Shown here: positions 1 to 64,000 of the stretch, piece by piece
How the letters are laid out: every line of letters begins with the position of its first letter
How positions within the stretch are numbered: position 1 is the first letter of the stretch
Assembly: GCA_023511295.1 (NCBI GenBank)
Contig: JAIMBT010000010.1
Coordinates: 1-64,000 of the forward strand
Reading direction: 5' to 3'
Source of the DNA: Alicyclobacillus sp.
GTDB lineage: Bacteria > Bacillota > Bacilli > Alicyclobacillales > Alicyclobacillaceae
Length of the DNA stretch: 64,000 nucleotides
Translations under genes and position numbers: made by a program
The notes under the pieces: generated by a model
Databases searched by the model: none
What the model was told of the DNA's origin: nothing
Seen by the model: the letters and a program-made list of their open reading frames with translations, nothing else

Positions 1-1
1 A

Positions 2-77
2 TGGCAGGGGCGGCAGGATTCGAACCCACGACATGCGGTTTTGGAGACCGCCGTTCTACCAACTGAACTACGCCCCT
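2..77 (-). tRNA. tRNA-Trp (anticodon CCA)
   Basis: The minus strand folds into a complete cloverleaf. The acceptor arm AGGGGCG pairs with CGCCCCT, the T-arm carries GTTCGAATC, the discriminator base is G and the CCA end is encoded (complement of bases 2-4). The anticodon CCA is the complement of bases 42-44. It is the last of three tRNAs reading leftward. A 110-base spacer separates it from tRNA-Tyr and holds a small C5/G5 hairpin near 166-179 but no gene. Confidence 0.95.
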
Positions 78-187
78 ATCAATCCATCCAACCTGGATAC
101 ACCATCTCTTCGGTCCCTTCAGAAAGGTGACCACGCCGCGCGACCGCCGGACGATTGGCGCCCTTCCCCCATCGGGGGAGGTTGCCT

Positions 188-271
188 TGGTGGAGGGGGT
201 AGGATTCGAACCTACGAAGCTTTCGCAACGGATTTACAGTCCGCCCCATTTGGCCACTTTGGTACCCCTCC
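188..271 (-). tRNA. tRNA-Tyr (anticodon GTA)
   Basis: Class II tRNA with a long variable arm, as expected for bacterial tRNA-Tyr. The acceptor arm GGAGGGG pairs with CCCCTCC, the discriminator base is A and CCA is encoded. The anticodon loop reads CT-GTA-AA. Only three bases separate it from tRNA-Thr, so the two are certainly processed from one transcript. Confidence 0.95.
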
Positions 272-274
272 AGG

Positions 275-350
275 TGGAGCCAGCGACAGGAATCGAACCT
301 GCGACCTACTGATTACAAGTCAGTTGCTCTGCCTGCTGAGCTACGCTGGC
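275..350 (-). tRNA. tRNA-Thr (anticodon TGT)
   Basis: The acceptor arm GCCAGCG pairs with CGCTGGC, the discriminator base is T and CCA is encoded. The anticodon loop reads CT-TGT-AA, so the tRNA reads ACA-type threonine codons. It is the promoter-proximal tRNA of the Thr-Tyr-Trp group. Confidence 0.95.
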
Positions 351-367
351 AACCGCGACAGGAACTA

Positions 368-396
368 ACTTAACACATCCCCCGCCGGTGTGTCAA
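368..396 (-). promoter_or_regulatory. Probable sigma-A promoter of the tRNA group
   Basis: A perfect -35 box TTGACA (complement of 391-396) is followed after 17 bases by TTAAGT (complement of 368-373), a poor -10 match. Transcription would start about 10 bases before the tRNA-Thr 5' end. The site lies downstream of hfq, so the tRNAs need not depend on hfq transcription. Confidence 0.6.
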
Positions 397-431
397 CGGA
401 AGGTTCATGCAACCCCGTGCTGAATTTCCGG

Positions 432-680
432 TCACTTTTCCTCCTGAGCCGGAATCTCGAAGGTCAGGTTGACCGCGCGCATCGGCGTGAACGTGGAGAT
501 GGCGTGTTTGAAGATGAGCTGCTGCTTCCCGTCGGCATCGAGCACGACGGTGTAATTGTCGAACGCCCGGACCACACCGCGAATTTGGAACCCGTTGACG
601 AGGTACACCGTGACCGGCACTTTGTCTTTTCGGATTTGGTTCAAAAAGGTGTCCTGAATGTTGACGGGTTGCTTGCTCAT
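432..680 (-). CDS. hfq: RNA chaperone Hfq
   Basis: Sm-like hexameric RNA-binding protein of 82 residues that acts on sRNA-mRNA pairs in the cytoplasm. Sm1 is seen in [21 protein letters not shown], with the conserved Q that contacts poly(A)/U. Sm2 is the stretch IFKHAIST, where Hfq normally has YKHAIST, so one aromatic residue is replaced by F. The ATG at 680 is chosen over the one seven codons upstream because GGAGG lies seven bases before it. It follows miaA, the usual miaA-hfq pairing. Confidence 0.95.
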
Positions 681-779
681 CTGGAGACCTCCACTTCGCA
701 TGGAATTACATGGGAACCTTCCTAAACCCAGCTTGCGCAGGGGCGGTGAATGTGATTCCTGCCCTCTCTATTCTCGCCC

Positions 780-1763
780 TCATCTCCTAATTCCTGCCGC
801 CAGCTGGGCTGCTGTCCGTAAGATTTCGCATTCGGAGAGCTCGCGTTCTGGTGCGGGCGCGTCCCAGCGCATCCAGCGAACGCGCGGATCCCGCCGAAAC
901 CACGACAGTTGGCGTTTGGCGAACCGCCGCGTCGCGCGGGCAATCTCCTCGGCGGCGGCCGCCACGGTGATCTCGCCGCGCACCGCCTGCAACATCTCCT
1001 TGTAGCCGATGGCTTGCATGGAGGTCATGTGCTCGTCGCACCCCTCAGCTGCCAGCCGGCGCACTTCCTCATACAATCCACGCTGCACCATGCAGCGCAC
1101 GCGGTCGTCAATCCGCTTGTACAACAGATCTCGGTCGAGCGTCAAGCCAAACTGTACTGTATCATACCGCCCGCCGCGAATGGTCCAGTCATAGGTGGAG
1201 GCCATCCGCCGCCGCCCGGTCTCGAATACCTCGAGCGCGCGGATGACCCGGCGTACGTCGTTCGGGTGTAGCCGCGACGCTCGAACCGGGTCCCGCGCCC
1301 GAAGCGCCGCATGAAGGGCCGCTGTTCCATATTCTTCGAGAAACCGCTGCCAGTGCGCCCGCGCCGCTGCAGAGCCCGGTTGCTCCGCGAAATCGAGGTC
1401 CTCGACAATGGCCCGGATGTACAGACCCGTCCCGCCCACGACCACCGGCAGGCGGCCGAGCGCGTGCAGACGCGCAATCACCTCGTCCGCTGCTCTCGTC
1501 CAATCGGCCACCGTAAACGGTTCTTTTGGGTCGACGAGGTCCATCAGGTGGTGCGGGACACCCTGCATCTCCTCTGCGGTCAGCTTGGCCGTGCCGATGT
1601 CCATTCCGCGGTACACCTGCATTGAGTCCGCAGATAACACTTCGCCCCCGACCGCTTTCGCGACCCGGACAGCCAGCGCGCTCTTCCCGGTCGCGGTGGG
1701 GCCGACGATGCAGAGGACCGGCTGGCGCACCGAAGTGTCCGTCGTTCTGCCGCGCGCTTCCAT
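780..1763 (-). CDS. miaA: tRNA dimethylallyltransferase MiaA
   Basis: Transfers a dimethylallyl group from DMAPP to N6 of A37 in tRNAs reading UNN codons. The P-loop GPTATGKSAL lies near residue 21. The DSMQVYRGMDIGTAK segment, GGTGLYIRA and the C-terminal FAKRQLSWFRRD tRNA-contact motif are all present. The length of 327 residues is normal. The ribosome binding site for the ATG at 1763 is weak, and a GTG eleven codons later is an alternative start. MiaB, which acts next on the same base, is encoded about 6 kb upstream in the same orientation. Confidence 0.95.
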   Translation of the reverse strand: MEARGRTTDTSVRQPVLCIVGPTATGKSALAVRVAKAVGGEVLSADSMQVYRGMDIGTAKLTAEEMQGVPHHLMDLVDPKEPFTVADWTRAADEVIARLHALGRLPVVVGGTGLYIRAIVEDLDFAEQPGSAAARAHWQRFLEEYGTAALHAALRARDPVRASRLHPNDVRRVIRALEVFETGRRRMASTYDWTIRGGRYDTVQFGLTLDRDLLYKRIDDRVRCMVQRGLYEEVRRLAAEGCDEHMTSMQAIGYKEMLQAVRGEITVAAAAEEIARATRRFAKRQLSWFRRDPRVRWMRWDAPAPERELSECEILRTAAQLAAGIRR

Positions 1764-1841
1764 CGGCCCGCGTGTGGATACCCGGTCCGTTTGCAGCGAT
1801 GCCGCCTCCCTTCTCTCCCATCCGCCGCCCCGCGGTGCCCT

Positions 1842-2660
1842 CTAGCGCTCGGGATGGGTGGGCTCATCCGCCTTCTGCCACACCCCGTACGCGAAGCGGG
1901 CCCTCGGCTTGTCCGGCCGCAAGCCAAACCGCTCGAACACCCCGGAGCCCGGCCGCTCCTTGACGACGACCGCGCGCCGACACACCCGGCGAGCCTCCGC
2001 CACGGCGGCGGCAGACAGCGCATCAGTTCGGGTGAACGGCCGCAGGTCGTCCATGTTCGCAGAACGCCCCACACGCACCGCACGGAACATCGGGTCGACG
2101 TACACCACGTCCGCACTGTCGTTCGGCAGCCCCTTCAGCCCCGTCCGGTGATCTTCCGCGACGACCCGAATCCGCTCGGCAAGCCCGGCCAGCGGGGCGT
2201 ACGGCGCAAACGCCTGGGCCTGTGCGTAACGAAACAGGTCAGCGAGCACCGTGGAGACCTCAAACGAGACGACGCGACCGGAGGGGCCCACCGCCTCGGC
2301 CAGTACCAGGGTGTCACTGCCCGCGCCGAGGGTCGCGTCGACCACCACGTCGCCCGGCTGGATGTGCGCTGCGGCCACCAGCCGGTCCGCCCATCCAGCG
2401 CGCATCCGCTCGATCCGCTGCATCGCCATGCCCGGGTGAAAGAACAGGGCTCGGTCCGGTTGACGAACATGGTACAACTTCGGCGGGGTGTCCGCCACCA
2501 CGAGGACCTCCGCGTCCTCTTCGGCCAACAGGCGTGCCACACTCCGATCTCGCCGCTCCACCATCCGGCAACGAAACCACGCCGCCAATTCGGCAGCGTG
2601 AGCCCGTGCGGCTGGCGTCACCTGCCACGGTGTGCTGCAGATCACGTGCGGGTCAGACAA
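1842..2660 (-). CDS. Class I SAM-dependent methyltransferase, RsmJ/YpiP-like
   Basis: Rossmann-type methyltransferase of 272 residues. The SAM-binding motif I reads VVDATLGAGSDTLVLA (about residue 107 onward), and the catalytic-region motif VVYVDPMF resembles the DPMFP motif of RsmJ (16S rRNA m2G1516). The target is inferred, not shown. The TTG start at 2660 has GGAG ten bases upstream and overlaps the end of mutL by 8 bases, which suggests translational coupling. The position between mutL and miaA differs from B. subtilis. Confidence 0.75.
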   Translation of the reverse strand: MSDPHVICSTPWQVTPAARAHAAELAAWFRCRMVERRDRSVARLLAEEDAEVLVVADTPPKLYHVRQPDRALFFHPGMAMQRIERMRAGWADRLVAAAHIQPGDVVVDATLGAGSDTLVLAEAVGPSGRVVSFEVSTVLADLFRYAQAQAFAPYAPLAGLAERIRVVAEDHRTGLKGLPNDSADVVYVDPMFRAVRVGRSANMDDLRPFTRTDALSAAAVAEARRVCRRAVVVKERPGSGVFERFGLRPDKPRARFAYGVWQKADEPTHPER

Positions 2661-4575
2661 TGCGCCGAAACTCCTTTTCCAGCTGCCGACTGGTCAAGCG
2701 GAGGAACACCGGTCGGCCGTGCGGGCAGTGGAACGGGTCGTCCAGCGCGGCCAGCGCGTCACACAACGCGTGCATTTCCAGATCGGACAGGCGGTGGTTG
2801 GCCTTGATGGCGGCCTTGCAGGCGCGCATCACAATCCGGTCGCGAATCGCACGCTTGACGTCCGCCTGGCGGCCGTCCTCGCTGAGGCCCGCAATCAGTT
2901 CCTGCACGAGGGTCAAGGCGTCGAGCCCGTCCCACACGTCGGGGATGGCGCGCAGCACGTAGTCGCTGCCGCCGAACGGCTCCAGCTCCAACCCCATCTC
3001 CGCCAACAGCGGCCGGTGGGGTTCCAACACCGCCGCCTCCGACGGGGTCAGGTGGACGGGTAACGGGGTCAGGAGTTCCACCCGCAACCCGTCCTCGGAC
3101 GCCATGCGCTGGCTGAATCGCTCGTACAACACGCGCTCGTGTGCCGCGTGTTGATCAATCACATACAGGTCGACCCCATCGTCTGCAATCACGTACATCC
3201 CCAGAGCCTGGCCAATCGGACGCAGTTGCCAGGTGTCCGGACGGCGCTCCGAGACCGCTTCTGCGCTCGGCTCGCCGGTCAGCGGTTGGCCCGCCACAGC
3301 GGCATTCGCGGGAGCCATTTCAGCGGCCGCCGCCGTCTCTTCCAATGAGAGTGAACGTCGCACGGGCAGCGCGCAGTCCCGTCCGTCACCGCCTGGCGCC
3401 ACCTGGTACAGGGCGTCCCGTGTCTCGCGGGCTACCGGCGCGCGGCTTCCGACGGCCTGCGGCCCGCCGCTGGGCTCGACCGCACCGCGCGGAGCCGAAG
3501 TGGGTGCGAACAGCTGCCCCTGCATGGGGCGGTCCGTCCGGGGTGTGCCGCCGTCCCTCGGCAATCGCGGCGACGGCGCCAGAAACGCCTCGTCCAACGC
3601 GGCCCGCACGGCCTCCTCCACGACCCGCATCAAATCCCGTTCCTCGCTGAATCGCACTTCCGATTTGTGCGGGTGGATGTTGACGTCGACCAGCGCCGGG
3701 TCCATCGTCAGATGCAACACGTACATGGGGTGGCGATTCACCATCAACCGATCTCGGTACCCTGCCACCACCGCCTGGTGCACGGACAGGTTGCGGATGG
3801 GACGGCCGTTGATGAACAGGTGCCCGTGAGCGCGCGTCGCCTTGGCCTGCACCGGCCGGCCGATATAGCCGCGCACCTGGTAGTCCGCCGTCTCTCCGTG
3901 CACCGGGAGCACGTGGCCTGCCTCTCCTGCACCGTACAGGGCGGCGATGACGGCCAACAGGTCGCCGCTGCCAGGGCTTTGAAAGACGGTGCGGCCGTCG
4001 ACCTCTGCTCGAAAGCGAACATCCGGCCGGCCGAGCGCCGCGCGCTGAACGGCCTCCACACAACGCGCGCGCTCCGTCGCCACCGACCGCAGGTACTTCA
4101 GGCGAGCCGGCGTATTGTAGAACAAGTCCTGGACATCCATCACGGTGCCGGGCGGCATACCGACGGGTACCGGAGGTCCCGCGGGCTCACTGCCCGCAAC
4201 GGCCACCTCGTATCCCGTCTCTCGATCCGCCGGTCGCGACGCCAAGGTCACGCGGGCGACAGCGGCGATGGACGCCAGCGCTTCGCCGCGAAAACCGAGC
4301 GTCGCAATCCGAAACAAGTCCCGCGCCGAACGGATTTTACTGGTGGCGTGCCGCGCGAACGCCAGGGTCAGATCCTGTTCGTCCATCCCGCTGCCGTCGT
4401 CCTGCACGCGGATGCGGCGGATGCCGCCCTCCTCCAGTTCGACTCGGACCGAGCGCGCACCGGCGTCCAGGCTGTTTTCCACCAATTCCTTTACGCACGA
4501 GGCGGGCCGTTCGACCACTTCCCCCGCAGCAATCTGGTTCGCGAGCGCCTCCGGCATCACCTGGATGCGGCCCAT
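2653..4575 (-). CDS. mutL: DNA mismatch repair endonuclease MutL
   Basis: GHKL ATPase that couples MutS mismatch recognition to strand incision. N-terminal ATPase motifs are ELVENSLDAGA, DDGSGM and GFRGEALASI. The C-terminal nicking domain has DQHAAHERVLYERF, an ACKAAIKAN segment and CPHGRP, which mark an endonuclease-type MutL as in methyl-independent repair. The middle linker (roughly residues 340-450) is low in conservation and rich in Pro/Arg/Ala. The ATG at 4575 has GGGAGG eight bases upstream and lies 19 bases inside the end of mutS. The protein is 640 residues. Confidence 0.97.
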   Translation of the reverse strand: MGRIQVMPEALANQIAAGEVVERPASCVKELVENSLDAGARSVRVELEEGGIRRIRVQDDGSGMDEQDLTLAFARHATSKIRSARDLFRIATLGFRGEALASIAAVARVTLASRPADRETGYEVAVAGSEPAGPPVPVGMPPGTVMDVQDLFYNTPARLKYLRSVATERARCVEAVQRAALGRPDVRFRAEVDGRTVFQSPGSGDLLAVIAALYGAGEAGHVLPVHGETADYQVRGYIGRPVQAKATRAHGHLFINGRPIRNLSVHQAVVAGYRDRLMVNRHPMYVLHLTMDPALVDVNIHPHKSEVRFSEERDLMRVVEEAVRAALDEAFLAPSPRLPRDGGTPRTDRPMQGQLFAPTSAPRGAVEPSGGPQAVGSRAPVARETRDALYQVAPGGDGRDCALPVRRSLSLEETAAAAEMAPANAAVAGQPLTGEPSAEAVSERRPDTWQLRPIGQALGMYVIADDGVDLYVIDQHAAHERVLYERFSQRMASEDGLRVELLTPLPVHLTPSEAAVLEPHRPLLAEMGLELEPFGGSDYVLRAIPDVWDGLDALTLVQELIAGLSEDGRQADVKRAIRDRIVMRACKAAIKANHRLSDLEMHALCDALAALDDPFHCPHGRPVFLRLTSRQLEKEFRRIV

Positions 4576-7193
4576 GTCTCCACCTCCCGCGCCTGTCGCA
4601 CCACTTGGTCCAGTGCGGCAATCGCCTCGATGGGGGTCATCCGCTCCACCTCGAGTGCGGCCACCGAAGCCAGCCACTCCGAGACCGCTGGCGGCACACC
4701 TTCCGTGGTGGACGTTGCCGGCGCGCCGAGTCGCCCTGGCGCATCCGCCGCAGCCGCGGCATCGGAGCCGTGCAAGTCGGCCCGTGCGCGCCCCATTTCG
4801 CGCTCGGCCAGCAACGTGCGCGCCCGCGCAATCACCGGCCCTGGCACACCTGCCAGGCGGGCGACCTGAATCCCGTAGCTGCGATCCGCTGGGCGCTCCA
4901 CCACCGTGTGCAGAAACGTGATCTCCCCCGCGGACTCTTGGACGGCCACGGAGCAGTTCCGCACCCCCAGCAGATCCGCTGCACGGGCGGTCAGCTCGTG
5001 GTAATGTGTGGCGAACAGTGTCAAGGGCCGCTCCGCAGACTGAACCAGCTGTTCCATCACCGCTTCCGCGATGCTCATGCCGTCGTAGGTGCTCGTCCCG
5101 CGGCCAATCTCGTCCAACAGGATGAGGCTCCGCTCGGTCGCCTGGCGCAGAATCTGTGCCAGCTCCACCATTTCGACCATGAACGTGCTCTGACCGCTAC
5201 CGAGATCGTCAGAGGCGCCAATGCGCGTGAAGATCCGGTCGACCACCCCGACCTCGGCTTCGTCCGCCGGTACAAAGGAGCCCATCTGCGCCATCAGCAC
5301 AATCAACGCCGTCTGCCGCATGTACGTGCTCTTGCCGGCCATGTTCGGCCCTGTCAGCAGGATGAACGGACCCGCCGCATCCAGCCGCACGCTGTTGGGA
5401 ACGAACCGTCCGGGCGTGGCCGCCTCGACCATCGGATGTCGGCCATTCGCTATCCAGATGCCCTTGTCCTGCCGGACGCGGGGACGGACGTACCCCCGGT
5501 CGGCCGCCGTCTCCGCCAGCGCCGCGAGCGCGTCCATCTCTGCCAACACCTCCGCCGTCCGCTGCACAGCCGGAAGCGCTGCCGCCACCTCGTCTCGCAG
5601 GGCGGTGAAGATCTGAATCTCCCGCTGAATGGCCCGCTCTTCGGCGTGCAGGATGCGGTCTTCTTGCGCTTTCAGGGCAGGGACCGTATACCGCTCGGCC
5701 GCTGTCAGCGTCTGCTTGCGCTGATAATCCGGCGGTACGAGGTGCACATTCGCCTTGGAGACTTCTATGTAATACCCGAAGACCTTGTTGAACCCGACTT
5801 TCAAGGACTTGATCCCCGTCCGCTCACGCTCGGCCGCTTCGAAGTTCGCCAGCCACTGCTTCCCGTCACTGTGCAGAAGCCGGAGCTCATCTAATTCCGA
5901 ATCAACCCCTTGGCGCACCATCCCGCCGTCTTGGATGGAGGCTGGCGGCTGGCTCTCAAGGGTCGACAGCACGCGCTCGGCCAGGTCCGTGAGGTCGGGC
6001 AGCCGTTCGCCCAACTCGCGCAGCCGCAGAGCGGTACAGTCCCGCAGTAACGCCGTCATGCGGGGAACCTCCACCAGGCTCTGCGCCACGGCCACCAGGT
6101 CGCGGGGGCCGGCTGAGCCGAATCCGACTTTCGCCGCCAGGCGCTCGAGGTCGTACACGCGGTTCAACCGTTCGCGCACTTCCGCCCGTGCGAGCACAGA
6201 CTCCAGGAGCCACGCCACGGCGTCTTGGCGCGCGTGAATGGCAGACACGTCACACAGCGGTGCCTCCAGCCAGCGCCGCAACGTCCGCGAGCCCATGGCG
6301 GTCTCCGTTCGGTCGAGCAGACCGAATAGCGAGCCGCGTTTTTGCCGTGTTCGCTGCGTCTCTGTCAGCTCGAGGTTGCGGCGCACGGCGTGATCCACGA
6401 CCATGTGTGCTCCGTCGGCGAGCGGCCGCGGCGACTTCAGGTGGGCAAGCACCTGTCGTTGGGTCTCCTGCACATAGCGAAGCAACCGGGCAACCGCTCC
6501 AGTCGACGCTGCTGCGGGATCCATCCCCAACCCTTCCACACGCGCCACACCGTACTGCTGACAGACCCGCTCGACGGACTCCTCGCGCTTGAAGTGCCAC
6601 CGTTCGAGCACCGTACACCGCGCCCGCTCTCTGTTGCACCACACTTGAACCTCCGCCTGAAGCTGCGGCTCCAACTCGGAGACGAGGACCTCCGTGGGCT
6701 GCCACTGTTGCAGCACCTCGCGCACGGAGGCGGGACCGAGCGTCTCGCCGTACCACAGCTCACCCGTCGCCACGTCGAGCAGCGCAGCGCCGTACCGGTC
6801 GCCGGCGGCGGCCGTCACAGCCGCCAGAAGGCGCCGCTCGGCATCTCCGTCCGGAAACCAGGTCCCCGGCGTGATAACCCGTGTCACTTCGCGACGAACC
6901 AGCCCTTTGGCCTGTTTCGGGTCCTCCATCTGCTCGCAGATGGCCACACAGAACCCGGCCTCCATCAGGCGGCCGATGTACTGCTCCGCCGCGTGATAAG
7001 GTACACCGCACATCGGGACCCGACCCTGCGCGCCGGCGTCTCGCCCCGTCAAGGTGATTTCGAGGACCCGGCTCGCCACCAACGCGTCGTCAAAGAACAG
7101 TTCGTAGAAGTCGCCGAGGCGAAATAGCAGGAGCGCGTCCGGGTAGGACTCCTTGACGTCGAGGTACTGCTGCATCATCGGTGTCAGCGCCAT
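4557..7193 (-). CDS. mutS: DNA mismatch repair protein MutS
   Basis: Mismatch-recognising ATPase of 878 residues. The mismatch-contacting FYE motif sits in FRLGDFYELFFDDA near residue 30. The Walker A motif is GPNMAGKSTYMRQ (about residue 615) and Walker B is LILLDEIGRGTSTYDG (about residue 690). The C-terminus ends in a helix-turn-helix dimerisation segment. The ATG at 7193 follows GGAGG at seven bases, and longer upstream reading lacks similarity to the family. It overlaps mutL, so the two are translated as a unit. Confidence 0.97.
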   Translation of the reverse strand: MALTPMMQQYLDVKESYPDALLLFRLGDFYELFFDDALVASRVLEITLTGRDAGAQGRVPMCGVPYHAAEQYIGRLMEAGFCVAICEQMEDPKQAKGLVRREVTRVITPGTWFPDGDAERRLLAAVTAAAGDRYGAALLDVATGELWYGETLGPASVREVLQQWQPTEVLVSELEPQLQAEVQVWCNRERARCTVLERWHFKREESVERVCQQYGVARVEGLGMDPAAASTGAVARLLRYVQETQRQVLAHLKSPRPLADGAHMVVDHAVRRNLELTETQRTRQKRGSLFGLLDRTETAMGSRTLRRWLEAPLCDVSAIHARQDAVAWLLESVLARAEVRERLNRVYDLERLAAKVGFGSAGPRDLVAVAQSLVEVPRMTALLRDCTALRLRELGERLPDLTDLAERVLSTLESQPPASIQDGGMVRQGVDSELDELRLLHSDGKQWLANFEAAERERTGIKSLKVGFNKVFGYYIEVSKANVHLVPPDYQRKQTLTAAERYTVPALKAQEDRILHAEERAIQREIQIFTALRDEVAAALPAVQRTAEVLAEMDALAALAETAADRGYVRPRVRQDKGIWIANGRHPMVEAATPGRFVPNSVRLDAAGPFILLTGPNMAGKSTYMRQTALIVLMAQMGSFVPADEAEVGVVDRIFTRIGASDDLGSGQSTFMVEMVELAQILRQATERSLILLDEIGRGTSTYDGMSIAEAVMEQLVQSAERPLTLFATHYHELTARAADLLGVRNCSVAVQESAGEITFLHTVVERPADRSYGIQVARLAGVPGPVIARARTLLAEREMGRARADLHGSDAAAAADAPGRLGAPATSTTEGVPPAVSEWLASVAALEVERMTPIEAIAALDQVVRQAREVETWAASR

Positions 7194-7252
7194 GCGTTCG
7201 CCTCCTTCGTTCGATGGACCAGGCGTCTGCCGAACCGCCCTCGCGCCGCCCG

Positions 7253-7672
7253 TCAGTGTCCGCCGCAGTTGCAGCCGTTGCCGTCCGGGCCGTGTCCGCA
7301 CCCCTGCCGCGGCCCCGGCTCCACCGGCAGTTCGCGGCCCAAGCGACTGAGCAGTTGATGCATCAGCCCTTGCATCAACTCGTTCAACTCCGCCTGCGCC
7401 TCCTTGTACTGCATCGCCACGGGAATCTCGGCGAGCCGGTACTCCAGCTCTTCAATCTCGCGCTGTAGTTCCTGATACTTGGGATGGCGCCGCCCAGCGG
7501 ATTGTTCCAAGCCCAACTGGTGATTCGTCTTCAACTTCAGGACTTCAAACAGTTTCTGCGCGCGGTCGTTGCGTTCCATTTTGGCGCGCGCCTGCCAGAA
7601 CCGCCGCGCGTCGTCACTGCGCGCAATCATCCGCCCGATGCGCTCGGCCTTCTCCAGGATGCGTTCCTCCAT
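7253..7672 (-). CDS. ricA: YlbF/YmcA family protein RicA
   Basis: 139-residue helical protein of the YlbF/YmcA (Ric) family. In B. subtilis RicA forms a complex with RicF and RicT that carries Fe-S clusters, aids RNase Y-dependent mRNA maturation and affects competence, biofilm formation and sporulation. Assignment as RicA rests on its position directly after miaB, as in Bacillus ymcB-ymcA. The C-terminus is a Cys/Gly/His tail (CGHGPDGNGCNCGGH) that may ligate a cluster. Its ATG overlaps the miaB stop codon by one base (TGATG). Its likely partner RNase Y is also encoded in this window. Confidence 0.8.
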   Translation of the reverse strand: MEERILEKAERIGRMIARSDDARRFWQARAKMERNDRAQKLFEVLKLKTNHQLGLEQSAGRRHPKYQELQREIEELEYRLAEIPVAMQYKEAQAELNELMQGLMHQLLSRLGRELPVEPGPRQGCGHGPDGNGCNCGGH

Positions 7673-9195
7673 CAGCCGACCGCCTCCTCATTCGCAGCGC
7701 CGTCGGTTTGGACGCCCGCACCTGCCGAAGCGAGCCGCCCGGTCAGGGTCCACGTCTTCGCTTCATCAATGTGCACCGGCACCAGCTGACCGGTGAGCGC
7801 GGTGGGACCTTCAAACAGGACCAACTTATTCGTGCGTGTCCGTCCAGCCAGCACCTGCTCGTTCGTCTTACTCCGGCCTTCGACCAGCACGTCGAGAACT
7901 TGTCCCTCCAACCGCCGGTTTTGCTCCAGACTGATGGCGTACTGCAGCTCGTTTAAGCGGAGCAATCGGCGTTTCTTCTCCGCAAATTCGACGTCGTCTG
8001 CGAAGTCGGCAGCGGGTGTGTGCTCCCGCGGCGAATAGATGAAGGTGAAGGCGTTGTCGTAGCGCACGGTTTCGACAAGCGACAGCGTGTCCTCAAACTG
8101 CGCCTCGGTTTCTCCCGGAAACCCGACAATGATGTCTGTCGTGAGGCTGACACCTGGAATCTTCTCGCGGATCTTGGCGACCAGCTCCAGGTAGAACTCG
8201 CGCGTGTGCGTTCGGTTCATCCGTTTCAAAATTTGGTTGTTGCCGGACTGCACGGGCAGGTGAATGTGCTCCACCACCTTGTCGCACTCGGCGATGGCGT
8301 CCATCAACGCGTCCGTGAAGTTCCACGGATTCGAGGTCGTGAAGCGAATCCGTTCCACGCCCGGCACCTCGTTGACCTGGCGCAGCAACTCGGCAAAGGT
8401 GACATCGTCCAGGTCCACGCCGTAGTCGTTCACGTTCTGCCCGAGCAGCGTGAACTCCCGAACGCCTTCCGCAGCCAGTGCCTTCACCTCGGCCAGGATC
8501 TCGCCGGGCAGGCGGCTGCGTTCCCGTCCCCGCGTGTACGGCACGATGCAGTACGTGCAGAACTTGTTGCAGCCGTACTGCACGTTCACCCACGCCCGAA
8601 CCTTGTCCCTCCGCGCGCGCGGCAGCGCCTCCACCGTCTCGGACGCCTGCTCCCAGACTTCGAGGACCGTGTCCTGACTCCCCCGAGCCTGCATCACCAG
8701 CTCCGGCAAGCGGTGAATGTTGTGCGTGCCAAACACCAGGTCCACCCACGGGAACTTCTCTAACACCATGCGCTGGACGTGTTCCTCCTGCGCCATGCAC
8801 CCGCACAGCCCAATCAGGAGCTCCGGGTTGTGATGCTTCAAGGGACGGACCCGGCCGACCTCTCCAAACACCTTGTCCTCCGCGTTTTCGCGAACGGCAC
8901 ACGTGTTGAACAAGATGAGGTCCGCGGCGTCGTCCGCATCCGCTGGACGATACCCCATGGCTTCAAGCAGGCCCGCCATCGTCTCTGTGTCGTGTTCGTT
9001 CATCTGACAGCCATACGTCTTTATCACATAGCGGTACGGTTCGCCGGATGCTTTGCGTCCGATTTGGAACCGTTCCGCCAACTGGTTCACGTCGTACTGG
9101 ACCTGCAGGACAGGGTTGGGCCGGTGCGTCCCAAACGTCAGCCCCGCCCCGGGCTGCAGACGTCCCTTCCGGAGTTGCTGAATGAGGTTCTCCAT
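7672..9195 (-). CDS. miaB: tRNA-2-methylthio-N6-dimethylallyladenosine synthase MiaB
   Basis: Radical SAM methylthiotransferase that converts i6A37 (made by MiaA) to ms2i6A37. The N-terminal UPF0004 domain holds the first cluster cysteines (YGCQMNEHD, NTCAVRENAE and CGCMAQ). The radical SAM motif is CNKFCTYCIVPYTRG. A TRAM RNA-binding domain forms the C-terminus. The N-terminal extension of about 55 residues and total length of 507 fit Firmicute MiaB. The ATG is preceded by a purine-rich GAGGTGAGGAAAGG. A TATACT element about 30 bases upstream could be a -10 box but lacks a good -35. Confidence 0.97.
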   Translation of the reverse strand: MENLIQQLRKGRLQPGAGLTFGTHRPNPVLQVQYDVNQLAERFQIGRKASGEPYRYVIKTYGCQMNEHDTETMAGLLEAMGYRPADADDAADLILFNTCAVRENAEDKVFGEVGRVRPLKHHNPELLIGLCGCMAQEEHVQRMVLEKFPWVDLVFGTHNIHRLPELVMQARGSQDTVLEVWEQASETVEALPRARRDKVRAWVNVQYGCNKFCTYCIVPYTRGRERSRLPGEILAEVKALAAEGVREFTLLGQNVNDYGVDLDDVTFAELLRQVNEVPGVERIRFTTSNPWNFTDALMDAIAECDKVVEHIHLPVQSGNNQILKRMNRTHTREFYLELVAKIREKIPGVSLTTDIIVGFPGETEAQFEDTLSLVETVRYDNAFTFIYSPREHTPAADFADDVEFAEKKRRLLRLNELQYAISLEQNRRLEGQVLDVLVEGRSKTNEQVLAGRTRTNKLVLFEGPTALTGQLVPVHIDEAKTWTLTGRLASAGAGVQTDGAANEEAVG

Positions 9196-9322
9196 GAGCC
9201 TTTCCTCACCTCTCGCTCCTTAGTATATAGGAAAACACGCAGGGTTGCCCGCCGCCAGATCTTCCCCACCTGATTTCCATCCTACACCAAAGGGCGCGAT
9301 TCCGATGCATCCCAAGCCGACG

Positions 9323-10261
9323 TCAGTGCACCTGTAGTTCCCCGCGCAGGGAGCGAACAGCGTGCCCCCCAACATACACCGCTACATCCCCCGTCCCTTC
9401 ACGACCCGTCGGTGTCACCGCCAGCCGCGCATGAATCTGACTGGGGCGCCCTATCTCATATCCCTGCTCGAATACGACGCGGTCTCCCACGTCGACCCGG
9501 CCTGCGCGGTGCAGCAACGCCAGGAGTGCACCGCTCGCGGTCCCGGTGGCAGGGTCCTCCGGAATGCCGAGCGCCGGCGAAAAATCGCGCGCGTGGTAGT
9601 GGTGCCCCGGTTCCACCACTTCGGCGCTGTAGACGTGGGTACTCGCAACGCCAAGCTCCCGGTTCCAATCCGCCAGGCGCTCCATCGCGGGCCGGAGCGC
9701 CGCCATCCCGGCGAGCGTGCGAACCGGTACGAACAGGTCCCACAAGCCCGTGTACGCCAGACCGAGGGGCAGTGTCGCATCGAGCGCTGACGGCTCGATG
9801 CCGAGCGCCGCACACAGCCTCTCTGTGTCCACCTCCACCTCTCGGAACAGCGGCGGAGCTTGTCCCATTTCCGCCCATGCAAATCCCGATTGGACGCCGT
9901 ACATGACGGGGAGCACGCCGACCCGGGTGGCAATCCGCAAGACCCGCCCGCTCTCCCCAGGCGGCGCGGTCAATCGGCCATCCTGCAACAAACCGCACAC
10001 GGCGCCGATGGTGGCGTGGCCGCACAGGTCCACCTCGCAGGTGGGTGTGAAGTAGCGCAGTTGTACATCCGCCCCGGCTTCTGTCGGGTGTCCATCGACG
10101 TTTGGCACAGGCAGGACAAACGCCGTTTCCGACGCCCCAAGCTCCGCCGCAATCGCTTGCATTTGCCGGTCGGAAAGCCCGGACGCATCCGGCACGACGC
10201 CGGCGGGATTGCCGCCGAACACCTCTGTCGTAAACGCATCCACGAGCCACACTGTCGTCAT
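9323..10261 (-). CDS. PhzF-family isomerase/epimerase-like protein
   Basis: 312-residue protein with the diaminopimelate-epimerase-like fold of the PhzF family. N-terminal VDAFTTEVFGGNPAGVV, the catalytic-glutamate segment GASETAFVLP (about residue 45), CGHATIG and the C-terminal DPATGTASGAL are all present. Substrates of most family members are unknown, so no reaction is assigned. The ATG at 10261 is preceded by GGGAGGT. It lies 55 bases after a YheC/YheD gene on the same strand with no terminator between them, so it is probably the last gene of the cotE-downstream cluster. Confidence 0.85.
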   Translation of the reverse strand: MTTVWLVDAFTTEVFGGNPAGVVPDASGLSDRQMQAIAAELGASETAFVLPVPNVDGHPTEAGADVQLRYFTPTCEVDLCGHATIGAVCGLLQDGRLTAPPGESGRVLRIATRVGVLPVMYGVQSGFAWAEMGQAPPLFREVEVDTERLCAALGIEPSALDATLPLGLAYTGLWDLFVPVRTLAGMAALRPAMERLADWNRELGVASTHVYSAEVVEPGHHYHARDFSPALGIPEDPATGTASGALLALLHRAGRVDVGDRVVFEQGYEIGRPSQIHARLAVTPTGREGTGDVAVYVGGHAVRSLRGELQVH

Positions 10262-10316
10262 CTTACGACCTCCCATCGCTGCGACCCCCTGGTAGGCGCC
10301 AGGTCCTGCTGTCAGG

Positions 10317-11585
10317 TTAGCGAAACCCACGTTGGTCGCGCAACTCCTGCATGTGGTGCAGCAACCCTTCGAGCGACCGGCGGCGGATGTCCGGCTCATC
10401 GAACTTCATCGGCTTCGCATTGACTTCAAACAGCCAAGGGCGGCCCTTCGCGTCGACGCCGATGTCCATCGACATCTCGCCCAACCGTCCGGCGTAGTGG
10501 TCGTCAATGGCCCGCGCCAAGCGAAGGATCATCTCATCCATTCGCTGGTCAATCCGCTCCCAATCTGACCCGAAGGCACCCTCGAGCACCTCCTGGCGCG
10601 CCGCGATCGATCCGCCGTTTGGCACATGCGTCGCCACCGCGTTCGCACCTGCGACCCGGACCCCCTTCCCGACGACGGTCCAGTCGCCGTCGGATTTCTG
10701 GGCGAGCGCGCGAAAGTCGCACGGGTGACCTCGCCACTCGATTCGGTCCACCGTTGCCTGCAACACGTAGCGACCTGGGAGCTTGTGACGATGCACCACC
10801 GCCCAGGCCTCCTGCGGCGAGCGGGCGTGGTGTGGCGTACACGCGGCCGCTTTAAGCACCCGGACCAGCCACTCGTCGCCGTCCGCGTCCACGCGAATGA
10901 TGCCGTGGCCCACGCTCCCGCCGGACGGCTTCAGGTACAGACTCCGGTGCCTGCGCAACATGCGGAGAAATCCGGACTTGGTCAGGCGCCCGTGCGTCTC
11001 CGGAAGGTACCGCGACAACCCGGCACGTTGGACAATCTCGTAGATCTCCCATTTATTGAAGTAATCCGGGTTGAACAGCGGAATCTCGAGCCTCGCCAGG
11101 GTGGCCTTCGCAGCCACCGCAGACCGGGTCCGTTCCAGCGCACGGTTCGGAATCCGGTTGTACACCACTTCCGGGCGGGGGCACGGAATCGGAATCCAGC
11201 GGTTCCGCGCGACCCGTACAAATCCCGTCCAGACGTCTGCATCCGTCACCGCGTCGGGGGGCAGCACGTAGACGAACGCACGCTGTTCTCGGGCCACGCG
11301 GAGGATGTCCCGAAAGTTCGCACGACTGCCTGTGAAGTGGCGATTGCCGGCGAGGATGGCAAACACGGGCAGAGCGCCGGGTTCCTGTGGGATGGGGACG
11401 CGGTACAGGACGCGCCCCTTCGGCAACCGTGCGACCCACGGCACGGTCAGGTTGGAGACCCGGACCCTGGGTCGCCCTCCATCCGCCCCGCGCAGTTCGC
11501 GGTCTGCATACAGGAACATCCGGATGTCGCCGCCTGTCTGAACCCACACGAGTTCCCCCACACGTTCACGCGCCACAGCTGTCAC
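10317..11585 (-). CDS. YheC/YheD-family ATP-grasp protein (copy 1)
   Basis: 422 residues. The N-terminal ~200 residues are the family-specific domain, including a FNKWEIYEIV segment. The ATP-grasp core follows, with the glycine-rich loop YLKPSGGSVGHGIIRV at 217-232 and the metal-binding strand LFEVNAKP at 385-392 after MDIGVDAKGR. YheC and YheD of Bacillus are known as spore-coat-associated proteins, but their ligation substrates are unknown. The GTG at 11585 has GGGAGGGG a few bases upstream, and longer upstream reading is not conserved. It is the fourth gene after cotE. Confidence 0.85.
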   Translation of the reverse strand: MTAVARERVGELVWVQTGGDIRMFLYADRELRGADGGRPRVRVSNLTVPWVARLPKGRVLYRVPIPQEPGALPVFAILAGNRHFTGSRANFRDILRVAREQRAFVYVLPPDAVTDADVWTGFVRVARNRWIPIPCPRPEVVYNRIPNRALERTRSAVAAKATLARLEIPLFNPDYFNKWEIYEIVQRAGLSRYLPETHGRLTKSGFLRMLRRHRSLYLKPSGGSVGHGIIRVDADGDEWLVRVLKAAACTPHHARSPQEAWAVVHRHKLPGRYVLQATVDRIEWRGHPCDFRALAQKSDGDWTVVGKGVRVAGANAVATHVPNGGSIAARQEVLEGAFGSDWERIDQRMDEMILRLARAIDDHYAGRLGEMSMDIGVDAKGRPWLFEVNAKPMKFDEPDIRRRSLEGLLHHMQELRDQRGFR

Positions 11586-11658
11586 GCTCCCCTCCCGCGG
11601 GATACAGCACCGCACTTCGCCCGTCGTCCCTCGCCGTCCCGCATGGGCATTCGCGCCC

Positions 11659-13110
11659 CTACGCGCGCAGCATCGTCGGCGCCCGACGCCGGCCGCGCTT
11701 CGTCGGTTTCTTCTTGGAAAGTGGAATCCCCCAAGCCACGCGCACATCGATATCCTCGTTCCAAACGGTTCGCGACTGAATCATCGCGATGAGCGGCTCA
11801 ATCTGTTCACGAACGCGCTGGTACGCGCTGAACCGACTGAGCAGCGTCAGGTTGTGCTCGGCCAACGGCGCGAGGACCTCCGCCTGGCCCTGAAAAAACG
11901 CCCGCTGAAGGGACGCTTCGTACAAATCTGTTGGGATGGGAAGTTCCCGGTGATGGTGCCCAATCACATACGCCAACGCGAGTGCAGCCGCCGTGACTTC
12001 GGGACTGACGACAAAGCTTGCGGGCGTGCGGTACTCAAACCCCCCGTGGTCCTTGTGCCGGACGTCTCCATAAAACCCGTACCGCTTGCGCCGCAGAACG
12101 GCGGTACGGGGGTCTTCCACCACCATCAAAGGCAGACCCAAGTAGTTATCCAAGACCCGGACCAGGCGGCTGGAGAATGGGATCCCGGAGAAGTGGATGT
12201 GCCCGCCGATGGAGAACGGACGAAACGGCATGCTGCCGGCCCGCCATTCGACCCCTTCCCGGTTGATGGTCTCACTCGCTTCGACCATCAGGGCGCGCAG
12301 ATTGGAGACCACCGTCATCGGCTGGGCAGCGGGCGCCGGCCGAAGTTCGAGAAGCGGCAGCCGCTTGCCGTCAAACTGGATGCTCCGGTCGTCACAGCCG
12401 ATGGCCCCTTTGCGCGTGAAGTACCGGCTGGCCAGCACCATCTTACCGGCACTGTTGCGCAGCATCAGCTCTACATCCGTACCGAGAAGAAAGGGGGACG
12501 GCGATTCCGCGTCCCGGTCGATGGACGCTTCCACCGCGTTTGCGTACAGGTCCAAGAGCCGTCCGGACAACACGGGTGCCGGCGTGACGTCGACCACATA
12601 CAACACGCCCTGCGGCGCCATCGACACGCTGACCAGACCGTGATCCAACCCCAGGGCGTGAAGTGCGCGCAACGCGTAGTACATCGCGCGCGTGGTCACT
12701 TTGTCGTCGTCGAGCGGAACCTCGCGGAAGTGCTCCGGCACCCGCTGAATCCGCTGGTTCAGCCAGGCAGCTCCCTGGTCGGCCCGAAAACACGTCAACG
12801 CTTGCAGATCAAAGATTGGGAACCGGTAGTGGCGCAGGAAGGTCGGCTGGTTGGACCCCTTCGACACCACCCGGACGCCCACGCGGCGCAGAAACTGCGC
12901 CATCTCGCTGCGGGAACGCGTGCGGGCGACCGCGGCGGACGGATTGAGGACCTGTGTATTCACCGGGTCCGGCGTATCTGTCGCGCCCCACCGGATGACG
13001 ACGTCGTCCGACCGGAGTTCGGACGCTGTCGTGAAGGGACGGAGGTTTGCCACCCGTTTGAGCAGGCGCTTTGCCGACGGCTGCCCGCGGTAGAGCAAGT
13101 AGTACGTCAC
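11659..13110 (-). CDS. GS-like COOH-NH2 ligase (amidoligase) fused to an ATP-grasp-like N-terminal half
   Basis: 483 residues. The C-terminal half carries the glutamine-synthetase-like amidoligase signature of the phiEco32-type family: LLGTDVELML (208-217), an IGCDD then LELRP pair (237-258), GGHIHFSG (302-309) and FEYRTPASF (358-366). The N-terminal half ends in ALHALGLDHGLVSVSM then VVDVTPAP (150-179). This resembles the C-terminal ATP-grasp strand, with E-N of EVNTAP changed to D-T, so it may be degenerate. The substrates are unknown. The start is GTG with AAAGGAGATG upstream. It sits between ATP-grasp genes, which suggests that they act in one pathway. Confidence 0.75.
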   Translation of the reverse strand: MTYYLLYRGQPSAKRLLKRVANLRPFTTASELRSDDVVIRWGATDTPDPVNTQVLNPSAAVARTRSRSEMAQFLRRVGVRVVSKGSNQPTFLRHYRFPIFDLQALTCFRADQGAAWLNQRIQRVPEHFREVPLDDDKVTTRAMYYALRALHALGLDHGLVSVSMAPQGVLYVVDVTPAPVLSGRLLDLYANAVEASIDRDAESPSPFLLGTDVELMLRNSAGKMVLASRYFTRKGAIGCDDRSIQFDGKRLPLLELRPAPAAQPMTVVSNLRALMVEASETINREGVEWRAGSMPFRPFSIGGHIHFSGIPFSSRLVRVLDNYLGLPLMVVEDPRTAVLRRKRYGFYGDVRHKDHGGFEYRTPASFVVSPEVTAAALALAYVIGHHHRELPIPTDLYEASLQRAFFQGQAEVLAPLAEHNLTLLSRFSAYQRVREQIEPLIAMIQSRTVWNEDIDVRVAWGIPLSKKKPTKRGRRRAPTMLRA

Positions 13111-13230
13111 AAGGCGACATCTCCTTTCGGTGGCCTGGCGGCGGCTCGCGGTGCAGCGAGCACGGGCGATGGCGCACCGGGGCCGTCCAAACCATCCCCC
13201 ACGCCGTATCCCGTGTCGTCCGCGCCCAGC

Positions 13231-14601
13231 TCACCGCCGGGAAGCCAGATGGATGGCGTACTGGATGGGGCGGGTGAACGCCAAGTCGACCAGGTCCTGC
13301 CGGCCCTTCTCTGTGTAGGGACGTTTCCACGGCTTTGAATTCACCTCAATCACCCACACGTGCCCGTCCTCATCGAGGCCGATGTCGATACCGAGCTCCC
13401 CGAGCAGCCGGCCGGATTGCTCCTCCAGTACGGCCGCGACCAGGTGGGAGACACGCAGAATCTCCCGGCGACAGCGGACGCGCGCCGCCTTCTGCGCATA
13501 GATGGCGCGGTTCACCACCTGGACGGGCAGGGCTTCTCCGCCACTCGTCAGGTTCGACGTGAAATCGCCGGGCTGCGCGACACGGGCGAACACCTTTGTC
13601 CGCCTCCAGTCCCCGCTGCCATCTCGCTGCAAGACAATCCGGATGTCAAACGGACGCTCCCGGTACTTCGCCAGCGTCAGACCCTGTTGGACCAGGTAGG
13701 GTTTGCGGCCGATGCGCCCGCGCAAGAACTGCAGCAACGCGCTGTGCGTTGGCGACGTGCCGTGTTCCCGCGCGCCCCGCCGCTTGACGTCGTAACTGTA
13801 AGATCCGTCCGACTGGCGGATGACGCGGATGATACCGAAACCCAGACTGCCGTGGACCGGTTTGAGGAAGACGGGGTTGTGAACGCGGATGAACTCCGAC
13901 GTCGCTTTCCCGGGCGTGAACCGGATGGTCTTCGGCACATGCGGGCGCGTTCGCTGATCACTCGTCAACCACTCGTGAACCTGCCACTTGTCGAAGAAGC
14001 CGTCGTTGAAGATGCGTCCGCGGTACAATTCACCCAGCCGTTTTCGCTTTCGCTGGTACGCTCGTTCCACTTTTCGCGAGATCACCTGGTCGTAGATGAC
14101 GTCCGGGAACGGAAGCACCACCTTACGCCATCGCTTCCCATTCCACACATAGGCCTGGACGCGCTGGCGCTCAAAGTCCATATCGCGAATGCCGAACACG
14201 CAGACCATCGCGCCCTCGCGCCGGCCGATTTCGCACATCTTCTGCAGACTCGGCAGCTGCTTGGTCGCCTGCAGGGTGCCTTGGGCCTCTTTCCACACCG
14301 GGCTGCAGAGGATGCCAATCAGCGGGCCGATGGTCACCTCGTCTCCAGCGACGGACGCCCGCAGGACCTCTAGCTCCGCTTGGCCGAGTAGATCTCGATG
14401 GACTGCGGGCGAGATCGTCATCACACCGGACGGGAGGGACGGGTCAGCCAGGACCTGAACGACGGAAACGTTGGAACCAAACGAGCAGACGAGACCCAGG
14501 GGGCCGCCTTCCGCTCGCTGCGGAATCCACGCCGGATGCAGGCCAATGACGGCCCCTGGCTGATGAACCAAGTGGATGCGCATGCGTTCGCCGGTATCCA
14601 T
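13231..14601 (-). CDS. YheC/YheD-family ATP-grasp protein (copy 2)
   Basis: 456 residues with the same architecture as copies 1 and 3. The ATP loop is FLKPVHGSLGFGIIRV and the metal-binding end is WVIEVNSKPWKR after GIDIGLDEDG. An N-terminal domain of about 200 residues precedes the core, with FNDGFFDKWQVHEWL at the domain boundary. The ATG at 14601 has AGGGG eight bases upstream and is 13 bases after the stop of copy 3, so the two are co-transcribed. This copy has the best-kept ATP-grasp motifs of the three. Confidence 0.85.
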   Translation of the reverse strand: MDTGERMRIHLVHQPGAVIGLHPAWIPQRAEGGPLGLVCSFGSNVSVVQVLADPSLPSGVMTISPAVHRDLLGQAELEVLRASVAGDEVTIGPLIGILCSPVWKEAQGTLQATKQLPSLQKMCEIGRREGAMVCVFGIRDMDFERQRVQAYVWNGKRWRKVVLPFPDVIYDQVISRKVERAYQRKRKRLGELYRGRIFNDGFFDKWQVHEWLTSDQRTRPHVPKTIRFTPGKATSEFIRVHNPVFLKPVHGSLGFGIIRVIRQSDGSYSYDVKRRGAREHGTSPTHSALLQFLRGRIGRKPYLVQQGLTLAKYRERPFDIRIVLQRDGSGDWRRTKVFARVAQPGDFTSNLTSGGEALPVQVVNRAIYAQKAARVRCRREILRVSHLVAAVLEEQSGRLLGELGIDIGLDEDGHVWVIEVNSKPWKRPYTEKGRQDLVDLAFTRPIQYAIHLASRR

Positions 14602-14614
14602 ATCGACGGCCCCT

Positions 14615-16072
14615 TTACCCGAACTTGGCGTCCTCGAACCCCGCCGCCCTGATAGCATATTCAACGAGATTGGCCAATGACAGCTCGCGCAGTTCGGGGG
14701 ACACAGATCGCAGCATCCGCCTACCGGGTGTCGGATTGACCTCGAAGACGTACGGATGACCCGCTTGGTCCACCCCGATATCGACACCCACTTCCGCAAA
14801 CGGCCCGTAGACCTGCAACAGGTGGCGAACCACACGGATGGCGAGATTGTCGATGGTGTCGGCCAAACGCTGTGGGTCCGCCACCGCAAGTCGATTCAAC
14901 GCTTGGCAGGCATCGACCGGGACTGCACCCGTGTGAAGGTTGGTCGTCACGGCGTCGCGGGACCCCACACGGCCGACGCGTCCGATGACTTGCGGTTCAC
15001 CCGTCACCTGCACCAGCCAGCGAAAGTCAACCGGGCGTCCGTCTACAGTGCGCAGCAGCGGAATGGCCCGCTGGACCACCCATCGGCGGAACCGCTTGCG
15101 GATTCGGCGCAGAAGCGCATCCGTATCCGCGACACCTGACAACTCCCCGCGAATGACGTGCACGGCTCGTTGCGGGCGCGTCAGAGCCGGTGGGCCCATT
15201 CCTTTCGCGACGGCCTTTCGTCTGTTCCTGGGAGCGCCGTTTCCAGTAGCGGCTTCAGAACGGACCTCGACGACGTCCGAACTGCGGCGGATCAGGCGGT
15301 GAATCAGATGACCCCTCGCCCCATTGAACGGTTTCAGGTACACGTCGCCCCATTCCTGAACGGCGCGCCAAAGGTCGGCGCCCCTCATCACCTCGCGCGT
15401 TTCCGGCAAATGCTCGCGCAATTGCGCATCCTGCCGTGCGGTCTGGTAGAAACTCCACTTGTTACTACTCTCTCTCGGAAGGCTGTGCATCCGTCCGTGG
15501 GCTTCGAACCAACGCAGGTCCGCTGCCACCGCGGACTCGGGGGCGCGAAACCGACCGGACCTGCGCAACACCACGTCCGGCAGCGGCAGCCATTCCTCCA
15601 CCCACGTTGTCGGGCGACCGGGGGCGAGCCGCCATCCCTTGTGGCGCTGCGCAAAACCTGGCGTCAGCACCACCACATCGATTCCTCGCTCCGCTCCCAG
15701 CCGACAGAGGTCCGCCAAGAGCTGGTTCTGTTCACCGAAGCGGCGACCCGGTTCTCGTTCATCCGACACGTAGACGCCGAGGCACGGCCCGATTCGCCAA
15801 CGCTCCGCTTGGTGAACGACGTGGAGGTAACCGGATGACGGCAAGCCCAACGCCTGCCGCAACGCAGGGCTGATGAACAACGTACGGACGTCGCTGTCCC
15901 GCGCAGCCGCCGGTTCGGCTCCCGCTCCTGCCATTCCGTCGGCGAAGGCGCGCACGCTGAGCGAACGATCGGCGAACTGAATCATCGACGGGACGTTCCC
16001 GTCCGCTGGCGACGGCGACACGTGCACTTCCCGTCCGTGCAAGGATGCGTCGACGAGAATCTGGACCAACAC
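14615..16072 (-). CDS. YheC/YheD-family ATP-grasp protein (copy 3, divergent)
   Basis: 485 residues and the first gene after cotE. The family N-terminal domain includes NKWSFYQTARQD. The ATP loop reads YLKPFNGARGHLIHRL, so two glycines of the usual GGSxGxGI pattern are lost, while the C-terminal metal strand YVFEVNPTPGRRM is intact. An Arg/Lys-rich insert (RNRRKAVAKG) follows the loop. The GTG start has GGAGGGAGG just upstream. A strong hairpin lies between it and cotE. The altered loop suggests changed nucleotide binding. Confidence 0.8.
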   Translation of the reverse strand: MLVQILVDASLHGREVHVSPSPADGNVPSMIQFADRSLSVRAFADGMAGAGAEPAAARDSDVRTLFISPALRQALGLPSSGYLHVVHQAERWRIGPCLGVYVSDEREPGRRFGEQNQLLADLCRLGAERGIDVVVLTPGFAQRHKGWRLAPGRPTTWVEEWLPLPDVVLRRSGRFRAPESAVAADLRWFEAHGRMHSLPRESSNKWSFYQTARQDAQLREHLPETREVMRGADLWRAVQEWGDVYLKPFNGARGHLIHRLIRRSSDVVEVRSEAATGNGAPRNRRKAVAKGMGPPALTRPQRAVHVIRGELSGVADTDALLRRIRKRFRRWVVQRAIPLLRTVDGRPVDFRWLVQVTGEPQVIGRVGRVGSRDAVTTNLHTGAVPVDACQALNRLAVADPQRLADTIDNLAIRVVRHLLQVYGPFAEVGVDIGVDQAGHPYVFEVNPTPGRRMLRSVSPELRELSLANLVEYAIRAAGFEDAKFG

Positions 16073-16086
16073 CCCGCCTCCCTCCT

Positions 16087-16118
16087 AAACAAAGGGTGCG
16101 GGGTGTGCACCCCGCACC
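16087..16118 (-). terminator. Hairpin between cotE and the ATP-grasp cluster, terminator or attenuator
   Basis: An 11-bp perfect GC-rich stem (GGTGCGGGGTG, complement on 16108-16118) with a 2-base loop is followed on the minus strand by CTTTGTTTAGG. The U-tract is interrupted and runs straight into the ribosome binding site of the next gene. It can end cotE transcripts, throttle read-through, or stabilise processed ends. Confidence 0.6.
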
Positions 16119-16148
16119 GTACGTCGAAACCGGTACCCCGCGAGACCG

Positions 16149-16685
16149 TCAGTCTTCGACGTCGACCTCTTCCAGCAGGTCCTCCTCGTCCGTGAATTCG
16201 TCCTCTTTCTTGTCAGCGAGGTCACACGTGACCACACACAGCTTGGTTTGACCGATGACCTCAACGGCCAACTCCTTCTCCACGCGTACCAGCATCTCCG
16301 ACCCATTGCCGGTCACGGTGGCGTCCAGGCAGTTCGGCGCCTGAAGCACCCGGACGGCGACCGTTCGGCTGTCCCGGTCTGCATCGGGATCGAGCTCGCG
16401 AAGGGGGATCTGCTCCACATAGGAGACCGTGTCCTTCGCAACGGCGGTCTCGGAGTTCCCATTGTACGAATACCAGACGTTTACATCGAACCGCCCGCGC
16501 ACCTCTGCGTAATCTCCGACCAACTCCGCTTCGCAGGTGTGGTTCATCACCCAGCAGCCGCCAATCGTCGTTGGGCGGTTGGCCGGCCGAAGCGTGTACG
16601 TGGTCTGAGAGTACTTGCTGCCGCGGCCGCATACCGCGTTGGCGACAATCTCACGGTAACTCAGGTCCTTGCTCGAGAGCACCAT
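16149..16685 (-). CDS. cotE: Outer spore coat morphogenetic protein CotE
   Basis: Directs outer-coat assembly on the forespore surface in the mother cell. The 178-residue protein matches CotE in LSYREIVANAVCGRG, GGCWVMNHTCEAELVG, the FDVNVWYSYN core and VLQAPNCLDATV. The C-terminus is very acidic (runs of D/E from about residue 160), as in the family. The ATG at 16685 follows GGAGG at seven bases, and reading upstream of it has no similarity. In Bacillus cotE sits between ymcA and mutS; here it is displaced by about 9 kb from ricA. Confidence 0.93.
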   Translation of the reverse strand: MVLSSKDLSYREIVANAVCGRGSKYSQTTYTLRPANRPTTIGGCWVMNHTCEAELVGDYAEVRGRFDVNVWYSYNGNSETAVAKDTVSYVEQIPLRELDPDADRDSRTVAVRVLQAPNCLDATVTGNGSEMLVRVEKELAVEVIGQTKLCVVTCDLADKKEDEFTDEEDLLEEVDVED

Positions 16686-17048
16686 GCGGCAACCTCCTTC
16701 ATGTCCTGCGGTTTCAGCATGGGGCGCCTGCCTGCCGATCCCGCGTTTGGTATTGCAACAGTATGCGGGACGAATGCCAGGGGTGCAGGTATCGCATCGC
16801 TCCAGAGCTGGCAACGTCCAGACGCTACACGGCATCGTATGCGGCCGTACACTAGGCTGCTATCCCGTGCGGGCGAGAACCCGAAAATCGGGCTCATCCG
16901 CCGCCCCACACAAAAAAGCGGGTGGACATTCCGGCCACGCGGCTCCTGCGGCGAAGCCGCTCGAACGCCGATGCCCGGTGTCCACCCGCTGTTTCAGGCG
17001 TTTCCGTCCAGAACAAACATTCCTTCGTCCATCCGCTGCGGTTCCGTG
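16686..17048. other. Intergenic region upstream of cotE
   Basis: No open frame with a ribosome binding site was found. The right part holds the terminator of the dipeptidase gene. The left ~225 bases should contain the cotE promoter. A CATACGAT element (complement of 16834-16841) resembles the -10 of mother-cell sigma factors E/K, but no -35 partner at correct spacing is evident, so it is a weak candidate only. Confidence 0.5.
16912..16990 (-). terminator. Intrinsic terminator after the dipeptidase gene
   Basis: A 12-bp perfect stem (arms at 16917-16928 and 16979-16990) encloses a 50-base loop that itself contains a GCGGC/GCCGC hairpin. On the minus strand it is followed by six U. It isolates the cotE region from spoVS-dipeptidase transcription. 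Confidence 0.8.
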
Positions 17049-18005
17049 TTACGCGGGAAGGACGTCGCTCAGGAAACGTTCGAAGTTTGCAAACAAGATC
17101 TTCTCCGCCAAGCCTTCCCCGTAGCGCGCCGCGAGCTGATCTGCAAACGCCGCATAGTCGGAGGCGTCCGTCAATCCAGGAACGGCATGGCTCGTCCCGT
17201 CGAAGTCCGAACCGAGGCCGAGAATGTCTTCGCCGCCGAGCTCCAAAACGTGATCCATATGCTTGAAGACGGCGTCCACGGACAGCGCTGACTCCTGAGC
17301 GACAAAGCTGCCTTCAAACACCATCCCCATCCATCCGCGCCGAGCAATCAACTCACGAATCACGTCGTCGGTCAGGTTCCGCGGATGCTCATGCACCGAG
17401 CGGCAGTTGGCGTGCGACGCCAACACGGGCCCATCCGTCCGTGCGAACACGTCCGCTACCCCTTGGTCCGCCAGATGGGCGAGGTCAATCCACATCCCCA
17501 GTCGGCCCATCTCTTCCACCACGGCCAGGCCGGCGCCCGTGAGCCCGCCGCCGCGCGGCTCTCGACACCCGTCGGCCAGTTCGTTCGCGTAGTTCCACGT
17601 CAGCCCCATGCCGCGGACGCCGAGGTCGTGCATCACGCGCAAGAGCGCCGGTTGGCCGCGCAGACACCCGCCACCTTCAATCGACAAAACCGCCGCCAAC
17701 TCGCCCCGTTCCCGCGCTTGTGCCAGTTCAGCCCGACTGCGAACGGCCCGCACGCGTCCGTCTGCGACGACCTGACGGTAAAACAGGTCCAAGGACCGCA
17801 GCACGTCTTCCAACTGGCTGGTGGGGGGCTTCGTTGGGTCTACATACAGCGCGAACACCTGTGTCGCCACACCAGAGCCGCGAAGTTTGTCATAGCTCGC
17901 CTGCAATCTGGAATCACCGTAGAAACACTCGTCGCGCTCCAACATTCTCCATAACACGTCCACATGCGCATCGGCAATACGCCGCATCCCACCATCACCA
18001 TCCAC
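17049..18005 (-). CDS. Membrane-dipeptidase family (M19) zinc dipeptidase
   Basis: 318-residue metallopeptidase of the renal dipeptidase family, which cleaves dipeptides, some with a C-terminal D-residue. Metal ligands appear in DAHVDVLW near residue 12, the SIEGGG glutamate, DLAHLA, ASHANCRSVH and the GLGSDFDG aspartate. No signal peptide is seen, so it is probably cytoplasmic. The start is uncertain: GTG at 18005 or ATG six codons later, neither with a well-placed ribosome binding site (GGGAGGTG lies too far upstream). It follows spoVS by 50 bases and may share its sigma-H promoter. Confidence 0.88.
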   Translation of the reverse strand: MDGDGGMRRIADAHVDVLWRMLERDECFYGDSRLQASYDKLRGSGVATQVFALYVDPTKPPTSQLEDVLRSLDLFYRQVVADGRVRAVRSRAELAQARERGELAAVLSIEGGGCLRGQPALLRVMHDLGVRGMGLTWNYANELADGCREPRGGGLTGAGLAVVEEMGRLGMWIDLAHLADQGVADVFARTDGPVLASHANCRSVHEHPRNLTDDVIRELIARRGWMGMVFEGSFVAQESALSVDAVFKHMDHVLELGGEDILGLGSDFDGTSHAVPGLTDASDYAAFADQLAARYGEGLAEKILFANFERFLSDVLPA

Positions 18006-18055
18006 ATGGATTTCCGAAGGCGCAGCCGCACCTCCCGCCGTTCCATCCCATCCAG

Positions 18056-18316
18056 TTAGCGCGGTTCAACAATCAGCTTGATGGCCGTACGTTCTTCTCC
18101 ATCGATCACGATATCGGTGAATGCCGGTATACAGATTAAATCCACACCGCTCGGCGCAACGAACCCACGGGCAATCGCGACCGCTTTCACGGCCTGGTTC
18201 AAGGCCCCGGCTCCAATCGCTTGAATCTCAGCGGAACCGCGCTCACGAAGGACCCCGGCCAACGCGCCGGCGACGGAATTCGGATTGGACTTAGCGGATA
18301 CCTTCAAGACTTCCAC
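18056..18316 (-). CDS. spoVS: Stage V sporulation protein S
   Basis: 86-residue Alba-like protein, nearly invariant among spore formers (MEVLKVSAKSNPNSVAGAL; GAGALNQAVKAVAIARG). In B. subtilis it affects septation and coat assembly during sporulation. The GTG start at 18316 follows AGGAGGT at eight bases. A promoter matching the sigma-H consensus lies directly upstream. The neighbouring ymdB is upstream on the same strand, as in Bacillus. Confidence 0.97.
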   Translation of the reverse strand: MEVLKVSAKSNPNSVAGALAGVLRERGSAEIQAIGAGALNQAVKAVAIARGFVAPSGVDLICIPAFTDIVIDGEERTAIKLIVEPR

Positions 18317-18366
18317 AAAAGGAGACCTCCTTCGGCGGCCCGAGACTGGACTAGCACACTATACAC

Positions 18367-18395
18367 TTATTCGGCATCGACCTGATTATTCCTGT
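18367..18395 (-). promoter_or_regulatory. Sigma-H promoter of spoVS
   Basis: On the minus strand ACAGGAATA is followed by 11 bases and then GCCGAATAA. Every fixed position of the Bacillus sigma-H consensus RNAGGAWWW-N11/12-RNNGAATWW is met. It lies between the ymdB stop and the spoVS start. B. subtilis spoVS is also sigma-H dependent. Confidence 0.85.
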
Positions 18396-18417
18396 GCCAG
18401 AAGCTGTCGCAATCGAA

Positions 18418-19197
18418 TCAATCCTGTTCGTACCGGGCGATCCGCGAAACCGACAGCGCCCGGCCGGTTTCATCCGATAGGTCGAGCAGGACGGCGTGGA
18501 ACTGGCACGGGCCCGGAGCCACCGTGAAACGGGTCGGAAGTTGCGTGCGCATGCGCCGAAGAACGGCCTCGCGCTCCATCCCCAGCACGCCGTCGCGCGG
18601 GCCGACCATGCCGACATCCGTGATGTACCCTGTGCCCTTCGGCAGTACGCGCTCGTCCGCCGTCGGGACGTGCGTGTGCGTACCGAGGACCGCGGATACC
18701 CGCCCGTCCAGGTGCCAGCCCATGGCAATCTTCTCGGAAGTGACCTCTGCGTGGAAGTCGACGATGACGTGGCGGATGTCCCGATGGACACTCAGCAGGT
18801 CATCCACGGCCTGAAACGGACAGTCGAGTTGACTCAGAAACGTCCGACCCATCACGTTCACCACCATCACGGGGCGCTGTCCGACCTTGCAGACCGTCCA
18901 TCCCCGCCCGGGTGGACGACCTGGATAGTTCAGTGGCCGAACGATGCGCGTATCCTCCTCAATCACCTCCATCAGTTCGCGCTGGTCCCAGGCGTGATTC
19001 CCGAGGGTGATGATCTCCACCCCGCCTTCGTACAATCGCTCGGCGGCTCGTCGATTCAGTCCTCTCCCATGAACCGCGTTCTCTGCATTCGCAATCACCA
19101 AATCCGGTTGCAGTTCCGGCAGTATCTCGGCGAGGACGCGTTCGGTATACGCCTGGCCCTCCACGCCTACGATGTCTCCGATAAACAAGACCCTCAA
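18418..19197 (-). CDS. ymdB: YmdB-family metallophosphoesterase
   Basis: 259-residue calcineurin-like phosphodiesterase acting on 2',3'- and 3',5'-cyclic nucleotides; in B. subtilis it controls biofilm and motility genes. Metal-binding motifs are FIGDIVG, ANAENAVHG, LGNHAWD, VDFHAE and GTHTHVPTADE. The start is TTG at 19197 with GGGGTG upstream; no ATG fits the conserved MRVLFIGD opening. It is separated from rny by a terminator although the gene order rny-ymdB-spoVS is standard. Confidence 0.95.
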   Translation of the reverse strand: MRVLFIGDIVGVEGQAYTERVLAEILPELQPDLVIANAENAVHGRGLNRRAAERLYEGGVEIITLGNHAWDQRELMEVIEEDTRIVRPLNYPGRPPGRGWTVCKVGQRPVMVVNVMGRTFLSQLDCPFQAVDDLLSVHRDIRHVIVDFHAEVTSEKIAMGWHLDGRVSAVLGTHTHVPTADERVLPKGTGYITDVGMVGPRDGVLGMEREAVLRRMRTQLPTRFTVAPGPCQFHAVLLDLSDETGRALSVSRIARYEQD

Positions 19198-19252
19198 ACG
19201 CTGTCACCCCATTCATGCGGCCGCTCTGCGGGCAAACGGCGAGACGGCCCAC

Positions 19253-19284
19253 AAAAAATAGAGCAGCCTCTCGGCTACCCTATT
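19253..19284 (-). terminator. Intrinsic terminator of rny
   Basis: A 12-bp stem with two G-U pairs (arms 19257-19268 and 19273-19284), loop GAGA and a run of six U on the minus strand. The rny stop codon TAG (19280-19282) is part of the 5' arm, so terminating ribosomes cover the hairpin. Confidence 0.85.
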
Positions 19285-20824
19285 TTGCGTATTCAACGGC
19301 TCTAGTCTCGCGAATCACCGTGACCTTAATTTGGCCAGGATAGTCCAATTCGTTTTCAATCTTCTTCGAAATGCTCTTCGCGATTCGGACCGACTCCGCG
19401 TCGTCAATCACTTCCGGCCGTACCATGATGCGTACTTCCCGGCCCGCCTGAATCGCGTAACACTTCTCCACACCATCGAACGACTCCGCAATCGACTCGA
19501 GTTTCTCAAGGCGTTTCATGTAGATATCGAGTGTCTCCCGCCGTGCGCCCGGACGCGCCGCAGAGATGGCGTCGGCAGCAGCGACCAAAACCGAGATGGG
19601 GGAGGTAAACTCCACGTCACCGTGATGCGCGGCAATCGCGTTGATGACGACCGGGTGCTCCTTGTACCGTTTCGCTAAATCGACCCCAATCTCGACATGG
19701 GAGCCTTCAACCTCGTGTGTGACCGCCTTCCCAATGTCGTGCAGTAACCCGCCGCGTTTCGCCAGGTTAACGTCCAACCCGAGTTCGGCAGCCATGAGAC
19801 CCGCCAAGTGCGCGACTTCGACGGAGTGCTTCAAGACGTTCTGACCGTAGCTGGTTCGGAACTTGAGCCGCCCCAGAAGTTTGATGAAATCTGGGTGCAT
19901 GCCATGCACGCCGGTGTCAAACGTCGCTTGCTCGCCTTCCTCGCGAACCAGGTCGTCGATATCCCTGCGGGCCTTTTCCACCGTCTCTTCGATGCGAGCC
20001 GGATGGATACGTCCATCGGCCACCAGGCGTTCGAGTGCCACTCGCGCCACCTCACGCCGCACAGGGTCGAACCCCGAGAGAATCACGGCTTCCGGCGTAT
20101 CGTCGATGATGAGGTCAATGCCGGTCAGGGTCTCCAACGTGCGGATATTCCGACCCTCACGGCCAATGATACGCCCCTTCATCTCGTCATTCGGCAAGTT
20201 CACGACGGAGACCGTGATCTCCGAAGCATGGTCCGCCGCGCACCGTTGAATCGCCGTGGCCACGATATCTCGCGCCTTTTTCTCGGCGTCTGCCCGCGCC
20301 TGCTGTTCAATCTCCTTCATCAACAGCGCAGCTTCATGACGGCTCTCGCGCTCCACAGCCTCCAAGATCAACGCTCGGGCACTTTCCTGCGTCAACCCCG
20401 AGATGCGCTCGAGTTCTTCGACCTGTTGCGCATACAGGCGTTCAATCTCTGCCTCCCGCTCAGCCAGCGCCCGTTCTTTCTCCCGCAGTCCTTCGGAACG
20501 GCGGTCCAGCGCTTCCAACTTGCGGTCTAACGACTCTTCCTTCTGAAGCACACGCCGCTCCAACTTCTGCAGTTCGGCGCGACGCTCCCGTCCTTCCCGC
20601 TCTGCATCCAGACGGATGCGGTGTGCTTCGTCTTTCGCTTCTAAGAGCGCTTCCTTCTGTTTCGCTTCAATGTCGCGGTGAGCAGACTCAATAATTTCCA
20701 GCGCCTTCGCTTCTGCACTCCCGATCTTGGCTTCCGCAATCTTCTTGCGAACGAGGTACCCGACCCCGTAGCCAATCACGAGCGCCACGACGGCAATGCC
20801 AATCCAAGCCCATATGGACACCAT
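19280..20824 (-). CDS. rny: Ribonuclease Y
   Basis: Membrane-anchored endoribonuclease that starts mRNA decay. One N-terminal transmembrane helix ([20 protein letters not shown]) is followed by a long coiled coil rich in E/K/R (about residues 30-190), then a KH domain with [15 protein letters not shown], then an HD domain with [12 protein letters not shown]. The length of 514 residues is typical. The start is ATG at 20824 after AAGGAGG. It has its own promoter inside the end of recX. RicA, encoded about 12 kb away, is a known modulator of this enzyme. Confidence 0.97.
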
Positions 20825-20911
20825 CAGGAGCCTCCTTGCCCCAGCCTGCTAAAAACAGCCGTATGGCGGTTCGCTGCCGAGCTAGAGGCCGTACAACATA
20901 CGCAACTTCAT

Positions 20912-20939
20912 TCTATAATTGGATGTTAATCGTTGTCAA
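20912..20939 (-). promoter_or_regulatory. Sigma-A promoter of rny
   Basis: TTGACA (complement of 20934-20939), 16-base spacer, TATAGA (complement of 20912-20917). The -35 box lies in the last codons of recX. The leader is about 80 bases long. Confidence 0.75.
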
Positions 20940-21603
20940 GGACATCCACGTGTGCTATACTCTCACTTTTTAGCCCCGACCGAGCGAGAACTTGCAGACA
21001 GAGAGCGCTTCCAAATCCCTTCCTGCGCAGGTGCATCAGCAGCTTCCGGGCAGCTAGGTCTGGCTCCAGACCGCGGTGGCTGCGGAGAAACTTCTCCGCA
21101 GCGTAGAGCGCCGCCGCCTGTTCGTCGTCTTCCGTCATCTCGCCCCGCACGGCAGACTGTACTTCTGAGGACGGCAACCCGCGCCGCGCAAGTTTCCAGG
21201 TCACTTCGCGGCGGCTCGCGGTCCGCTTGGCGGTGCGAAGATAGGCGCGCGCATACGCCACATCGTCCACCCAACCACGCTCGCGACAGGTCGCGACCAC
21301 GCCGTCTATCACGTCGGATGGCACCTGCTTGCGCGTCAGGTACCGGACCAACTCCCATTCCGTTCGCGGCCGCGGGCCGAGGTAACGCGCCGCTACAGTC
21401 GTCCAACGCTGCACAGCGGCGGCGCGTTCGAGGCGCGCAACGTCCGATTCAGTCAGCGCTAACCCGTCTTTCAGCCCATCCTCCACCCAGGTGGAGACGG
21501 GTATCAGGAGAGCGTCCCGCCCCATCAGCTCCACGCGCACCCAACCGGTGCCTTGTGGCGCCGGTCCATGACCGCGAATCGTCCAGCGCGCTTCATTCGT
21601 CAA
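20926..21603 (-). CDS. recX: Regulatory protein RecX
   Basis: Modulator of RecA filaments, 225 residues, made of tandem three-helix RecX repeats. Visible family features are [16 protein letters not shown], the [17 protein letters not shown] segment and [12 protein letters not shown]. The conserved N-terminal beta part begins near ARWTIRG, so the TTG at 21603 is the only suitable start. It overlaps the recA stop by 11 bases, indicating coupled translation. In B. subtilis recX is not next to recA, so this arrangement differs. Confidence 0.93.
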
Positions 21604-22651
21604 AGCTGAACACTTCTTCGTCGGCGTCTGCCCCTAGGTCCGACGCGACGTCCGCTTTGACGCTTCCAAGCTGATACGCTTCACGAATCTTGGCTTCAAT
21701 TTGGTCAGCAATCTCTGGGTGTTCCCTCAGGTACTGTTTCGCGTTCTCCCGGCCTTGACCCAGCCGTTCGTCGCCAAACGAGTACCAAGCGCCGCTTTTC
21801 TGGATGACATCGATCTCAGTCCCGATATCGATGATACTCCCCGCGCGGGAGATACCCTCCCCGAACATGATGTCGACCTCCGCTTGTTTGAACGGTGGCG
21901 CGACTTTGTTCTTCACGACTTTGATGCGGGTACGGTTCCCAACGATGTCGTTACCCTGTTTGAGGGCCTCAGCTCGGCGCACCTCCAGGCGCACAGTGGA
22001 ATAAAACTTCAGCGCCCGCCCGCCCGTCGTCGTTTCCGGGTTGCCAAACATCACGCCGACCTTTTCGCGGATTTGGTTGATGAAGATGGCAATGGTACGG
22101 GACTTACTGATGGCGCCCGCTAGTTTGCGCAGGGCCTGCGACATCAGCCGCGCTTGCAGACCCACGTGTGAATCGCCCATGTCCCCTTCCAACTCGCTTT
22201 TCGGAACGAGCGCTGCGACCGAGTCCACGACGATAATATCCACTGCGCCGCTGCGTACAAGCGCCTCCGCAATCTCCAGAGCCTGTTCGCCGGTATCTGG
22301 TTGCGAGATGAGCAGGTCGTCGATGTTTACCCCTAAACGACTCGCGTACACCGGGTCCAGCGCGTGCTCCGCGTCGATGAACGCAGCCTGCCCGCCGCGC
22401 TTCTGCACCTCCGCGACGCTGTGCAGGGCGACCGTTGTCTTACCCGATGATTCCGGGCCGTAGATCTCGATGATACGGCCCCGCGGGAGGCCCCCGACGC
22501 CAAGCGCGATATCTAAGGCCAGCGATCCCGTTGGAATCGTCTCGACATTCATCGTCGCAGAGGCCTCGCCCAACTTCATGATGGAACCCTTTCCAAACTG
22601 TTTCTCAATCTGCTTGAGCGCCATTTCCAGCGCGGCGCGCCGCTCGTTCAT
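21593..22651 (-). CDS. recA: Recombinase RecA
   Basis: Strand-exchange ATPase and co-protease for LexA, 352 residues. The Walker A motif is GPESSGKTT, Walker B ends [10 protein letters not shown], and the L2 region has [15 protein letters not shown]. The acidic C-terminal tail ends in [11 protein letters not shown]. The start ATG at 22651 has a modest AAGGCGGTG upstream. A LexA box and sigma-A promoter lie about 140-175 bases upstream. The DEAD-box gene upstream ends in a terminator, so recA is transcribed separately from cinA. Confidence 0.98.
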
Positions 22652-22788
22652 TCCCGTACACCGCCTTCAGTTGGATGCGACTCTGTGAGCCGCCGCCGAG
22701 GCGGGACTACAGGGCCGCGAAGTCGCACAGTTACCTGTCCAAACCTCACGAAAAGATTCGGTTTGGGCCAGTCCGCTTCCTGCTCCCC

Positions 22789-22817
22789 ATTGTATCAGTT
22801 TGCTCACAAAACGCAAA
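22789..22817 (-). promoter_or_regulatory. Sigma-A promoter of recA
   Basis: TTTGCG (complement of 22812-22817), 17 bases, TACAAT (complement of 22789-22794). The weak -35 box overlaps the LexA site, which fits repression by LexA until DNA damage. Confidence 0.65.
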
Positions 22818-22827
22818 CATTTGTTCG
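22814..22827 (-). promoter_or_regulatory. LexA (DinR) SOS box of recA
   Basis: The minus strand reads CGAACAAATGTTTG, matching the Gram-positive SOS box CGAAC-N4-GTTCG at all but one outer position (GTTTG for GTTCG). It touches the -35 element of the recA promoter, so LexA binding would block RNA polymerase. Confidence 0.85.
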
Positions 22828-22899
22828 CTCTTTGCCATCCTGCTCCCTCATCCGTTCCATCGCCCGCATCCCCAGGACAAAACGTGGGCGACGGGAACG

Positions 22900-22929
22900 A
22901 CAAAACGGGAACCCGAAGGGGCTCCCGTT
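22900..22929 (-). terminator. Intrinsic terminator of the DEAD-box helicase gene
   Basis: The stem AACGGGA/TCCCGTT extends inward by CCC/GGG around a small loop (arms 22904-22913 and 22918-22929). On the minus strand it runs into TTTTGTCGTT. It lies 37 bases after the helicase stop. Confidence 0.75.
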
Positions 22930-22966
22930 GCTGCACGGTTGTCCGAACATTGCTTTCTTCAACTGG

Positions 22967-24547
22967 TCAGCGGACGCGTGAGCGAGGCTTTGCTGGCTCC
23001 ATGTTGACGCGCGCACCGTTGATTCGGCTCTTGCGCAGCGCTTCGTACACGAACGGAGCGGACTCCTCTTCAATCTCGACGAAGGTGAAACGGTCAAAAA
23101 TGTCGATCTTGCCGACCACCTGACCGGGCACGCCGGCCTCTTCTGAAATGGCGCGCACCAAGTCCGCCGGACCGATGTGCGCCGTCCGGCCGATGTTCAC
23201 GAAGAAGCGAACCATGCCGGGCGTGGCGCCGGTATCGCCGAAATCGTACTCGTCCTTCTGCTCTGCCTCCAACTCTCCCGCGGACGCCAGCTTCAAGGCA
23301 GCACACGCGATGTCGATGGGGTCGTAGTCGTCTACGATATTCCCAAGGATGGCGCGGTAGTGGCCCAAACCGCCACTTTGAATGGTCTCCACCAAGCGGT
23401 TCCGCCAGATCTCGGCCTGACGCTCGGCGACATCCTCCAAGCTCGGAACCTCGCGACCGACAATCTGCGTCTTCGTCTCGCGCTCAATCTGCTTCAGCAG
23501 TTTGAATTCCCGCGGTGTGACCAAGGTGATGGCCAGTCCCCGCTTGCCAGCGCGCCCCGTCCGGCCAATCCGGTGAACGTACGACTCTGGGTCCTGGGGA
23601 ATGTCGTAATTGACGACGTGCGTCACGTTCTCCACGTCCAACCCACGGGCGGCCACGTCCGTCGCGACGAGCAGCTCAATTTCGTTGTTGCGGAACTTGC
23701 GCATCACTCGGTCGCGCTGCGCTTGACTGAGGTCGCCGTGCAGACCGTCGACGAGGTACCCACGGGACAGCAACGCCTCCACCAACTCGTCGACACCGCG
23801 TTTCGTACGGCAGAAGATGATCCCCAGTTGAACCTCCTCGCTGTCAATCACGCGGCACAAGCTCTCCAGTTTATTGCGCTCGAGCACCTTGTAGAAAACC
23901 TGGTCCGTGAGCGGGACGGTGATCTCGCCGCGGTTGACCGTCACATGCTCCGGATTCCGCATGTAGCGAAGGGCCAGACGGCGGATTTCCGGCGTGAACG
24001 TCGCGGAGAACAACATCGTCTGCCGATCTGCAGGGGTTTCCTGCAGAATGGTTTCGATGTCTTCAATGAAACCCATATCGAGCATCTCGTCCGCTTCATC
24101 GAGGACGACCATTTTCAGATCATTGAACCGAAGGGTCCCTCGCCGGATATGGTCCAACACGCGTCCGGGCGTGCCGATGACGACGTGCACGCCTTGCTGC
24201 AACGCCCGAATCTGGTGCCCGATGGACTGGCCGCCGTAGATGGGCAGGGTGCGAACGCGCTTGAATTTCCCAATCTTGCGGAATTCGCCCGCCACCTGAA
24301 TGGCCAACTCGCGCGTCGGCGTCAGCACCAAGGCCTGCACGCGTGCTTCCGGTGCAACCATCTCGACGATGGGGATGCCAAAAGCGGCGGTCTTGCCAGT
24401 CCCTGTCTGCGCCTGACCAATCACATCCCGGCCGTCCAGAACCAGGGGAATACAGGCCGCCTGAATCGGGGAGGGCTCCTCGAACCCCATACCATCCACG
24501 GCCTGTTGCACTCTACGACTTAGCCCAAAGTCTTGAAATGAACTCAT
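22967..24547 (-). CDS. DEAD-box ATP-dependent RNA helicase with DbpA-like RNA-binding domain
   Basis: 526 residues. Helicase motifs run in order: Q motif PSPIQAACIP, AQTGTGKTA, PTRELAIQ, VLDEADEMLDMGF, SAT, IIFCRTKRGVDEL and HRIGRTGRAG. The C-terminal ~75 residues (RFFVNIGRTAHIGPADLVR through FTFVEIEEESAPFV) look like the DbpA/CsdA RNA-binding domain, so a role in ribosome assembly or cold-adapted RNA remodelling is likely. The ATG at 24547 follows AAAGGTTGAG. The gene sits between cinA and recA, which are neighbours in B. subtilis. Confidence 0.93.
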   Translation of the reverse strand: MSSFQDFGLSRRVQQAVDGMGFEEPSPIQAACIPLVLDGRDVIGQAQTGTGKTAAFGIPIVEMVAPEARVQALVLTPTRELAIQVAGEFRKIGKFKRVRTLPIYGGQSIGHQIRALQQGVHVVIGTPGRVLDHIRRGTLRFNDLKMVVLDEADEMLDMGFIEDIETILQETPADRQTMLFSATFTPEIRRLALRYMRNPEHVTVNRGEITVPLTDQVFYKVLERNKLESLCRVIDSEEVQLGIIFCRTKRGVDELVEALLSRGYLVDGLHGDLSQAQRDRVMRKFRNNEIELLVATDVAARGLDVENVTHVVNYDIPQDPESYVHRIGRTGRAGKRGLAITLVTPREFKLLKQIERETKTQIVGREVPSLEDVAERQAEIWRNRLVETIQSGGLGHYRAILGNIVDDYDPIDIACAALKLASAGELEAEQKDEYDFGDTGATPGMVRFFVNIGRTAHIGPADLVRAISEEAGVPGQVVGKIDIFDRFTFVEIEEESAPFVYEALRKSRINGARVNMEPAKPRSRVR

Positions 24548-24646
24548 GATCTCAACCTTTCTTGAAGAGGTTGCCGGAGGCAGTGCAAGACTGCGTGCCG
24601 CGGCACTCCGGCACGTTGAAAAACACGGCGACTCTATCCAATTGGT

Positions 24647-25906
24647 CTACGGAGACTGCGGCGACCGCTCCACGGCGCGCCACAAGCGCCACAGCAATTG
24701 TTTCGCTGCCCGCAGCCGAATCTGCTCACGCGACCCGCGCAGCTGTAGTCGAAATGCGCGGCGCTCGTCCGGGCCTGCAATGGCCACGTAAACCAGACCC
24801 ACCGGCTTGTCCGTCGTCCCACCGTCGGGACCTGCGATGCCCGTCGTCGCGATGCCAAACGTACTACCGCACAACTCGCGCACTCCGTGCGCCATTTCGA
24901 TGGCGGTGGCTTCCGACACCGCGCCGTGCGACTGCAACGTCTGCGCTGCAACCCCGAGGACGCGCTCCTTCACAGGGTTCGCGTAGGCAACGCAGCCGCC
25001 CAGAAAATACGCCGACGCTCCGGGAACAGAGGTAATCATAGACGATAACAAGCCTCCGGTGCAACTTTCTGCCGCCGCCAAGGTTTCGCCGCGAGCGGTC
25101 AGCGCTCGTCCCACCGCGACCGGCAGCGTGTCGCCGTCCACACCGTAAATGAACGGTGAAAAGCGGGATCTCAGCTCTGCCTCAATCGGCGCTATCTGTT
25201 GTCTCGCTGCGTCCACCGTGGCCGCGGCGGCCGTAATCCGCAACATCATCTCGCCTTCACTCGCAAGAGGGGCCACCGTGGGGTTGCTCCCCGATAACAG
25301 ATGGGGAATCTGCTCGTCGACCGACGATTCCCCAATCCCGCAAAAGTGCAGCGTCCGCGACACCAACACCTGCTCTCGTGGAAATAACGCCCGCAGCTTC
25401 GGCATCACGTGATGAACCAGCATGGGGTTCATCTCCAAGGGCGGACCCGGCAACAGAAAATAGTGTACCCCGTCCGCAGAGACGTACTGCCCGGGAGCCG
25501 TCCCGTTCGGGTTCGGCAGGTGGATTCCACCTTCAATCAACAGGGCCTGTTTGCGGTTCTCCTCCGGCATCGGCCGCCCGCGGCCTGCAAAATATGCCTC
25601 AATCTCGCGTTCAGCTGTTTCCGAGGCGATTAACCGACGGTCAAGGTGAGCGGCCATGGCTTCGCGCGTCAGGTCGTCGGCTGTCGGTCCGAGCCCGCCC
25701 GTCACAATCACGACGTTCGCGCGATGCGACGCTTCGCGCAACGCGTCCACAATCCGCTCCAAGTTATCCCCCACCGCCGTGTGGCGATACAGGAACATGC
25801 CCTGCTCGGCGAACGCGCGGGAGATTGCTTGCGCGTGCCCATTCAGGATTTGTCCCAGCAAGATCTCTGTCCCAACCGCGATGTGCTCTCCGCGGACGCT
25901 CTCCAA
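24647..25906 (-). CDS. cinA: CinA-family protein
   Basis: 419 residues. The N-terminal MoaB-like (COG1058) domain begins EHIAVGTEILLGQI and includes VVIVTGGLGPTADDLT. The C-terminal domain has AAESCTGGLLSSMIT, typical of nicotinamide-nucleotide (NMN) deamidase. Family members recycle NMN or hydrolyse ADP-ribose; in Bacillus the gene is competence-induced. The start is TTG at 25906 with GGAGG ten bases upstream. It follows pgsA, as in Bacillus. Confidence 0.93.
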   Translation of the reverse strand: MESVRGEHIAVGTEILLGQILNGHAQAISRAFAEQGMFLYRHTAVGDNLERIVDALREASHRANVVIVTGGLGPTADDLTREAMAAHLDRRLIASETAEREIEAYFAGRGRPMPEENRKQALLIEGGIHLPNPNGTAPGQYVSADGVHYFLLPGPPLEMNPMLVHHVMPKLRALFPREQVLVSRTLHFCGIGESSVDEQIPHLLSGSNPTVAPLASEGEMMLRITAAAATVDAARQQIAPIEAELRSRFSPFIYGVDGDTLPVAVGRALTARGETLAAAESCTGGLLSSMITSVPGASAYFLGGCVAYANPVKERVLGVAAQTLQSHGAVSEATAIEMAHGVRELCGSTFGIATTGIAGPDGGTTDKPVGLVYVAIAGPDERRAFRLQLRGSREQIRLRAAKQLLWRLWRAVERSPQSP

Positions 25907-26007
25907 AGGAGCCTGCCTCCTTCCGTGTCACAGGGAAGCCGCAGAGGCCAGATCCACTCCGAACCACCTGCGGCTGGTGCACGAACGGACTGCGTGTCCT
26001 CGCCCAT

Positions 26008-26592
26008 TCACTGCACTTGGATGACTTCCTTGTTTTTCACGAAATAATCAATGCCAGACCAAATGGTGATGACGACCATCAGGTACACCATCACTGTGTC
26101 GAAAGGGAACCCGACGATGGTGAACGGAAAGTTGTTCAGAATGAGCGCAACCATGGCGACGATTTGCGTCGCCGTTTTCCATTTCGCAATGCGGCTCGCC
26201 GCGATGACAATCCCTTCTGCTGCTGCCACCAAGCGCAGGCCGGTGACCGCAAACTCGCGACTGATGATGACAATGGCGACCCAAGCGGACAGCCGCTGCA
26301 TCTCAACGAGGCTGATGAGGGCAGCGGAGATCAACAGTTTATCAGCGATTGGGTCGAGAAATTTGCCGAGGTTCGTGATCATCTGCCGTTTGCGAGCGAT
26401 ATACCCGTCGAGTCCATCCGTACTCGCTGCGACGATGAACACAAATGCGGCAATCATTTCGCTGCCGGTTGTCGTCTGATGGTTGATGGTCACGGTCCAG
26501 AAGTGAAAGCGTACCAACAAGAGCAAGGTGACCACCGGAACCAAAAAAATTCTGGCTATCGTAATTCGGTTAGCCAGATTCAAGCGCAACAC
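26008..26592 (-). CDS. pgsA: CDP-diacylglycerol-glycerol-3-phosphate 3-phosphatidyltransferase
   Basis: Makes phosphatidylglycerol phosphate, the committed step to phosphatidylglycerol and cardiolipin. The CDP-alcohol phosphatidyltransferase motif D-x2-DG-x2-AR-x8-G-x3-D-x3-D is complete in DGLDGYIARKRQ and GKFLDPIADK. Several hydrophobic segments fit an integral membrane enzyme of 194 residues. It lies 27 bases after yajQ. Confidence 0.95.
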   Translation of the reverse strand: MLRLNLANRITIARIFLVPVVTLLLLVRFHFWTVTINHQTTTGSEMIAAFVFIVAASTDGLDGYIARKRQMITNLGKFLDPIADKLLISAALISLVEMQRLSAWVAIVIISREFAVTGLRLVAAAEGIVIAASRIAKWKTATQIVAMVALILNNFPFTIVGFPFDTVMVYLMVVITIWSGIDYFVKNKEVIQVQ

Positions 26593-26619
26593 GCCCCCAT
26601 CTTGTTGGTGCTCACCTCT

Positions 26620-27111
26620 TCATCGATAATTTGTAAACTGTAGGGGCACCTCCAAGTCTGCTTCCCGCAGTGTGGCAATCACCTGTTGCAAGTCGTCCCG
26701 ACTCTTCCCGGACACGCGAATCTGGTCCCCCTGAATGCTTGCCTGGACTTTGAGCTTCGTGTCCTTAATCAACTTGACAATCTTTTTGGCCATCTCGCCT
26801 TCGATTCCCTGCCGCAGCTGTACGACCTGCCGCACCGTTCCGCCGGCGGCTGGCTCAATCTTCCCGGGGTTCAACGCCTTCAGCGAAATTCCGCGTTTCA
26901 CGCACTTCGACTGCAGCACGTCGTACAGCGCGGCGAGCTTGAACTCGTCGTCAGAGAGCAGCGTCAGCGCCTTGCCGTCGAACGTAACGTGGCTCTTGCT
27001 GCCCTTGAAGTCAAAGCGGGTCTCCACCTCCTTCATCGTCTGTCCAACCGCGTTCGTTACTTCCTGCGTGTCAACCTCGGACACGATGTCAAACGATGCG
27101 TCCTTCGCCAC
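26620..27111 (-). CDS. yajQ: YajQ-family nucleotide-binding protein
   Basis: 163 residues, the standard length of the YajQ family, which has two ferredoxin-like domains; some members bind cyclic-di-GMP or nucleotides. The opening [13 protein letters not shown] and the segment [16 protein letters not shown] are characteristic. The GTG at 27111 is chosen because AGGAGAG lies six bases before it and it gives the family length. Its place between rodZ and pgsA is not the B. subtilis arrangement. Confidence 0.92.
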
Positions 27112-27150
27112 AACGCTCTCTCCTTCCAGAACCCACTCGTGCACAGGCGC

Positions 27151-28332
27151 TTACGCGCTGGCGGACCGCTTTACGACCACCCAAATCGGCGCATTGACCG
27201 AAGGCAGCGGGACCGCTGTCCCGTTCACCGTCAGCTGCACCACAGGCACCGCCCCGAGTTTAAGGCGCAGCTCTTGACTGCCACTCCACGTCTTCGTCGC
27301 CCCGGACACGATGAAGTCGTTCCCATCCACCACTTTGCCATCCGCCAAGACTTCGACCCAGCTCTGGCCACTCGTCGCGGTCGCGTTCACCACGAGCGGG
27401 CCTGGCGCGGACACCAGCACGGTAAACGTTCCTTGGCCCGGCGTGAACGGTTGAGGGCTGACCACCGCAGACGCACTCGCACCGACGGAATTTCCGGTTT
27501 GTCCCACCTCGTTCGAGGAGCCAGTCGTATTCGTCGCTGCACTGTTCACGGCGTTCGCTTCCGCTGCATTTCCCGTTCCCCCGGATACTGTCCCGTTGCT
27601 CGCCGTGTTCACCGTTGTGCGATTCCCAGTACCGGCTGCGACCGAACCGCCCCGGTGTGTGTGAGGTCCGGACAGCAGCCACCAAGCACCTGCAATCACG
27701 GCGAACGCCGCAACCACAGCGGCGCCCTGACCCCAGGCGCCGCCGCCTCGCCTGCGGCCGCGAGGATGCACGGGTTTCGGATGTGCCGTGCGCGCGGTGG
27801 GCCGCGATGGCGGGGTGTAGGGCAAAGAATCCCGCGCAGCGATGGGCTTTGCTCCTTCCGCTTGCGAGCCGACTGACGTCGCCCTCGGCAACGGCTCCTC
27901 CCGTTCGATGGCCCCAGCGCGCTGTGCCCCGTCCGACCTTCGCGGCGGGTGATCTGGCTCCAACCCTGTCGGCACCGTCACCCCTCCCGAAGTCGAACCG
28001 GTCCGTAGGACGTCATGGTTTGGCGCGCCCTCTCCCTCCGTCCGGGTGTCCAGGCGGCGGTCGCCGTCTCGCTGCGCGGACGGACGGAGCAACTGTTCCG
28101 CGCGCGGCTCATCCACGTATTGTTCGAGGAGCTTCAGACCGTCCAGTCCGACGCACTCCGCATAGGCGCGGACGAATCCGCGCGCGTATACATCCCCCGG
28201 CAGAATGGACCAGTCGCCTGCTTCGAGGGCTTCCAGGTAACGGCGGCGGATCTTGGTCCGCTCTTCGACGTCCTCCAACTCCATTCCGAGCGACAGGCGT
28301 TGCCGGCGCAACGCCGCCCCGAGTTCCTGCAT
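27151..28332 (-). CDS. rodZ: RodZ-like cell-shape protein
   Basis: 393 residues. The N-terminal Xre-type HTH (about 1-70: MQELGAALRRQRLSLGMELE, GDVYARGFVRAYAECVG) binds MreB in the family. A basic, Pro/Arg-rich linker (about 80-200) precedes a single transmembrane helix near 203-221. Then come an Asn/Thr/Ser/Gly-rich linker and a C-terminal beta domain (DUF4115-like). Type II topology: HTH in the cytoplasm, C-terminus outside. The ATG at 28332 is preceded by GGGGGGAG. Neighbours ymfK and pgsA match the Bacillus ymfM locus. Confidence 0.9.
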   Translation of the reverse strand: MQELGAALRRQRLSLGMELEDVEERTKIRRRYLEALEAGDWSILPGDVYARGFVRAYAECVGLDGLKLLEQYVDEPRAEQLLRPSAQRDGDRRLDTRTEGEGAPNHDVLRTGSTSGGVTVPTGLEPDHPPRRSDGAQRAGAIEREEPLPRATSVGSQAEGAKPIAARDSLPYTPPSRPTARTAHPKPVHPRGRRRGGGAWGQGAAVVAAFAVIAGAWWLLSGPHTHRGGSVAAGTGNRTTVNTASNGTVSGGTGNAAEANAVNSAATNTTGSSNEVGQTGNSVGASASAVVSPQPFTPGQGTFTVLVSAPGPLVVNATATSGQSWVEVLADGKVVDGNDFIVSGATKTWSGSQELRLKLGAVPVVQLTVNGTAVPLPSVNAPIWVVVKRSASA

Positions 28333-28355
28333 CCATCTCCCCCCATGTTCCGCGG

Positions 28356-29201
28356 CTACTCGCCCTGCCACTGGGATGCTTGCCGTTCGTACAAGTCGTA
28401 TTGAATCACTTCGTCGGGACTGCGGCGCAGCTCGACGATGAAGTCGAAAACGTCCCACTGGTAGTGCGACCGCTTCACAAAAATATCCGGGTGCTCAATC
28501 ACCACCGGTGCAGGGTAGCCCAGCACTTCGTCCACCAACGCCAGGTGACGTTCATCCCCGCGCAGCGTCGTGACGGCTCCGTCAATCAGATAGACATACC
28601 GCGTGGCATCCGTATCGTAATCCGGCAGCTCCCGAAGCATGGTCTGCTTGAGCAACGTCGACGACACAAACAGCCAGCGCCGGTTTGCGTAAACGCTCGC
28701 GGCCACAATGGATTCCGTCTTCCCAACCCGAGGTTGTCCGCGAAATCCGACAATTTGGCGACCTGGCTTCTTGAACATCTCACCAAGGAAGTCCACCAAC
28801 ACCCCAAGTTCGTCGCGCACGAACCGGTACGTCCGGGCCTCCGTATCGCTGCGTTCGATGAACACGCCGTGTCGAAGTGCGATGCGGTCGCGCAAGGAAG
28901 GCTCCCGCAGGGCGGTCAATTCCACGTCTTCCATTGCATCCGCCATTGCTCGCAGAACTTCGACCCGCTCCGGCCGACGCGTTCGCAACAGGAATCCACG
29001 ACCGTGTTCGGAGACGCTGCCCAACTGGAGGATGTTGAACCCCAGCATCCCGAGGAGAGATGCAACGTCACCCAACAGGCCAGGTCGGTCGTGGAGGATG
29101 TGGTATTGAAAGTAAACCTCATGGCCCACATCCTGTGTCGGTGACAAGGGTTGGGACCGCGACAACGGCGAACCACCGGTTTGACTCTGCTGATTCGACA
29201 C
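28356..29201 (-). CDS. ymfK: YmfK-like protein (DUF3388)
   Basis: 281 residues with the assumed start. An ACT-like N-terminus (YFQYHILHDRPGLLGDVASLLG) is followed by a domain with the P-loop-like GQPRVGKTES and a WLFVSSTLLKQTMLREL segment. B. subtilis YmfK at this locus has no assigned function. The start is uncertain: GTG at 29201 has AAGGGG at about ten bases, a GTG at 29312 would add 37 unconserved residues, and a GTG nearer VGHEVYFQY has a poor binding site. Confidence 0.75.
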   Translation of the reverse strand: MSNQQSQTGGSPLSRSQPLSPTQDVGHEVYFQYHILHDRPGLLGDVASLLGMLGFNILQLGSVSEHGRGFLLRTRRPERVEVLRAMADAMEDVELTALREPSLRDRIALRHGVFIERSDTEARTYRFVRDELGVLVDFLGEMFKKPGRQIVGFRGQPRVGKTESIVAASVYANRRWLFVSSTLLKQTMLRELPDYDTDATRYVYLIDGAVTTLRGDERHLALVDEVLGYPAPVVIEHPDIFVKRSHYQWDVFDFIVELRRSPDEVIQYDLYERQASQWQGE

Positions 29202-29330
29202 GACCCACCAGATCCCCTTTCCGATAATATCGGTGCCACAGTTGGAATCTATACCCCAAGGGTGGATCTCGGCGGGTGGACACCCATCGGATTCTCCAAC
29301 GATGTCGGACACGCGTCCTTGCTACCGAGC

Positions 29331-30368
29331 CTACGGTCCACCGGCAAAGCCCAAGGTCACCCACGTGTGCAAGGCGTTCTGTTCCGGAGTCGGCAAGGTG
29401 TCCCACGCCTGTTGCACTTGTGTCGGGTTCACCTGCACCTGCTGCGAGAGTTGATCAAATTTGGCCATCGCGGGCGCCGTCAATGCCGCCCGATTGACGT
29501 ACACCGAAGCCGCCGCCGTCTCTCCGATGTGGCCCGACGGAACTGGGTTTTTCAGGAACTTCGTCAGCAGCGGCGCCATATCGTTCAACGGTGGCAGGAC
29601 CGGGAAGGCGATGTCGTTGGCGTGGTTCCCGGATGGTGGGGTCAAAGAAACCACCAAGTCACCCGCACTCGTCACCTGTTGCCACTGTGCAGCCGTCAAG
29701 GGACCCAACGCCAGAACGACCCGCGTACTGGAGGCCGGCGGAGTTGAACCAGGGCTTGTCCAGTTCATCGCTTGAACGGACAGGTTCGGTACAACCTGAA
29801 CCGCCCCCGCGAGTGCGGACTGAATCTCCCCTTGAGATGCGCCCGCGTGGTCGATGGAGACGGCGATGGACGACTGTTGGAGGCTCGCCGCTAGCAAACC
29901 CGCAACACTCCCGAGCAGGTAGCCATCGAGGTCCGTTGGTCCCGTGATCACTTGCACGCCTGAGACGAGCGGGACGGCCACCGGCGTGACAACGCAGACC
30001 GATGCGCTGCGCGCTGCTGGTCCTGCCGGAAGGGTTCCATCCCACCCGTCCGGGTTGACCCAAATGTATGTACGCGCCTTGTCCGCCTGCAGGGCCGCGG
30101 CAAAAGCTTGCTGTCCCGTACCGGCTGGCGCGGTGGTGACAAACGGGACGGTCCCAGCCTGCAGGGCCGTCTGTTCCAGAGCAGCGGCAGACCAGCCGGG
30201 CATCGTTCTCGCGAGGCCCATCCAGACCGTCTGCTTCGGCACGGTCGGGTGCATCTCGCTGAGGGGCGGCGCACCGCAGGCGCTCACCAACAGGCCGGCA
30301 GCCAGTGAGGCCGTCGTCAGCCGAACGGTGCGCGGAGTCCGGGAAGTGCGAGGTTGCGTTCGGATCAT
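29331..30368 (-). CDS. Putative lipoprotein of unknown function
   Basis: 345 residues, not confidently recognised. The N-terminus is basic (RTQPRTSRTPRTVRL), then hydrophobic, with the lipobox LVSAC (Cys at residue 31), so it is probably anchored outside the membrane. The mature part is Ala/Pro/Thr-rich. It has a segment GYLLGSVAGLLAASLQQSSI that faintly recalls type-1 periplasmic-binding (BMP-like) proteins; this is only a guess. The ATG at 30368 follows AGGGAAGAG. It is divergent from the small gene at 30473. Confidence 0.65.
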   Translation of the reverse strand: MIRTQPRTSRTPRTVRLTTASLAAGLLVSACGAPPLSEMHPTVPKQTVWMGLARTMPGWSAAALEQTALQAGTVPFVTTAPAGTGQQAFAAALQADKARTYIWVNPDGWDGTLPAGPAARSASVCVVTPVAVPLVSGVQVITGPTDLDGYLLGSVAGLLAASLQQSSIAVSIDHAGASQGEIQSALAGAVQVVPNLSVQAMNWTSPGSTPPASSTRVVLALGPLTAAQWQQVTSAGDLVVSLTPPSGNHANDIAFPVLPPLNDMAPLLTKFLKNPVPSGHIGETAAASVYVNRAALTAPAMAKFDQLSQQVQVNPTQVQQAWDTLPTPEQNALHTWVTLGFAGGP

Positions 30369-30421
30369 GAAATTCTCTTCCCTCATATCTTCCATTGTAT
30401 CATTTTTCATTCTCTTGTCTC

Positions 30422-30450
30422 TTGCGTTTCCCGGCACCACCCAACATAAT
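30422..30450 (+). promoter_or_regulatory. Candidate sigma-A promoter of the small plus-strand gene
   Basis: TTGCGT (30422-30427), 17 bases, CATAAT (30445-30450). Transcription would begin only about 15 bases before the ATG at 30473, leaving just room for the GAGGTGG binding site. Confidence 0.5.
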
Positions 30451-30472
30451 GACAGTGTGAGGTGGGTGAAAA

Positions 30473-30814
30473 ATGCCAACTTTCGGAGGCGAGCACTTGT
30501 CGGTCGCGAAGGCATTGGTCCAGCTGGAGTGTTACTTAAACATGCTGGACATTCCCGTCACCGTGCGAGAGCTGTATGAACGCGCATATCGCCATCGGCG
30601 CGGGGAGCACTACGATGACCGTTGGTTGAACCACCTGCGCGAGAATCCCGAGGTTGCGGGTGCGTTGGATGAACCGTTCACCTCGGACAGCATTGTGGAA
30701 ACCTTGATGCGCACCGGCCACGAGCCCATCGTACGGGCCGTCATGAAAGAAGTGCGCCACCGCGATATTCAATTTCATCAAGTATATATGATTGGCACGC
30801 CGAGACGCTACTGA
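30473..30814 (+). CDS. Small hypothetical protein
   Basis: 113 residues, no family recognised. It is charged, rich in Arg, His and Glu, likely helical (VRELYERAYRHRRGEHYDDRW) and soluble, with no signal peptide. Support for it being a gene: GAGGTGGGTG ribosome binding site at proper distance, an upstream promoter-like element and GC-rich third codon positions like the neighbours. It is the only plus-strand gene in the left 57 kb, transcribed away from the lipoprotein gene and toward the anchored-protein gene. Confidence 0.6.
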   Translation: MPTFGGEHLSVAKALVQLECYLNMLDIPVTVRELYERAYRHRRGEHYDDRWLNHLRENPEVAGALDEPFTSDSIVETLMRTGHEPIVRAVMKEVRHRDIQFHQVYMIGTPRRY

Positions 30815-30917
30815 ACCGCTGCCGGTGGAAGCGACCGATGCGCGTGTGCATCCCTCTGCCCATCGGTCTGCAGCCCGCCGCGGCCACGGCCGCACGCGCG
30901 CCGTCCGTCGACTGCCG

Positions 30918-31487
30918 TTACTGCGTTTCGAACCATCCGTACTTCGACGGATTGTCTCCGCTCGGCTGTAAGGTCTGCATCCACTGCAGGAGCGCGGTAT
31001 CGCTGCTTTGTTGCACTGTGCCAACCGCCCAGTTCGTGAACGCAGCCCGACTCAGCGCTCCCCCCGCCACCAGTTCACCGCCGCTCACAAAGTATAGCTC
31101 CGCATACGTGATGCTCGGGTCCGCTGAAAACACGTCGGATAGGTACTCTTGCATGAGGCTGTCCGTCACGACGGAGTGACTCGACGGCTCGACGTTGGAT
31201 GGAACCTCGATGGTCGCCGTGACGGCCAAACCCCCGCCTGTCGACGAGAGCGCGACCTCTTGGAGCCCTGGAATACCGTCCAACGCCGCTTCCAAGCGTT
31301 CCTGGTCACCGGCGGTGGGGTCTGATACCTGTGCTGACGTTTGTCTGCTCGTTGCAGCGGAGGCTTGGCTCGCCGCACGGGTGTCTGTCACATGTCCGTC
31401 GTGGTGCGAGGCCCACCACCCCGCCGCAGCGAAAATGGCGGCCGCCGCCAGGAATGGCGACAGCGTCCGCTTGGCGCCTCTTTGCAT
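30918..31487 (-). CDS. Hypothetical membrane-anchored protein
   Basis: 189 residues. One N-terminal hydrophobic segment (FLAAAAIFAAAGWWA, about 12-26) follows a basic start, then a Ser/Thr/Ala-rich linker. A small domain follows with alternating strands (ALSSTGGGLAVTATIEVPS) and an acidic helix. It may be a sporulation or envelope accessory protein by location beside spoIIIE, but nothing in the sequence proves it. The ATG is preceded by GGAGGGGGACGG. No terminator separates it from spoIIIE upstream. Confidence 0.6.
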   Translation of the reverse strand: MQRGAKRTLSPFLAAAAIFAAAGWWASHHDGHVTDTRAASQASAATSRQTSAQVSDPTAGDQERLEAALDGIPGLQEVALSSTGGGLAVTATIEVPSNVEPSSHSVVTDSLMQEYLSDVFSADPSITYAELYFVSGGELVAGGALSRAAFTNWAVGTVQQSSDTALLQWMQTLQPSGDNPSKYGWFETQ

Positions 31488-31571
31488 CGTCCGTCCCCCT
31501 CCATCTGTCCCGCCACTACTACTACCACTACTACGGTATGAGGTGGAACGGACAACATGCCTCGCGCGAAC

Positions 31572-34040
31572 CTACTCCGCAGCGCGATGTCCCGATTGAT
31601 AATTGGGTCGCATCGCGGCCCACTGCTCCGGACGCACAAACACCTCCCGCGGCTTGCTTCCTTCAAAGGGACCGACGAGCCCCTCGAGCTCCATTTGGTC
31701 GACAATCCGGGCGGCCCGCGAGTAACCCACGCGGAACCGTCGCTGAATCATCGATACGGACGCTTGACCCGCTTCCACCACCAAGTCGACGGCATCGACA
31801 AACAGGTCGTCGAGATCATGCTGCGTACCGGATGCATCGTCTTGCCCTGCGTCGTTCAAATCCACGGTGTACACGACATTTTGCTGGGATTTCACGTAGT
31901 CGACGAGCTTCTCAATCTCTTCCTCGGACACATACGCGCCCTGGACACGAACGGGTTTCGATGCCCCCACCGGCAGGTACAACATGTCGCCCCGGCCGAG
32001 CAACTTTTCGGCCCCGCCGCCATCGAGAATCGTCCTCGAATCCGCCATGGAGGAGACTGAAAATGCGATGCGGCTTGGGATGTTCGCCTTGATCACACCC
32101 GTGATGACGTCGACCGACGGCCGCTGCGTCGCAACAATCAGGTGGATGCCGGCTGCACGCGCCATCTGTGCAATCCGACAAATGGCATCCTCCACGTCTC
32201 CCGGCGCCACCATCATCAGGTCCGCCAACTCGTCGACAATCACGACGATGTACGGAAGCGGGTCGGCGCCTTCCCTGCGAATCAGATCGTTGTAACGCTC
32301 GATATCGCGGGCACCGCGGTCGGCAAACGCCTGGTAACGAGATTCCATTTCCTCGATGACGCGCTTGAGGGCAAACGCCGCCTTGCGCGGGTCCGTGACC
32401 ACCGGGGCCAACAGGTGTGGAATTCCGTTGTATCCGCTCAGCTCAACCATTTTGGGGTCAATCATCAACAACTTGACTTCGTGTGGTTTCGCACGGACCA
32501 AGATGGATGCAATCATCCCGTTGATACAGACGCTCTTACCAGATCCCGTTGCTCCGGCCACCAACAGGTGCGGCATTTTTTGCAGGTTGCCGACGATGGG
32601 TTGGCCCGAGATGTCCCGTCCCAGGGCCATCGCGAGTTTGCTCGTTTCCCCCTGGAACTCCCGGGATTCCAGCACCTCGCGGAGGGTCACCACCGAGATC
32701 TCGTCGTTCGGCACTTCGATACCCACGACCGATTTTCCCGGGACCGGCGCCTCAATTCGGATGTCGCGTGCCGCAAGTGCCAGCGCGATGTCATCGGTCA
32801 AATTGAGGATACGCGAGACCTTGACACCGACAGCCGGCTGAATTTCGTACCGGGTCACAGCGGGTCCTCGGCTGATCTCCAAGACCTTCGCCTGAACGCC
32901 GAAACTGTCGAGCGTGCGCTCCAACTTTCGGGCATTCTCCTGCACGCTGCGCGGGTCAAACCCGCTGGTCCCCTCGGCCGCCCGGAACAGCGTCAGCGGC
33001 GGAACTTGATAGTTTTCGTCGCGCACCGGCGGACCCACTGGATACGGTTCCATCTCCACGTGCGTCCCAGATCCGCTCGCCTCCCCGCGACCGGCATCCG
33101 CCTTCGGTCGGTTGTTCCGCCGTTCCGGATAGCGCATCACGAGCTGATTGCCGGACTGGGACAAGACGGGCGTTGCAAACGCCCGCCCCGCCTCCATCGC
33201 CTGGGCGTCCGCCGGGGTGTCCTCGGAGAGGGTGTGGCGTGCCGTGAAGTCGTGAACCACGGGTGTCGTCAGAGGCTCGTCGTCTGCAGTCGCTTGACGC
33301 CACTCCCCTTCCACCACGATGGCGTCTGCGTCACTCCGTCGCTTGCCAGGATTTCGACCGGATTTGGCTTCCCGTGCGCTCGCTGACTTGCCGCGGTCCT
33401 TCGTTTTATCCGGGCCAAACAACAACGACACGTACTGTTGACAACCCCGCCACAGGCTCTCGAGCTGGCGCTCCAAAAACCGAGAGCCGCGTTGCACCAC
33501 GGCAACCAACGACAATTGCAACACGAGCAGCAAACCGATGATGGCGAGCACGAACAGGATGATAAACGTACCTATCAAGCTGAACATGGAATGAAACAAA
33601 GAAAAAAAGAGGTAGCCAATCAACCCGCCCCCGACCGCGATGGGGGCGGTCATCGTACCGCCCGAAAAAATCTGGAGCCGCAGTCGCTCAAGCGCCGTCC
33701 AGGTGGCCGCCAGCAAATGCGGATTGCCGTCGGAGTACCGCTGCAACATTTGATAGAAGTCGACTTCCATCATCGTCAACCATGTGACGAGCAGCACCAA
33801 CATACCCATATGGCGGCTGTGCCACGGAAAGCTCGAGCGCTTCACCATGACATAGATGGCACCGTACCCGAGAAAGATGGGGATGAGAAAACTCCACGAA
33901 CCGGCCAGATACACGGCAGCTACGTCCAGCGCACGCCCCACCCAGCCCAACCGGCCTAACGCCAGTGCACTGAGCGTCAGCAGCGCCAACCCAATGAGTT
34001 CATACTGAAAGACCGCTTGCTTCTGTTGCTTCTTTGCCAT
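31572..34040 (-). CDS. spoIIIE: DNA translocase FtsK/SpoIIIE
   Basis: 822-residue septal DNA pump that moves the chromosome into the forespore or resolves trapped DNA. Several N-terminal transmembrane helices lie at about residues 12-160, then a Pro/Arg linker. The RecA-like motor carries Walker A in [10 protein letters not shown] and Walker B ending [14 protein letters not shown]. The winged-helix gamma domain ([19 protein letters not shown]) at the C-terminus reads directional sequences. The ATG at 34040 has GGGAGG seven bases upstream. It follows tepA-ylzJ, as in Bacillus. Confidence 0.96.
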
Positions 34041-34126
34041 GCTCTGCCTCCCGCGGGTGGATTTGCGTCCAAACCCAACCTTACTGTTCGCGACGGCAAG
34101 AGGCGTTTCCTGCTCCCACGCCCGAT

Positions 34127-34399
34127 TCACGGAGCGGTGGAGTGACTGGCACGTGCGGGGGCGAGCGGATCGAGAAATGTACAGCCAGACAGGTTGAGCA
34201 ACTGCCCGGGCTGCCAATCGGGACGCAGGAAGTGCGCAGGGTCGGTGGACAGAATCCGTTCGATGCGCGCCCTGCCGTCTCCCGTATCGAGCAACGACAT
34301 CGTGACGCCGTTTACGCGTGCGAGCCGGGGTGTACCGGCCGCCTCACCGCTGTCTTGAAAGACGATCTCCGTCGGAAATACACTCCAAAACAAACTCAT
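34127..34399 (-). CDS. ylzJ: YlzJ-like protein
   Basis: 90-residue protein resembling B. subtilis YlzJ: hydrophobic opening [14 protein letters not shown], a central [17 protein letters not shown] segment near the family SSDPMHYMNPEY pattern, and a basic middle. Function is unknown. Its ATG overlaps the tepA stop by four bases (ATGA), so translation is coupled. The last ~20 residues are Pro/Ala-rich and not conserved. Confidence 0.8.
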
Positions 34400-35133
34400 T
34401 GCAACACCTTCGTTTCTTCGGATGCTGCTTTTCGTTGATCAATGAAAGCCGTGAGCTTTGCCATCGCCTCCCCGAGCCCGCCGACCGCGTCCACCAATCC
34501 GTAGCGGACGGCATCTTTCCCGACCACCGTCGTCCCGATGTCCCGCGCCATCTCCCCCGTGTTCAGCATCAACTCACGAAACACCTCTTCTTCAATGCGC
34601 GAGTGTTCGACGACGAACTTGGTGACACGCTCCTGCATGCGTTCGAGGTACTCGAACGACTGCGGAACGCCGATGACCATGCCGGTCAACCGAATCGGAT
34701 GAATGGTCATGGAAGCCGTCTCCGCAATGAACGAGTAATCCGCGCTCACCGCAATCGGAACGCCGATGGAATGACCGCCGCCCAAGACCAGAGAAACCGT
34801 CGGCTTGGTGAGACTGGCCACCATCTCCGCAATGGCCAGACCCGCCTCCACGTCCCCGCCGACGGTGTTGAGCACCAACAGTAAGCCTTCGACTTGCTCA
34901 CTCTGCTCAATGGCGACCAACTGAGGAATCACGTGCTCGTACTTGGTGGTCTTGTTCTGCGGGGGTAGCACCATGTGGCCTTCCACCTGTCCGATGATGG
35001 TGAGGCAATGGATGCGAGACGTCCCACCGTTTGGCGGCGCCGTCTCGCCGAGTGCCGCGATGTTGGCCGCCGTGGGATCGGATTCCACCGGCTGCTCTGC
35101 GGGTGCCGTCTCGCTCGTATATGGCTCGGTCAT
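34396..35133 (-). CDS. tepA: TepA (YmfB), ClpP-like protease
   Basis: 245-residue ClpP/SppA-fold serine protease-like protein. In B. subtilis TepA degrades small acid-soluble spore proteins and has been called translocation-enhancing. The crotonase/ClpP core shows [20 protein letters not shown], the [11 protein letters not shown] serine loop and [10 protein letters not shown] with the histidine. The ATG at 35133 is preferred over one five codons earlier because GGGAG lies eight bases before it. The gene order tepA-ylzJ-spoIIIE is as in Bacillus. Confidence 0.9.
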
Positions 35134-35280
35134 CTTCGCATCTCCCATCTGAATGTCCCAGATTTCCGCTGTTTCCGTTGGGCCAACGCCTGGCGTGCTG
35201 CGTGTAAGGATAGTATGACGTCCCGCACAGACCTGTATGCTTCCGGAACCGTGGCACAGCGCGGCCCAGCACGACCCGAA

Positions 35281-35315
35281 CAAAGAAAAGGAACGCTCGG
35301 GCGGCGAGCGTTCCT
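35281..35315 (-). terminator. Intrinsic terminator of the RNase J gene
   Basis: An 11-bp perfect stem AGGAACGCTCG/CGAGCGTTCCT (35289-35299 and 35305-35315) with a 5-base loop, followed on the minus strand by CTTTTCTTTG. Confidence 0.85.
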
Positions 35316-35363
35316 ATCTCCTACATGGCGGTGATCCGTTCGGCTCATGCGGCCGGAAGCCGT

Positions 35364-37022
35364 TCAGGCCTCCATGATGATGGGCAAGATCATCGGTCGG
35401 CGGCGCGTCTGCTCATACAAGTACCGGCCAAGCGTGTCCCGGACGGCCGTCTTGAGGGAAGACCACTCACTGACGTTGTCGGACACCAACCGCGTGAGCG
35501 TCGCCTCGACCAACTTCGTCGCCTCGTCCAAGAGCGCCTCGGACTCGCGAACGTATACAAATCCCCGGGAGATGATATCCGGCCCCGAGAGGATGCGGCC
35601 CGTTTCTTTGGAGAGCGTCACGACGACGACCAAGATGCCGTCTTGGGATAGCAACTTGCGGTCGCGCAACACGATGTTCCCGACGTCGCCGACACCGAGG
35701 CCATCAATCATGACGGTCCCGGCCGTCACGCGTCCCGCGACGGCCGCACGCCCATTGCCGAACTCGACGACGTCGCCGAGCCCCAGAATGAAGATGTTCT
35801 CCGGGTCCACGCCCACGCTTTGCGCCAACTCCGCATGAGTCTTCTGCATCCGGAACTCACCGTGAACCGGCAGGAAGAACTGCGGTCTCGTCAGGTTCAA
35901 CATCAGCTTCAGTTCTTCCTGGCTCCCGTGACCGGACGCGTGCACGCCCCGATAGATGACGTTGGCGCCCGCCCGGAACAGCTGGTCGATGGTCCGAAAC
36001 ACGTACTTCTCGTTGCCTGGAATCGGCGAGCTGGCCAACACCACCGTATCACCTGGCATGATCTCGATCTTGCGATGCGCCCCTCGCGCCATCCGCGTCA
36101 GGGCAGACATCGGCTCGCCCTGGCTGCCCGTGGATAAAATCAGCACCTTCTCCGGTGGGAACTTGCCAATGTCGTCCGCGTCGATGAGGGTGGCCGGCTG
36201 CACCTGCAGATACCCGAGCTGCGCCGCAATCTGCATGTTGTTCACCATGCTGCGACCGACGACGGCCACCTTGCGGCCATGCCGCTCCGCCGATTCCACC
36301 ACCTGCTGCAGGCGGTGAATGTTGGACGCAAACGTCGCCAGGATGATGCGCCCCGGTGCTTGCATGACGATCTCGTCGATGCGCGCACCGACGACCCGCT
36401 CCGATGGGGTGTATCCCTCGCGCTCCGCATTCGTGCTATCTGCGACGAGGGCGAGTACGCCTCGGTCGCCGTAACTCGCCAGCTTGTGCAGATCTGCCGG
36501 GCGGCCGTCAACCGGCGTGTGGTCGAATTTAAAGTCACCGGTGTGGACGACCAGTCCCTCCGGCGTCTCAATGGCAAATCCACCGGTATCCGGGATACTG
36601 TGGTTGACGTAGAAAAACGAAACCCGAAATACACCGGCTTGAACGACGGTGTCCCCGTCCATCTGGTTCAGCTTCGTCGAGTCCGCCAAGCCGTGTTCCT
36701 TCAACTTCGCCTCAATCAGCCCAAGCGTCAGGCGCGTCCCGTAGACCGGGACGTTCAGGGATTTCAACACGTACGGGAGACCGCCGATATGGTCTTCGTG
36801 CCCGTGCGTGACGAAGATCCCTCGGACCTTGTCCTTGTTTTCCAAGAGGTAGGTGATGTCCGGAATGACCACGTCAATGCCCAACATCTCTTCCTCTGGA
36901 AACTTCAATCCGGCGTCAATCACGATGATATCGTCACCGTACCGGTACACAGTCATGTTTTTGCCGATCTCGCCGACGCCGCCGAGCGACGTGATCGACA
37001 ACTTTTGTCTTTTTCTCGCCAC
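35364..37022 (-). CDS. rnj: Ribonuclease J
   Basis: 552-residue metallo-beta-lactamase/beta-CASP nuclease with 5'-3' exo- and endonuclease activity, central to mRNA turnover. The catalytic motif HGHEDH (residues 73-78) is intact, and the beta-CASP domain and C-terminal part are present (VLILSTGSQGEPMSAL; HVSGH-type element as HASGHGSQEEL). The locus between dapA and tepA is that of B. subtilis rnjB, whose product has degenerate catalytic residues; this one looks active. The GTG at 37022 follows GGAGGT at five bases. A long leader precedes it. Confidence 0.95.
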   Translation of the reverse strand: MARKRQKLSITSLGGVGEIGKNMTVYRYGDDIIVIDAGLKFPEEEMLGIDVVIPDITYLLENKDKVRGIFVTHGHEDHIGGLPYVLKSLNVPVYGTRLTLGLIEAKLKEHGLADSTKLNQMDGDTVVQAGVFRVSFFYVNHSIPDTGGFAIETPEGLVVHTGDFKFDHTPVDGRPADLHKLASYGDRGVLALVADSTNAEREGYTPSERVVGARIDEIVMQAPGRIILATFASNIHRLQQVVESAERHGRKVAVVGRSMVNNMQIAAQLGYLQVQPATLIDADDIGKFPPEKVLILSTGSQGEPMSALTRMARGAHRKIEIMPGDTVVLASSPIPGNEKYVFRTIDQLFRAGANVIYRGVHASGHGSQEELKLMLNLTRPQFFLPVHGEFRMQKTHAELAQSVGVDPENIFILGLGDVVEFGNGRAAVAGRVTAGTVMIDGLGVGDVGNIVLRDRKLLSQDGILVVVVTLSKETGRILSGPDIISRGFVYVRESEALLDEATKLVEATLTRLVSDNVSEWSSLKTAVRDTLGRYLYEQTRRRPMILPIIMEA

Positions 37023-37284
37023 GTTGCACCTCCAAAGATGAATGAATAACGCGCTCCAAAGGGTTCTCGTCCACAGGCATCCACAAGCCTGTCCCCCAAA
37101 AATCGGAACTATCCAAAAAGGCACACAAAACCCCTGTGTCCGAGAACCATGCATTCGCGCCCTTGTCCCCATCCGCCCGCACTGCAGCCAGCCCGCTGCC
37201 GCAGTGTCCCTGGAGAACCGAGGTCGCGCAGAGTGATGATGTTCGTCCTTTGATTGTCAAAGCCGCACCAGTCACCGTACTTCT

Positions 37285-37314
37285 ATTATACCCCACGCGC
37301 AGGGCCGCACACAA
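37285..37314 (-). promoter_or_regulatory. Sigma-A promoter of the RNase J gene
   Basis: TTGTGT (complement of 37309-37314), 18 bases, perfect TATAAT (complement of 37285-37290). Start of transcription is predicted near 37278. Confidence 0.7.
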
Positions 37315-37403
37315 CCGAGGGTACAGAGGTGCGGCAGCCGGTCCTCGACCGCCCGCAACACAGCGGGCAGGGCCACGTGCCGGCAACAATGGGCGATTCG
37401 GAG

Positions 37404-37437
37404 AAAAAAAAAAAACGCACCGGGTGTTTCCGGTGCG
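37404..37437 (-). terminator. Intrinsic terminator of the dpa-asd-dap operon
   Basis: 8-bp stem CGCACCGG/CCGGTGCG (37416-37423 and 37430-37437), 6-base loop, then a run of twelve U on the minus strand. It follows dapA. Confidence 0.92.
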
Positions 37438-37458
37438 GTGCCGTGGTTGGCTTCGGAT

Positions 37459-38352
37459 TTAGCGTTCCTGCGCGGGCAGCTTGCCGAGCCGTTGCAGTTC
37501 CGACCGCAAGCGTTCGACGACCGCCGCTGGCGCATCCACCAGGGGGAGCCGCAGGCGCCCCGAACAAATGCCGAGCAACGAGAGCGCGGCTTTGAGTGGA
37601 GACGGACTGCTGACGGCGAACAACGTCTCGAACAGCGGCAAGAGACGACCGGCGAGAACGGCCGCAGCGTGCGTGTTGCCGACGGCGAACGCGTTCATCA
37701 TTTCCGTCATTTCGGTCCCCACCAGGTGCGACGCGACACTGACCACACCGTACGCCCCGACCGCCATCATCGGCAACGTCAACTTGTCGTCGCCGCTGTA
37801 GAGCAGGAGGTCATCGGGTTTGCGGGCCGCGAGGTCCAGAATTTGGTTCATGTTGCCACTCGCTTCCTTGACGGCTGTCACATTCGGCAGCTCGGCGAGC
37901 TTCAAAATGGTGTCGACATCGAGGTTGACCCCGGTCCGGCCTGGTACGTTGTAGAGCATGATGGGCAGGTCCACTGCCTCTGCAATCGTCCGGAAATGCG
38001 CCAACAGGCCCTCCTGGGAGGGCCGATTGTAATACGGCGCCACCAACAGCAACCCGTCGACGCCGAGTTCAGCCGCTTCCTGTGACAGCCGAACGGCCTC
38101 TGCCGTGTTGTTCCCGCCTGTTCCGGCAATCACTGGAATCCGGCCAGCGGCTGCCGCAACCGTCAGCCGGAATAACGTCCGTTTCTCGTCGTGCGACAAG
38201 GTCGGCGACTCGCCGGTCGTCCCCGCCACCACCAACGCTGTCGTCCCCGTCTCCACGAGGTGGTCGACCAAGCGACCGACCGCCTTGCCGTCCACGGCGC
38301 CCGTTTCGTCGAACGGCGTTGCCATGGCGGTTACCAACCGACCGTAATCCAT
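37459..38352 (-). CDS. dapA: 4-hydroxy-tetrahydrodipicolinate synthase
   Basis: Condenses pyruvate with aspartate semialdehyde, giving the shared precursor of lysine, peptidoglycan mDAP and spore dipicolinate. TIM-barrel aldolase of 297 residues with GTTGESPTL, YNVPGRTG (active tyrosine) and AVKEASGN (Schiff-base lysine). The ATG at 38352 is chosen; AAGGGTGG precedes it, and a GTG three codons upstream is possible. Last gene of the dpaA-dpaB-asd-dapG-dapA run. Confidence 0.96.
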   Translation of the reverse strand: MDYGRLVTAMATPFDETGAVDGKAVGRLVDHLVETGTTALVVAGTTGESPTLSHDEKRTLFRLTVAAAAGRIPVIAGTGGNNTAEAVRLSQEAAELGVDGLLLVAPYYNRPSQEGLLAHFRTIAEAVDLPIMLYNVPGRTGVNLDVDTILKLAELPNVTAVKEASGNMNQILDLAARKPDDLLLYSGDDKLTLPMMAVGAYGVVSVASHLVGTEMTEMMNAFAVGNTHAAAVLAGRLLPLFETLFAVSSPSPLKAALSLLGICSGRLRLPLVDAPAAVVERLRSELQRLGKLPAQER

Positions 38353-38451
38353 GTGATCCACCCTTTCCGAATACCTCGATTCACAAGCTGGTGCACCGAT
38401 TGACGCACACGCCGGTCCGGACGCAGCGCCTCCCCGTTCGTCTCGCCCCAT

Positions 38452-39657
38452 CTAGCTGGCCAATTCGAACGCGCGGTGAAGCGCCTGAACCGCCCTCGTC
38501 ATCTGCAGACCGGGGACCAAACACCAGATGGTGGTATGAGAATCTGCGGATTGGAGAATCGGGATTCCTTCCGTGGCGAGTGCCCCGGCAATTCGTGCCA
38601 TCACACCCGGTACCCCGGCAATCCCGGCACCGACCACGGCCACCTTGGCGCAATCCGCGGTGACCGCGACGGAGAATCCAGCGGCCTGCAGCACCGACAC
38701 CGCCTGCTCCGCGGCCTCGTGCGCCACGGTGTACGCAATCCGCTCGGGTGACACGGAGATGAAGTCCACACTAATCCGGTGCTGGGCCATCGCCCGAAAG
38801 ACCGCCGCCGCATCCAGATGCGCACCGGTGAGCACCAGTTGGTCCACGTGGGCTGTATGCGCAATCCCCGTGACCAGGCGCTCCGCTACCGCGGTGGCCT
38901 CAAGCGCCCCCACGTCGTTCGTGACGAGCGTCCCTTCGTCATCGGACAGCGTCCGCCGAACGCGGATGGGGACACCTCGCTGCATGGCAATCTCCACGGC
39001 CCGCGGGTGAATCACCTTCGCCCCCTGGTAGGCCATGTTGCAGATCTCCGTATACGTCACCTGCTTCAGGCGCTTGGCGTCTGAGACAATCCGCGGGTCG
39101 GCCGTCATAATGCCATCGACGTCGGTAAAGATGTCCACATACTCCGCACCGAGCGCCACGCCGAGCGCCGTCGCCGTGGTGTCGCTGCCGCCGCGGCCAA
39201 GGGTCGTCACGTCCCCTGCTGCGGTGGTTCCCTGGAACCCCATCACCACCACCACGCACCCCCGCTCCAACGCCTCGACAATGCGTTGCGGGCGAATCTC
39301 GAGAATCCGTGCGTCCCCGTGTTGCTCATTCGTCACGATGCCTGCCTGAGCACCGGAAAGCACGCAGACGTCGAGGCCTGCCGCCCGCAGAGCCCCGGCG
39401 AATACCACCGCCGAGATGGCTTCACCGCAGGAGAGCAGAATATCCAGCTCGCGAGGGCTACACGCAGCATCTTCACCCGGAACGGCCTGGAGTAACGTAT
39501 CCGTGGCGTAGGGGTCTCCCTTTCGCCCCATCGCCGATACAACCACCACCACGCTGTACCCGTCGGCGACCGCCTGCTGAACGTGCCGAGCCGCAGCGGT
39601 GCGCAAATTCGGAGATGCCACCGATGTCCCGCCGAACTTCTGTACGAGAACCTTCAT
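38452..39657 (-). CDS. dapG: Aspartate kinase (DapG type)
   Basis: Phosphorylates aspartate, first step to lysine, DAP and dipicolinate. The kinase domain begins VQKFGGTSVASP and has GFQGTTAAGDVTTLGRGGSD. Two ACT domains follow for feedback control (AHVDQLVLTGAHLDAAAVF; VAVVGAGIAGVPGVMARI). The 401 residues and position between asd and dapA match B. subtilis DapG, the mDAP-inhibited isozyme; that specificity is inferred. The ATG at 39657 has AAGGGGGG nine bases upstream, while the in-frame ATG three codons earlier abuts that box. Confidence 0.94.
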   Translation of the reverse strand: MKVLVQKFGGTSVASPNLRTAAARHVQQAVADGYSVVVVVSAMGRKGDPYATDTLLQAVPGEDAACSPRELDILLSCGEAISAVVFAGALRAAGLDVCVLSGAQAGIVTNEQHGDARILEIRPQRIVEALERGCVVVVMGFQGTTAAGDVTTLGRGGSDTTATALGVALGAEYVDIFTDVDGIMTADPRIVSDAKRLKQVTYTEICNMAYQGAKVIHPRAVEIAMQRGVPIRVRRTLSDDEGTLVTNDVGALEATAVAERLVTGIAHTAHVDQLVLTGAHLDAAAVFRAMAQHRISVDFISVSPERIAYTVAHEAAEQAVSVLQAAGFSVAVTADCAKVAVVGAGIAGVPGVMARIAGALATEGIPILQSADSHTTIWCLVPGLQMTRAVQALHRAFELAS

Positions 39658-39672
39658 CCGCCGCATCCCCCC

Positions 39673-40701
39673 TTAGGCCTGTGCGGGGTTCACCAAGACC
39701 TCCGCAATTTGTACGGCGTTGTACGCCGCTCCCTTGAGCAGGTTATCGGCCACAATGAACATCAACACGGTGTGGTCGTCCCACAGGTCCTGGCGGATGC
39801 GGCCGACGAATGTCTCGCCCGTCCCCTCCGCCATCCGCGGGTATGGGTACTGCGCACGACTCGGGTCATCCATCACGACGACGCCAGGTGCGCTCTGGAG
39901 TATCTCCCGCACTTGCCCCGGCGTTACGGGCCGCTGAAACCGGACGGCAACCGACTCCGCATGGCCGTACAGGACAGGTACGCGCACCGCCGTCGGACTC
40001 ACCTTGAGGCCTGGGAGGTCCAAGATCTTCTTCGACTCCCACACGAGCTTCATCTCTTCCTTTGTATAACCCGCATCCACGAACACGTCGCACTGCGGGA
40101 TGACGTTCCACGCCATCGGCACGTGCCGGTCCTGGTGGACCACTGGGAAGACCGTCGGTTCCCCGTCGCCGCGCTCGATTTCCTGTCGCAACGCATCCAC
40201 CGCGGTCTGCCCCATGCCGCTCACAGCTTGGTACGTCGAGATGCTCACGTGCTCCAAGCCGAACCGGCGCAAAGGATGGAGGGCCACCATCAGCTGGATG
40301 GTCGAGCAATTCGGGTTCGCAATCACACCCGAATGGCCGAGCGCAGCTTGCGCGTTCACTTCCGGAACGACCAGCGGAACATCGGGATCCATTCGGTATG
40401 CGCTGCTGTTGTCAATCACGACGGCCCCTTGCCGGACCGCTCTCGGCGCCCATTCCAAACTGGTCGAAGCGCCGGCACTGAACAACGCGATGTCGACCCC
40501 GGCAAAGGCAGCTTCGGATACCGCTTGAACCTCTACCTCCGCACCCCGAAACGCCAAACGGGTCCCCGCCGAACGGGGGGACGCGAGGGCCCTCAGCTCA
40601 CCGACGGGAAAGTTGCGGCGTTCCAGCGTCTCGACCATCCTGCGCCCGACGGCTCCGGTCGCGCCGAGCACGGCGACGGTGTATGCGTCTTTGTGCTTCA
40701 T
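39673..40701 (-). CDS. asd: Aspartate-semialdehyde dehydrogenase
   Basis: Reduces aspartyl phosphate to the semialdehyde. NADP-binding VAVLGATGAVGRRM at the N-terminus, FSAGASTS, and the catalytic cysteine in ANPNCSTIQL; a conserved SGMGQTAVDALRQE follows. 342 residues. The ATG at 40701 is preceded by AGAGAGGAACG. It lies 15 bases upstream of dapG and downstream of dpaB. Confidence 0.96.
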   Translation of the reverse strand: MKHKDAYTVAVLGATGAVGRRMVETLERRNFPVGELRALASPRSAGTRLAFRGAEVEVQAVSEAAFAGVDIALFSAGASTSLEWAPRAVRQGAVVIDNSSAYRMDPDVPLVVPEVNAQAALGHSGVIANPNCSTIQLMVALHPLRRFGLEHVSISTYQAVSGMGQTAVDALRQEIERGDGEPTVFPVVHQDRHVPMAWNVIPQCDVFVDAGYTKEEMKLVWESKKILDLPGLKVSPTAVRVPVLYGHAESVAVRFQRPVTPGQVREILQSAPGVVVMDDPSRAQYPYPRMAEGTGETFVGRIRQDLWDDHTVLMFIVADNLLKGAAYNAVQIAEVLVNPAQA

Positions 40702-40753
40702 GTTGTCTCGTTCCTCTCTTCTATCCGCAGCGGACCGACTCTTGCCGCGGTTG

Positions 40754-41356
40754 TCACGGACGCGCCTCTCGCCACCGCTCAATCAGCACCGGTTGCAGTT
40801 GGCGCTTCTCGAGCGCCGCAGCCAGCGCGTCCGGAATCAGGTTCATCAATGAAACCAGCGAGTTCATTTTAACATGGGGCGCATCCTGGCCGAACGGAAC
40901 GAAGAAAAAATTCTTGGTGTTCATCAGCGTCGCGAGATTGTGCATGCTGAGGCCGAGACCGTCATTGGTCGAGATGGCGAGCACGACCGGACGGTCGTTG
41001 CGCAGCGTCGCCTTCGCCGCCATCAGGACCGGTGAGTCCGTCGCCGCGTTCGCGAGGCGGCTCAGCGTGTTCCCGGTGCAAGGCGCCACCACGAGCGCGT
41101 CCAACCGCTTGGAGGGGCCGAGCGGCTCCGCCTCCGGGATGGACGTAATCGCCGTCTCCCCCGTCAACGCCTCAATCTTGCGCGCCCACTCCCCCGCTTC
41201 ACCGAAGCGCGTACTGACACTCATCACGGTGTTCGAAAAGATGGGAACGACGTGTACACCGAGCTCCACCAGCCGCTTGACCTCCGGATACACCTCCTCA
41301 TACGTACAGTGCGATCCGGTCACAGCAAATCCAATCGTCTTGCCCTGCAACTCCAT
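40754..41356 (-). CDS. dpaB: Dipicolinate synthase subunit B
   Basis: Flavoprotein-like subunit of the enzyme making dipicolinic acid in the mother cell, 200 residues as in B. subtilis SpoVFB. Features are GKTIGFAVTGSHCTYEEV, a central VVAPCTGNTLSRLANAATD and the C-terminal NFFFVPFGQDAP. The ATG at 41356 follows a GGAGGAGGG tract. Directly downstream of dpaA. Confidence 0.95.
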   Translation of the reverse strand: MELQGKTIGFAVTGSHCTYEEVYPEVKRLVELGVHVVPIFSNTVMSVSTRFGEAGEWARKIEALTGETAITSIPEAEPLGPSKRLDALVVAPCTGNTLSRLANAATDSPVLMAAKATLRNDRPVVLAISTNDGLGLSMHNLATLMNTKNFFFVPFGQDAPHVKMNSLVSLMNLIPDALAAALEKRQLQPVLIERWREARP

Positions 41357-41401
41357 CCGTGTCACCCTCCTCCACGTTTGAGACACGAACCGCCCTGCGG
41401 G

Positions 41402-42283
41402 TCACGCTTCCGCCGTCGCAAGAATGCGGGAGATTGTGGTGGCAATGATGCGGCCGGCGGTCTTCGGCGCGACCAATCCCGGCAAGCTGGGTGCCAGAAT
41501 CGCGCGGATACCGCGGCGTTCCGCGTACCGAAAGTCCGTCCCACCGGGTTTTGACGCGATGTCAATCACCACACACTGCCTCGGAATGTTCGCGAGCACC
41601 CCCGCGGTCAGGACGGGAGCCGGCACGGTGTTGAAGATGATGTCCACATCCGCGAGGCCGGACTCGATGTTCGAGATGGGGATGTAGCGAAGGCCCCACT
41701 CAAAGATGCGTGCCGCGTCTGCCGGATCTCGCGCGGCCACGCGAACATGGGCGCCCATCCCGGCCAGCGTCCGAGCCAACGTCTTCCCGCACCGACCGAA
41801 TCCCAGCACGGCAATCTCCGCACTGTGGATGGTGATGTCCGTGTTGTCCATCGCCAGCGCGATCGCGCCCTCCGCCGTCGGAACCGAGTTGAGAATCGCC
41901 ACCTCGTCCAGCTCCATCAGCCGTACCAATTCCAAGCCGCCTTCCACGCAGTATCCTTGCAGCGTCCGGCTGGCAATCCCCGAGAACACGTACGCACCCG
42001 GCCGCGCGGACGCGAAATGCTCCTTCTTGAGGTAGACCGGCGCATCTGCAAACTGCGTGTCCACCCGCCCATCGTCGTCCATACCGGCCACCGGGAGCAC
42101 AATCGCGTCTGCTTCCGCAAAGACATCCTCCGTCAATTGCACTTTGTACGTATCGAGGAACTGGCGATTCACGTTGTCGTAGCCGATCAAGGCCGCACTC
42201 GCGTCGAGCTCGGTCACCTGCTGAATCACCTCCAGCTGCCGAGCGTCCCCCCCGATGAACACGAATTTCCGGCCGGTCAGCAT
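41402..42283 (-). CDS. dpaA: Dipicolinate synthase subunit A
   Basis: Rossmann-fold dehydrogenase subunit of dipicolinate synthase, 293 residues. Opening FVFIGGDARQLEVI, nucleotide-binding IAVLGFGRCGKTLARTLAG, and later DIIFNTVPAPVL and VIDIASKPGGTDF are typical of SpoVFA. The ATG at 42283 has GGAGG nine bases upstream. It heads the operon that diverts the aspartate pathway to spore dipicolinate. Confidence 0.95.
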   Translation of the reverse strand: MLTGRKFVFIGGDARQLEVIQQVTELDASAALIGYDNVNRQFLDTYKVQLTEDVFAEADAIVLPVAGMDDDGRVDTQFADAPVYLKKEHFASARPGAYVFSGIASRTLQGYCVEGGLELVRLMELDEVAILNSVPTAEGAIALAMDNTDITIHSAEIAVLGFGRCGKTLARTLAGMGAHVRVAARDPADAARIFEWGLRYIPISNIESGLADVDIIFNTVPAPVLTAGVLANIPRQCVVIDIASKPGGTDFRYAERRGIRAILAPSLPGLVAPKTAGRIIATTISRILATAEA

Positions 42284-42359
42284 GGCTGTCCGCCTCCTTC
42301 CAGAATGCGGGTGATTGACAGGCGGCGACGGTGAAAACCGACTGGGCGCCTCTCCCCAG

Positions 42360-42388
42360 CAAGGTATTCTGTTTGACGGCAGCTGGTG
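42360..42388 (-). promoter_or_regulatory. Candidate sigma-K promoter of dpaA
   Basis: CACC (complement of 42385-42388), 16 bases, then AATACCTTG (complement of 42360-42368), a partial match to the sigma-K -10 CATANNNTA. B. subtilis spoVF is sigma-K dependent, which makes the position sensible, but the match is imperfect. Confidence 0.3.
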
Positions 42389-42398
42389 AACGCGGCGG

Positions 42399-42429
42399 GA
42401 AAGAAAATCAGCCGCACGGTGCGGCTGAT
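42399..42429 (-). terminator. Intrinsic terminator after dut
   Basis: Near-perfect palindrome: 11-bp stem ATCAGCCGCAC/GTGCGGCTGAT (42407-42417 and 42419-42429), followed on the minus strand by TTTTCTTTCC. It insulates the dpaA operon from the mlpA-dut transcript. About 95 unassigned bases lie between it and the dut stop. Confidence 0.9.
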
Positions 42430-42523
42430 GTGCGAGGATGGACCTCCGTTGCCGGAGGCGCAAACGACGGGGAGGACCAGCGCAGGATGCAGCCTGGGCC
42501 GGCCGGTAAGGGCCCCGCGGCGG

Positions 42524-42997
42524 TCACGAGCGGCCGCGCGTCCCCGTGGACCCGAAGCCGGCCGTCCCGCGCGCGGTCTCGCGCAGGGTTTCCGCTTCCA
42601 CCCAGACGACGTGGTGCACCGGGGCGAAGACCAACTGCGCAATCCGGTCTCCCGGTTGAATCACGTACGGCTGGTTGCCGAAATTCGTCAGGAGAACCTG
42701 AATCTCTCCGGTGTAGTCGCTGTCAATCACACCCACACCGTTGGGGAGGCCAATACCGTGTCGCCAGGCGAGCCCGCTGCGCGCATACACCAGAGCGACG
42801 ACCTGTGGGCTCGGGATTTCAATAGCGATTCCGGTTGGCACCCGCTCCCGCTGCAACGGCGCGAGTTCCACGGGTGACGGGATGCAGGCGTGTAAATCCA
42901 GTCCGGCCGAACCCTCCGTCTGGTACTGTGGCAAGTAGGTTGGCTGGAAACAGTCAGAGACGACGCGGTACTTCACCGCGAGCCGCAACGCATCCAT
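42524..42997 (-). CDS. dut: Deoxyuridine 5'-triphosphate nucleotidohydrolase
   Basis: Trimeric dUTPase that removes dUTP and yields dUMP. All five motifs are present: SAGLDLHA, RSGLAWRHGI, GVIDSDYTGEIQV, PGDRIAQLVF and RGTAGFGSTG. 157 residues. The ATG at 42997 has AGGGG eight bases upstream; a GTG three codons earlier abuts that box. It lies 11 bases after the M16 peptidase stop, so the two are co-transcribed. Confidence 0.96.
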   Translation of the reverse strand: MDALRLAVKYRVVSDCFQPTYLPQYQTEGSAGLDLHACIPSPVELAPLQRERVPTGIAIEIPSPQVVALVYARSGLAWRHGIGLPNGVGVIDSDYTGEIQVLLTNFGNQPYVIQPGDRIAQLVFAPVHHVVWVEAETLRETARGTAGFGSTGTRGRS

Positions 42998-43008
42998 TTC
43001 GTGCACCC

Positions 43009-44256
43009 CTAATGCGGCTGGAGGTCGCGCTCGCCGACCGTGCCCACGGCCGCAACGGCAAACGGACCTGTCAGCAGTTGTTGGGCCACCCGCCGGACAT
43101 CGTCCTCCGTCACGGCCTGAATGCCAGCCAACGTCTCGTCGAGTGGCACTTCACGGCCCAGCATCAACTCGTTCTTGCCGAGTCGACTCATGCGGCTGCT
43201 CGTGCTCTCGAGGCTGAGCATCATCGACCCTTTGACCTGTTCCTTGCCTTTGCGCAGTTCCTCTGCCGTCAACCCGTGAGCAGCCACGTCTGCGCAGATA
43301 GAATAGACGAGCCGGACCACCTCTCCCACCTGCTCTGGAGAGGTGCCGACGTAGATGCCGAACATCCCGCTGTCGCGATACGACGTGTGAAACGAAAACA
43401 CGGAGTAGGCCAGACCGCGGGCCTCCCGAATCTCTTGGAAGAGCCGGGAACTCGACGAACTGCCGAGGGCGTTGTTCAACAGGACGAGCGCATACAGGTC
43501 CGGGTCACCCGCCGCGAGCCCGTTGCTCGCCAGGCAGACGTGAACCTGCTCGATGTCCTTTTCCCGAATCCGAATGCCTGGCTGAAACCCAGGTCGAACC
43601 AGCGCCGGTGTCATGGCCCCGGAGGGCGCTCGATAGACGCCGAACAGCCGCTCGACCGCCTCCACAGCGCGCGCCTGCGGAATGTTTCCGGCGACGGAAA
43701 CCACCACGCTATCCGGAAGGTAGTGTTCGCGAACATGTTGCTGCAACTGCTCGCGCGAGAACCTCCGCAGGTTGTCCTCGAGGCCGAGGATGGTGTACCC
43801 GAGCGGATGGTTGCCGTAGACATGTTCCGCCAGGACGTCCATGACCAGTTCGTCCGGCGTGTCTTCGTACATGTGAATCTCCTCAATCACGACGCGCTTC
43901 TCTTTGTCCATCTCGTCACTCGCGAACGTGGAGTGAAGGAACATGTCGGCGAGCGTGCCGAGGGCCAGGTCAAAGTGTTCATCGAGCACCTTTGCGTAGA
44001 AGCAGGTGTACTCCTTCGACGTGAACGCGTTCACCTGACCGCCAATCCCGTCGAACACTTCCGCCAGTTCCCGAGCGGAGTACCGCTCCGTGCCTTTGAA
44101 GAGCATGTGTTCCAGAAAGTGGCTGATTCCGTTGTTCTGCGGCGTCTCATAGCGAGATCCGGTGGCAATCCAGATGCCGATGCTGACTGACCGGAGGTTG
44201 GGGATCTCCTCACCCACCACCCGGATGCCGTTGCTCAAGCGAACCTTGTAGCTCAT
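43009..44256 (-). CDS. mlpA: M16-family zinc peptidase (MlpA/YmxG-like)
   Basis: 415-residue mitochondrial-processing-peptidase-like protease. The inverted zinc motif HFLEH near residue 51 is in GISHFLEHMLFKGT, with the downstream glutamate in EEIHMYED. The C-terminal half is the inactive M16 domain with ARGLAYSVFSFH. No signal peptide. The ATG at 44256 follows AAGGGG at eight bases. Position between the ylxY-like gene and the dpa genes matches B. subtilis ymxG. Confidence 0.94.
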   Translation of the reverse strand: MSYKVRLSNGIRVVGEEIPNLRSVSIGIWIATGSRYETPQNNGISHFLEHMLFKGTERYSARELAEVFDGIGGQVNAFTSKEYTCFYAKVLDEHFDLALGTLADMFLHSTFASDEMDKEKRVVIEEIHMYEDTPDELVMDVLAEHVYGNHPLGYTILGLEDNLRRFSREQLQQHVREHYLPDSVVVSVAGNIPQARAVEAVERLFGVYRAPSGAMTPALVRPGFQPGIRIREKDIEQVHVCLASNGLAAGDPDLYALVLLNNALGSSSSSRLFQEIREARGLAYSVFSFHTSYRDSGMFGIYVGTSPEQVGEVVRLVYSICADVAAHGLTAEELRKGKEQVKGSMMLSLESTSSRMSRLGKNELMLGREVPLDETLAGIQAVTEDDVRRVAQQLLTGPFAVAAVGTVGERDLQPH

Positions 44257-44326
44257 CGACACAACCCCTTCCGCCGCGCACTGGCCATCGGCCCAAGCCA
44301 AACTCCGCCCAAGCTGAGCGTCCCCT

Positions 44327-44355
44327 ACTATACCAAACCTTGCCTAGCGTCTCAA
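44327..44355 (-). promoter_or_regulatory. Sigma-A promoter of mlpA-dut
   Basis: TTGAGA (complement of 44350-44355), 17 bases, TATAGT (complement of 44327-44332). The -35 box lies in the last codons of the ylxY-like gene. Confidence 0.75.
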
Positions 44356-45432
44356 GACAGCCGGCGGTGCCACTGCGCGCCGTTCATGGACCACGTCGTC
44401 GACCGTTTTCAGGTCATACCCATCCTTGTGCAGGCGCGCCAGCAACTGCGGAAGGGCCGCTGCCGTCGATTCCGTCGGGTGCATCAGCACCAGAGCGCCT
44501 GGGGTTTCCCCTGACACCACGCGCTGGACAATCACTTCCGGCCGCGGCCGCTTCCAATCCAGCGTGTCGACCGTCCAGAGGACGGTGTACATGCCGTGTG
44601 CACGGGCTAACCGCACGGTGCGTGCGTCATAAGATCCCGCCGGAGGCGCCAGCAGATCGACCGACAGAGCTGCCCCTCCCAGCGTATGCGAGATTCGTTC
44701 GTTCGTCGCAACCATCTGTTGCTCCAAGCGAGCGTCCGACAGCCGCCGGAAGTCCGGATGTCCGCTCCCGTGTGACCCAATCGCGTGCCCCGCTGCCGCA
44801 ATCTGCCGAGCCAAGTCCGGGTGTTTCTCGACCCAGGCGCCGTCAAGGAAGAAGGTGGCGCGCACGTGGTTCGCCGCCAATGTCCGCAGGATGTCCGGGA
44901 TGTACGCCTCCCCCCATGAGACGTTGAACATCAGTGCCATCGCCTTCTCCTGCCTCGGTCCGCGATAGATGGGCTCCGGTCCGAGTTCGGCCAAGCGTCG
45001 CTTGGGCGGTACCGGTTTCCAGACCAAGTGCAGCGCCCCGTCGTGTTTCGCACGGGTCGCCTCTTCGCTGGCGGTCAGGTCCAACCGCCAACCGTAAAGA
45101 CCAGGTACCGCATGCCAAACGCGATCGACAAACGCGTCCACCGGTTCAGAACCCAGCGACCCATCCAGCGCGATGAGGCGTTCTGCCAAACCCGCCCCGC
45201 TGTCCGTCGGCAGGCGGCTACCGGCTTGCGCCGTCCGCACGGCCAGGCCACGGCCGTCCACCCCGGTGGTCATCGCGGCGATGGCACCCTGTGCCTGCGA
45301 CGGTAACCGGCCTTCCCCGACCATCATCCCGCACCACCCCGACAGCACGGCGGCACAGGTACTGCCCCACACCATCCAACGCCGCCCCGCCCGACTGGCG
45401 AACCATCGGGTGGGTCGTTTCTGTCGCGTCAT
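44344..45432 (-). CDS. ylxY: YlxY-like polysaccharide deacetylase homologue, degenerate active site
   Basis: 362 residues with an N-terminal signal-anchor (about 17-40: WMVWGSTCAAVLSGWCGMMV) and a NodB-type domain from about residue 165. Of the NodB motifs, H-x3-H (SHGSGH), DTLDW and LMHP are kept. The first motif TFDDG is replaced by MFNVSWGE, and RxPxG by APPAG, so the catalytic Asp and the Arg are missing. It is likely extracytoplasmic, and either inactive or of altered chemistry. Position after pnp matches B. subtilis ylxY. Start ATG at 45432. Confidence 0.85.
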   Translation of the reverse strand: MTRQKRPTRWFASRAGRRWMVWGSTCAAVLSGWCGMMVGEGRLPSQAQGAIAAMTTGVDGRGLAVRTAQAGSRLPTDSGAGLAERLIALDGSLGSEPVDAFVDRVWHAVPGLYGWRLDLTASEEATRAKHDGALHLVWKPVPPKRRLAELGPEPIYRGPRQEKAMALMFNVSWGEAYIPDILRTLAANHVRATFFLDGAWVEKHPDLARQIAAAGHAIGSHGSGHPDFRRLSDARLEQQMVATNERISHTLGGAALSVDLLAPPAGSYDARTVRLARAHGMYTVLWTVDTLDWKRPRPEVIVQRVVSGETPGALVLMHPTESTAAALPQLLARLHKDGYDLKTVDDVVHERRAVAPPAVLRR

Positions 45433-45511
45433 CCCTGCTCACGCTCCCGGTGTGCCGATGGCCCTGCCAACGAGCCATCCGACTGAACTTCCGACCGCGT
45501 GTAGGATGCCC

Positions 45512-45589
45512 AAAAACCGCGCATGGCCGACGGGACGTTCGAGACCGGGCATGCTTCCTGGTCTGTCCTCCCCAGCGTTGCGCGGTTTT
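45512..45589 (-). terminator. Probable terminator after pnp
   Basis: 10-bp stem AAAACCGCGC/GCGCGGTTTT (45513-45522 and 45580-45589) around a 57-base loop that contains an inner AGACC/GGTCT hairpin, ending in a run of five U on the minus strand. Confidence 0.6.
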
Positions 45590-45617
45590 CCGACGGGATG
45601 CCGTGGTCATGTCGAGA

Positions 45618-47708
45618 TTAGTGCCGTTCTGCCGCCGCCTTCAGCACTTCCTTGCGCGACAGGTTCAATCGTCCTTGACTGTCGATCTCGGTCACTTTGA
45701 CTTCCATACGGTCGCCGACGTGGCAGACGTCCTCGACCTTGTTGACGCGCGCCAAGTCCAATTGGGAGACGTGCACGAGACCTTCCTTTCCCGGCAACAC
45801 CTCGACAAACGCACCGTATTTCTCCACTCGCGTGACACGTCCCAAGTACGTTTTGCCAACTTCCACTTCGGCCGTGATGTTCAAAATCTGTTGCCGTGCG
45901 CGCTCGGCGCCGTCCGGGTCGGCGCCGGAGATGAAGACGCGGCCGTCCTGCTCGATGTCAATCTTGACGCCGGTTTCCTCTATAATTTTGTTGATGACGC
46001 GGCCACCGGGTCCAATCACGTCGCGGATCTTGTCCGGATTGATCTGTATCGCGATAACCCGCGGTGCATACGGAGACATCTCGGTACGCGGCGCGGCAAT
46101 GGCTTCCTGCATTTTGCCGAGGATGAACATCCGGCCCTCATGCGCCTGCGCCAGTGCCTGCTCCAATACGCTGCGGTCAATGCCCGCAATCTTGATGTCC
46201 ATCTGGAGTGCGGTGACACCCTTCGCCGTGCCGGCGACCTTGAAATCCATGTCGCCGAGGTGGTCCTCCAAGCCTTGGATGTCCGTGAGGACAGCCACCT
46301 TGTCGCCTTCCTTCACCAGCCCCATGGCAATACCCGCGACCGGTGCCTTGATGGGTACGCCGGCGTCCATCAGAGCCATGGTGCTGCCGCAGATGCTGGC
46401 CTGGGATGTGGAACCGTTGGATTCCAAAATCTCCGAGACGACACGGATGGCATACGGAAACTCCTCTGGGGGCGGAATCACGGGATCTAATGCGCGTTCG
46501 CCAAGCGCACCGTGCCCAATATCGCGGCGACTCGGCGCGCGTAGCGGCCTCGCTTCGCCGACACTGAATGGCGGAAAGTTGTAGTGGTGCATGTATCGGT
46601 TGGACGATTCCAAGCCGAGCCCGTCGAGCATCTGTTCATCCCCGAGCGCGCCGAGCGTGCACACCGACAGCGCTTGTGTCTGCCCGCGCGTGAAGAGTGC
46701 CGACCCGTGCGCGCGCGGCAGCAATCCGACTTCGCAGGAAATTGGACGGATTTCGTTCAATTTTCGGCCGTCCGGACGGATTCCTTCCAACAGGATGGCC
46801 TGCCGCACCTGCTCCTTCAAGATGTCGTGCAACACTTCGCGGATATCGGCCTCTCGCTCCGGAAACGCGTCCGCCAACTGTTCGAGCACCTCTTGGTTGA
46901 CCGCTTCGACCGCCGCGTCCCGGGCTTGTTTATCGGCGTTCCGTACCGCCTCGGCGATGCGGTCCGTCGCCAGCGCGCGGACCTGTTCCGCCACCGCGGC
47001 GTCCACCCGGTGCAGGACCACCTCGCGCTTGGTCACACCGACCGCGGCTGCGAACGCTTCAATCTCGCGAATGATCTCCTGAATCGCCTGATGACCGAAG
47101 AGGATGCCCTCCAGCATCGTCTGTTCGGGAATTTCGTTCGCACCCGCTTCCACCATCACCACCGCGTCCCGCGTTCCGGCCACCGTCAGGTGCATGTCAC
47201 TCTTCTCCGCCTGCTCCACCGTCGGGTTGATGACAAATCGACCGTCCACCAGGCCGACGATGACGCCCGCAATCGGCCCGTCAAACGGGATGTCGGAGAT
47301 GGTGAGTGCAGCTGACGTGCCAATCATGGCTGCAATTTCTGGCGCGCAATCCTGGTCAACCGACATCACGAGGTCAACCACCTGCACGTCGTTTCGAAAC
47401 CCGTCCGGGAACAAGGGGCGGATGGGGCGGTCAATTAAGCGCGACGCCAAGATGGCGTGTTCGCTCGGCCGACCCTCGCGCTTGATGTACCCGCCCGGAA
47501 TCTTGCCGACGGCGTAAAACCGTTCTTCATAGTTCACCGTCAGTGGGAAGAAGTCGAGGTCCTTCGGCTCCTTCGACGCCGTCACGGTGGCGAGCACCAC
47601 CGTGTCGCCGTACCGTACATACACGGCTCCTGTGGCCTGTTTGGCGACTTTGCCGGTCTCGAGCGTCATCTTGCGGCCGCCGACCGTGAATTCGTGTCGT
47701 GTGACCAT
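45618..47708 (-). CDS. pnp: Polyribonucleotide nucleotidyltransferase
   Basis: Phosphorolytic 3'-5' exoribonuclease (PNPase), 696 residues. Two RNase PH-like domains ([34 protein letters not shown] and the active-site [19 protein letters not shown]) flank a helical segment. KH ([20 protein letters not shown]) and S1 ([23 protein letters not shown]) domains follow. The ATG at 47708 lies 13 bases after GGGAGG, a longer spacing than usual. It follows rpsO, the universal order. Confidence 0.97.
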
Positions 47709-47810
47709 GCTTGTCTGGTGTCCTCCCTTACCTAGAACCTGTCCACCGGCACTGAAGCGCAGGACGAAACGCTGGACGTACCGCGAATCTGATTTTTACA
47801 AAAAAACATA

Positions 47811-47839
47811 TGTAAAAGAAGCGGGCCCACGCCCGCTTC
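47811..47839 (-). terminator. Intrinsic terminator of rpsO
   Basis: 9-bp stem GAAGCGGGC/GCCCGCTTC (47818-47826 and 47831-47839), 4-base loop, then UUUU on the minus strand. Partial read-through into pnp is possible. Confidence 0.85.
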
Positions 47840-47843
47840 AGGA

Positions 47844-48110
47844 CTACCTGCGCAATCCCAGAGTTTGAATCAGTTCGCGGTACCGATTGACGTCCTTCTT
47901 GCGAAGATAGTTCAACAGGTTCCGCCGATGTCCAATCATCTTGTACAACCCGCGCCGAGAGTGATGGTCTTTCTTGTGCTCACGGAAGTGTTCCGTCAGT
48001 TGGTTGATGCGCTCCGTCAGGATGGCAATCTGGACTTCCGGAGACCCGGTATCCGTTCCATGCACCTGAAACTTCTCGACAATTTCGCGCTTCTTCTCGT
48101 TGCTGAGCAT
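47844..48110 (-). CDS. rpsO: 30S ribosomal protein S15
   Basis: 88-residue primary 16S rRNA binder. Typical text includes [44 protein letters not shown] and the C-terminal [12 protein letters not shown]. Start ATG with AGGAGGACGAGC upstream. It has its own promoter at the end of ribF and its own terminator; in other bacteria S15 represses its own mRNA. Confidence 0.98.
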
Positions 48111-48211
48111 GCTCGTCCTCCTTTATCTCGAAGCCCCATCCCTGTGACACAGACCGCGTTTGGAGGCAACGACAATCCGAGACACAGTTCAACACTCCGT
48201 CAGACCAGCCA

Positions 48212-48239
48212 ATTATACCACATCGTGTCTGAAGATCAA
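48212..48239 (-). promoter_or_regulatory. Sigma-A promoter of rpsO
   Basis: TTGATC (complement of 48234-48239), 16 bases, perfect TATAAT (complement of 48212-48217). The -35 box overlaps the ribF stop codon. Confidence 0.75.
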
Positions 48240-49201
48240 CGGACGTCGGTGGCTGCTCTTGTGCTGACGGACGGCGCGAGGATCTGGCGGGCGGTTGCCA
48301 CGTCGCGCGCAATCTGGGCGGTCAGTGCAGGGATTCCGTCAAATTTTTGCTCATCCCGCACGCGCTCCACAAACTGCACACGGACCGAGCGTCCATACAG
48401 GTCACCCGCGTAGTCCAGCAGGTGAACCTCCATTTGGAAGCGGCGCCCATCGACGGTTGGACGCACGCCGGCGTTCAACACACCCCCATACACGGACACC
48501 CCGTGTTCATTCGGCACTTCCACCTGCACGGCGTACACGCCCGGCGCGGGCAGGACGAATTCGTCCATGCCGCCCAGATTCGCCGTTGGAAAGCCTATCT
48601 GCCGTCCCAACGCTTGTCCGTGCACCACCGTTCCGGATACGGCGTAGGGACGTCCAAGCAGCGGGGCCACCGCGCTCACCTCGCCGTTTGCGAGGTGGCG
48701 CCGAACCTGTGAACTGCTCACCTTCACGCCGCCGATTTCCACGGGTTCGACCACCGTGACGGACGCGCCCATCTCTGCGCACAGCCGAGAGAGTTCTGAA
48801 ACGCCTGCCCTCCCGCCTCGACCGAAGGTGAAATCTTCTCCGACGACCACGTGGGTCACCTGTAACGGCCGCAGATGCTCCCGGACGAACGCTTCCGCCG
48901 TGGTCTGTGCGTACTCCGGCGTAAACCGGACCCGGTACAGCACGTCGACACCGAGCGGTTCGAGCAAGCGCACCTGTTCCGACTCCGGCGTTAACGCCTG
49001 CTCGTATCCAGGTTTGTGCGCCAGCACCCAGGCAGGGTGTGGCCACAGGCTCATCACCGCGACGCGGCCCCCTCCTGCGAGGCGACGCGTCTCGTGGATG
49101 ATCTTCTGGTGGCCGACATGCACTCCGTCAAACTTGCCGATGGCAAGCGCCAACGGCTCGACGCTCGCTGGCGGACGGCCGACGACGTGGATCAGTTCCA
49201 T
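48236..49201 (-). CDS. ribF: Bifunctional riboflavin kinase/FAD synthetase
   Basis: 321 residues. N-terminal adenylyltransferase domain with IGKFDGVHVGHQKII and the EDFTFGRGGRAG segment; C-terminal flavokinase domain with IGFPTANLGG and VYGGVLNAGVRPTV. It converts riboflavin to FMN and FAD. The ATG at 49201 follows GAGGG and overlaps the truB end by 10 bases. Reading further upstream has no similarity. Confidence 0.96.
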   Translation of the reverse strand: MELIHVVGRPPASVEPLALAIGKFDGVHVGHQKIIHETRRLAGGGRVAVMSLWPHPAWVLAHKPGYEQALTPESEQVRLLEPLGVDVLYRVRFTPEYAQTTAEAFVREHLRPLQVTHVVVGEDFTFGRGGRAGVSELSRLCAEMGASVTVVEPVEIGGVKVSSSQVRRHLANGEVSAVAPLLGRPYAVSGTVVHGQALGRQIGFPTANLGGMDEFVLPAPGVYAVQVEVPNEHGVSVYGGVLNAGVRPTVDGRRFQMEVHLLDYAGDLYGRSVRVQFVERVRDEQKFDGIPALTAQIARDVATARQILAPSVSTRAATDVR

Positions 49202-50103
49202 CCCGAATCCCTCTTCCAGAATACTTTTCTCGGTTGCCACCAACCGGACGTTGCGTCCACACACTCGATCACCGCCACCGCATCTCCAACCGGTGTCTGT
49301 GCGAGCGCGATCGATCCGTTGGAGAACGCCCCGCCCTGCCCGCGCAGTCGCTGGCCATGCGCCAAGCGTTCGGCCTCTTCCTCGGCGACGACGAGAACCG
49401 GGAGATTCAATCCTGCCGAAACCGGCAGCAGCCACCGTCCAGGTGCATCGTCCTTGGCGAGCGCATCCAGTTGCACCGCTTGCTCGATGGTGAATCGCCC
49501 CGCACGGATGCGCCGCAAGTTGGCCAGATGTGCAGGAACCCCAAGGAGACCTCCCCAGTCCCGGCAGAGCGACCGAATATACGTCCCCTTCGAACAGTGC
49601 ACGCGAAACTGGGCCGAAGGGGTGCCGTCGGCTGCGCGGACGTCGTCGACCTCCAGGTCGTAAACCTCCACGGTCCGAGTCGGCAGCTCGAAGGCGGTCC
49701 CACGTCGGGCCAGGTCGTACGCCCGCTGACCGGCCACATGCACGGCCGAGTACCGCGGCGGCCGCTGTTCCAGCCGGCCGACCAGCCGCAGGGCCGCCTC
49801 CGAAATCTGACCCCGTGTCAGGTGCCTGGCGTCCGCCATCTCCGTCACTTGACCGCTGGCGTCGTCGGTATCCGTTCCGATGCCGAAGACCACTTCACCT
49901 TCGTACACTTTATCGTCCGCGCTGAGGTACTCGACCACGCGCGTCGCGATGCCCACACACACGACGAGGACGCCGGTCGCGTCTGGATCAAGCGTCCCCG
50001 CATGACCAACCCGCCGCGTCCCGTACACGCGACGCACCTGTCCGACGACGTCATGGGACGTCACTCCGGCCGGCTTGTCGACGACCAATATGCCTGAATA
50101 CAT
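49192..50103 (-). CDS. truB: tRNA pseudouridine synthase B
   Basis: Makes pseudouridine 55 in the tRNA T-loop. The catalytic aspartate is in VGHAGTLDPDATGVLVV, and the opening GILVVDKPAGVTSHDVV is typical. 303 residues with a C-terminal PUA-like part. The start ATG follows GAGGCG inside the end of nrnA; the genes overlap by 43 bases. Confidence 0.96.
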   Translation of the reverse strand: MYSGILVVDKPAGVTSHDVVGQVRRVYGTRRVGHAGTLDPDATGVLVVCVGIATRVVEYLSADDKVYEGEVVFGIGTDTDDASGQVTEMADARHLTRGQISEAALRLVGRLEQRPPRYSAVHVAGQRAYDLARRGTAFELPTRTVEVYDLEVDDVRAADGTPSAQFRVHCSKGTYIRSLCRDWGGLLGVPAHLANLRRIRAGRFTIEQAVQLDALAKDDAPGRWLLPVSAGLNLPVLVVAEEEAERLAHGQRLRGQGGAFSNGSIALAQTPVGDAVAVIECVDATSGWWQPRKVFWKRDSGWN

Positions 50104-51149
50104 GGCATCGCCTCACGTATCGCTCGATTCACTGCGAATTGGACCGCTTCCACTGCGGCCGACAAAGGCGCGTCCAGGACGCACCCAGCTGCGCGGACGT
50201 GGCCGCCCCCAGCGAACGTCTGCGCGACTTGTGCGACATCCACGCACCGTTTGGAACGAAGCGACACCTTCACCCGGTCGTCCGGGGTCTCACGGAACAT
50301 CGCCGCCACTTCCACTGACTCAATCGCCCGCGGGAAGTTCACAAACCCCTCGGAGTCATCCTCTGTGCAGCCGGTCTCGTCGTACATGGCCCGCGTCACA
50401 CAGAGCCAGGAGAACAACCCGTCTGGGGACAGTTGGATGTGTGCCAGGGCGCGTTGCAACAGCTGTGTTTGCCGCCAACTGCGCGCCTCCATCACCGGTC
50501 CCGCAATTTCGTCGGGCCGTACGCCCGCAGCGAGCAGGTCCGCAGCAATCTGGTGCGTGCATCGGGTGGTGTTCTGCTGCGCAAAACTGCCTGTGTCCGT
50601 GACGATGCCGGTGTACAGGCAGCGGGCGAGATCAGCTGTCAGTACGACGCCCATGGCCTGTGCCAGGTGGAACACCAGCTCGCAGGTCGCGGCCGCGCGG
50701 CTGTCCACCCAACAGGCGGTCCCATAGCGCGGGTTGGTCGGATGGTGATCCACGTTCACGACGACCGCGTTCGCGGCAATCCACGGTTCCGCGTAGGCAA
50801 ATCGGGCTCGGTCCGCACAGTCGACGGCGACGACGGCCTGGAACGCGTGCACCTTCGCGGTGGCCGCCGTTTCGACCGCGTCCGCATGGGGCAGAAACCG
50901 GAACCGAGGCGACAGCTCGGACTCAATCAACACGGTCCATCGTTTGCCCAGTTGTTCGAGCAGGCACGCCATCCCTAACGCGCTGCCGATGGCGTCCCCA
51001 TCCGGCCGCTCGTGGCACACAATCAGCCAGTCTGTCGCTCCGCCACCGAGGGCGTCCACGACCGCCTGCCGGCCTTCGTTGGGCGCCGATACAGGCCACC
51101 CGGACTGTGCCTTCCCAACCCCGTCTGCCCCACGGTCCATCGCATCCAC
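50061..51149 (-). CDS. nrnA: DHH-family nanoRNase/pAp phosphatase NrnA
   Basis: 362 residues. DHH domain motifs CHERPDGDAIGSALG, AVDCADRARF, VNVDHHPTN and GIVTDTGSF, then DHHA1 with GGGHVRAAG. Degrades 2-5-mers of RNA and dephosphorylates 3'-phosphoadenosine 5'-phosphate. The GTG at 51149 has GGAGGAG six bases upstream, which decides it over the ATG three codons later. The bifunctional oligoribonuclease lies between rbfA and truB as in Bacillus. Confidence 0.94.
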   Translation of the reverse strand: MDAMDRGADGVGKAQSGWPVSAPNEGRQAVVDALGGGATDWLIVCHERPDGDAIGSALGMACLLEQLGKRWTVLIESELSPRFRFLPHADAVETAATAKVHAFQAVVAVDCADRARFAYAEPWIAANAVVVNVDHHPTNPRYGTACWVDSRAAATCELVFHLAQAMGVVLTADLARCLYTGIVTDTGSFAQQNTTRCTHQIAADLLAAGVRPDEIAGPVMEARSWRQTQLLQRALAHIQLSPDGLFSWLCVTRAMYDETGCTEDDSEGFVNFPRAIESVEVAAMFRETPDDRVKVSLRSKRCVDVAQVAQTFAGGGHVRAAGCVLDAPLSAAVEAVQFAVNRAIREAMPCIQAYWSSTSRPE

Positions 51150-51152
51150 CGA

Positions 51153-51530
51153 CTACTCCTCCGTTTCCTCCGCGGCGCGCGCCGGAGCGGACTTCTTGAG
51201 GTCCCGCAGCACCGATTCGATGTGCGCGCTGTACTCTCCCGACTCGTCCAGCAGAAACACCATTTCGGGCGTCACCCGCATCCGCAGCCGCCGGCTCACC
51301 TCGCCGCGAATAAAGCCCGCGGCGCGCTGCAACGCGGCCAACGTGGCCTGCTTCTCCTCCGCGCTGCCGAACACGCTGACGTGCACCTTCGCGTGTTGCA
51401 GGTCGTTCGACAACTCGACCCTGGTCACCGTGGCAAATCCAATCCGCTGGTCCTTCACGTCCGTACGGATGATATCGGCCACTTCTTTTTTCATCTGCTC
51501 CGCGACACGGTGGTGCCGGATGGCGGTCAT
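51153..51530 (-). CDS. rbfA: Ribosome-binding factor A
   Basis: 125-residue KH-fold 30S maturation factor. Opening HHRVAEQMKKEVADIIR and the segment VTRVELSNDLQHAKVHVSVFG are typical. The ATG at 51530 follows GGGAGGG. The C-terminal tail is basic then acidic (KKSAPARAAEETEE). It ends four bases before nrnA. Confidence 0.95.
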   Translation of the reverse strand: MTAIRHHRVAEQMKKEVADIIRTDVKDQRIGFATVTRVELSNDLQHAKVHVSVFGSAEEKQATLAALQRAAGFIRGEVSRRLRMRVTPEMVFLLDESGEYSAHIESVLRDLKKSAPARAAEETEE

Positions 51531-51634
51531 GAACGGTCCCTCCCAACAATGCAAGGCGGGCGTCCGGACACCAGCACCGGTGTCGCGTGGATGCCGGTGA
51601 GCCGGACCGCCTCGGCCCGTGCAACAGTCTGTGG

Positions 51635-54600
51635 CTATTGTGGCTTCACGGCCTCCATTTTAAAGGCCTCCACGACGTCGCCGAGCTTGATGTCGTTAAA
51701 CCGTTCCAACGTGACGCCGCACTCGAAGCCAGAGGCAACCTCGCGCGCGTCGTCCTTGAAGCGCTTCAGCGAGTCCAGGTGTCCTTCGAAAACCACCACG
51801 CCGTCGCGTATCAGCCGGACCTCCGCGTCGCGTGTCAGCTTGCCGTCCGTCACGTAGCAACCGGCCACGGTGCCCACGCGCGAGATATGGAACACCTGGC
51901 GAACCTCCGCGTGTCCGAGAACGACCTCTTTGTACTCGGGGTCCAGCATGCCCTTCATCGCCTGCTCGAGCTCTTCCGTCACGCTGTAGATCACGCGGTA
52001 CAGCCGGATATCGACGTGTTCCGCCTCCGCAGCGCGCTTTGCGTTGGCATCGGGGCGCACGTGGAAGCCGATGATGATTGCGTTCGACGCACTGGCAAGT
52101 GATACGTCCGACTCTGTGATGGCACCGGCACCCCGGTGAATGACCTTGACCCGAACGCCTTCAATGTCGATCTTCTCAATCGCCTGCACCAGCGCCTCCA
52201 CGGAACCTTGCACGTCCGCCTTGACAATCACGTTCAGTTCCTTCACGTTACCTTCCTTGATTTGCCGGTACAGGTCATCGAGCGTCACGCGAGACGTCGT
52301 CTGCATCTGCTCCACCTTTTCGCGGGAGGTGCGTTTCTGCACCAGGTTCCGGGCCGCGCGTTCGTCGTCGTAGACCACGAACAAGTCGCCGGCACTCGGC
52401 ACGTCGCCGAGCCCCTGGATCTCGACCGGCGTGCTCGGGCCCGCTTCCTTGATGCGGTTACCGAGGTCGTCCACCATCGCCCGAACGCGTCCGTAGGTGG
52501 TCCCTGCGACCACCGTGTCCCCCACGCGGAGTGTGCCGTTTTGCACCAGTACCGTTGCCACCGGACCGCGGCCCTTGTCGAGCTTCGCCTCAATCACCGT
52601 CCCGCGCGGACGAGCTGTCGGATTGGCCTTCAGGTCTTGCATGTCGGCGACGAGCAGGACCATCTCGAGCAGTTCGTCAATCCCCTGGTTTTGAAGAGCG
52701 GAGATCTCGGCAAACACCGTGTCGCCGCCCCACTCCTCGGCCACCAGTTCGTACTGCATCAACTCTTGCTTGACGCGATCCGGATTGGCGTCCGGCTTGT
52801 CAATCTTGTTGATGGCCACAATGATGGGCACCTTCGCCGCCTTCGCGTGGTTGATGGCCTCCACGGTCTGGGGCATGACGCCGTCGTCCGCGGCCACAAC
52901 CAGGATGGTGACGTCGGTCACCTGTGCACCGCGGGCGCGCATGGTCGTGAACGCCTCGTGGCCCGGCGTGTCCAGGAACGTGATGACGCGGTCGTTGACC
53001 TTGACCTGATACGCCCCGATGTGCTGGGTGATGCCGCCCGACTCCGTGGCGGTGACGCGGCTGTTCCGAATGGTGTCGAGCAGCGTCGTCTTGCCGTGGT
53101 CGACGTGACCCATGATGGTGACAACCGGCGGCCGCGGGCGCAGGTCTTCGGGCTTATCCGCCTCCACCAACATGTCCAGCGCCTCTTCGTCGACGGGTTC
53201 CTTCACCGTCATCTCCACACCGAACTCGCCGGCAATCAGCTCCATCGCGTCGAGGTCGATCTCCTGGTTGATGGTCGCCATGATGCCGAGAAACATCAGT
53301 TTCTTGATCAACTCGGACGGCTCGCGCCTCAGCAACTTTGCGAACTCGCCCACCGTCATCGGTCCCTCGACGGTGACCTCCTTCGGCAGTTCGACGCGTC
53401 TTGGAGCGCTTTGCGAACGGCCCCGATTCCGCCCGCCGCGAACCAGTTTTTCCTCATTGAACTGTTCTCGGCGGTCGCGCGGGTACTCCGGCCGGGCGCT
53501 GCGCTCACGCTCCTTTTCCTTCGCCTTCGAGCTCGGGCTGATGGGTTTCGCCGTGGCCGGCGCCAGTGCGCCCACACCGCCTCGGTTGCCACCGGGTCGA
53601 CCACCTGGGCGCCCACTGCCGTATCCGCCCGGCCGACCGCCGCCGGCCCCGCCACCGTAGCCGCCTGGTCGCGCACCAGCGGACCGGTTACCGTAGCCGC
53701 CAGAAGGCCGCCCGCCGTAACCGCCGCTGCGGGCGCCGCCACCGCCGTACGACCCGCCGCCACCGCCGTAACCAGCGCCACGCCCGCCAGAGCCACCGGG
53801 CCGATTGCCGCTGCGGTCATAGCTGCCAGAACCCGAACCGTAGCCACCACCCGTCCGGCCCCCTGTGCGTTCGTACCCGCCGTTCGAGCCGTATCCGCCG
53901 GAACGGCCGCCGGCCCCGCGACTCCCAGCGCCCGAACCGCCGCTGTATCCACTCGAACCGTTGGTGTAACCGCCCGAGCGACCATGTCCGCTGCGCTCCC
54001 CGTTGCCGTAGCCGCCAGAGCGGCCTCCCGAACTGCGCGGTGCCCCATTCGAACCGCTGCCCGCATACCCGCGGTTGTTCGCACTGCGGTCCTGCGGCCC
54101 CGCTGCGCTCGGCGCGTGGTTCGCGGCACTCGTCGGGCGCTGCCCGCCACTCGCCTCGCTGCGGGCACCATCGCCTTCCCGGCTGCGAGGCGGCACGTCC
54201 GCTGTTCGCTCGCCGGGGGCCCCGCCGCGCTGGCCGTCCCGTTGCGCGCCTTGGGCGCGGTCACTGGTTCCCAGTTCGCGCCCCATGTCCACATTCGGAG
54301 CGGCGGCACCCCTCACCTCGGCGCCGTGCCGTGCGGTCTCTGCAGCCTCAGGACCTGGTGCAGGCCGGTGCCCTTCGTCTCTCCGGCGGGGACCATCTGC
54401 CGGCCGTTCTCCGCGCCGGTCGGTACGCGCCCCCTCCCGTTCGCGGTTACGCTGCCGCTCGCGCAACTCCTTCTCGACCTCGGACGCCCGTTTTTGCGCC
54501 GCGCGCCGCTTGACGTCTTGGAAGAACTGCTCGACCTTGTTCACCATCTCGCTGTCCATCACGCTCATATGGTTGGCAACCGGCACGTCGAGACGATTGA

Positions 54601-54670
54601 GAATCGTGATGATTTCTTTCGATGACATGTTCAGTTGTTTTGCGTACTCATAGACTCGAAGTTTCGCCAA
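51635..54670 (-). CDS. infB: Translation initiation factor IF-2 with long Gly/Tyr/Arg-rich N-terminal region
   Basis: GTPase that places fMet-tRNA on the 30S subunit, 1011 residues, well above the B. subtilis 716. N-terminal IF2N domain [20 protein letters not shown], a charged helix, then a disordered stretch (about residues 90-440) whose part 200-366 is built of GGY, RSGG, GGR and GYG units with about 14 tyrosines. G-domain motifs [16 protein letters not shown] and NKID are intact, followed by domains II-IV. The TTG start at 54670 has GGAGGTG six bases upstream and lies inside ylxQ. Confidence 0.95.
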
Positions 54671-55046
54671 AGGCTTCACCTCCGTAGATTTCACCGACGA
54701 GTTCCGACAACGTCCGCGCAAACCCCTCATCCAACACGCTCACAGCCACCGCACCTTCACGCCCACACGCTCGGCCCAGTGCCGCGCGATGACCGACAAA
54801 CGCCAGGGGCACGCGGTAGTGCGTGCACTTGTCGAGGTACTTCTTGCGACTATTTAATCCGACATCGTCCGCAACGAACACCAAACGCGCACGACCGGTC
54901 TGAATGCTGTTCATCACGGCATCGAATCCGAGCACCGCGCGGCGCGCCCGGACCGCCATCCCAAGCAATTGCCAGAGCCTGGCCATTTGCTCCTCGGGAG
55001 GCCCAACCGCCGCCGAACCTCCGCCGTCCGAAGGTCTTTCCGTCAC
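54648..55046 (-). CDS. ylxQ: YlxQ, L7Ae-family ribosomal-like protein
   Basis: 132 residues with GTG start at 55046, which overlaps the ylxR stop (GTGA) and has GAGGGGG seven bases upstream. The conserved L7Ae fold begins at [19 protein letters not shown], so an ATG 20 codons later is an alternative giving 112 residues. The family binds kink-turn RNA. Further features are [18 protein letters not shown] and [19 protein letters not shown]. It overlaps infB by 23 bases. Confidence 0.85.
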
Positions 55047-55384
55047 CGGCCAGCCCCCTCTTGCGGTTGCGGCCGACCCGCGGCTCCCTCGGCCCCTGCA
55101 CCGTCCGGCGCAAGGCCTTGCATCTGGGCCGCCAAGCGACTGTACACCGAATCCGGAACCGAGGTCTTCAGAGCGCGTTCCAGCGCCCGCTTCTTTCGGG
55201 CGAGTTGCAGGCAGGAAATCTGACTGCAAACGTAGGCGCCGCGTCCACTCTTCTTGCCGGTCGGGTCCAAAAACACCTCGCCATCCGGGGAGAGCACAAT
55301 CCGCAGCAAGTCTCGTTTCGCCTTCATTTCCTGACAACCGACGCATTTGCGCAGCGGAACCTTGCGGACCCTTTGCACGGTCAT
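55043..55384 (-). CDS. ylxR: YlxR-family RNA-binding protein
   Basis: 113 residues. Opening VPLRKCVGCQEMKAKRDLLRIV and GRGAYVC are the YlxR signature; the basic surface binds RNA or nucleoid-related targets in studied members. The C-terminal third is Gly/Ala/Gln-rich. ATG at 55384 or GTG two codons later; GGGGGGAG lies very close to the ATG, so the GTG may be the real start. Confidence 0.88.
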   Translation of the reverse strand: MTVQRVRKVPLRKCVGCQEMKAKRDLLRIVLSPDGEVFLDPTGKKSGRGAYVCSQISCLQLARKKRALERALKTSVPDSVYSRLAAQMQGLAPDGAGAEGAAGRPQPQEGAGR

Positions 55385-55434
55385 CTCCCCCCTTCTGGAT
55401 GGACCCCATCTCGACACCGGACGCCTTCTCCCGA

Positions 55435-56559
55435 TTATGGCTCGTTGAGCCAGTCGGCCGAGAGCGTCCCCACCTCGTCGAGATCATCGTCGAGGTCCGG
55501 TGTCAAGCGGCCGAACATCCCGAGCTCGGCAGCCTGGGTCTCGCTCTTGATATCTATCTTCCAACCTGTCAGCTTGGCGGCCAATCGAGCGTTTTGGCCC
55601 TCTTTGCCGATAGCCAGTGACAACTGGTAGTCAGGGACCACCGCACGGGCAATCCGCTCGTCTTCCATAATCTGCACACTGGTCACCTTTGCCGGCGACA
55701 GGCTGTTGGCTACAAACTCCTCCGGGACCTCGCTCCACTGGATGATATCGACTTTCTCCCCGTGCAGCTCACTCACGACCGCCTGCACGCGCATTCCCCG
55801 GGAGCCGACACACGCCCCAATCGGGTCCACGTCTGGATTCTTCGAATACACGGCGATCTTGGAGCGGTACCCCGCCTCGCGGGCCACGCTCTTGATCTCG
55901 ACAACACCCTCGTAGATCTCCGGCACCTCAAATTCGAACAGCCGCTTGAGGAGTCCCGGGTGCGTTCGCGACAAGACAATCTGGGGACCTTTCGTCGTCC
56001 GTTCGACGCGTGTGATGTAGGCCTTAATCCGGTCCCCCATCTGAAAGCGGTCGGTCGGCATCTGTTCCGACGCCGGGAGAACCGCTTCGGTTTGACCGAG
56101 TTCCACATACACCGCGCGGGCGTCCTGGCGTTGGACCACCCCCGTGACAATGTCCTCTTCGCGATCAATAAACTTGTTGTACACAATCGAACGCTCTGCC
56201 TCGCGAATGCGCTGCGTCACCACTTGCTTCGCGGTTTGCGCCGCAATCCGCCCGAAGTCGCGCGGCGTAACCTCAATCTCCACCACATCTCCCAACTGGT
56301 ACGTCGGCAGAATGTCCATCGCGGCATCGAGCGAGATCTCAAGGCGGGTGTCGGTCGGCGACTCGACCACTGTCTTGCGCGCGAACACGTGCACCTCGCC
56401 GGAGTCGCGACCAATCTCGACGCGCACGTTCGGCGCAGAGTTGAAGTTGCGCTTGTACGCAGAGATGAGCGCCGCTTCAATCGCTTCGAGTAGCGTGTCT
56501 TTGTCAATCCCTTTCTCCTTGGCCAGTTGATCCAACGCTTCAATAAATTCGACGTTCAT
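55435..56559 (-). CDS. nusA: Transcription termination/antitermination factor NusA
   Basis: 374 residues. N-terminal RNA-polymerase-binding domain (EFIEALDQLAKEKGIDKDTLLEAI), S1 domain (DIVTGVVQRQDARAVYVELG), and two KH domains (VDPIGACVGSRGMRVQAVV; YQLSLAIGKEGQNARLAAKL). It ends in a short acidic tail and lacks the C-terminal repeats of enterobacterial NusA, as usual in Firmicutes. The ATG at 56559 has GGGGGAG ten bases upstream. Confidence 0.97.
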   Translation of the reverse strand: MNVEFIEALDQLAKEKGIDKDTLLEAIEAALISAYKRNFNSAPNVRVEIGRDSGEVHVFARKTVVESPTDTRLEISLDAAMDILPTYQLGDVVEIEVTPRDFGRIAAQTAKQVVTQRIREAERSIVYNKFIDREEDIVTGVVQRQDARAVYVELGQTEAVLPASEQMPTDRFQMGDRIKAYITRVERTTKGPQIVLSRTHPGLLKRLFEFEVPEIYEGVVEIKSVAREAGYRSKIAVYSKNPDVDPIGACVGSRGMRVQAVVSELHGEKVDIIQWSEVPEEFVANSLSPAKVTSVQIMEDERIARAVVPDYQLSLAIGKEGQNARLAAKLTGWKIDIKSETQAAELGMFGRLTPDLDDDLDEVGTLSADWLNEP

Positions 56560-56649
56560 GGAATGGTGTCTCCCCCTTTCACCGCCACAGCACCCAACCA
56601 GAAACCACCCGTCGAGTGCAGACGGCACCCACACCATACGGTGTATGGA

Positions 56650-57123
56650 CTAAAACTCCACGGCAAGGCGGGCTGCAGCGACCTTGTCCGTGGGAATCAC
56701 CACGGTCTTCCTCACGCCTTTCGCGTTGTAAGACAGCGTCAGCGCTTCATCGGTGTACGACAGCAGCTCACCTTCATAGAACTTCCTGCCGCACAACGCC
56801 TCGTAGAGCGAGACGTGGACAAAGCTGCCGACCGCCCGCTGGTAGTCCGCCGGCTTCTTTAACGGCCGCTCCAGCCCCGGGGAAGAAACCTCGAGAAAGT
56901 ACGAATCCGGGATAGGATCGACCTCGTCCAGGACATCTGACAACTGTTCGCTGACCCGACTGCAGTCATCGATATCGACGCCCTCCGGCTTGTCGACAAA
57001 GACGCGAAGGTACCAGTTGCCACCTTCCTTCTTGTACTCGACGTCGACCAGTTCCAGTCCAGCCGCGGACACAATCGGCTCAGCCAGTCGTTCTACGATG
57101 TCCGTCACGCGCTCTTTCGGCAC
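56650..57123 (-). CDS. rimP: Ribosome maturation factor RimP
   Basis: 157 residues, needed for 30S assembly. Signature segments are GLELVDVEYKKEGGNWYLRVF and DSYFLEVSSPGLERPLKKP. The GTG at 57123 follows GGGAGGAACC. First gene of the translation operon; a promoter and a hairpin-bearing leader of about 150 bases lie upstream. In B. subtilis polC is its direct upstream neighbour; here typA-tdk intervene. Confidence 0.95.
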   Translation of the reverse strand: MPKERVTDIVERLAEPIVSAAGLELVDVEYKKEGGNWYLRVFVDKPEGVDIDDCSRVSEQLSDVLDEVDPIPDSYFLEVSSPGLERPLKKPADYQRAVGSFVHVSLYEALCGRKFYEGELLSYTDEALTLSYNAKGVRKTVVIPTDKVAAARLAVEF

Positions 57124-57224
57124 GAAGGTTCCTCCCTTGCCAGCCTGCATCGCACGGGTCGTCTGGGGCGCGGGGCTGAACACCGCCAGGGGGTCGGCAC
57201 ACCGCAACGCCACCGCTCATGCAA

Positions 57225-57250
57225 CGAAGAGTGGGTTTCCCCACTCTTCG
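57225..57250 (-). promoter_or_regulatory. Leader hairpin of the rimP operon
   Basis: 11-bp perfect stem CGAAGAGTGGG/CCCACTCTTCG with a 4-base loop, about 25 bases after the predicted rimP transcription start. No U-tract follows on either strand, so it is not a simple terminator. It may stabilise the 5' end or bind a regulator. Confidence 0.5.
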
Positions 57251-57282
57251 CGTCCGTCCCTATACGAAGCCTAACGATCTGG

Positions 57283-57311
57283 AGTATACCACGATCCGCT
57301 GGAAATGGCAA
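57283..57311 (-). promoter_or_regulatory. Sigma-A promoter of rimP-nusA-infB operon
   Basis: TTGCCA (complement of 57306-57311), 17 bases, TATACT (complement of 57283-57288); each box matches consensus at 5 of 6. It stands back to back with the typA promoter. Confidence 0.85.
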
Positions 57312-57331
57312 ACCAAAGATTTTCTCGCACG

Positions 57332-57360
57332 TTGCACGGCGCCGGCGGAGGTGGTATGTT
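57332..57360 (+). promoter_or_regulatory. Candidate sigma-A promoter of typA
   Basis: TTGCAC (57332-57337), 17 bases, TATGTT (57355-57360). Predicted start near 57367, about 24 bases before the typA ATG, which has GAGGT five bases upstream. Confidence 0.6.
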
Positions 57361-57390
57361 CAGTACCGCGCAGAGAAAGCGAGGTCCTTC

Positions 57391-59235
57391 ATGAAAACGA
57401 CGAATCAGTTGCGGAACGTCGCCATTGTGGCCCACGTGGACCACGGGAAGACCAGCTTGGTGGACCAGTTGCTTCGCCAGTCGGGTCTGTTCCGGTCCAA
57501 CGAACAGATACAGGAACGAGCACTCGACTCGAACGAGTTGGAGCGCGAACGAGGCATCACCATCCTCGCCAAGAACACCGCCATCCCGTACCACGACGTG
57601 AAAATCAACATCGTCGACACACCCGGTCACGCCGACTTCAGCGGCGAGGTCGAGCGGATCGTCAAGATGGTCGACGGCGTGCTGTTGGTGGTGGATGCCT
57701 TTGAAGGCGTCATGCCGCAAACGAAGTTCGTGCTCAGCCGCGCACTCGCCGAAGGGTTGACGCCGATTGTCGTGGTCAACAAGATTGACCGGCCGGCGGC
57801 CCGGCCGCTTGAGGTCGTGGACGAGGTTCTGGACCTGTTCATTGACCTTGGCGCCACGGAAGAGCAGTGCGACTTTCCCGTCATCTACGCCTCGGCCCTT
57901 CAGGGTATCGCGAGCCGGTCCGCAGAGGCGCCGGGAACGGACATGCGCCCTTTGTTTGACGCCATCGTCGAACACATCCCGGCCCCAGATGCGAAGATGG
58001 ACGGCCCGCTGCAGTGGCAGGTCACGATGCTCGACTACAACGAATTTCTTGGTCGGATTGGCATCGGCCGCGTGGCGCGCGGCACGTTGCACGCCGGACA
58101 AACGGTGGCAGTGACGCGTCGCGACGGCAGTGTCACGCGCGCGCGCGTCAGCAAGTTGTTCGGCTTCGAAGGGCTCCGGCGCATTGAGGTCGAGTCTGCC
58201 GTAGCCGGCGACATTGTCGCGGTTGCAGGCATTGCCGAGCTCACGGTCGGCGAGACCGTGTGTGACGCGGACCACCCGGAGGCCCTGCCGCTGCTGCAGA
58301 TTGACGAACCGACGCTCGAGATGGCCTTCCTCGTCAATGACAGCCCGCTCGCTGGGCGCGAAGGCACCCACGTCACGTCGCGCAAGCTGCGGGACCGACT
58401 GTTCGCGGAGACGGAAGCGGATGTCTCCCTGCGCGTCTCCGAGACCGAGGACGCGGACACGTTCCTCGTCGCGAGCCGAGGCGAGTTGCACCTGTCCATC
58501 CTGATTGAGAAGATGCGCCGCGAAGGCTACGAGTTTCAGGTGTCGAAGCCGCAGGTGATTGTCAAGCGCATCGACGGCCAACTGCTGGAGCCCGTGGAGA
58601 CGCTGGTGGTCGACGTGCCGAGCGATGCGGTGGGTGCGGTGATTGAAGCGCTCGGAGACCGCAAAGCGGAGATGCAAAGCCTGACCCCGTCGGCCTCGGG
58701 CGAGTCCACACGACTCGAGTTCACCGTGCCTTCGCGCGGGCTGATTGGCTTTCGCACGGAGTTTCTCACCTTGACGCGTGGCTACGGGACGATGCACCAC
58801 ACCTTCCTCGAATACGGCCCGTGGCGCGGGGACGTCATCACGCGGCGTCAGGGCGTGCTCGTTTCCATGGACGACGGCCCAGCGACGGCCTACAGTTTGC
58901 AGAACCTGGAGGACCGCGGCGTGATGTTCATCACGCCCGGAACCATCGTGTACGAGGGCATGATTGTCGGCGAACACACGCGGGAGAACGACCTCACCGT
59001 CAACGTGACGCGACAAAAGCACATGACCAACGTGCGGTCTTCGACGAAAGACGAGACCACCCGAATGAAGGCACCGCGATTGCTCAGCCTGGAGGCGGCC
59101 ATCACGTATATCGAAGACGATGAGCTCTGCGAGATCACGCCGCAGACCTTCCGCCTTCGCAAACGCGTTTTAAACAAGAGCGAGCGGGAGAAGGCACAAA
59201 AGCGCGCCCGGACCACGGCTGAGTCTGGCGTCTGA
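57391..59235 (+). CDS. typA: GTP-binding ribosome-associated protein TypA/BipA
   Basis: EF-G-like GTPase, 614 residues, that binds ribosomes under stress and aids 50S assembly at low temperature. G motifs [27 protein letters not shown] (switch I), [14 protein letters not shown] and VVNKIDRP; beta-barrel, two ferredoxin-like domains, and the TypA C-terminal domain with [15 protein letters not shown]. Plus strand, opposite to its surroundings. Not at this locus in B. subtilis. Confidence 0.97.
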
Positions 59236-59322
59236 GCGGGCAGGAGATGCCCCGGGCGGCAGCGAACCGATGAAGGTACAGGGCGGCATAGGACGACATC
59301 TGGCGGCGGGAGGTTGGAGGGC

Positions 59323-60090
59323 ATGTATGACATCTCGGTTCCAGATGCGGGCCATCTCCTGGTCATCACTGGCAACATGATGTCCGGAAAGACAGAGGAA
59401 CTGATTGCCCGGGTTCGGACCCTGGAGCGGGTGGAGTCGATTCGCGCCCAAGCGGCCCTGCGCGAGGGCGTGTTCTACGAACCGCGAAAAATTGGCGTGT
59501 ACAAGCACGGCTTGGACGTCCGGTATTCGGACACCGAGATCGCCAGCCATGGCGGTCAGCGCATGGAGGCTCGCCCTGTGGCAAGCGCGGAGGACCTGCT
59601 CGAAGACGTCGTCCGCCGACAGTGCCGCATCGTCGCGTGCGACGAAGTGCAGTTCTTCATGGAGCAGGACGGCAACGGCTACGTCATCGTCGAGGTGTTG
59701 GCCGAACTGTTGCGACACCAGTGTCACGTCATCGTCTCCGGTCTGGACAAGGACTTTCGCGGGATGCCCTTCGGTCCGATGGGAGACATCCTCGCCCTGG
59801 CCGACGAGCGCGTGACCCTGACGTCGACGTGCGTGCGCTGCGGAGCACCCGCGGTCCTGCCGCAGCGGCTGATTGACGGCCGCCCCGCCGACTGGAACGA
59901 TCCGGTCGTGTTCCCGGGCGCGATGGAGGCCTATGAACCTCGCTGCCGGCGCTGCCATGTCACGTTCTACTCGGGACCCGCCCGACTGCCGATGGCGCGC
60001 CTGAAAGCCGCGGCCGCAGTGGATGCGCCCGCGACTGTCGATGCGCACGACGACAATGCGCCACAGGGAGAAGGAAAAGCTCGGGAATGA
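59323..60090 (+). CDS. tdk: Thymidine kinase
   Basis: Type II (TK1-like) enzyme of the thymidine salvage route, 255 residues, longer than usual by a C-terminal Ala/Asp/Glu tail of roughly 50 residues. P-loop TGNMMSGKTEELI, the DEVQFF Mg-binding motif, GLDKDFRG lid region, and a zinc site from CVRCGAPA and CRRCHVTF. The ATG at 59323 is preferred to a TTG three codons earlier because GGGAGG abuts the TTG. Follows typA by 87 bases. Confidence 0.92.
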   Translation: MYDISVPDAGHLLVITGNMMSGKTEELIARVRTLERVESIRAQAALREGVFYEPRKIGVYKHGLDVRYSDTEIASHGGQRMEARPVASAEDLLEDVVRRQCRIVACDEVQFFMEQDGNGYVIVEVLAELLRHQCHVIVSGLDKDFRGMPFGPMGDILALADERVTLTSTCVRCGAPAVLPQRLIDGRPADWNDPVVFPGAMEAYEPRCRRCHVTFYSGPARLPMARLKAAAAVDAPATVDAHDDNAPQGEGKARE

Positions 60091-60159
60091 CCGAGGACGC
60101 ACCGTTGACGAAACGTCACAAAGGCCACCCAGAATTCAACCGTCATTGACCTGCAAAGA

Positions 60160-60190
60160 GGCGTGCCGTGTGGCACGCCATTCGTTTTTT
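60160..60190 (+). terminator. Terminator of typA-tdk, possibly also of polC
   Basis: 8-bp stem GGCGTGCC/GGCACGCC (60160-60167 and 60172-60179), GTGT loop, then a run of six T on the plus strand (60185-60190). On the minus strand the same stem is followed by TCTTTGC, so it may also act for polC. About 100 bases between it and the polC stop show no gene. Confidence 0.8.
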
Positions 60191-60292
60191 AGATCATTTG
60201 AAGGACGGTCGCAGGAACGGACTTCGAGAAGTCACCCGGTCCGAAGTCACGCAGCGCCTCCCACTCGCCATCGCAGTGTCCCGCCGTCGACT

Positions 60293-63200
60293 TCACGAGA
60301 GTTCAAACAGCGACAATTGGTTTGTCTCCGGCAGTCCAGCCAGGCAGCCGAGACCGTCGAGGATTTCAATCACCGTCTTCGAGACGCGGCTTCGAGTCTG
60401 TAGGTCCTCAATGGAGAGGAACGGCCCCTCCTGCGCGGCGCTGTGCAGGCTCTTCGCAGCGGCTTCGCCCACGCCCGGGATGGCGGCAAACGGCGGACGC
60501 AGCGCCTGTTGCTCGGGCTCCATCACAAAGCGGGTTGACTCCGACTGGTAGAGGTCGACGGGCAGGAAGCGAAACCCGCGAACGACCATCTCCAGTGCCA
60601 CTTCGAGCACCGTCAGCAGGCTCTTCTCTTTTGGCAGAGCGGCATTGCCTTTCGCTTCAATCTCTTCAATCCGCTTGACAATCGCATCTCGCCCCTGGGT
60701 CATCAGCTCGACGTCAAAGTCGTCCGCTCGCACGGTGAAGTAGGCAGCGTAGAAGGCCAGTGGGTGATGGATTTTGAACCACGCAATCCGGACAGCCATC
60801 AGGACGTACGCCGCTGCGTGGGCCTTCGGGAACATGTACTTAATGCGGCGCCCGGACTCGATATACCAATCTGGCACGCCGAACTCACGCATGTACGCCT
60901 CGTCCTGTTCCGTGACGCCTTTTCCTTTGCGGATGGACTCCATGATCTTGAACGCCCGGGACGGATCGAGCCCCTTGTAAATCAGGTAGACCATGATGTC
61001 GTCGCGGGCGCAGATGACCTCCGACAGCGTCGCAATCCCCTTGCGGATGAGGTCCTGCGCGTTGTTCAGCCAGACGTCGGTGCCGTGGGACAGCCCGGAA
61101 ATCCGCACCAGCTCGGAGAAGGTCGTCGGCCGCGTGTCCTCCAGCATCTGGCGCACGAACTTCGTGCCAAACTCCGGAATGGCGTACGTCCCGGTGACCG
61201 ACCGGATGTCCTCAGGCCGCACCCCGAGTGTCTCGGTGCCGCTGAACAGGCCCAGTACCTTCGGGTCGTCGAGCGGGATGGTCTTCGGGTCGACGCCTGT
61301 GAGGTCTTGCAGCATGCGGATCACGGTCGGATCGTCGTGGCCGAGAATGTCGAGCTTCAGCAGACAACTCTCCAACCCCGAATGGTAGTCGAAGTGTGTG
61401 GTCCGCATGCCCGCGTTCAGGTCGTCCGCCGGGTATTGAACCGGTGTGAAGTCGTAGATCGACTTGTGTGACGGCACAACCACCATCCCGCCAGGATGCT
61501 GCCCCGTTGTCCGTTTGACGCCTGTACAACCCGCGACGAGCCGGTCGATCTCGGCGTTGCGCAACACCAGGCCGCGCTCCTCAGCAAACTTGCGCACGTA
61601 CCCGTAAGCTGTTTTCTCCGCCACCGTCGAGATGGTCCCCGCACGGAACACGTGGTCCTCGCCAAACAGTTCCACGGTGTAGCGGTGTGCGCGCGGTTGA
61701 TACTCGCCGGAGAAGTTCAGGTCGATATCCGGGACCTTGTCCCCGTTGAATCCGAGGAACGTCTCAAACGGGATGTCCTGGCCGTCCTTCACCAGATGCG
61801 CACCGCAGCGCGGGCAGTCTTTGTCCGGGAGGTCAAAGCCGGAGCCGACCGATCCGTCTTCCACGAACTCGCTGTAGCGGCATTCTGGGCAGCGGTAGTG
61901 CGGCGGCAACGGGTTCACTTCGGTGATATCCGTCATCGTCGCGACGAGCGAAGATCCAACCGACCCCCGGCTGCCGACCAGGTATCCGTCCGACAGGGAT
62001 TTCACCACCAGCTTGTGCGCGATGTAGTAGATGACCGAGAACCCGTGGCTGATGATGGAGTGCAATTCCTTTTTCAGCCGAGCCTCCACGATTTCTGGAA
62101 GCGGATCTCCATACCACGCTCGCGCCCGCTCGTACGACATCCGCTGAATCGCTTCCTCTGCCCCGTCGATGACCGGCGTGAACAGCTCGTGCGGAATGGG
62201 GCGCACGTCTTCCACGGCTTCGGCAACCTGTCGCGGTCCCGCAACAACGACGTCGTACGCCGCGTCGCCGAGGTATTGGAATTCAGCGAGCATTTCGTCG
62301 GTCGTACGCAGGTGCATCTTGGGGTGGGGTCCCGCGATGTTCTGAGATTGCAGGAAAATCTCCCGGAAGATGGCGTCCTTCGGGTTCAGGTAGTGCACGT
62401 CACCCGTGGCCACAACGGGAATGCTTAGTCGACGGCCAATCTCCAGCATCTGCCTGTGAATCTCCCGGACGCTTTCCAAACTCTGAATGAGCGACTCACG
62501 CAACAGCGGCTCGTAGTGCGAGACGGGTTGAATCTCGAGGTAATCGTAGAACTTACAGAGTTCCTCCAATTCCTCGCCCGACTTTCCGCGCAGGAACGCC
62601 TGAAACACTTCTCCCTGGTGGCACGCGCTGCCCACAAGCAGCCCTTCCCGCCGTTTGGCGAGTTCCGAGCGCGGAATCCGCGGTACGCGATGGAAGGTCT
62701 CCGTGTGTGCCCTCGACACCAGTTCGTAAAGGTTTCGCAAGCCGACGGCGTTTGCCACCAAGATGGTCGCGTGGAACGGGCGAACGCGCGTGACGTCGAC
62801 TCCCCCCTGCAGCCGGTTCAACCCGTCGAGGTCTTGGACGCCCCGCGCTTGCGCCGCTTCGAGGAGCTTCAGGAACACCTTGGCGGTTGCTTCCGAATCC
62901 GCAAGCGCCCGGTGGTGGTTGACCAACTGCACCTCGAACTTCTGCGTGAGCGTCTTGAGCCGATAGTTCTTCTCTCCCGGAAACAGCGAACGGGCGAGCG
63001 CGAGGGTGTCTATCACCGGTTGTGTCCAGTCCGGCATCCCCACGCGGCGCGCGCACTGGCCGAGGAACCCGACGTCGAACTCCGCATTGTGCGCGACCAT
63101 CACAGCGTCCTGAGCAAAGTCGCGGAACCGCCGCAAAGCTTCGTCCAGCTTCGGCTGACCCGTTACCATGTCTTGGGTGATTCCCGTAAGCTCCGATATC

Positions 63201-64000
63201 TTCGCAGACAGTGTACGCTCCGGGTCAATCAAGATGGCAAACGTATCGACCACTTCGCCGCCCGCGACTTTGACCGCGGCCAGTTCAATCAACGTGTCTT
63301 CGCGCGCATTGAGGCCGGTCGTCTCGGTGTCAAACACGACAAACGTGGCCTGTGCAAGGTCGACCGCGGCCGGTCGGTAGACAATGGGGGCACCGTCGTC
63401 GACGACGTACGCCTCAACACCGAGCAGCACCTTCACCCCGTGTTTACGTCCCGCCTCGTAGGCCTCCGGGAACACCTGCACGCCGCCGTGGTCCGTCACC
63501 GCAATGGCAGGGTGACCCCATTTCGCCGCTTGTTCGATGAATGCCGCCACCGGCGTCACGCCGTCGAGACTCGACATCGCCGTGTGCAGGTGCAGTTCAA
63601 TCCGCTTCTCCGGCGCGTCGTCCGTCCGCTCGCGAACCGCGGCTGGCTGCATGTCCTGTACCATCAGAACCAGTTCTTTCGCGTACGTATCGAACTGCAC
63701 CGACCCTTGCAGCCGGACCCGCACGCCGTCGCGCAGGTCCGCCAGGGCCTGCAACTGACGGTCTGTCGAGGCGAACAGTTTCGCCGAGATGGAATCCTCG
63801 TCATCCGTGATGTTGAACTGGACGAGCGTGCGGCCGCTCGCCAGGGTGCGCGTCTCGTGACGAAACACGCGCCCCTCGACCACCACGCGGCGCATCTCGT
63901 CGGCAATCTGGCGGATAGGGATTGGGTCCTCCTCGATGGCACGTCCGATGCACAAGGGCTGTGCGGGCTCTTCGTCATCTCTCCGACGGCGCACGTACGG
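60293..64000 (-). CDS. polC: DNA polymerase III PolC (partial, N-terminus beyond the window)
   Basis: Replicative polymerase of low-GC Gram-positives. 1235 codons are visible, open to the right edge; PolC is usually about 1440 residues, so roughly 200 N-terminal residues lie outside. In order: OB fold (VEGRVFRHETRTLASG), PHP with IELHLHTAMSSLDG, the inserted proofreading exonuclease FVVFDTETTGLNARED, a zinc-finger (CPECRY and CPRCG), and the catalytic PDIDLNFSGEYQ. The C-terminal QLSLF is a beta-clamp-binding motif. In B. subtilis it precedes rimP directly. Confidence 0.97.
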   Translation of the reverse strand, partial: PYVRRRRDDEEPAQPLCIGRAIEEDPIPIRQIADEMRRVVVEGRVFRHETRTLASGRTLVQFNITDDEDSISAKLFASTDRQLQALADLRDGVRVRLQGSVQFDTYAKELVLMVQDMQPAAVRERTDDAPEKRIELHLHTAMSSLDGVTPVAAFIEQAAKWGHPAIAVTDHGGVQVFPEAYEAGRKHGVKVLLGVEAYVVDDGAPIVYRPAAVDLAQATFVVFDTETTGLNAREDTLIELAAVKVAGGEVVDTFAILIDPERTLSAKISELTGITQDMVTGQPKLDEALRRFRDFAQDAVMVAHNAEFDVGFLGQCARRVGMPDWTQPVIDTLALARSLFPGEKNYRLKTLTQKFEVQLVNHHRALADSEATAKVFLKLLEAAQARGVQDLDGLNRLQGGVDVTRVRPFHATILVANAVGLRNLYELVSRAHTETFHRVPRIPRSELAKRREGLLVGSACHQGEVFQAFLRGKSGEELEELCKFYDYLEIQPVSHYEPLLRESLIQSLESVREIHRQMLEIGRRLSIPVVATGDVHYLNPKDAIFREIFLQSQNIAGPHPKMHLRTTDEMLAEFQYLGDAAYDVVVAGPRQVAEAVEDVRPIPHELFTPVIDGAEEAIQRMSYERARAWYGDPLPEIVEARLKKELHSIISHGFSVIYYIAHKLVVKSLSDGYLVGSRGSVGSSLVATMTDITEVNPLPPHYRCPECRYSEFVEDGSVGSGFDLPDKDCPRCGAHLVKDGQDIPFETFLGFNGDKVPDIDLNFSGEYQPRAHRYTVELFGEDHVFRAGTISTVAEKTAYGYVRKFAEERGLVLRNAEIDRLVAGCTGVKRTTGQHPGGMVVVPSHKSIYDFTPVQYPADDLNAGMRTTHFDYHSGLESCLLKLDILGHDDPTVIRMLQDLTGVDPKTIPLDDPKVLGLFSGTETLGVRPEDIRSVTGTYAIPEFGTKFVRQMLEDTRPTTFSELVRISGLSHGTDVWLNNAQDLIRKGIATLSEVICARDDIMVYLIYKGLDPSRAFKIMESIRKGKGVTEQDEAYMREFGVPDWYIESGRRIKYMFPKAHAAAYVLMAVRIAWFKIHHPLAFYAAYFTVRADDFDVELMTQGRDAIVKRIEEIEAKGNAALPKEKSLLTVLEVALEMVVRGFRFLPVDLYQSESTRFVMEPEQQALRPPFAAIPGVGEAAAKSLHSAAQEGPFLSIEDLQTRSRVSKTVIEILDGLGCLAGLPETNQLSLFELS

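Follow-up and report, generated by a model that had tools for sequence, protein, structure and literature searches.

The window analyzed here, a 64,000-nucleotide stretch of Alicyclobacillus sp. DNA, carries a gene cluster bounded by the stop of a PhzF gene (9323) and the start of cotE (16685). A Pfam search of the window proteins confirmed that all six genes lie on the minus strand and, reading from cotE, follow the order YheCD, YheCD, PF14395 ligase, YheCD and PhzF. Both the Pfam matches and the coordinates agree with the original prediction, which had placed three YheC/YheD proteins, one GS-like ligase and PhzF behind cotE on the same strand with short gaps. The features are as follows.

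9323..10261, minus strand: PhzF-family isomerase, accessory (Pfam E 4.5e-68)
10317..11615, minus strand: YheCD-3, ATP-grasp ligase, position 3 clade (PF14398 E 5.7e-61)
11659..13110, minus strand: PF14395 COOH-NH2 ligase (Pfam E 1.6e-95)
13231..14601, minus strand: YheCD-2, ATP-grasp ligase, position 2 clade (PF14398 E 5.5e-75; structure modelled)
14615..16072, minus strand: YheCD-1, ATP-grasp ligase, position 1 clade (PF14398 E 5.4e-45)
16095..16118, minus strand: hairpin between cotE and YheCD-1 with a weak T tail, possible partial terminator
16149..16685, minus strand: cotE, outer-coat morphogen, 178 aa (Pfam CotE E 4.5e-57)
16756..16785, minus strand: cotE-proximal putative promoter box of mother-cell type, CACC-N15-GCATACTGTTG (sequence pattern)
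16833..16860, minus strand: cotE-distal putative box GCATACGATG with GCAG upstream (sequence pattern)
16913..16994, minus strand: inverted repeat with a T run after it, lying between the M19 dipeptidase gene and cotE, possible terminator with a long loop of 50 nt

Using the likeliest start codons, we computed intergenic distances of 76 nt for cotE/YheCD-1, about 13 nt for YheCD-1/YheCD-2, 120 nt for YheCD-2/ligase and 55 nt for YheCD-3/PhzF. The ligase/YheCD-3 distance is about 43 or 73 nt, depending on which of two possible GTG codons (11615 or 11585) starts YheCD-3. CotE belongs to PF10628 at 192.9 bits (gathering score 25), the three YheCD proteins to PF14398 at 206.4, 252.3 and 154.1 bits (gathering score 26.8), and the ligase to PF14395 at 319.6 bits (gathering score 25).

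Each of the 41 Alicyclobacillus family genomes yielded one CotE match and one PF14395 match, and the order cotE-yheCD-yheCD-ligase-yheCD was kept at 40 of the 41 loci; at the 41st, the contig ends inside the cluster. The 40 include four loci with an insert inside cotE and one in which yheCD-3 is split. This conservation of order means that chance is not a plausible source of the cluster. An M19 dipeptidase gene precedes cotE at 39/41 loci. PhzF was present at 8/41, which rules it out as a core, conserved member of the cluster. The aligned YheCD rows grouped by position (21 rows for position 1, 21 for position 2 and 19 for position 3, where two of 21 loci were dropped because only pieces of <300 aa were present). 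Judged by sequence, the three YheCD are anciently separate paralogues kept side by side, an arrangement that would fit peptide assembly no less than tail extension. It is possible, if somewhat doubtful, that the four ligases assemble free amino acids into a non-ribosomal peptide or polymer for the coat, with CotE serving as a scaffold or anchor and not as the acceptor. Three distinct clades side by side would suggest successive steps, the M19 dipeptidase could serve peptide metabolism, and a GNAT enzyme is found behind the cluster in the scanned f27, f61 and f120 loci; against this, no transporter or carrier gene was evident among the labelled genes of the family cluster.

The original prediction had proposed counting how often these families sit beside cotE in spore formers, and the association extended beyond the family. 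In the phylum sample, cotE and the PF14395 gene were ≤10 kb apart in 25 of the 28 genomes with both, and the two were adjacent in 10 of the 12 families holding both. SpoIVA was found in 51/51 PF14395 genomes versus 340/398 overall (P = 1.8e-4, uncorrected for descent; the 51 were compared by eye with the SpoIVA genome list). A CotE match was absent from 23 of these 51 genomes, so CotE cannot be the sole partner everywhere, which is also a point in favor of a peptide or polymer product. Five Paenibacillaceae-like genomes (the family assignment is a guess) showed the order cotE-ligase-mutS, with no YheCD within the 20 kb examined around it and a YheCD array elsewhere in the genome. There the tie between ligase and CotE stands alone, an observation that speaks against peptide or polymer assembly. 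In locus L122, cotE is flanked by PF14395 ligases, two in all. Two PF14395-YheCD fusion proteins (L117 and L033) imply joint action of the two enzyme types. Two CotE genomes (G218 and G431) contain neither YheCD nor PF14395, which speaks against a general tie. PF14395-like and ATP-grasp proteins were found in phages too; hence the PF14395 family is not confined to sporulation.

The boxes before cotE are promoter-like and of the sigma-E/sigma-K, mother-cell type. We found the AC-N-GCATAC pattern upstream of cotE in 28 of the 36 family regions tested; 29 of the 36 had GCATA(C/G/A)GATG at 115-215 nt before the gene. CATA boxes and AC-type -35 elements were the only sigma-E/K-like signals that held before cotE; a sigma-E consensus with an ATA-type -35 scored no better than background and was discarded, and a sigma-70 scan gave 1 promoter against 2.2 expected. 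No regular sigma-E/K-like box was found before the YheCD genes (GCATAC in 4, 1 and 6 of 41) or before the ligase (pattern in 1/37 family upstream regions). This would be expected if adjacency to cotE were historical and the ligases served vegetative growth, as would the housekeeping-type neighbors miaB, ricA, mutS and rny. We regard such a role as very improbable, since PF14395 occurs only in SpoIVA genomes of the phylum sample and cotE-ligase adjacency recurs amid different neighbors in other lineages. The terminator after M19 is weakly supported, as a scan for loops of <40 nt found terminators there at 5/39 loci and missed the long-loop repeat of the window; after the ligase, terminators were found at 0/41 family loci. 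The cotE/YheCD-1 hairpin is weak by itself, given 10 such sites in the region against 10.4 expected, and hairpins of varying quality occur 3' of cotE in family loci (counted without a control).

In relatives, serine-recombinase elements split cotE, the PF14395 ligase gene and yheCD-3, and in each case the edges rejoin in frame; the window itself lacks them. These inserts have the features of skin-type elements, namely a split sporulation gene, a large serine recombinase inside, edge repeats and an in-frame empty site. In the case of cotE, the repeat at the edges is imperfect, and matching codons were used to place the join. Both f120 genomes that carry PF14395 have their ligase gene split, with no second copy found, and yheCD-3 is split in G040; both findings argue against a vegetative role. 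Exons were tested in cotE and the ligase gene, and in both they are still constrained. A split yheCD in G055 was ruled out as a fourth element because its 1.4-kb insert contains a DDE transposase, making it an insertion sequence. Like skin, gin, vfbin, yin and SP-beta, the elements place the serine recombinase beside the 5' exon between edge repeats that leave an in-frame empty site; unlike them, they target cotE, the PF14395 ligase and yheCD-3. The targets listed in the accessible part of PMC10747680 are sigK, spsM, spoVFB, gerE and yabG. Among the matches listed in our literature search, no paper dealt with an element in cotE, PF14395 or yheCD, and the inserts supply further candidate targets beyond the few sporulation genes already listed as reassembled by DNA excision. 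The splits would fit mother-cell-only expression, and the split genes could function only after insert removal. Inserts in three genes of the unit provide genetic evidence, apart from expression data, for mother-cell membership.

Taken together, these data indicate that cotE and the four ligases very probably form a sporulation-specific, coat-linked ligase unit. Of the coat or sporulation ligase pathway originally proposed, the linked amide-bond enzymes tied to cotE and sporulation (by synteny, adjacency in 10/12 families, SpoIVA, promoter-like boxes and inserts) survive, and PhzF as a core component does not.

To characterize the YheCD enzymes, we examined their residues and folds. The ATP-grasp lysines and metal ligands K205, K247, D406, E419 and N421 are intact in 82/82 aligned rows, the three window proteins included. 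The predicted structure of YheCD-2 (pLDDT 95.6) has a RimK-like ATP-grasp fold, and RimK, the S6 alpha-L-glutamate ligase, is its closest solved fold (Z 22.6, rmsd 2.8, 277 aligned) and shares its catalytic set. YheCD-2 is longer than RimK by about 90 residues at its N-terminus, and against the NCBIfam RimK family TIGR00768 it reaches 18.8 bits, under the cut-off of 143.4; YheCD-1 and YheCD-3 gave no TIGR00768 match. Other near folds were ArgX/LysX (Z 22.4/22.1) and TTLL11/TTLL6 (Z 19-20). Two enzymes that act on small molecules, glutathione synthetase at Z 21.8 and D-cycloserine synthetase at Z 20.1, score near RimK. The fold therefore does not reveal which acceptor is used, and the closeness of glutathione synthetase is compatible with peptide or polymer synthesis as well. 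LysX and ArgX, which act with the carrier LysW, offer a working analogy in which an acidic protein C-terminus is the acceptor. Likeness here is the YheCD-2 fold match (Z about 22), whereas Pfam does not identify CotE as LysW. The labelled cluster neighbors included no genes of lysine or arginine pathways, and in our search for a LysW-type carrier in the family cluster, the neighbor protein matched CotE only and no other small labelled gene was seen.

B. subtilis YheC and YheD belong to the same family, PF14398. According to the accessible text of PMC517825, their genes are in the sigma-E regulon and are raised by SpoIIID. That of PMC7911427 describes a YheD shell around the spore, gives its function as unknown, and reports a two-hybrid test without YheD binding to CotE or other morphogens. 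By contrast, three YheCD of ancient divergence lie directly behind cotE here, together with a PF14395 ligase, and this ligase is absent from the B. subtilis control genome. Because YheCD proteins sit in a conserved unit alongside cotE and another ligase, what YheD does becomes a question that can be tested on one protein.

The PF14395 ligase comprises a degenerate RimK-like ATP-grasp domain (residues 1-202) and an intact GCS-like ligase domain (205-462). Its predicted structure (pLDDT 93.7) matched YbdK (Z 17.6), RimK (Z 16.1), Dop (Z 15.8) and PafA (Z 15.4). D212, E214, E255, R257, H304, H306, R340, R351, E359 and R361, which we take to be the GCS-type catalytic residues, occur in 58/58 aligned PF14395 rows. 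A PF14395-profile search of solved structures shows nothing alone, since RimK (E 0.54) ranked below two unrelated chains (E 0.048 and 0.43). Likeness to YbdK and PafA/Dop lies in the fold of residues 205-462 (Z about 15-18), and for the pupylation enzymes PafA/Dop it is a fold match alone; the ligase differs from all three in its separate Pfam family and in the RimK-like domain in front. The best folds for the C domain were YbdK and glutamate-cysteine ligases, as might be expected if the enzymes made a small soluble, glutathione- or cofactor-like metabolite needed in sporulation. A weak MptN match of YheCD-1 (E 5e-5, 22.5 bits versus a cut-off of 350) fits such a product too, which we nevertheless consider improbable because the genes stay so closely tied to a structural coat gene in 10 families.

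We then considered CotE itself as a substrate. Its acidic tail ends in EEVDVED in the window, and 26 of 40 family proteins (4 of the 40 rejoined across inserts) end in EEVEIED, with related endings in the other 14. Acidic tails were also seen in ligase-less genomes (5 readable tails from 8 loci, the other 3 being left out as wrong frame). The tail is ruled out as a mark of ligase-bearing genomes because ligase-less Bacilli share it. In B. cereus, the acidic tail of CotE controls Ca-dependent meshwork formation, as stated in the accessible part of PMC11980541.

Directly shown are which genes are present, their order and conservation, the fusions, the intact state of the catalytic residues, the predicted folds, the promoter-like boxes and the inserts in relatives; when the ligases are expressed, and their chemistry, substrate and effect, are inferred. 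As a whole, our proposal that the four ligases add amino acids stepwise to the acidic CotE tail is tentative. In the mother cell, the three presumably active RimK-like enzymes YheCD-1, -2 and -3 would act in sequence with the GCS-fold ligase that carries a dead RimK-like domain. Each would spend ATP to activate a carboxylate and then couple it to an amine. The acceptor would most likely be the acidic C-terminal tail of CotE, or else that of a coat protein that CotE holds. Amino acids would lengthen or cap this tail, in much the same way as RimK lengthens ribosomal protein S6 and as tubulin tails are modified by TTLL enzymes. An altered tail charge could in turn alter the calcium-controlled CotE meshwork. 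Where cotE, the ligase gene and yheCD-3 are split in relatives, the intact machine would exist only after programmed excision. It is rather unlikely, in our estimate, that a dedicated multi-ligase machine modifies the coat morphogen tail and, where split, is intact only after programmed mother-cell excision. If true, it would be a bacterial parallel to polyglutamylation of tubulin tails, and would determine how the coat lattice is charged and how it responds to calcium.

Pfam family texts already link YheC/D, PF14395 and CotE. Iyer et al. 2009 (Mol BioSyst) are said to have predicted this association. Linking cotE with these ligases is therefore not a new idea. Judged by title or abstract opening, none of the matches listed in our literature search joins spore CotE with ATP-grasp enzymes; PMC4431377, by its accessible part, is among the papers naming the ligase families.

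Lastly, a related-locus search of the genome contigs returned 3 loci. A five-gene stretch between the f25 YheCD genes was ruled out as a pathway for L109, where it encodes ordinary proteins: an HtrA-like protease, phosphofructokinase, hydroxyacyl-CoA dehydrogenase, a PH-domain protein and YchF.

Read from right to left, the minus strand of the window carries rny, ymdB, spoVS, an M19 dipeptidase gene, cotE, YheCD-1, YheCD-2, the PF14395 COOH-NH2 ligase, YheCD-3, PhzF, miaB, ricA (YmcA type) and mutS. The membership of the ligase cluster placed behind cotE by the original prediction was borne out: every member has a Pfam match. A link between YheC/D, PF14395 and CotE was reportedly predicted already by Iyer et al. 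2009 and in the Pfam texts; what we add are family- and phylum-wide counts, a pseudo-ATP-grasp domain, three YheCD groups, fusions, and inserts in cotE, the ligase gene and yheCD-3. Two features lie 5′ of cotE:

17049-17987, minus strand: M19 dipeptidase, flanked by spoVS and cotE
Dipeptidase-cotE interval: inverted repeat of 16 nt plus a T run, only a possible terminator because its loop is 50 nt

The dipeptidase gene was the closest labelled gene 5′ of cotE in 39 of 41 loci of what we take to be the Alicyclobacillus family. Exactly one CotE and one PF14395 match were found in each of the 41 family genomes, and the order cotE-yheCD-yheCD-ligase-yheCD was kept in 40/41 loci; in the remaining one the contig stops. 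Two loci named as Alicyclobacillus (L031 and L032) had the same gene order, which is our ground for assigning the family to that genus. PhzF was present in 8/41 family loci, and the frame of the ligase or YheCD appeared shifted in two (L065 and L097).

The predicted model of YheCD-2 (pLDDT 95.6) matched RimK (Z 22.6, rmsd 2.8, 277 residues), ArgX (Z 22.4), LysX (22.1), glutathione synthetase (21.8) and TTLL11/TTLL6 (19-20), and both lysines and the D, E and N metal ligands were retained in 82/82 aligned YheCD. In a tree of 125 C-terminal parts, made by a quick method that left 41/122 inner branches open, positions 1, 2 and 3 from 21 family loci each grouped apart, with 21, 21 and 19 rows, respectively (two position-3 copies in pieces were left out). 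Since rows of other lineages fell between these groups, the three YheCD probably split before the family diversified.

The ligase model (pLDDT 93.7) has two parts. Residues 205-462 adopt a GCS-like fold (Z 18.3 to a Salmonella predicted glutathione synthase, 17.6 to YbdK, 17.0 to plant glutamate-cysteine ligase and 15.8 to Dop), and the GCS-type residues were intact in 58/58 aligned rows. Residues 1-202 adopt a RimK-like fold (Z 16.1, 184 aligned). Sequence evidence for this RimK-like part is weak: residues 32-82 matched a phage S6-transferase family (4.9e-7), the ligase matched RimK at E 0.54, ranked below two unrelated chains, and hhalign matched the N domain to the YheCD metal loop at just 15% probability. 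The aligned metal-ligand positions hold mostly S/D/H, D/G/S and T/D/S, whereas YheCD have D, E and N; because these ligands are mostly replaced, we call the first domain a pseudo-ATP-grasp.

Across an even draw of 398 genomes of the phylum, PF14395 was found in 51 (one of them, G255, weak and partial), CotE in 49 (45 above cut-off) and both in 28 (Fisher P 2.6e-16, uncorrected for descent). The check named beforehand, how often PF14395 lies next to cotE, showed the two ≤10 kb apart in 25 of the 28 genomes. This held for 10 of 12 families but not for f120 (22-26 kb apart) or f129 (separate contig, weak CotE). SpoIVA was found in 340/398 genomes, and matching by eye placed 51/51 genomes with PF14395 among them (P 1.8e-4, uncorrected for descent). 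PF14395-like proteins were found in phages too.

Of the 50 remaining genomes with PF14395, 37 contributed 40 loci to a survey of gene order, and two further genomes were added later; the same stretch held cotE in 22/40 and YheCD in 34/40. We observed cotE-cotE-yheCDx4-ligase (f21, f59), cotE-yheCD-ligase-yheCDx3 (f27, f61), ligase-cotE-yheCDx2 (L133) and two PF14395 ligases flanking cotE (L122). Five f2 genomes have cotE-ligase-mutS without YheCD in that stretch and carry YheCD arrays at other genomic sites; in f25, ligase and YheCD lie together and CotE was not found. Tandem cotE-like genes precede the YheCD array in L108, L113, L120, L125, L128 and L131, the first lacking a long acidic tail. 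In two distant proteins (L117, L033), PF14395 and YheCD are fused into a single chain. These fusions and the retained paralogues suggest that the enzymes would perform several ligations on one product.

Two boxes lie 5′ of cotE in the window, CACC-N15-GCATACTG and GCATACGATG. After removal of four regions with doubtful cotE starts from 40 family regions (n=36), GCATAC occurred 60-110 nt 5′ of cotE in 28/36 (letter shuffles, 0.5), GCATA(C/G/A)GATG at 115-215 nt in 29/36 (shuffles, 0), and both together in 21/36. As a control, GCATAC was found in 0 to 2 of 25-37 upstream regions for each of seven other genes of the same loci. We take these boxes to be sigma-E/sigma-K promoter-like. No regular GCATAC box was found before the YheCD genes (4/41, 1/41 and 6/41 family loci for the three genes). 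A hairpin lies in the cotE/YheCD-1 gap, and our guess is that it could reduce enzyme output relative to CotE.

In relatives, cluster genes are split by serine-recombinase inserts. In four family genomes (G004, G007, G008, G014; loci L066, L069, L070, L076), cotE ends early at one common site, followed by a 2.9-5.0 kb insert with a large serine recombinase first. The missing acidic-tail exon is intact and conserved 5′ of YheCD-1, and no second CotE match was found in these genomes. The recombinases form two pairs ∼57% alike. Cargo differs between the inserts: L066 has a signal peptidase S26, whereas L069 and L070 have a histidine kinase with a STAS domain plus a YfmQ-like protein. These inserts have only an imperfect 15-nt edge repeat, and exons were rejoined at matching codons. 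In both PF14395-bearing f120 genomes, G324 (L185+L186) and G344 (L187), an insert of 5.2-5.3 kb that includes a serine recombinase interrupts the ligase just 5′ of its HxH motif. The edge repeats are exact, at 10 and 14 bp, and the G344 insert also carries an NlpC/P60 protein. In family genome G040 (L191, about 1.9-15.4 kb), a 13.6-kb insert with an exact 11-bp repeat interrupts yheCD-3 near its invariant lysine; it carries a serine recombinase, a gerA-type germination operon (gerA/permease/gerC), a PAS-GGDEF-EAL-PilZ protein and a methyltransferase. Joining at the best repeat gave an open frame for every split gene; a second, 9-bp G040 repeat did not. A search with two recombinase queries of 9456 ORFs in 84 loci, chosen around the cluster and excluding f120, gave five matches including both queries, all at split cluster genes.

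Assembly error is an unlikely source of the splits because G004, G008, G040 and G324 are assembled in one or two contigs. The cotE and ligase exons, which our pN versus pS test covered, are constrained. The cotE 3′ exon gave pN 0.03 versus pS 0.86 (32 codons, L066/L069) with zero amino-acid changes in two closer pairs, and the ligase 3′ exon 0.16 versus 0.74, similar to the adjoining intact yheCD (0.165 versus 0.78). PMC10747680 and PMC5595907 describe elements of the same kind in sigK, spsM, spoVFB, gerE and yabG, and PMC13141910 a phage in Alicyclobacillus sigK. From the sequences, we infer that the inserts would be excised in the mother cell. Separately, an insert of 1.4 kb encoding a DDE transposase interrupts a yheCD of G055 (L189, 5.8-7.2 kb) that is intact in its relative L190.

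Three observations support the view that the set would be expressed in the mother cell only: no sampled genome without SpoIVA has it, it lies behind a coat morphogen gene that is preceded by mother-cell-like promoter boxes, and three of its genes tolerate inserts that would abolish function until removal. As acceptor, the CotE tail is our favored candidate, since the ligase is tied to cotE even where YheCD sit elsewhere, relatives of the enzymes modify tails, and the acidic tail controls the CotE meshwork, according to PMC11980541. However, 23 PF14395 genomes are without CotE, ligase-less Bacilli also have acidic tails, and a two-hybrid test showed no YheD-CotE contact (PMC7911427).

Just outside the cluster, on the opposite strand, two f21 genomes have a Mur-ligase-family gene (L108, 11047-12480; L120, 7263-8663); the scan covered these two loci, and L125, L128 and L131, outside it, have ORFs of similar size. 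In the scanned f27, f61 and f120 loci (L110, L139, L115, L187), the gene immediately after the YheCD array encodes a GNAT acetyltransferase, possibly for a further acyl-transfer step.
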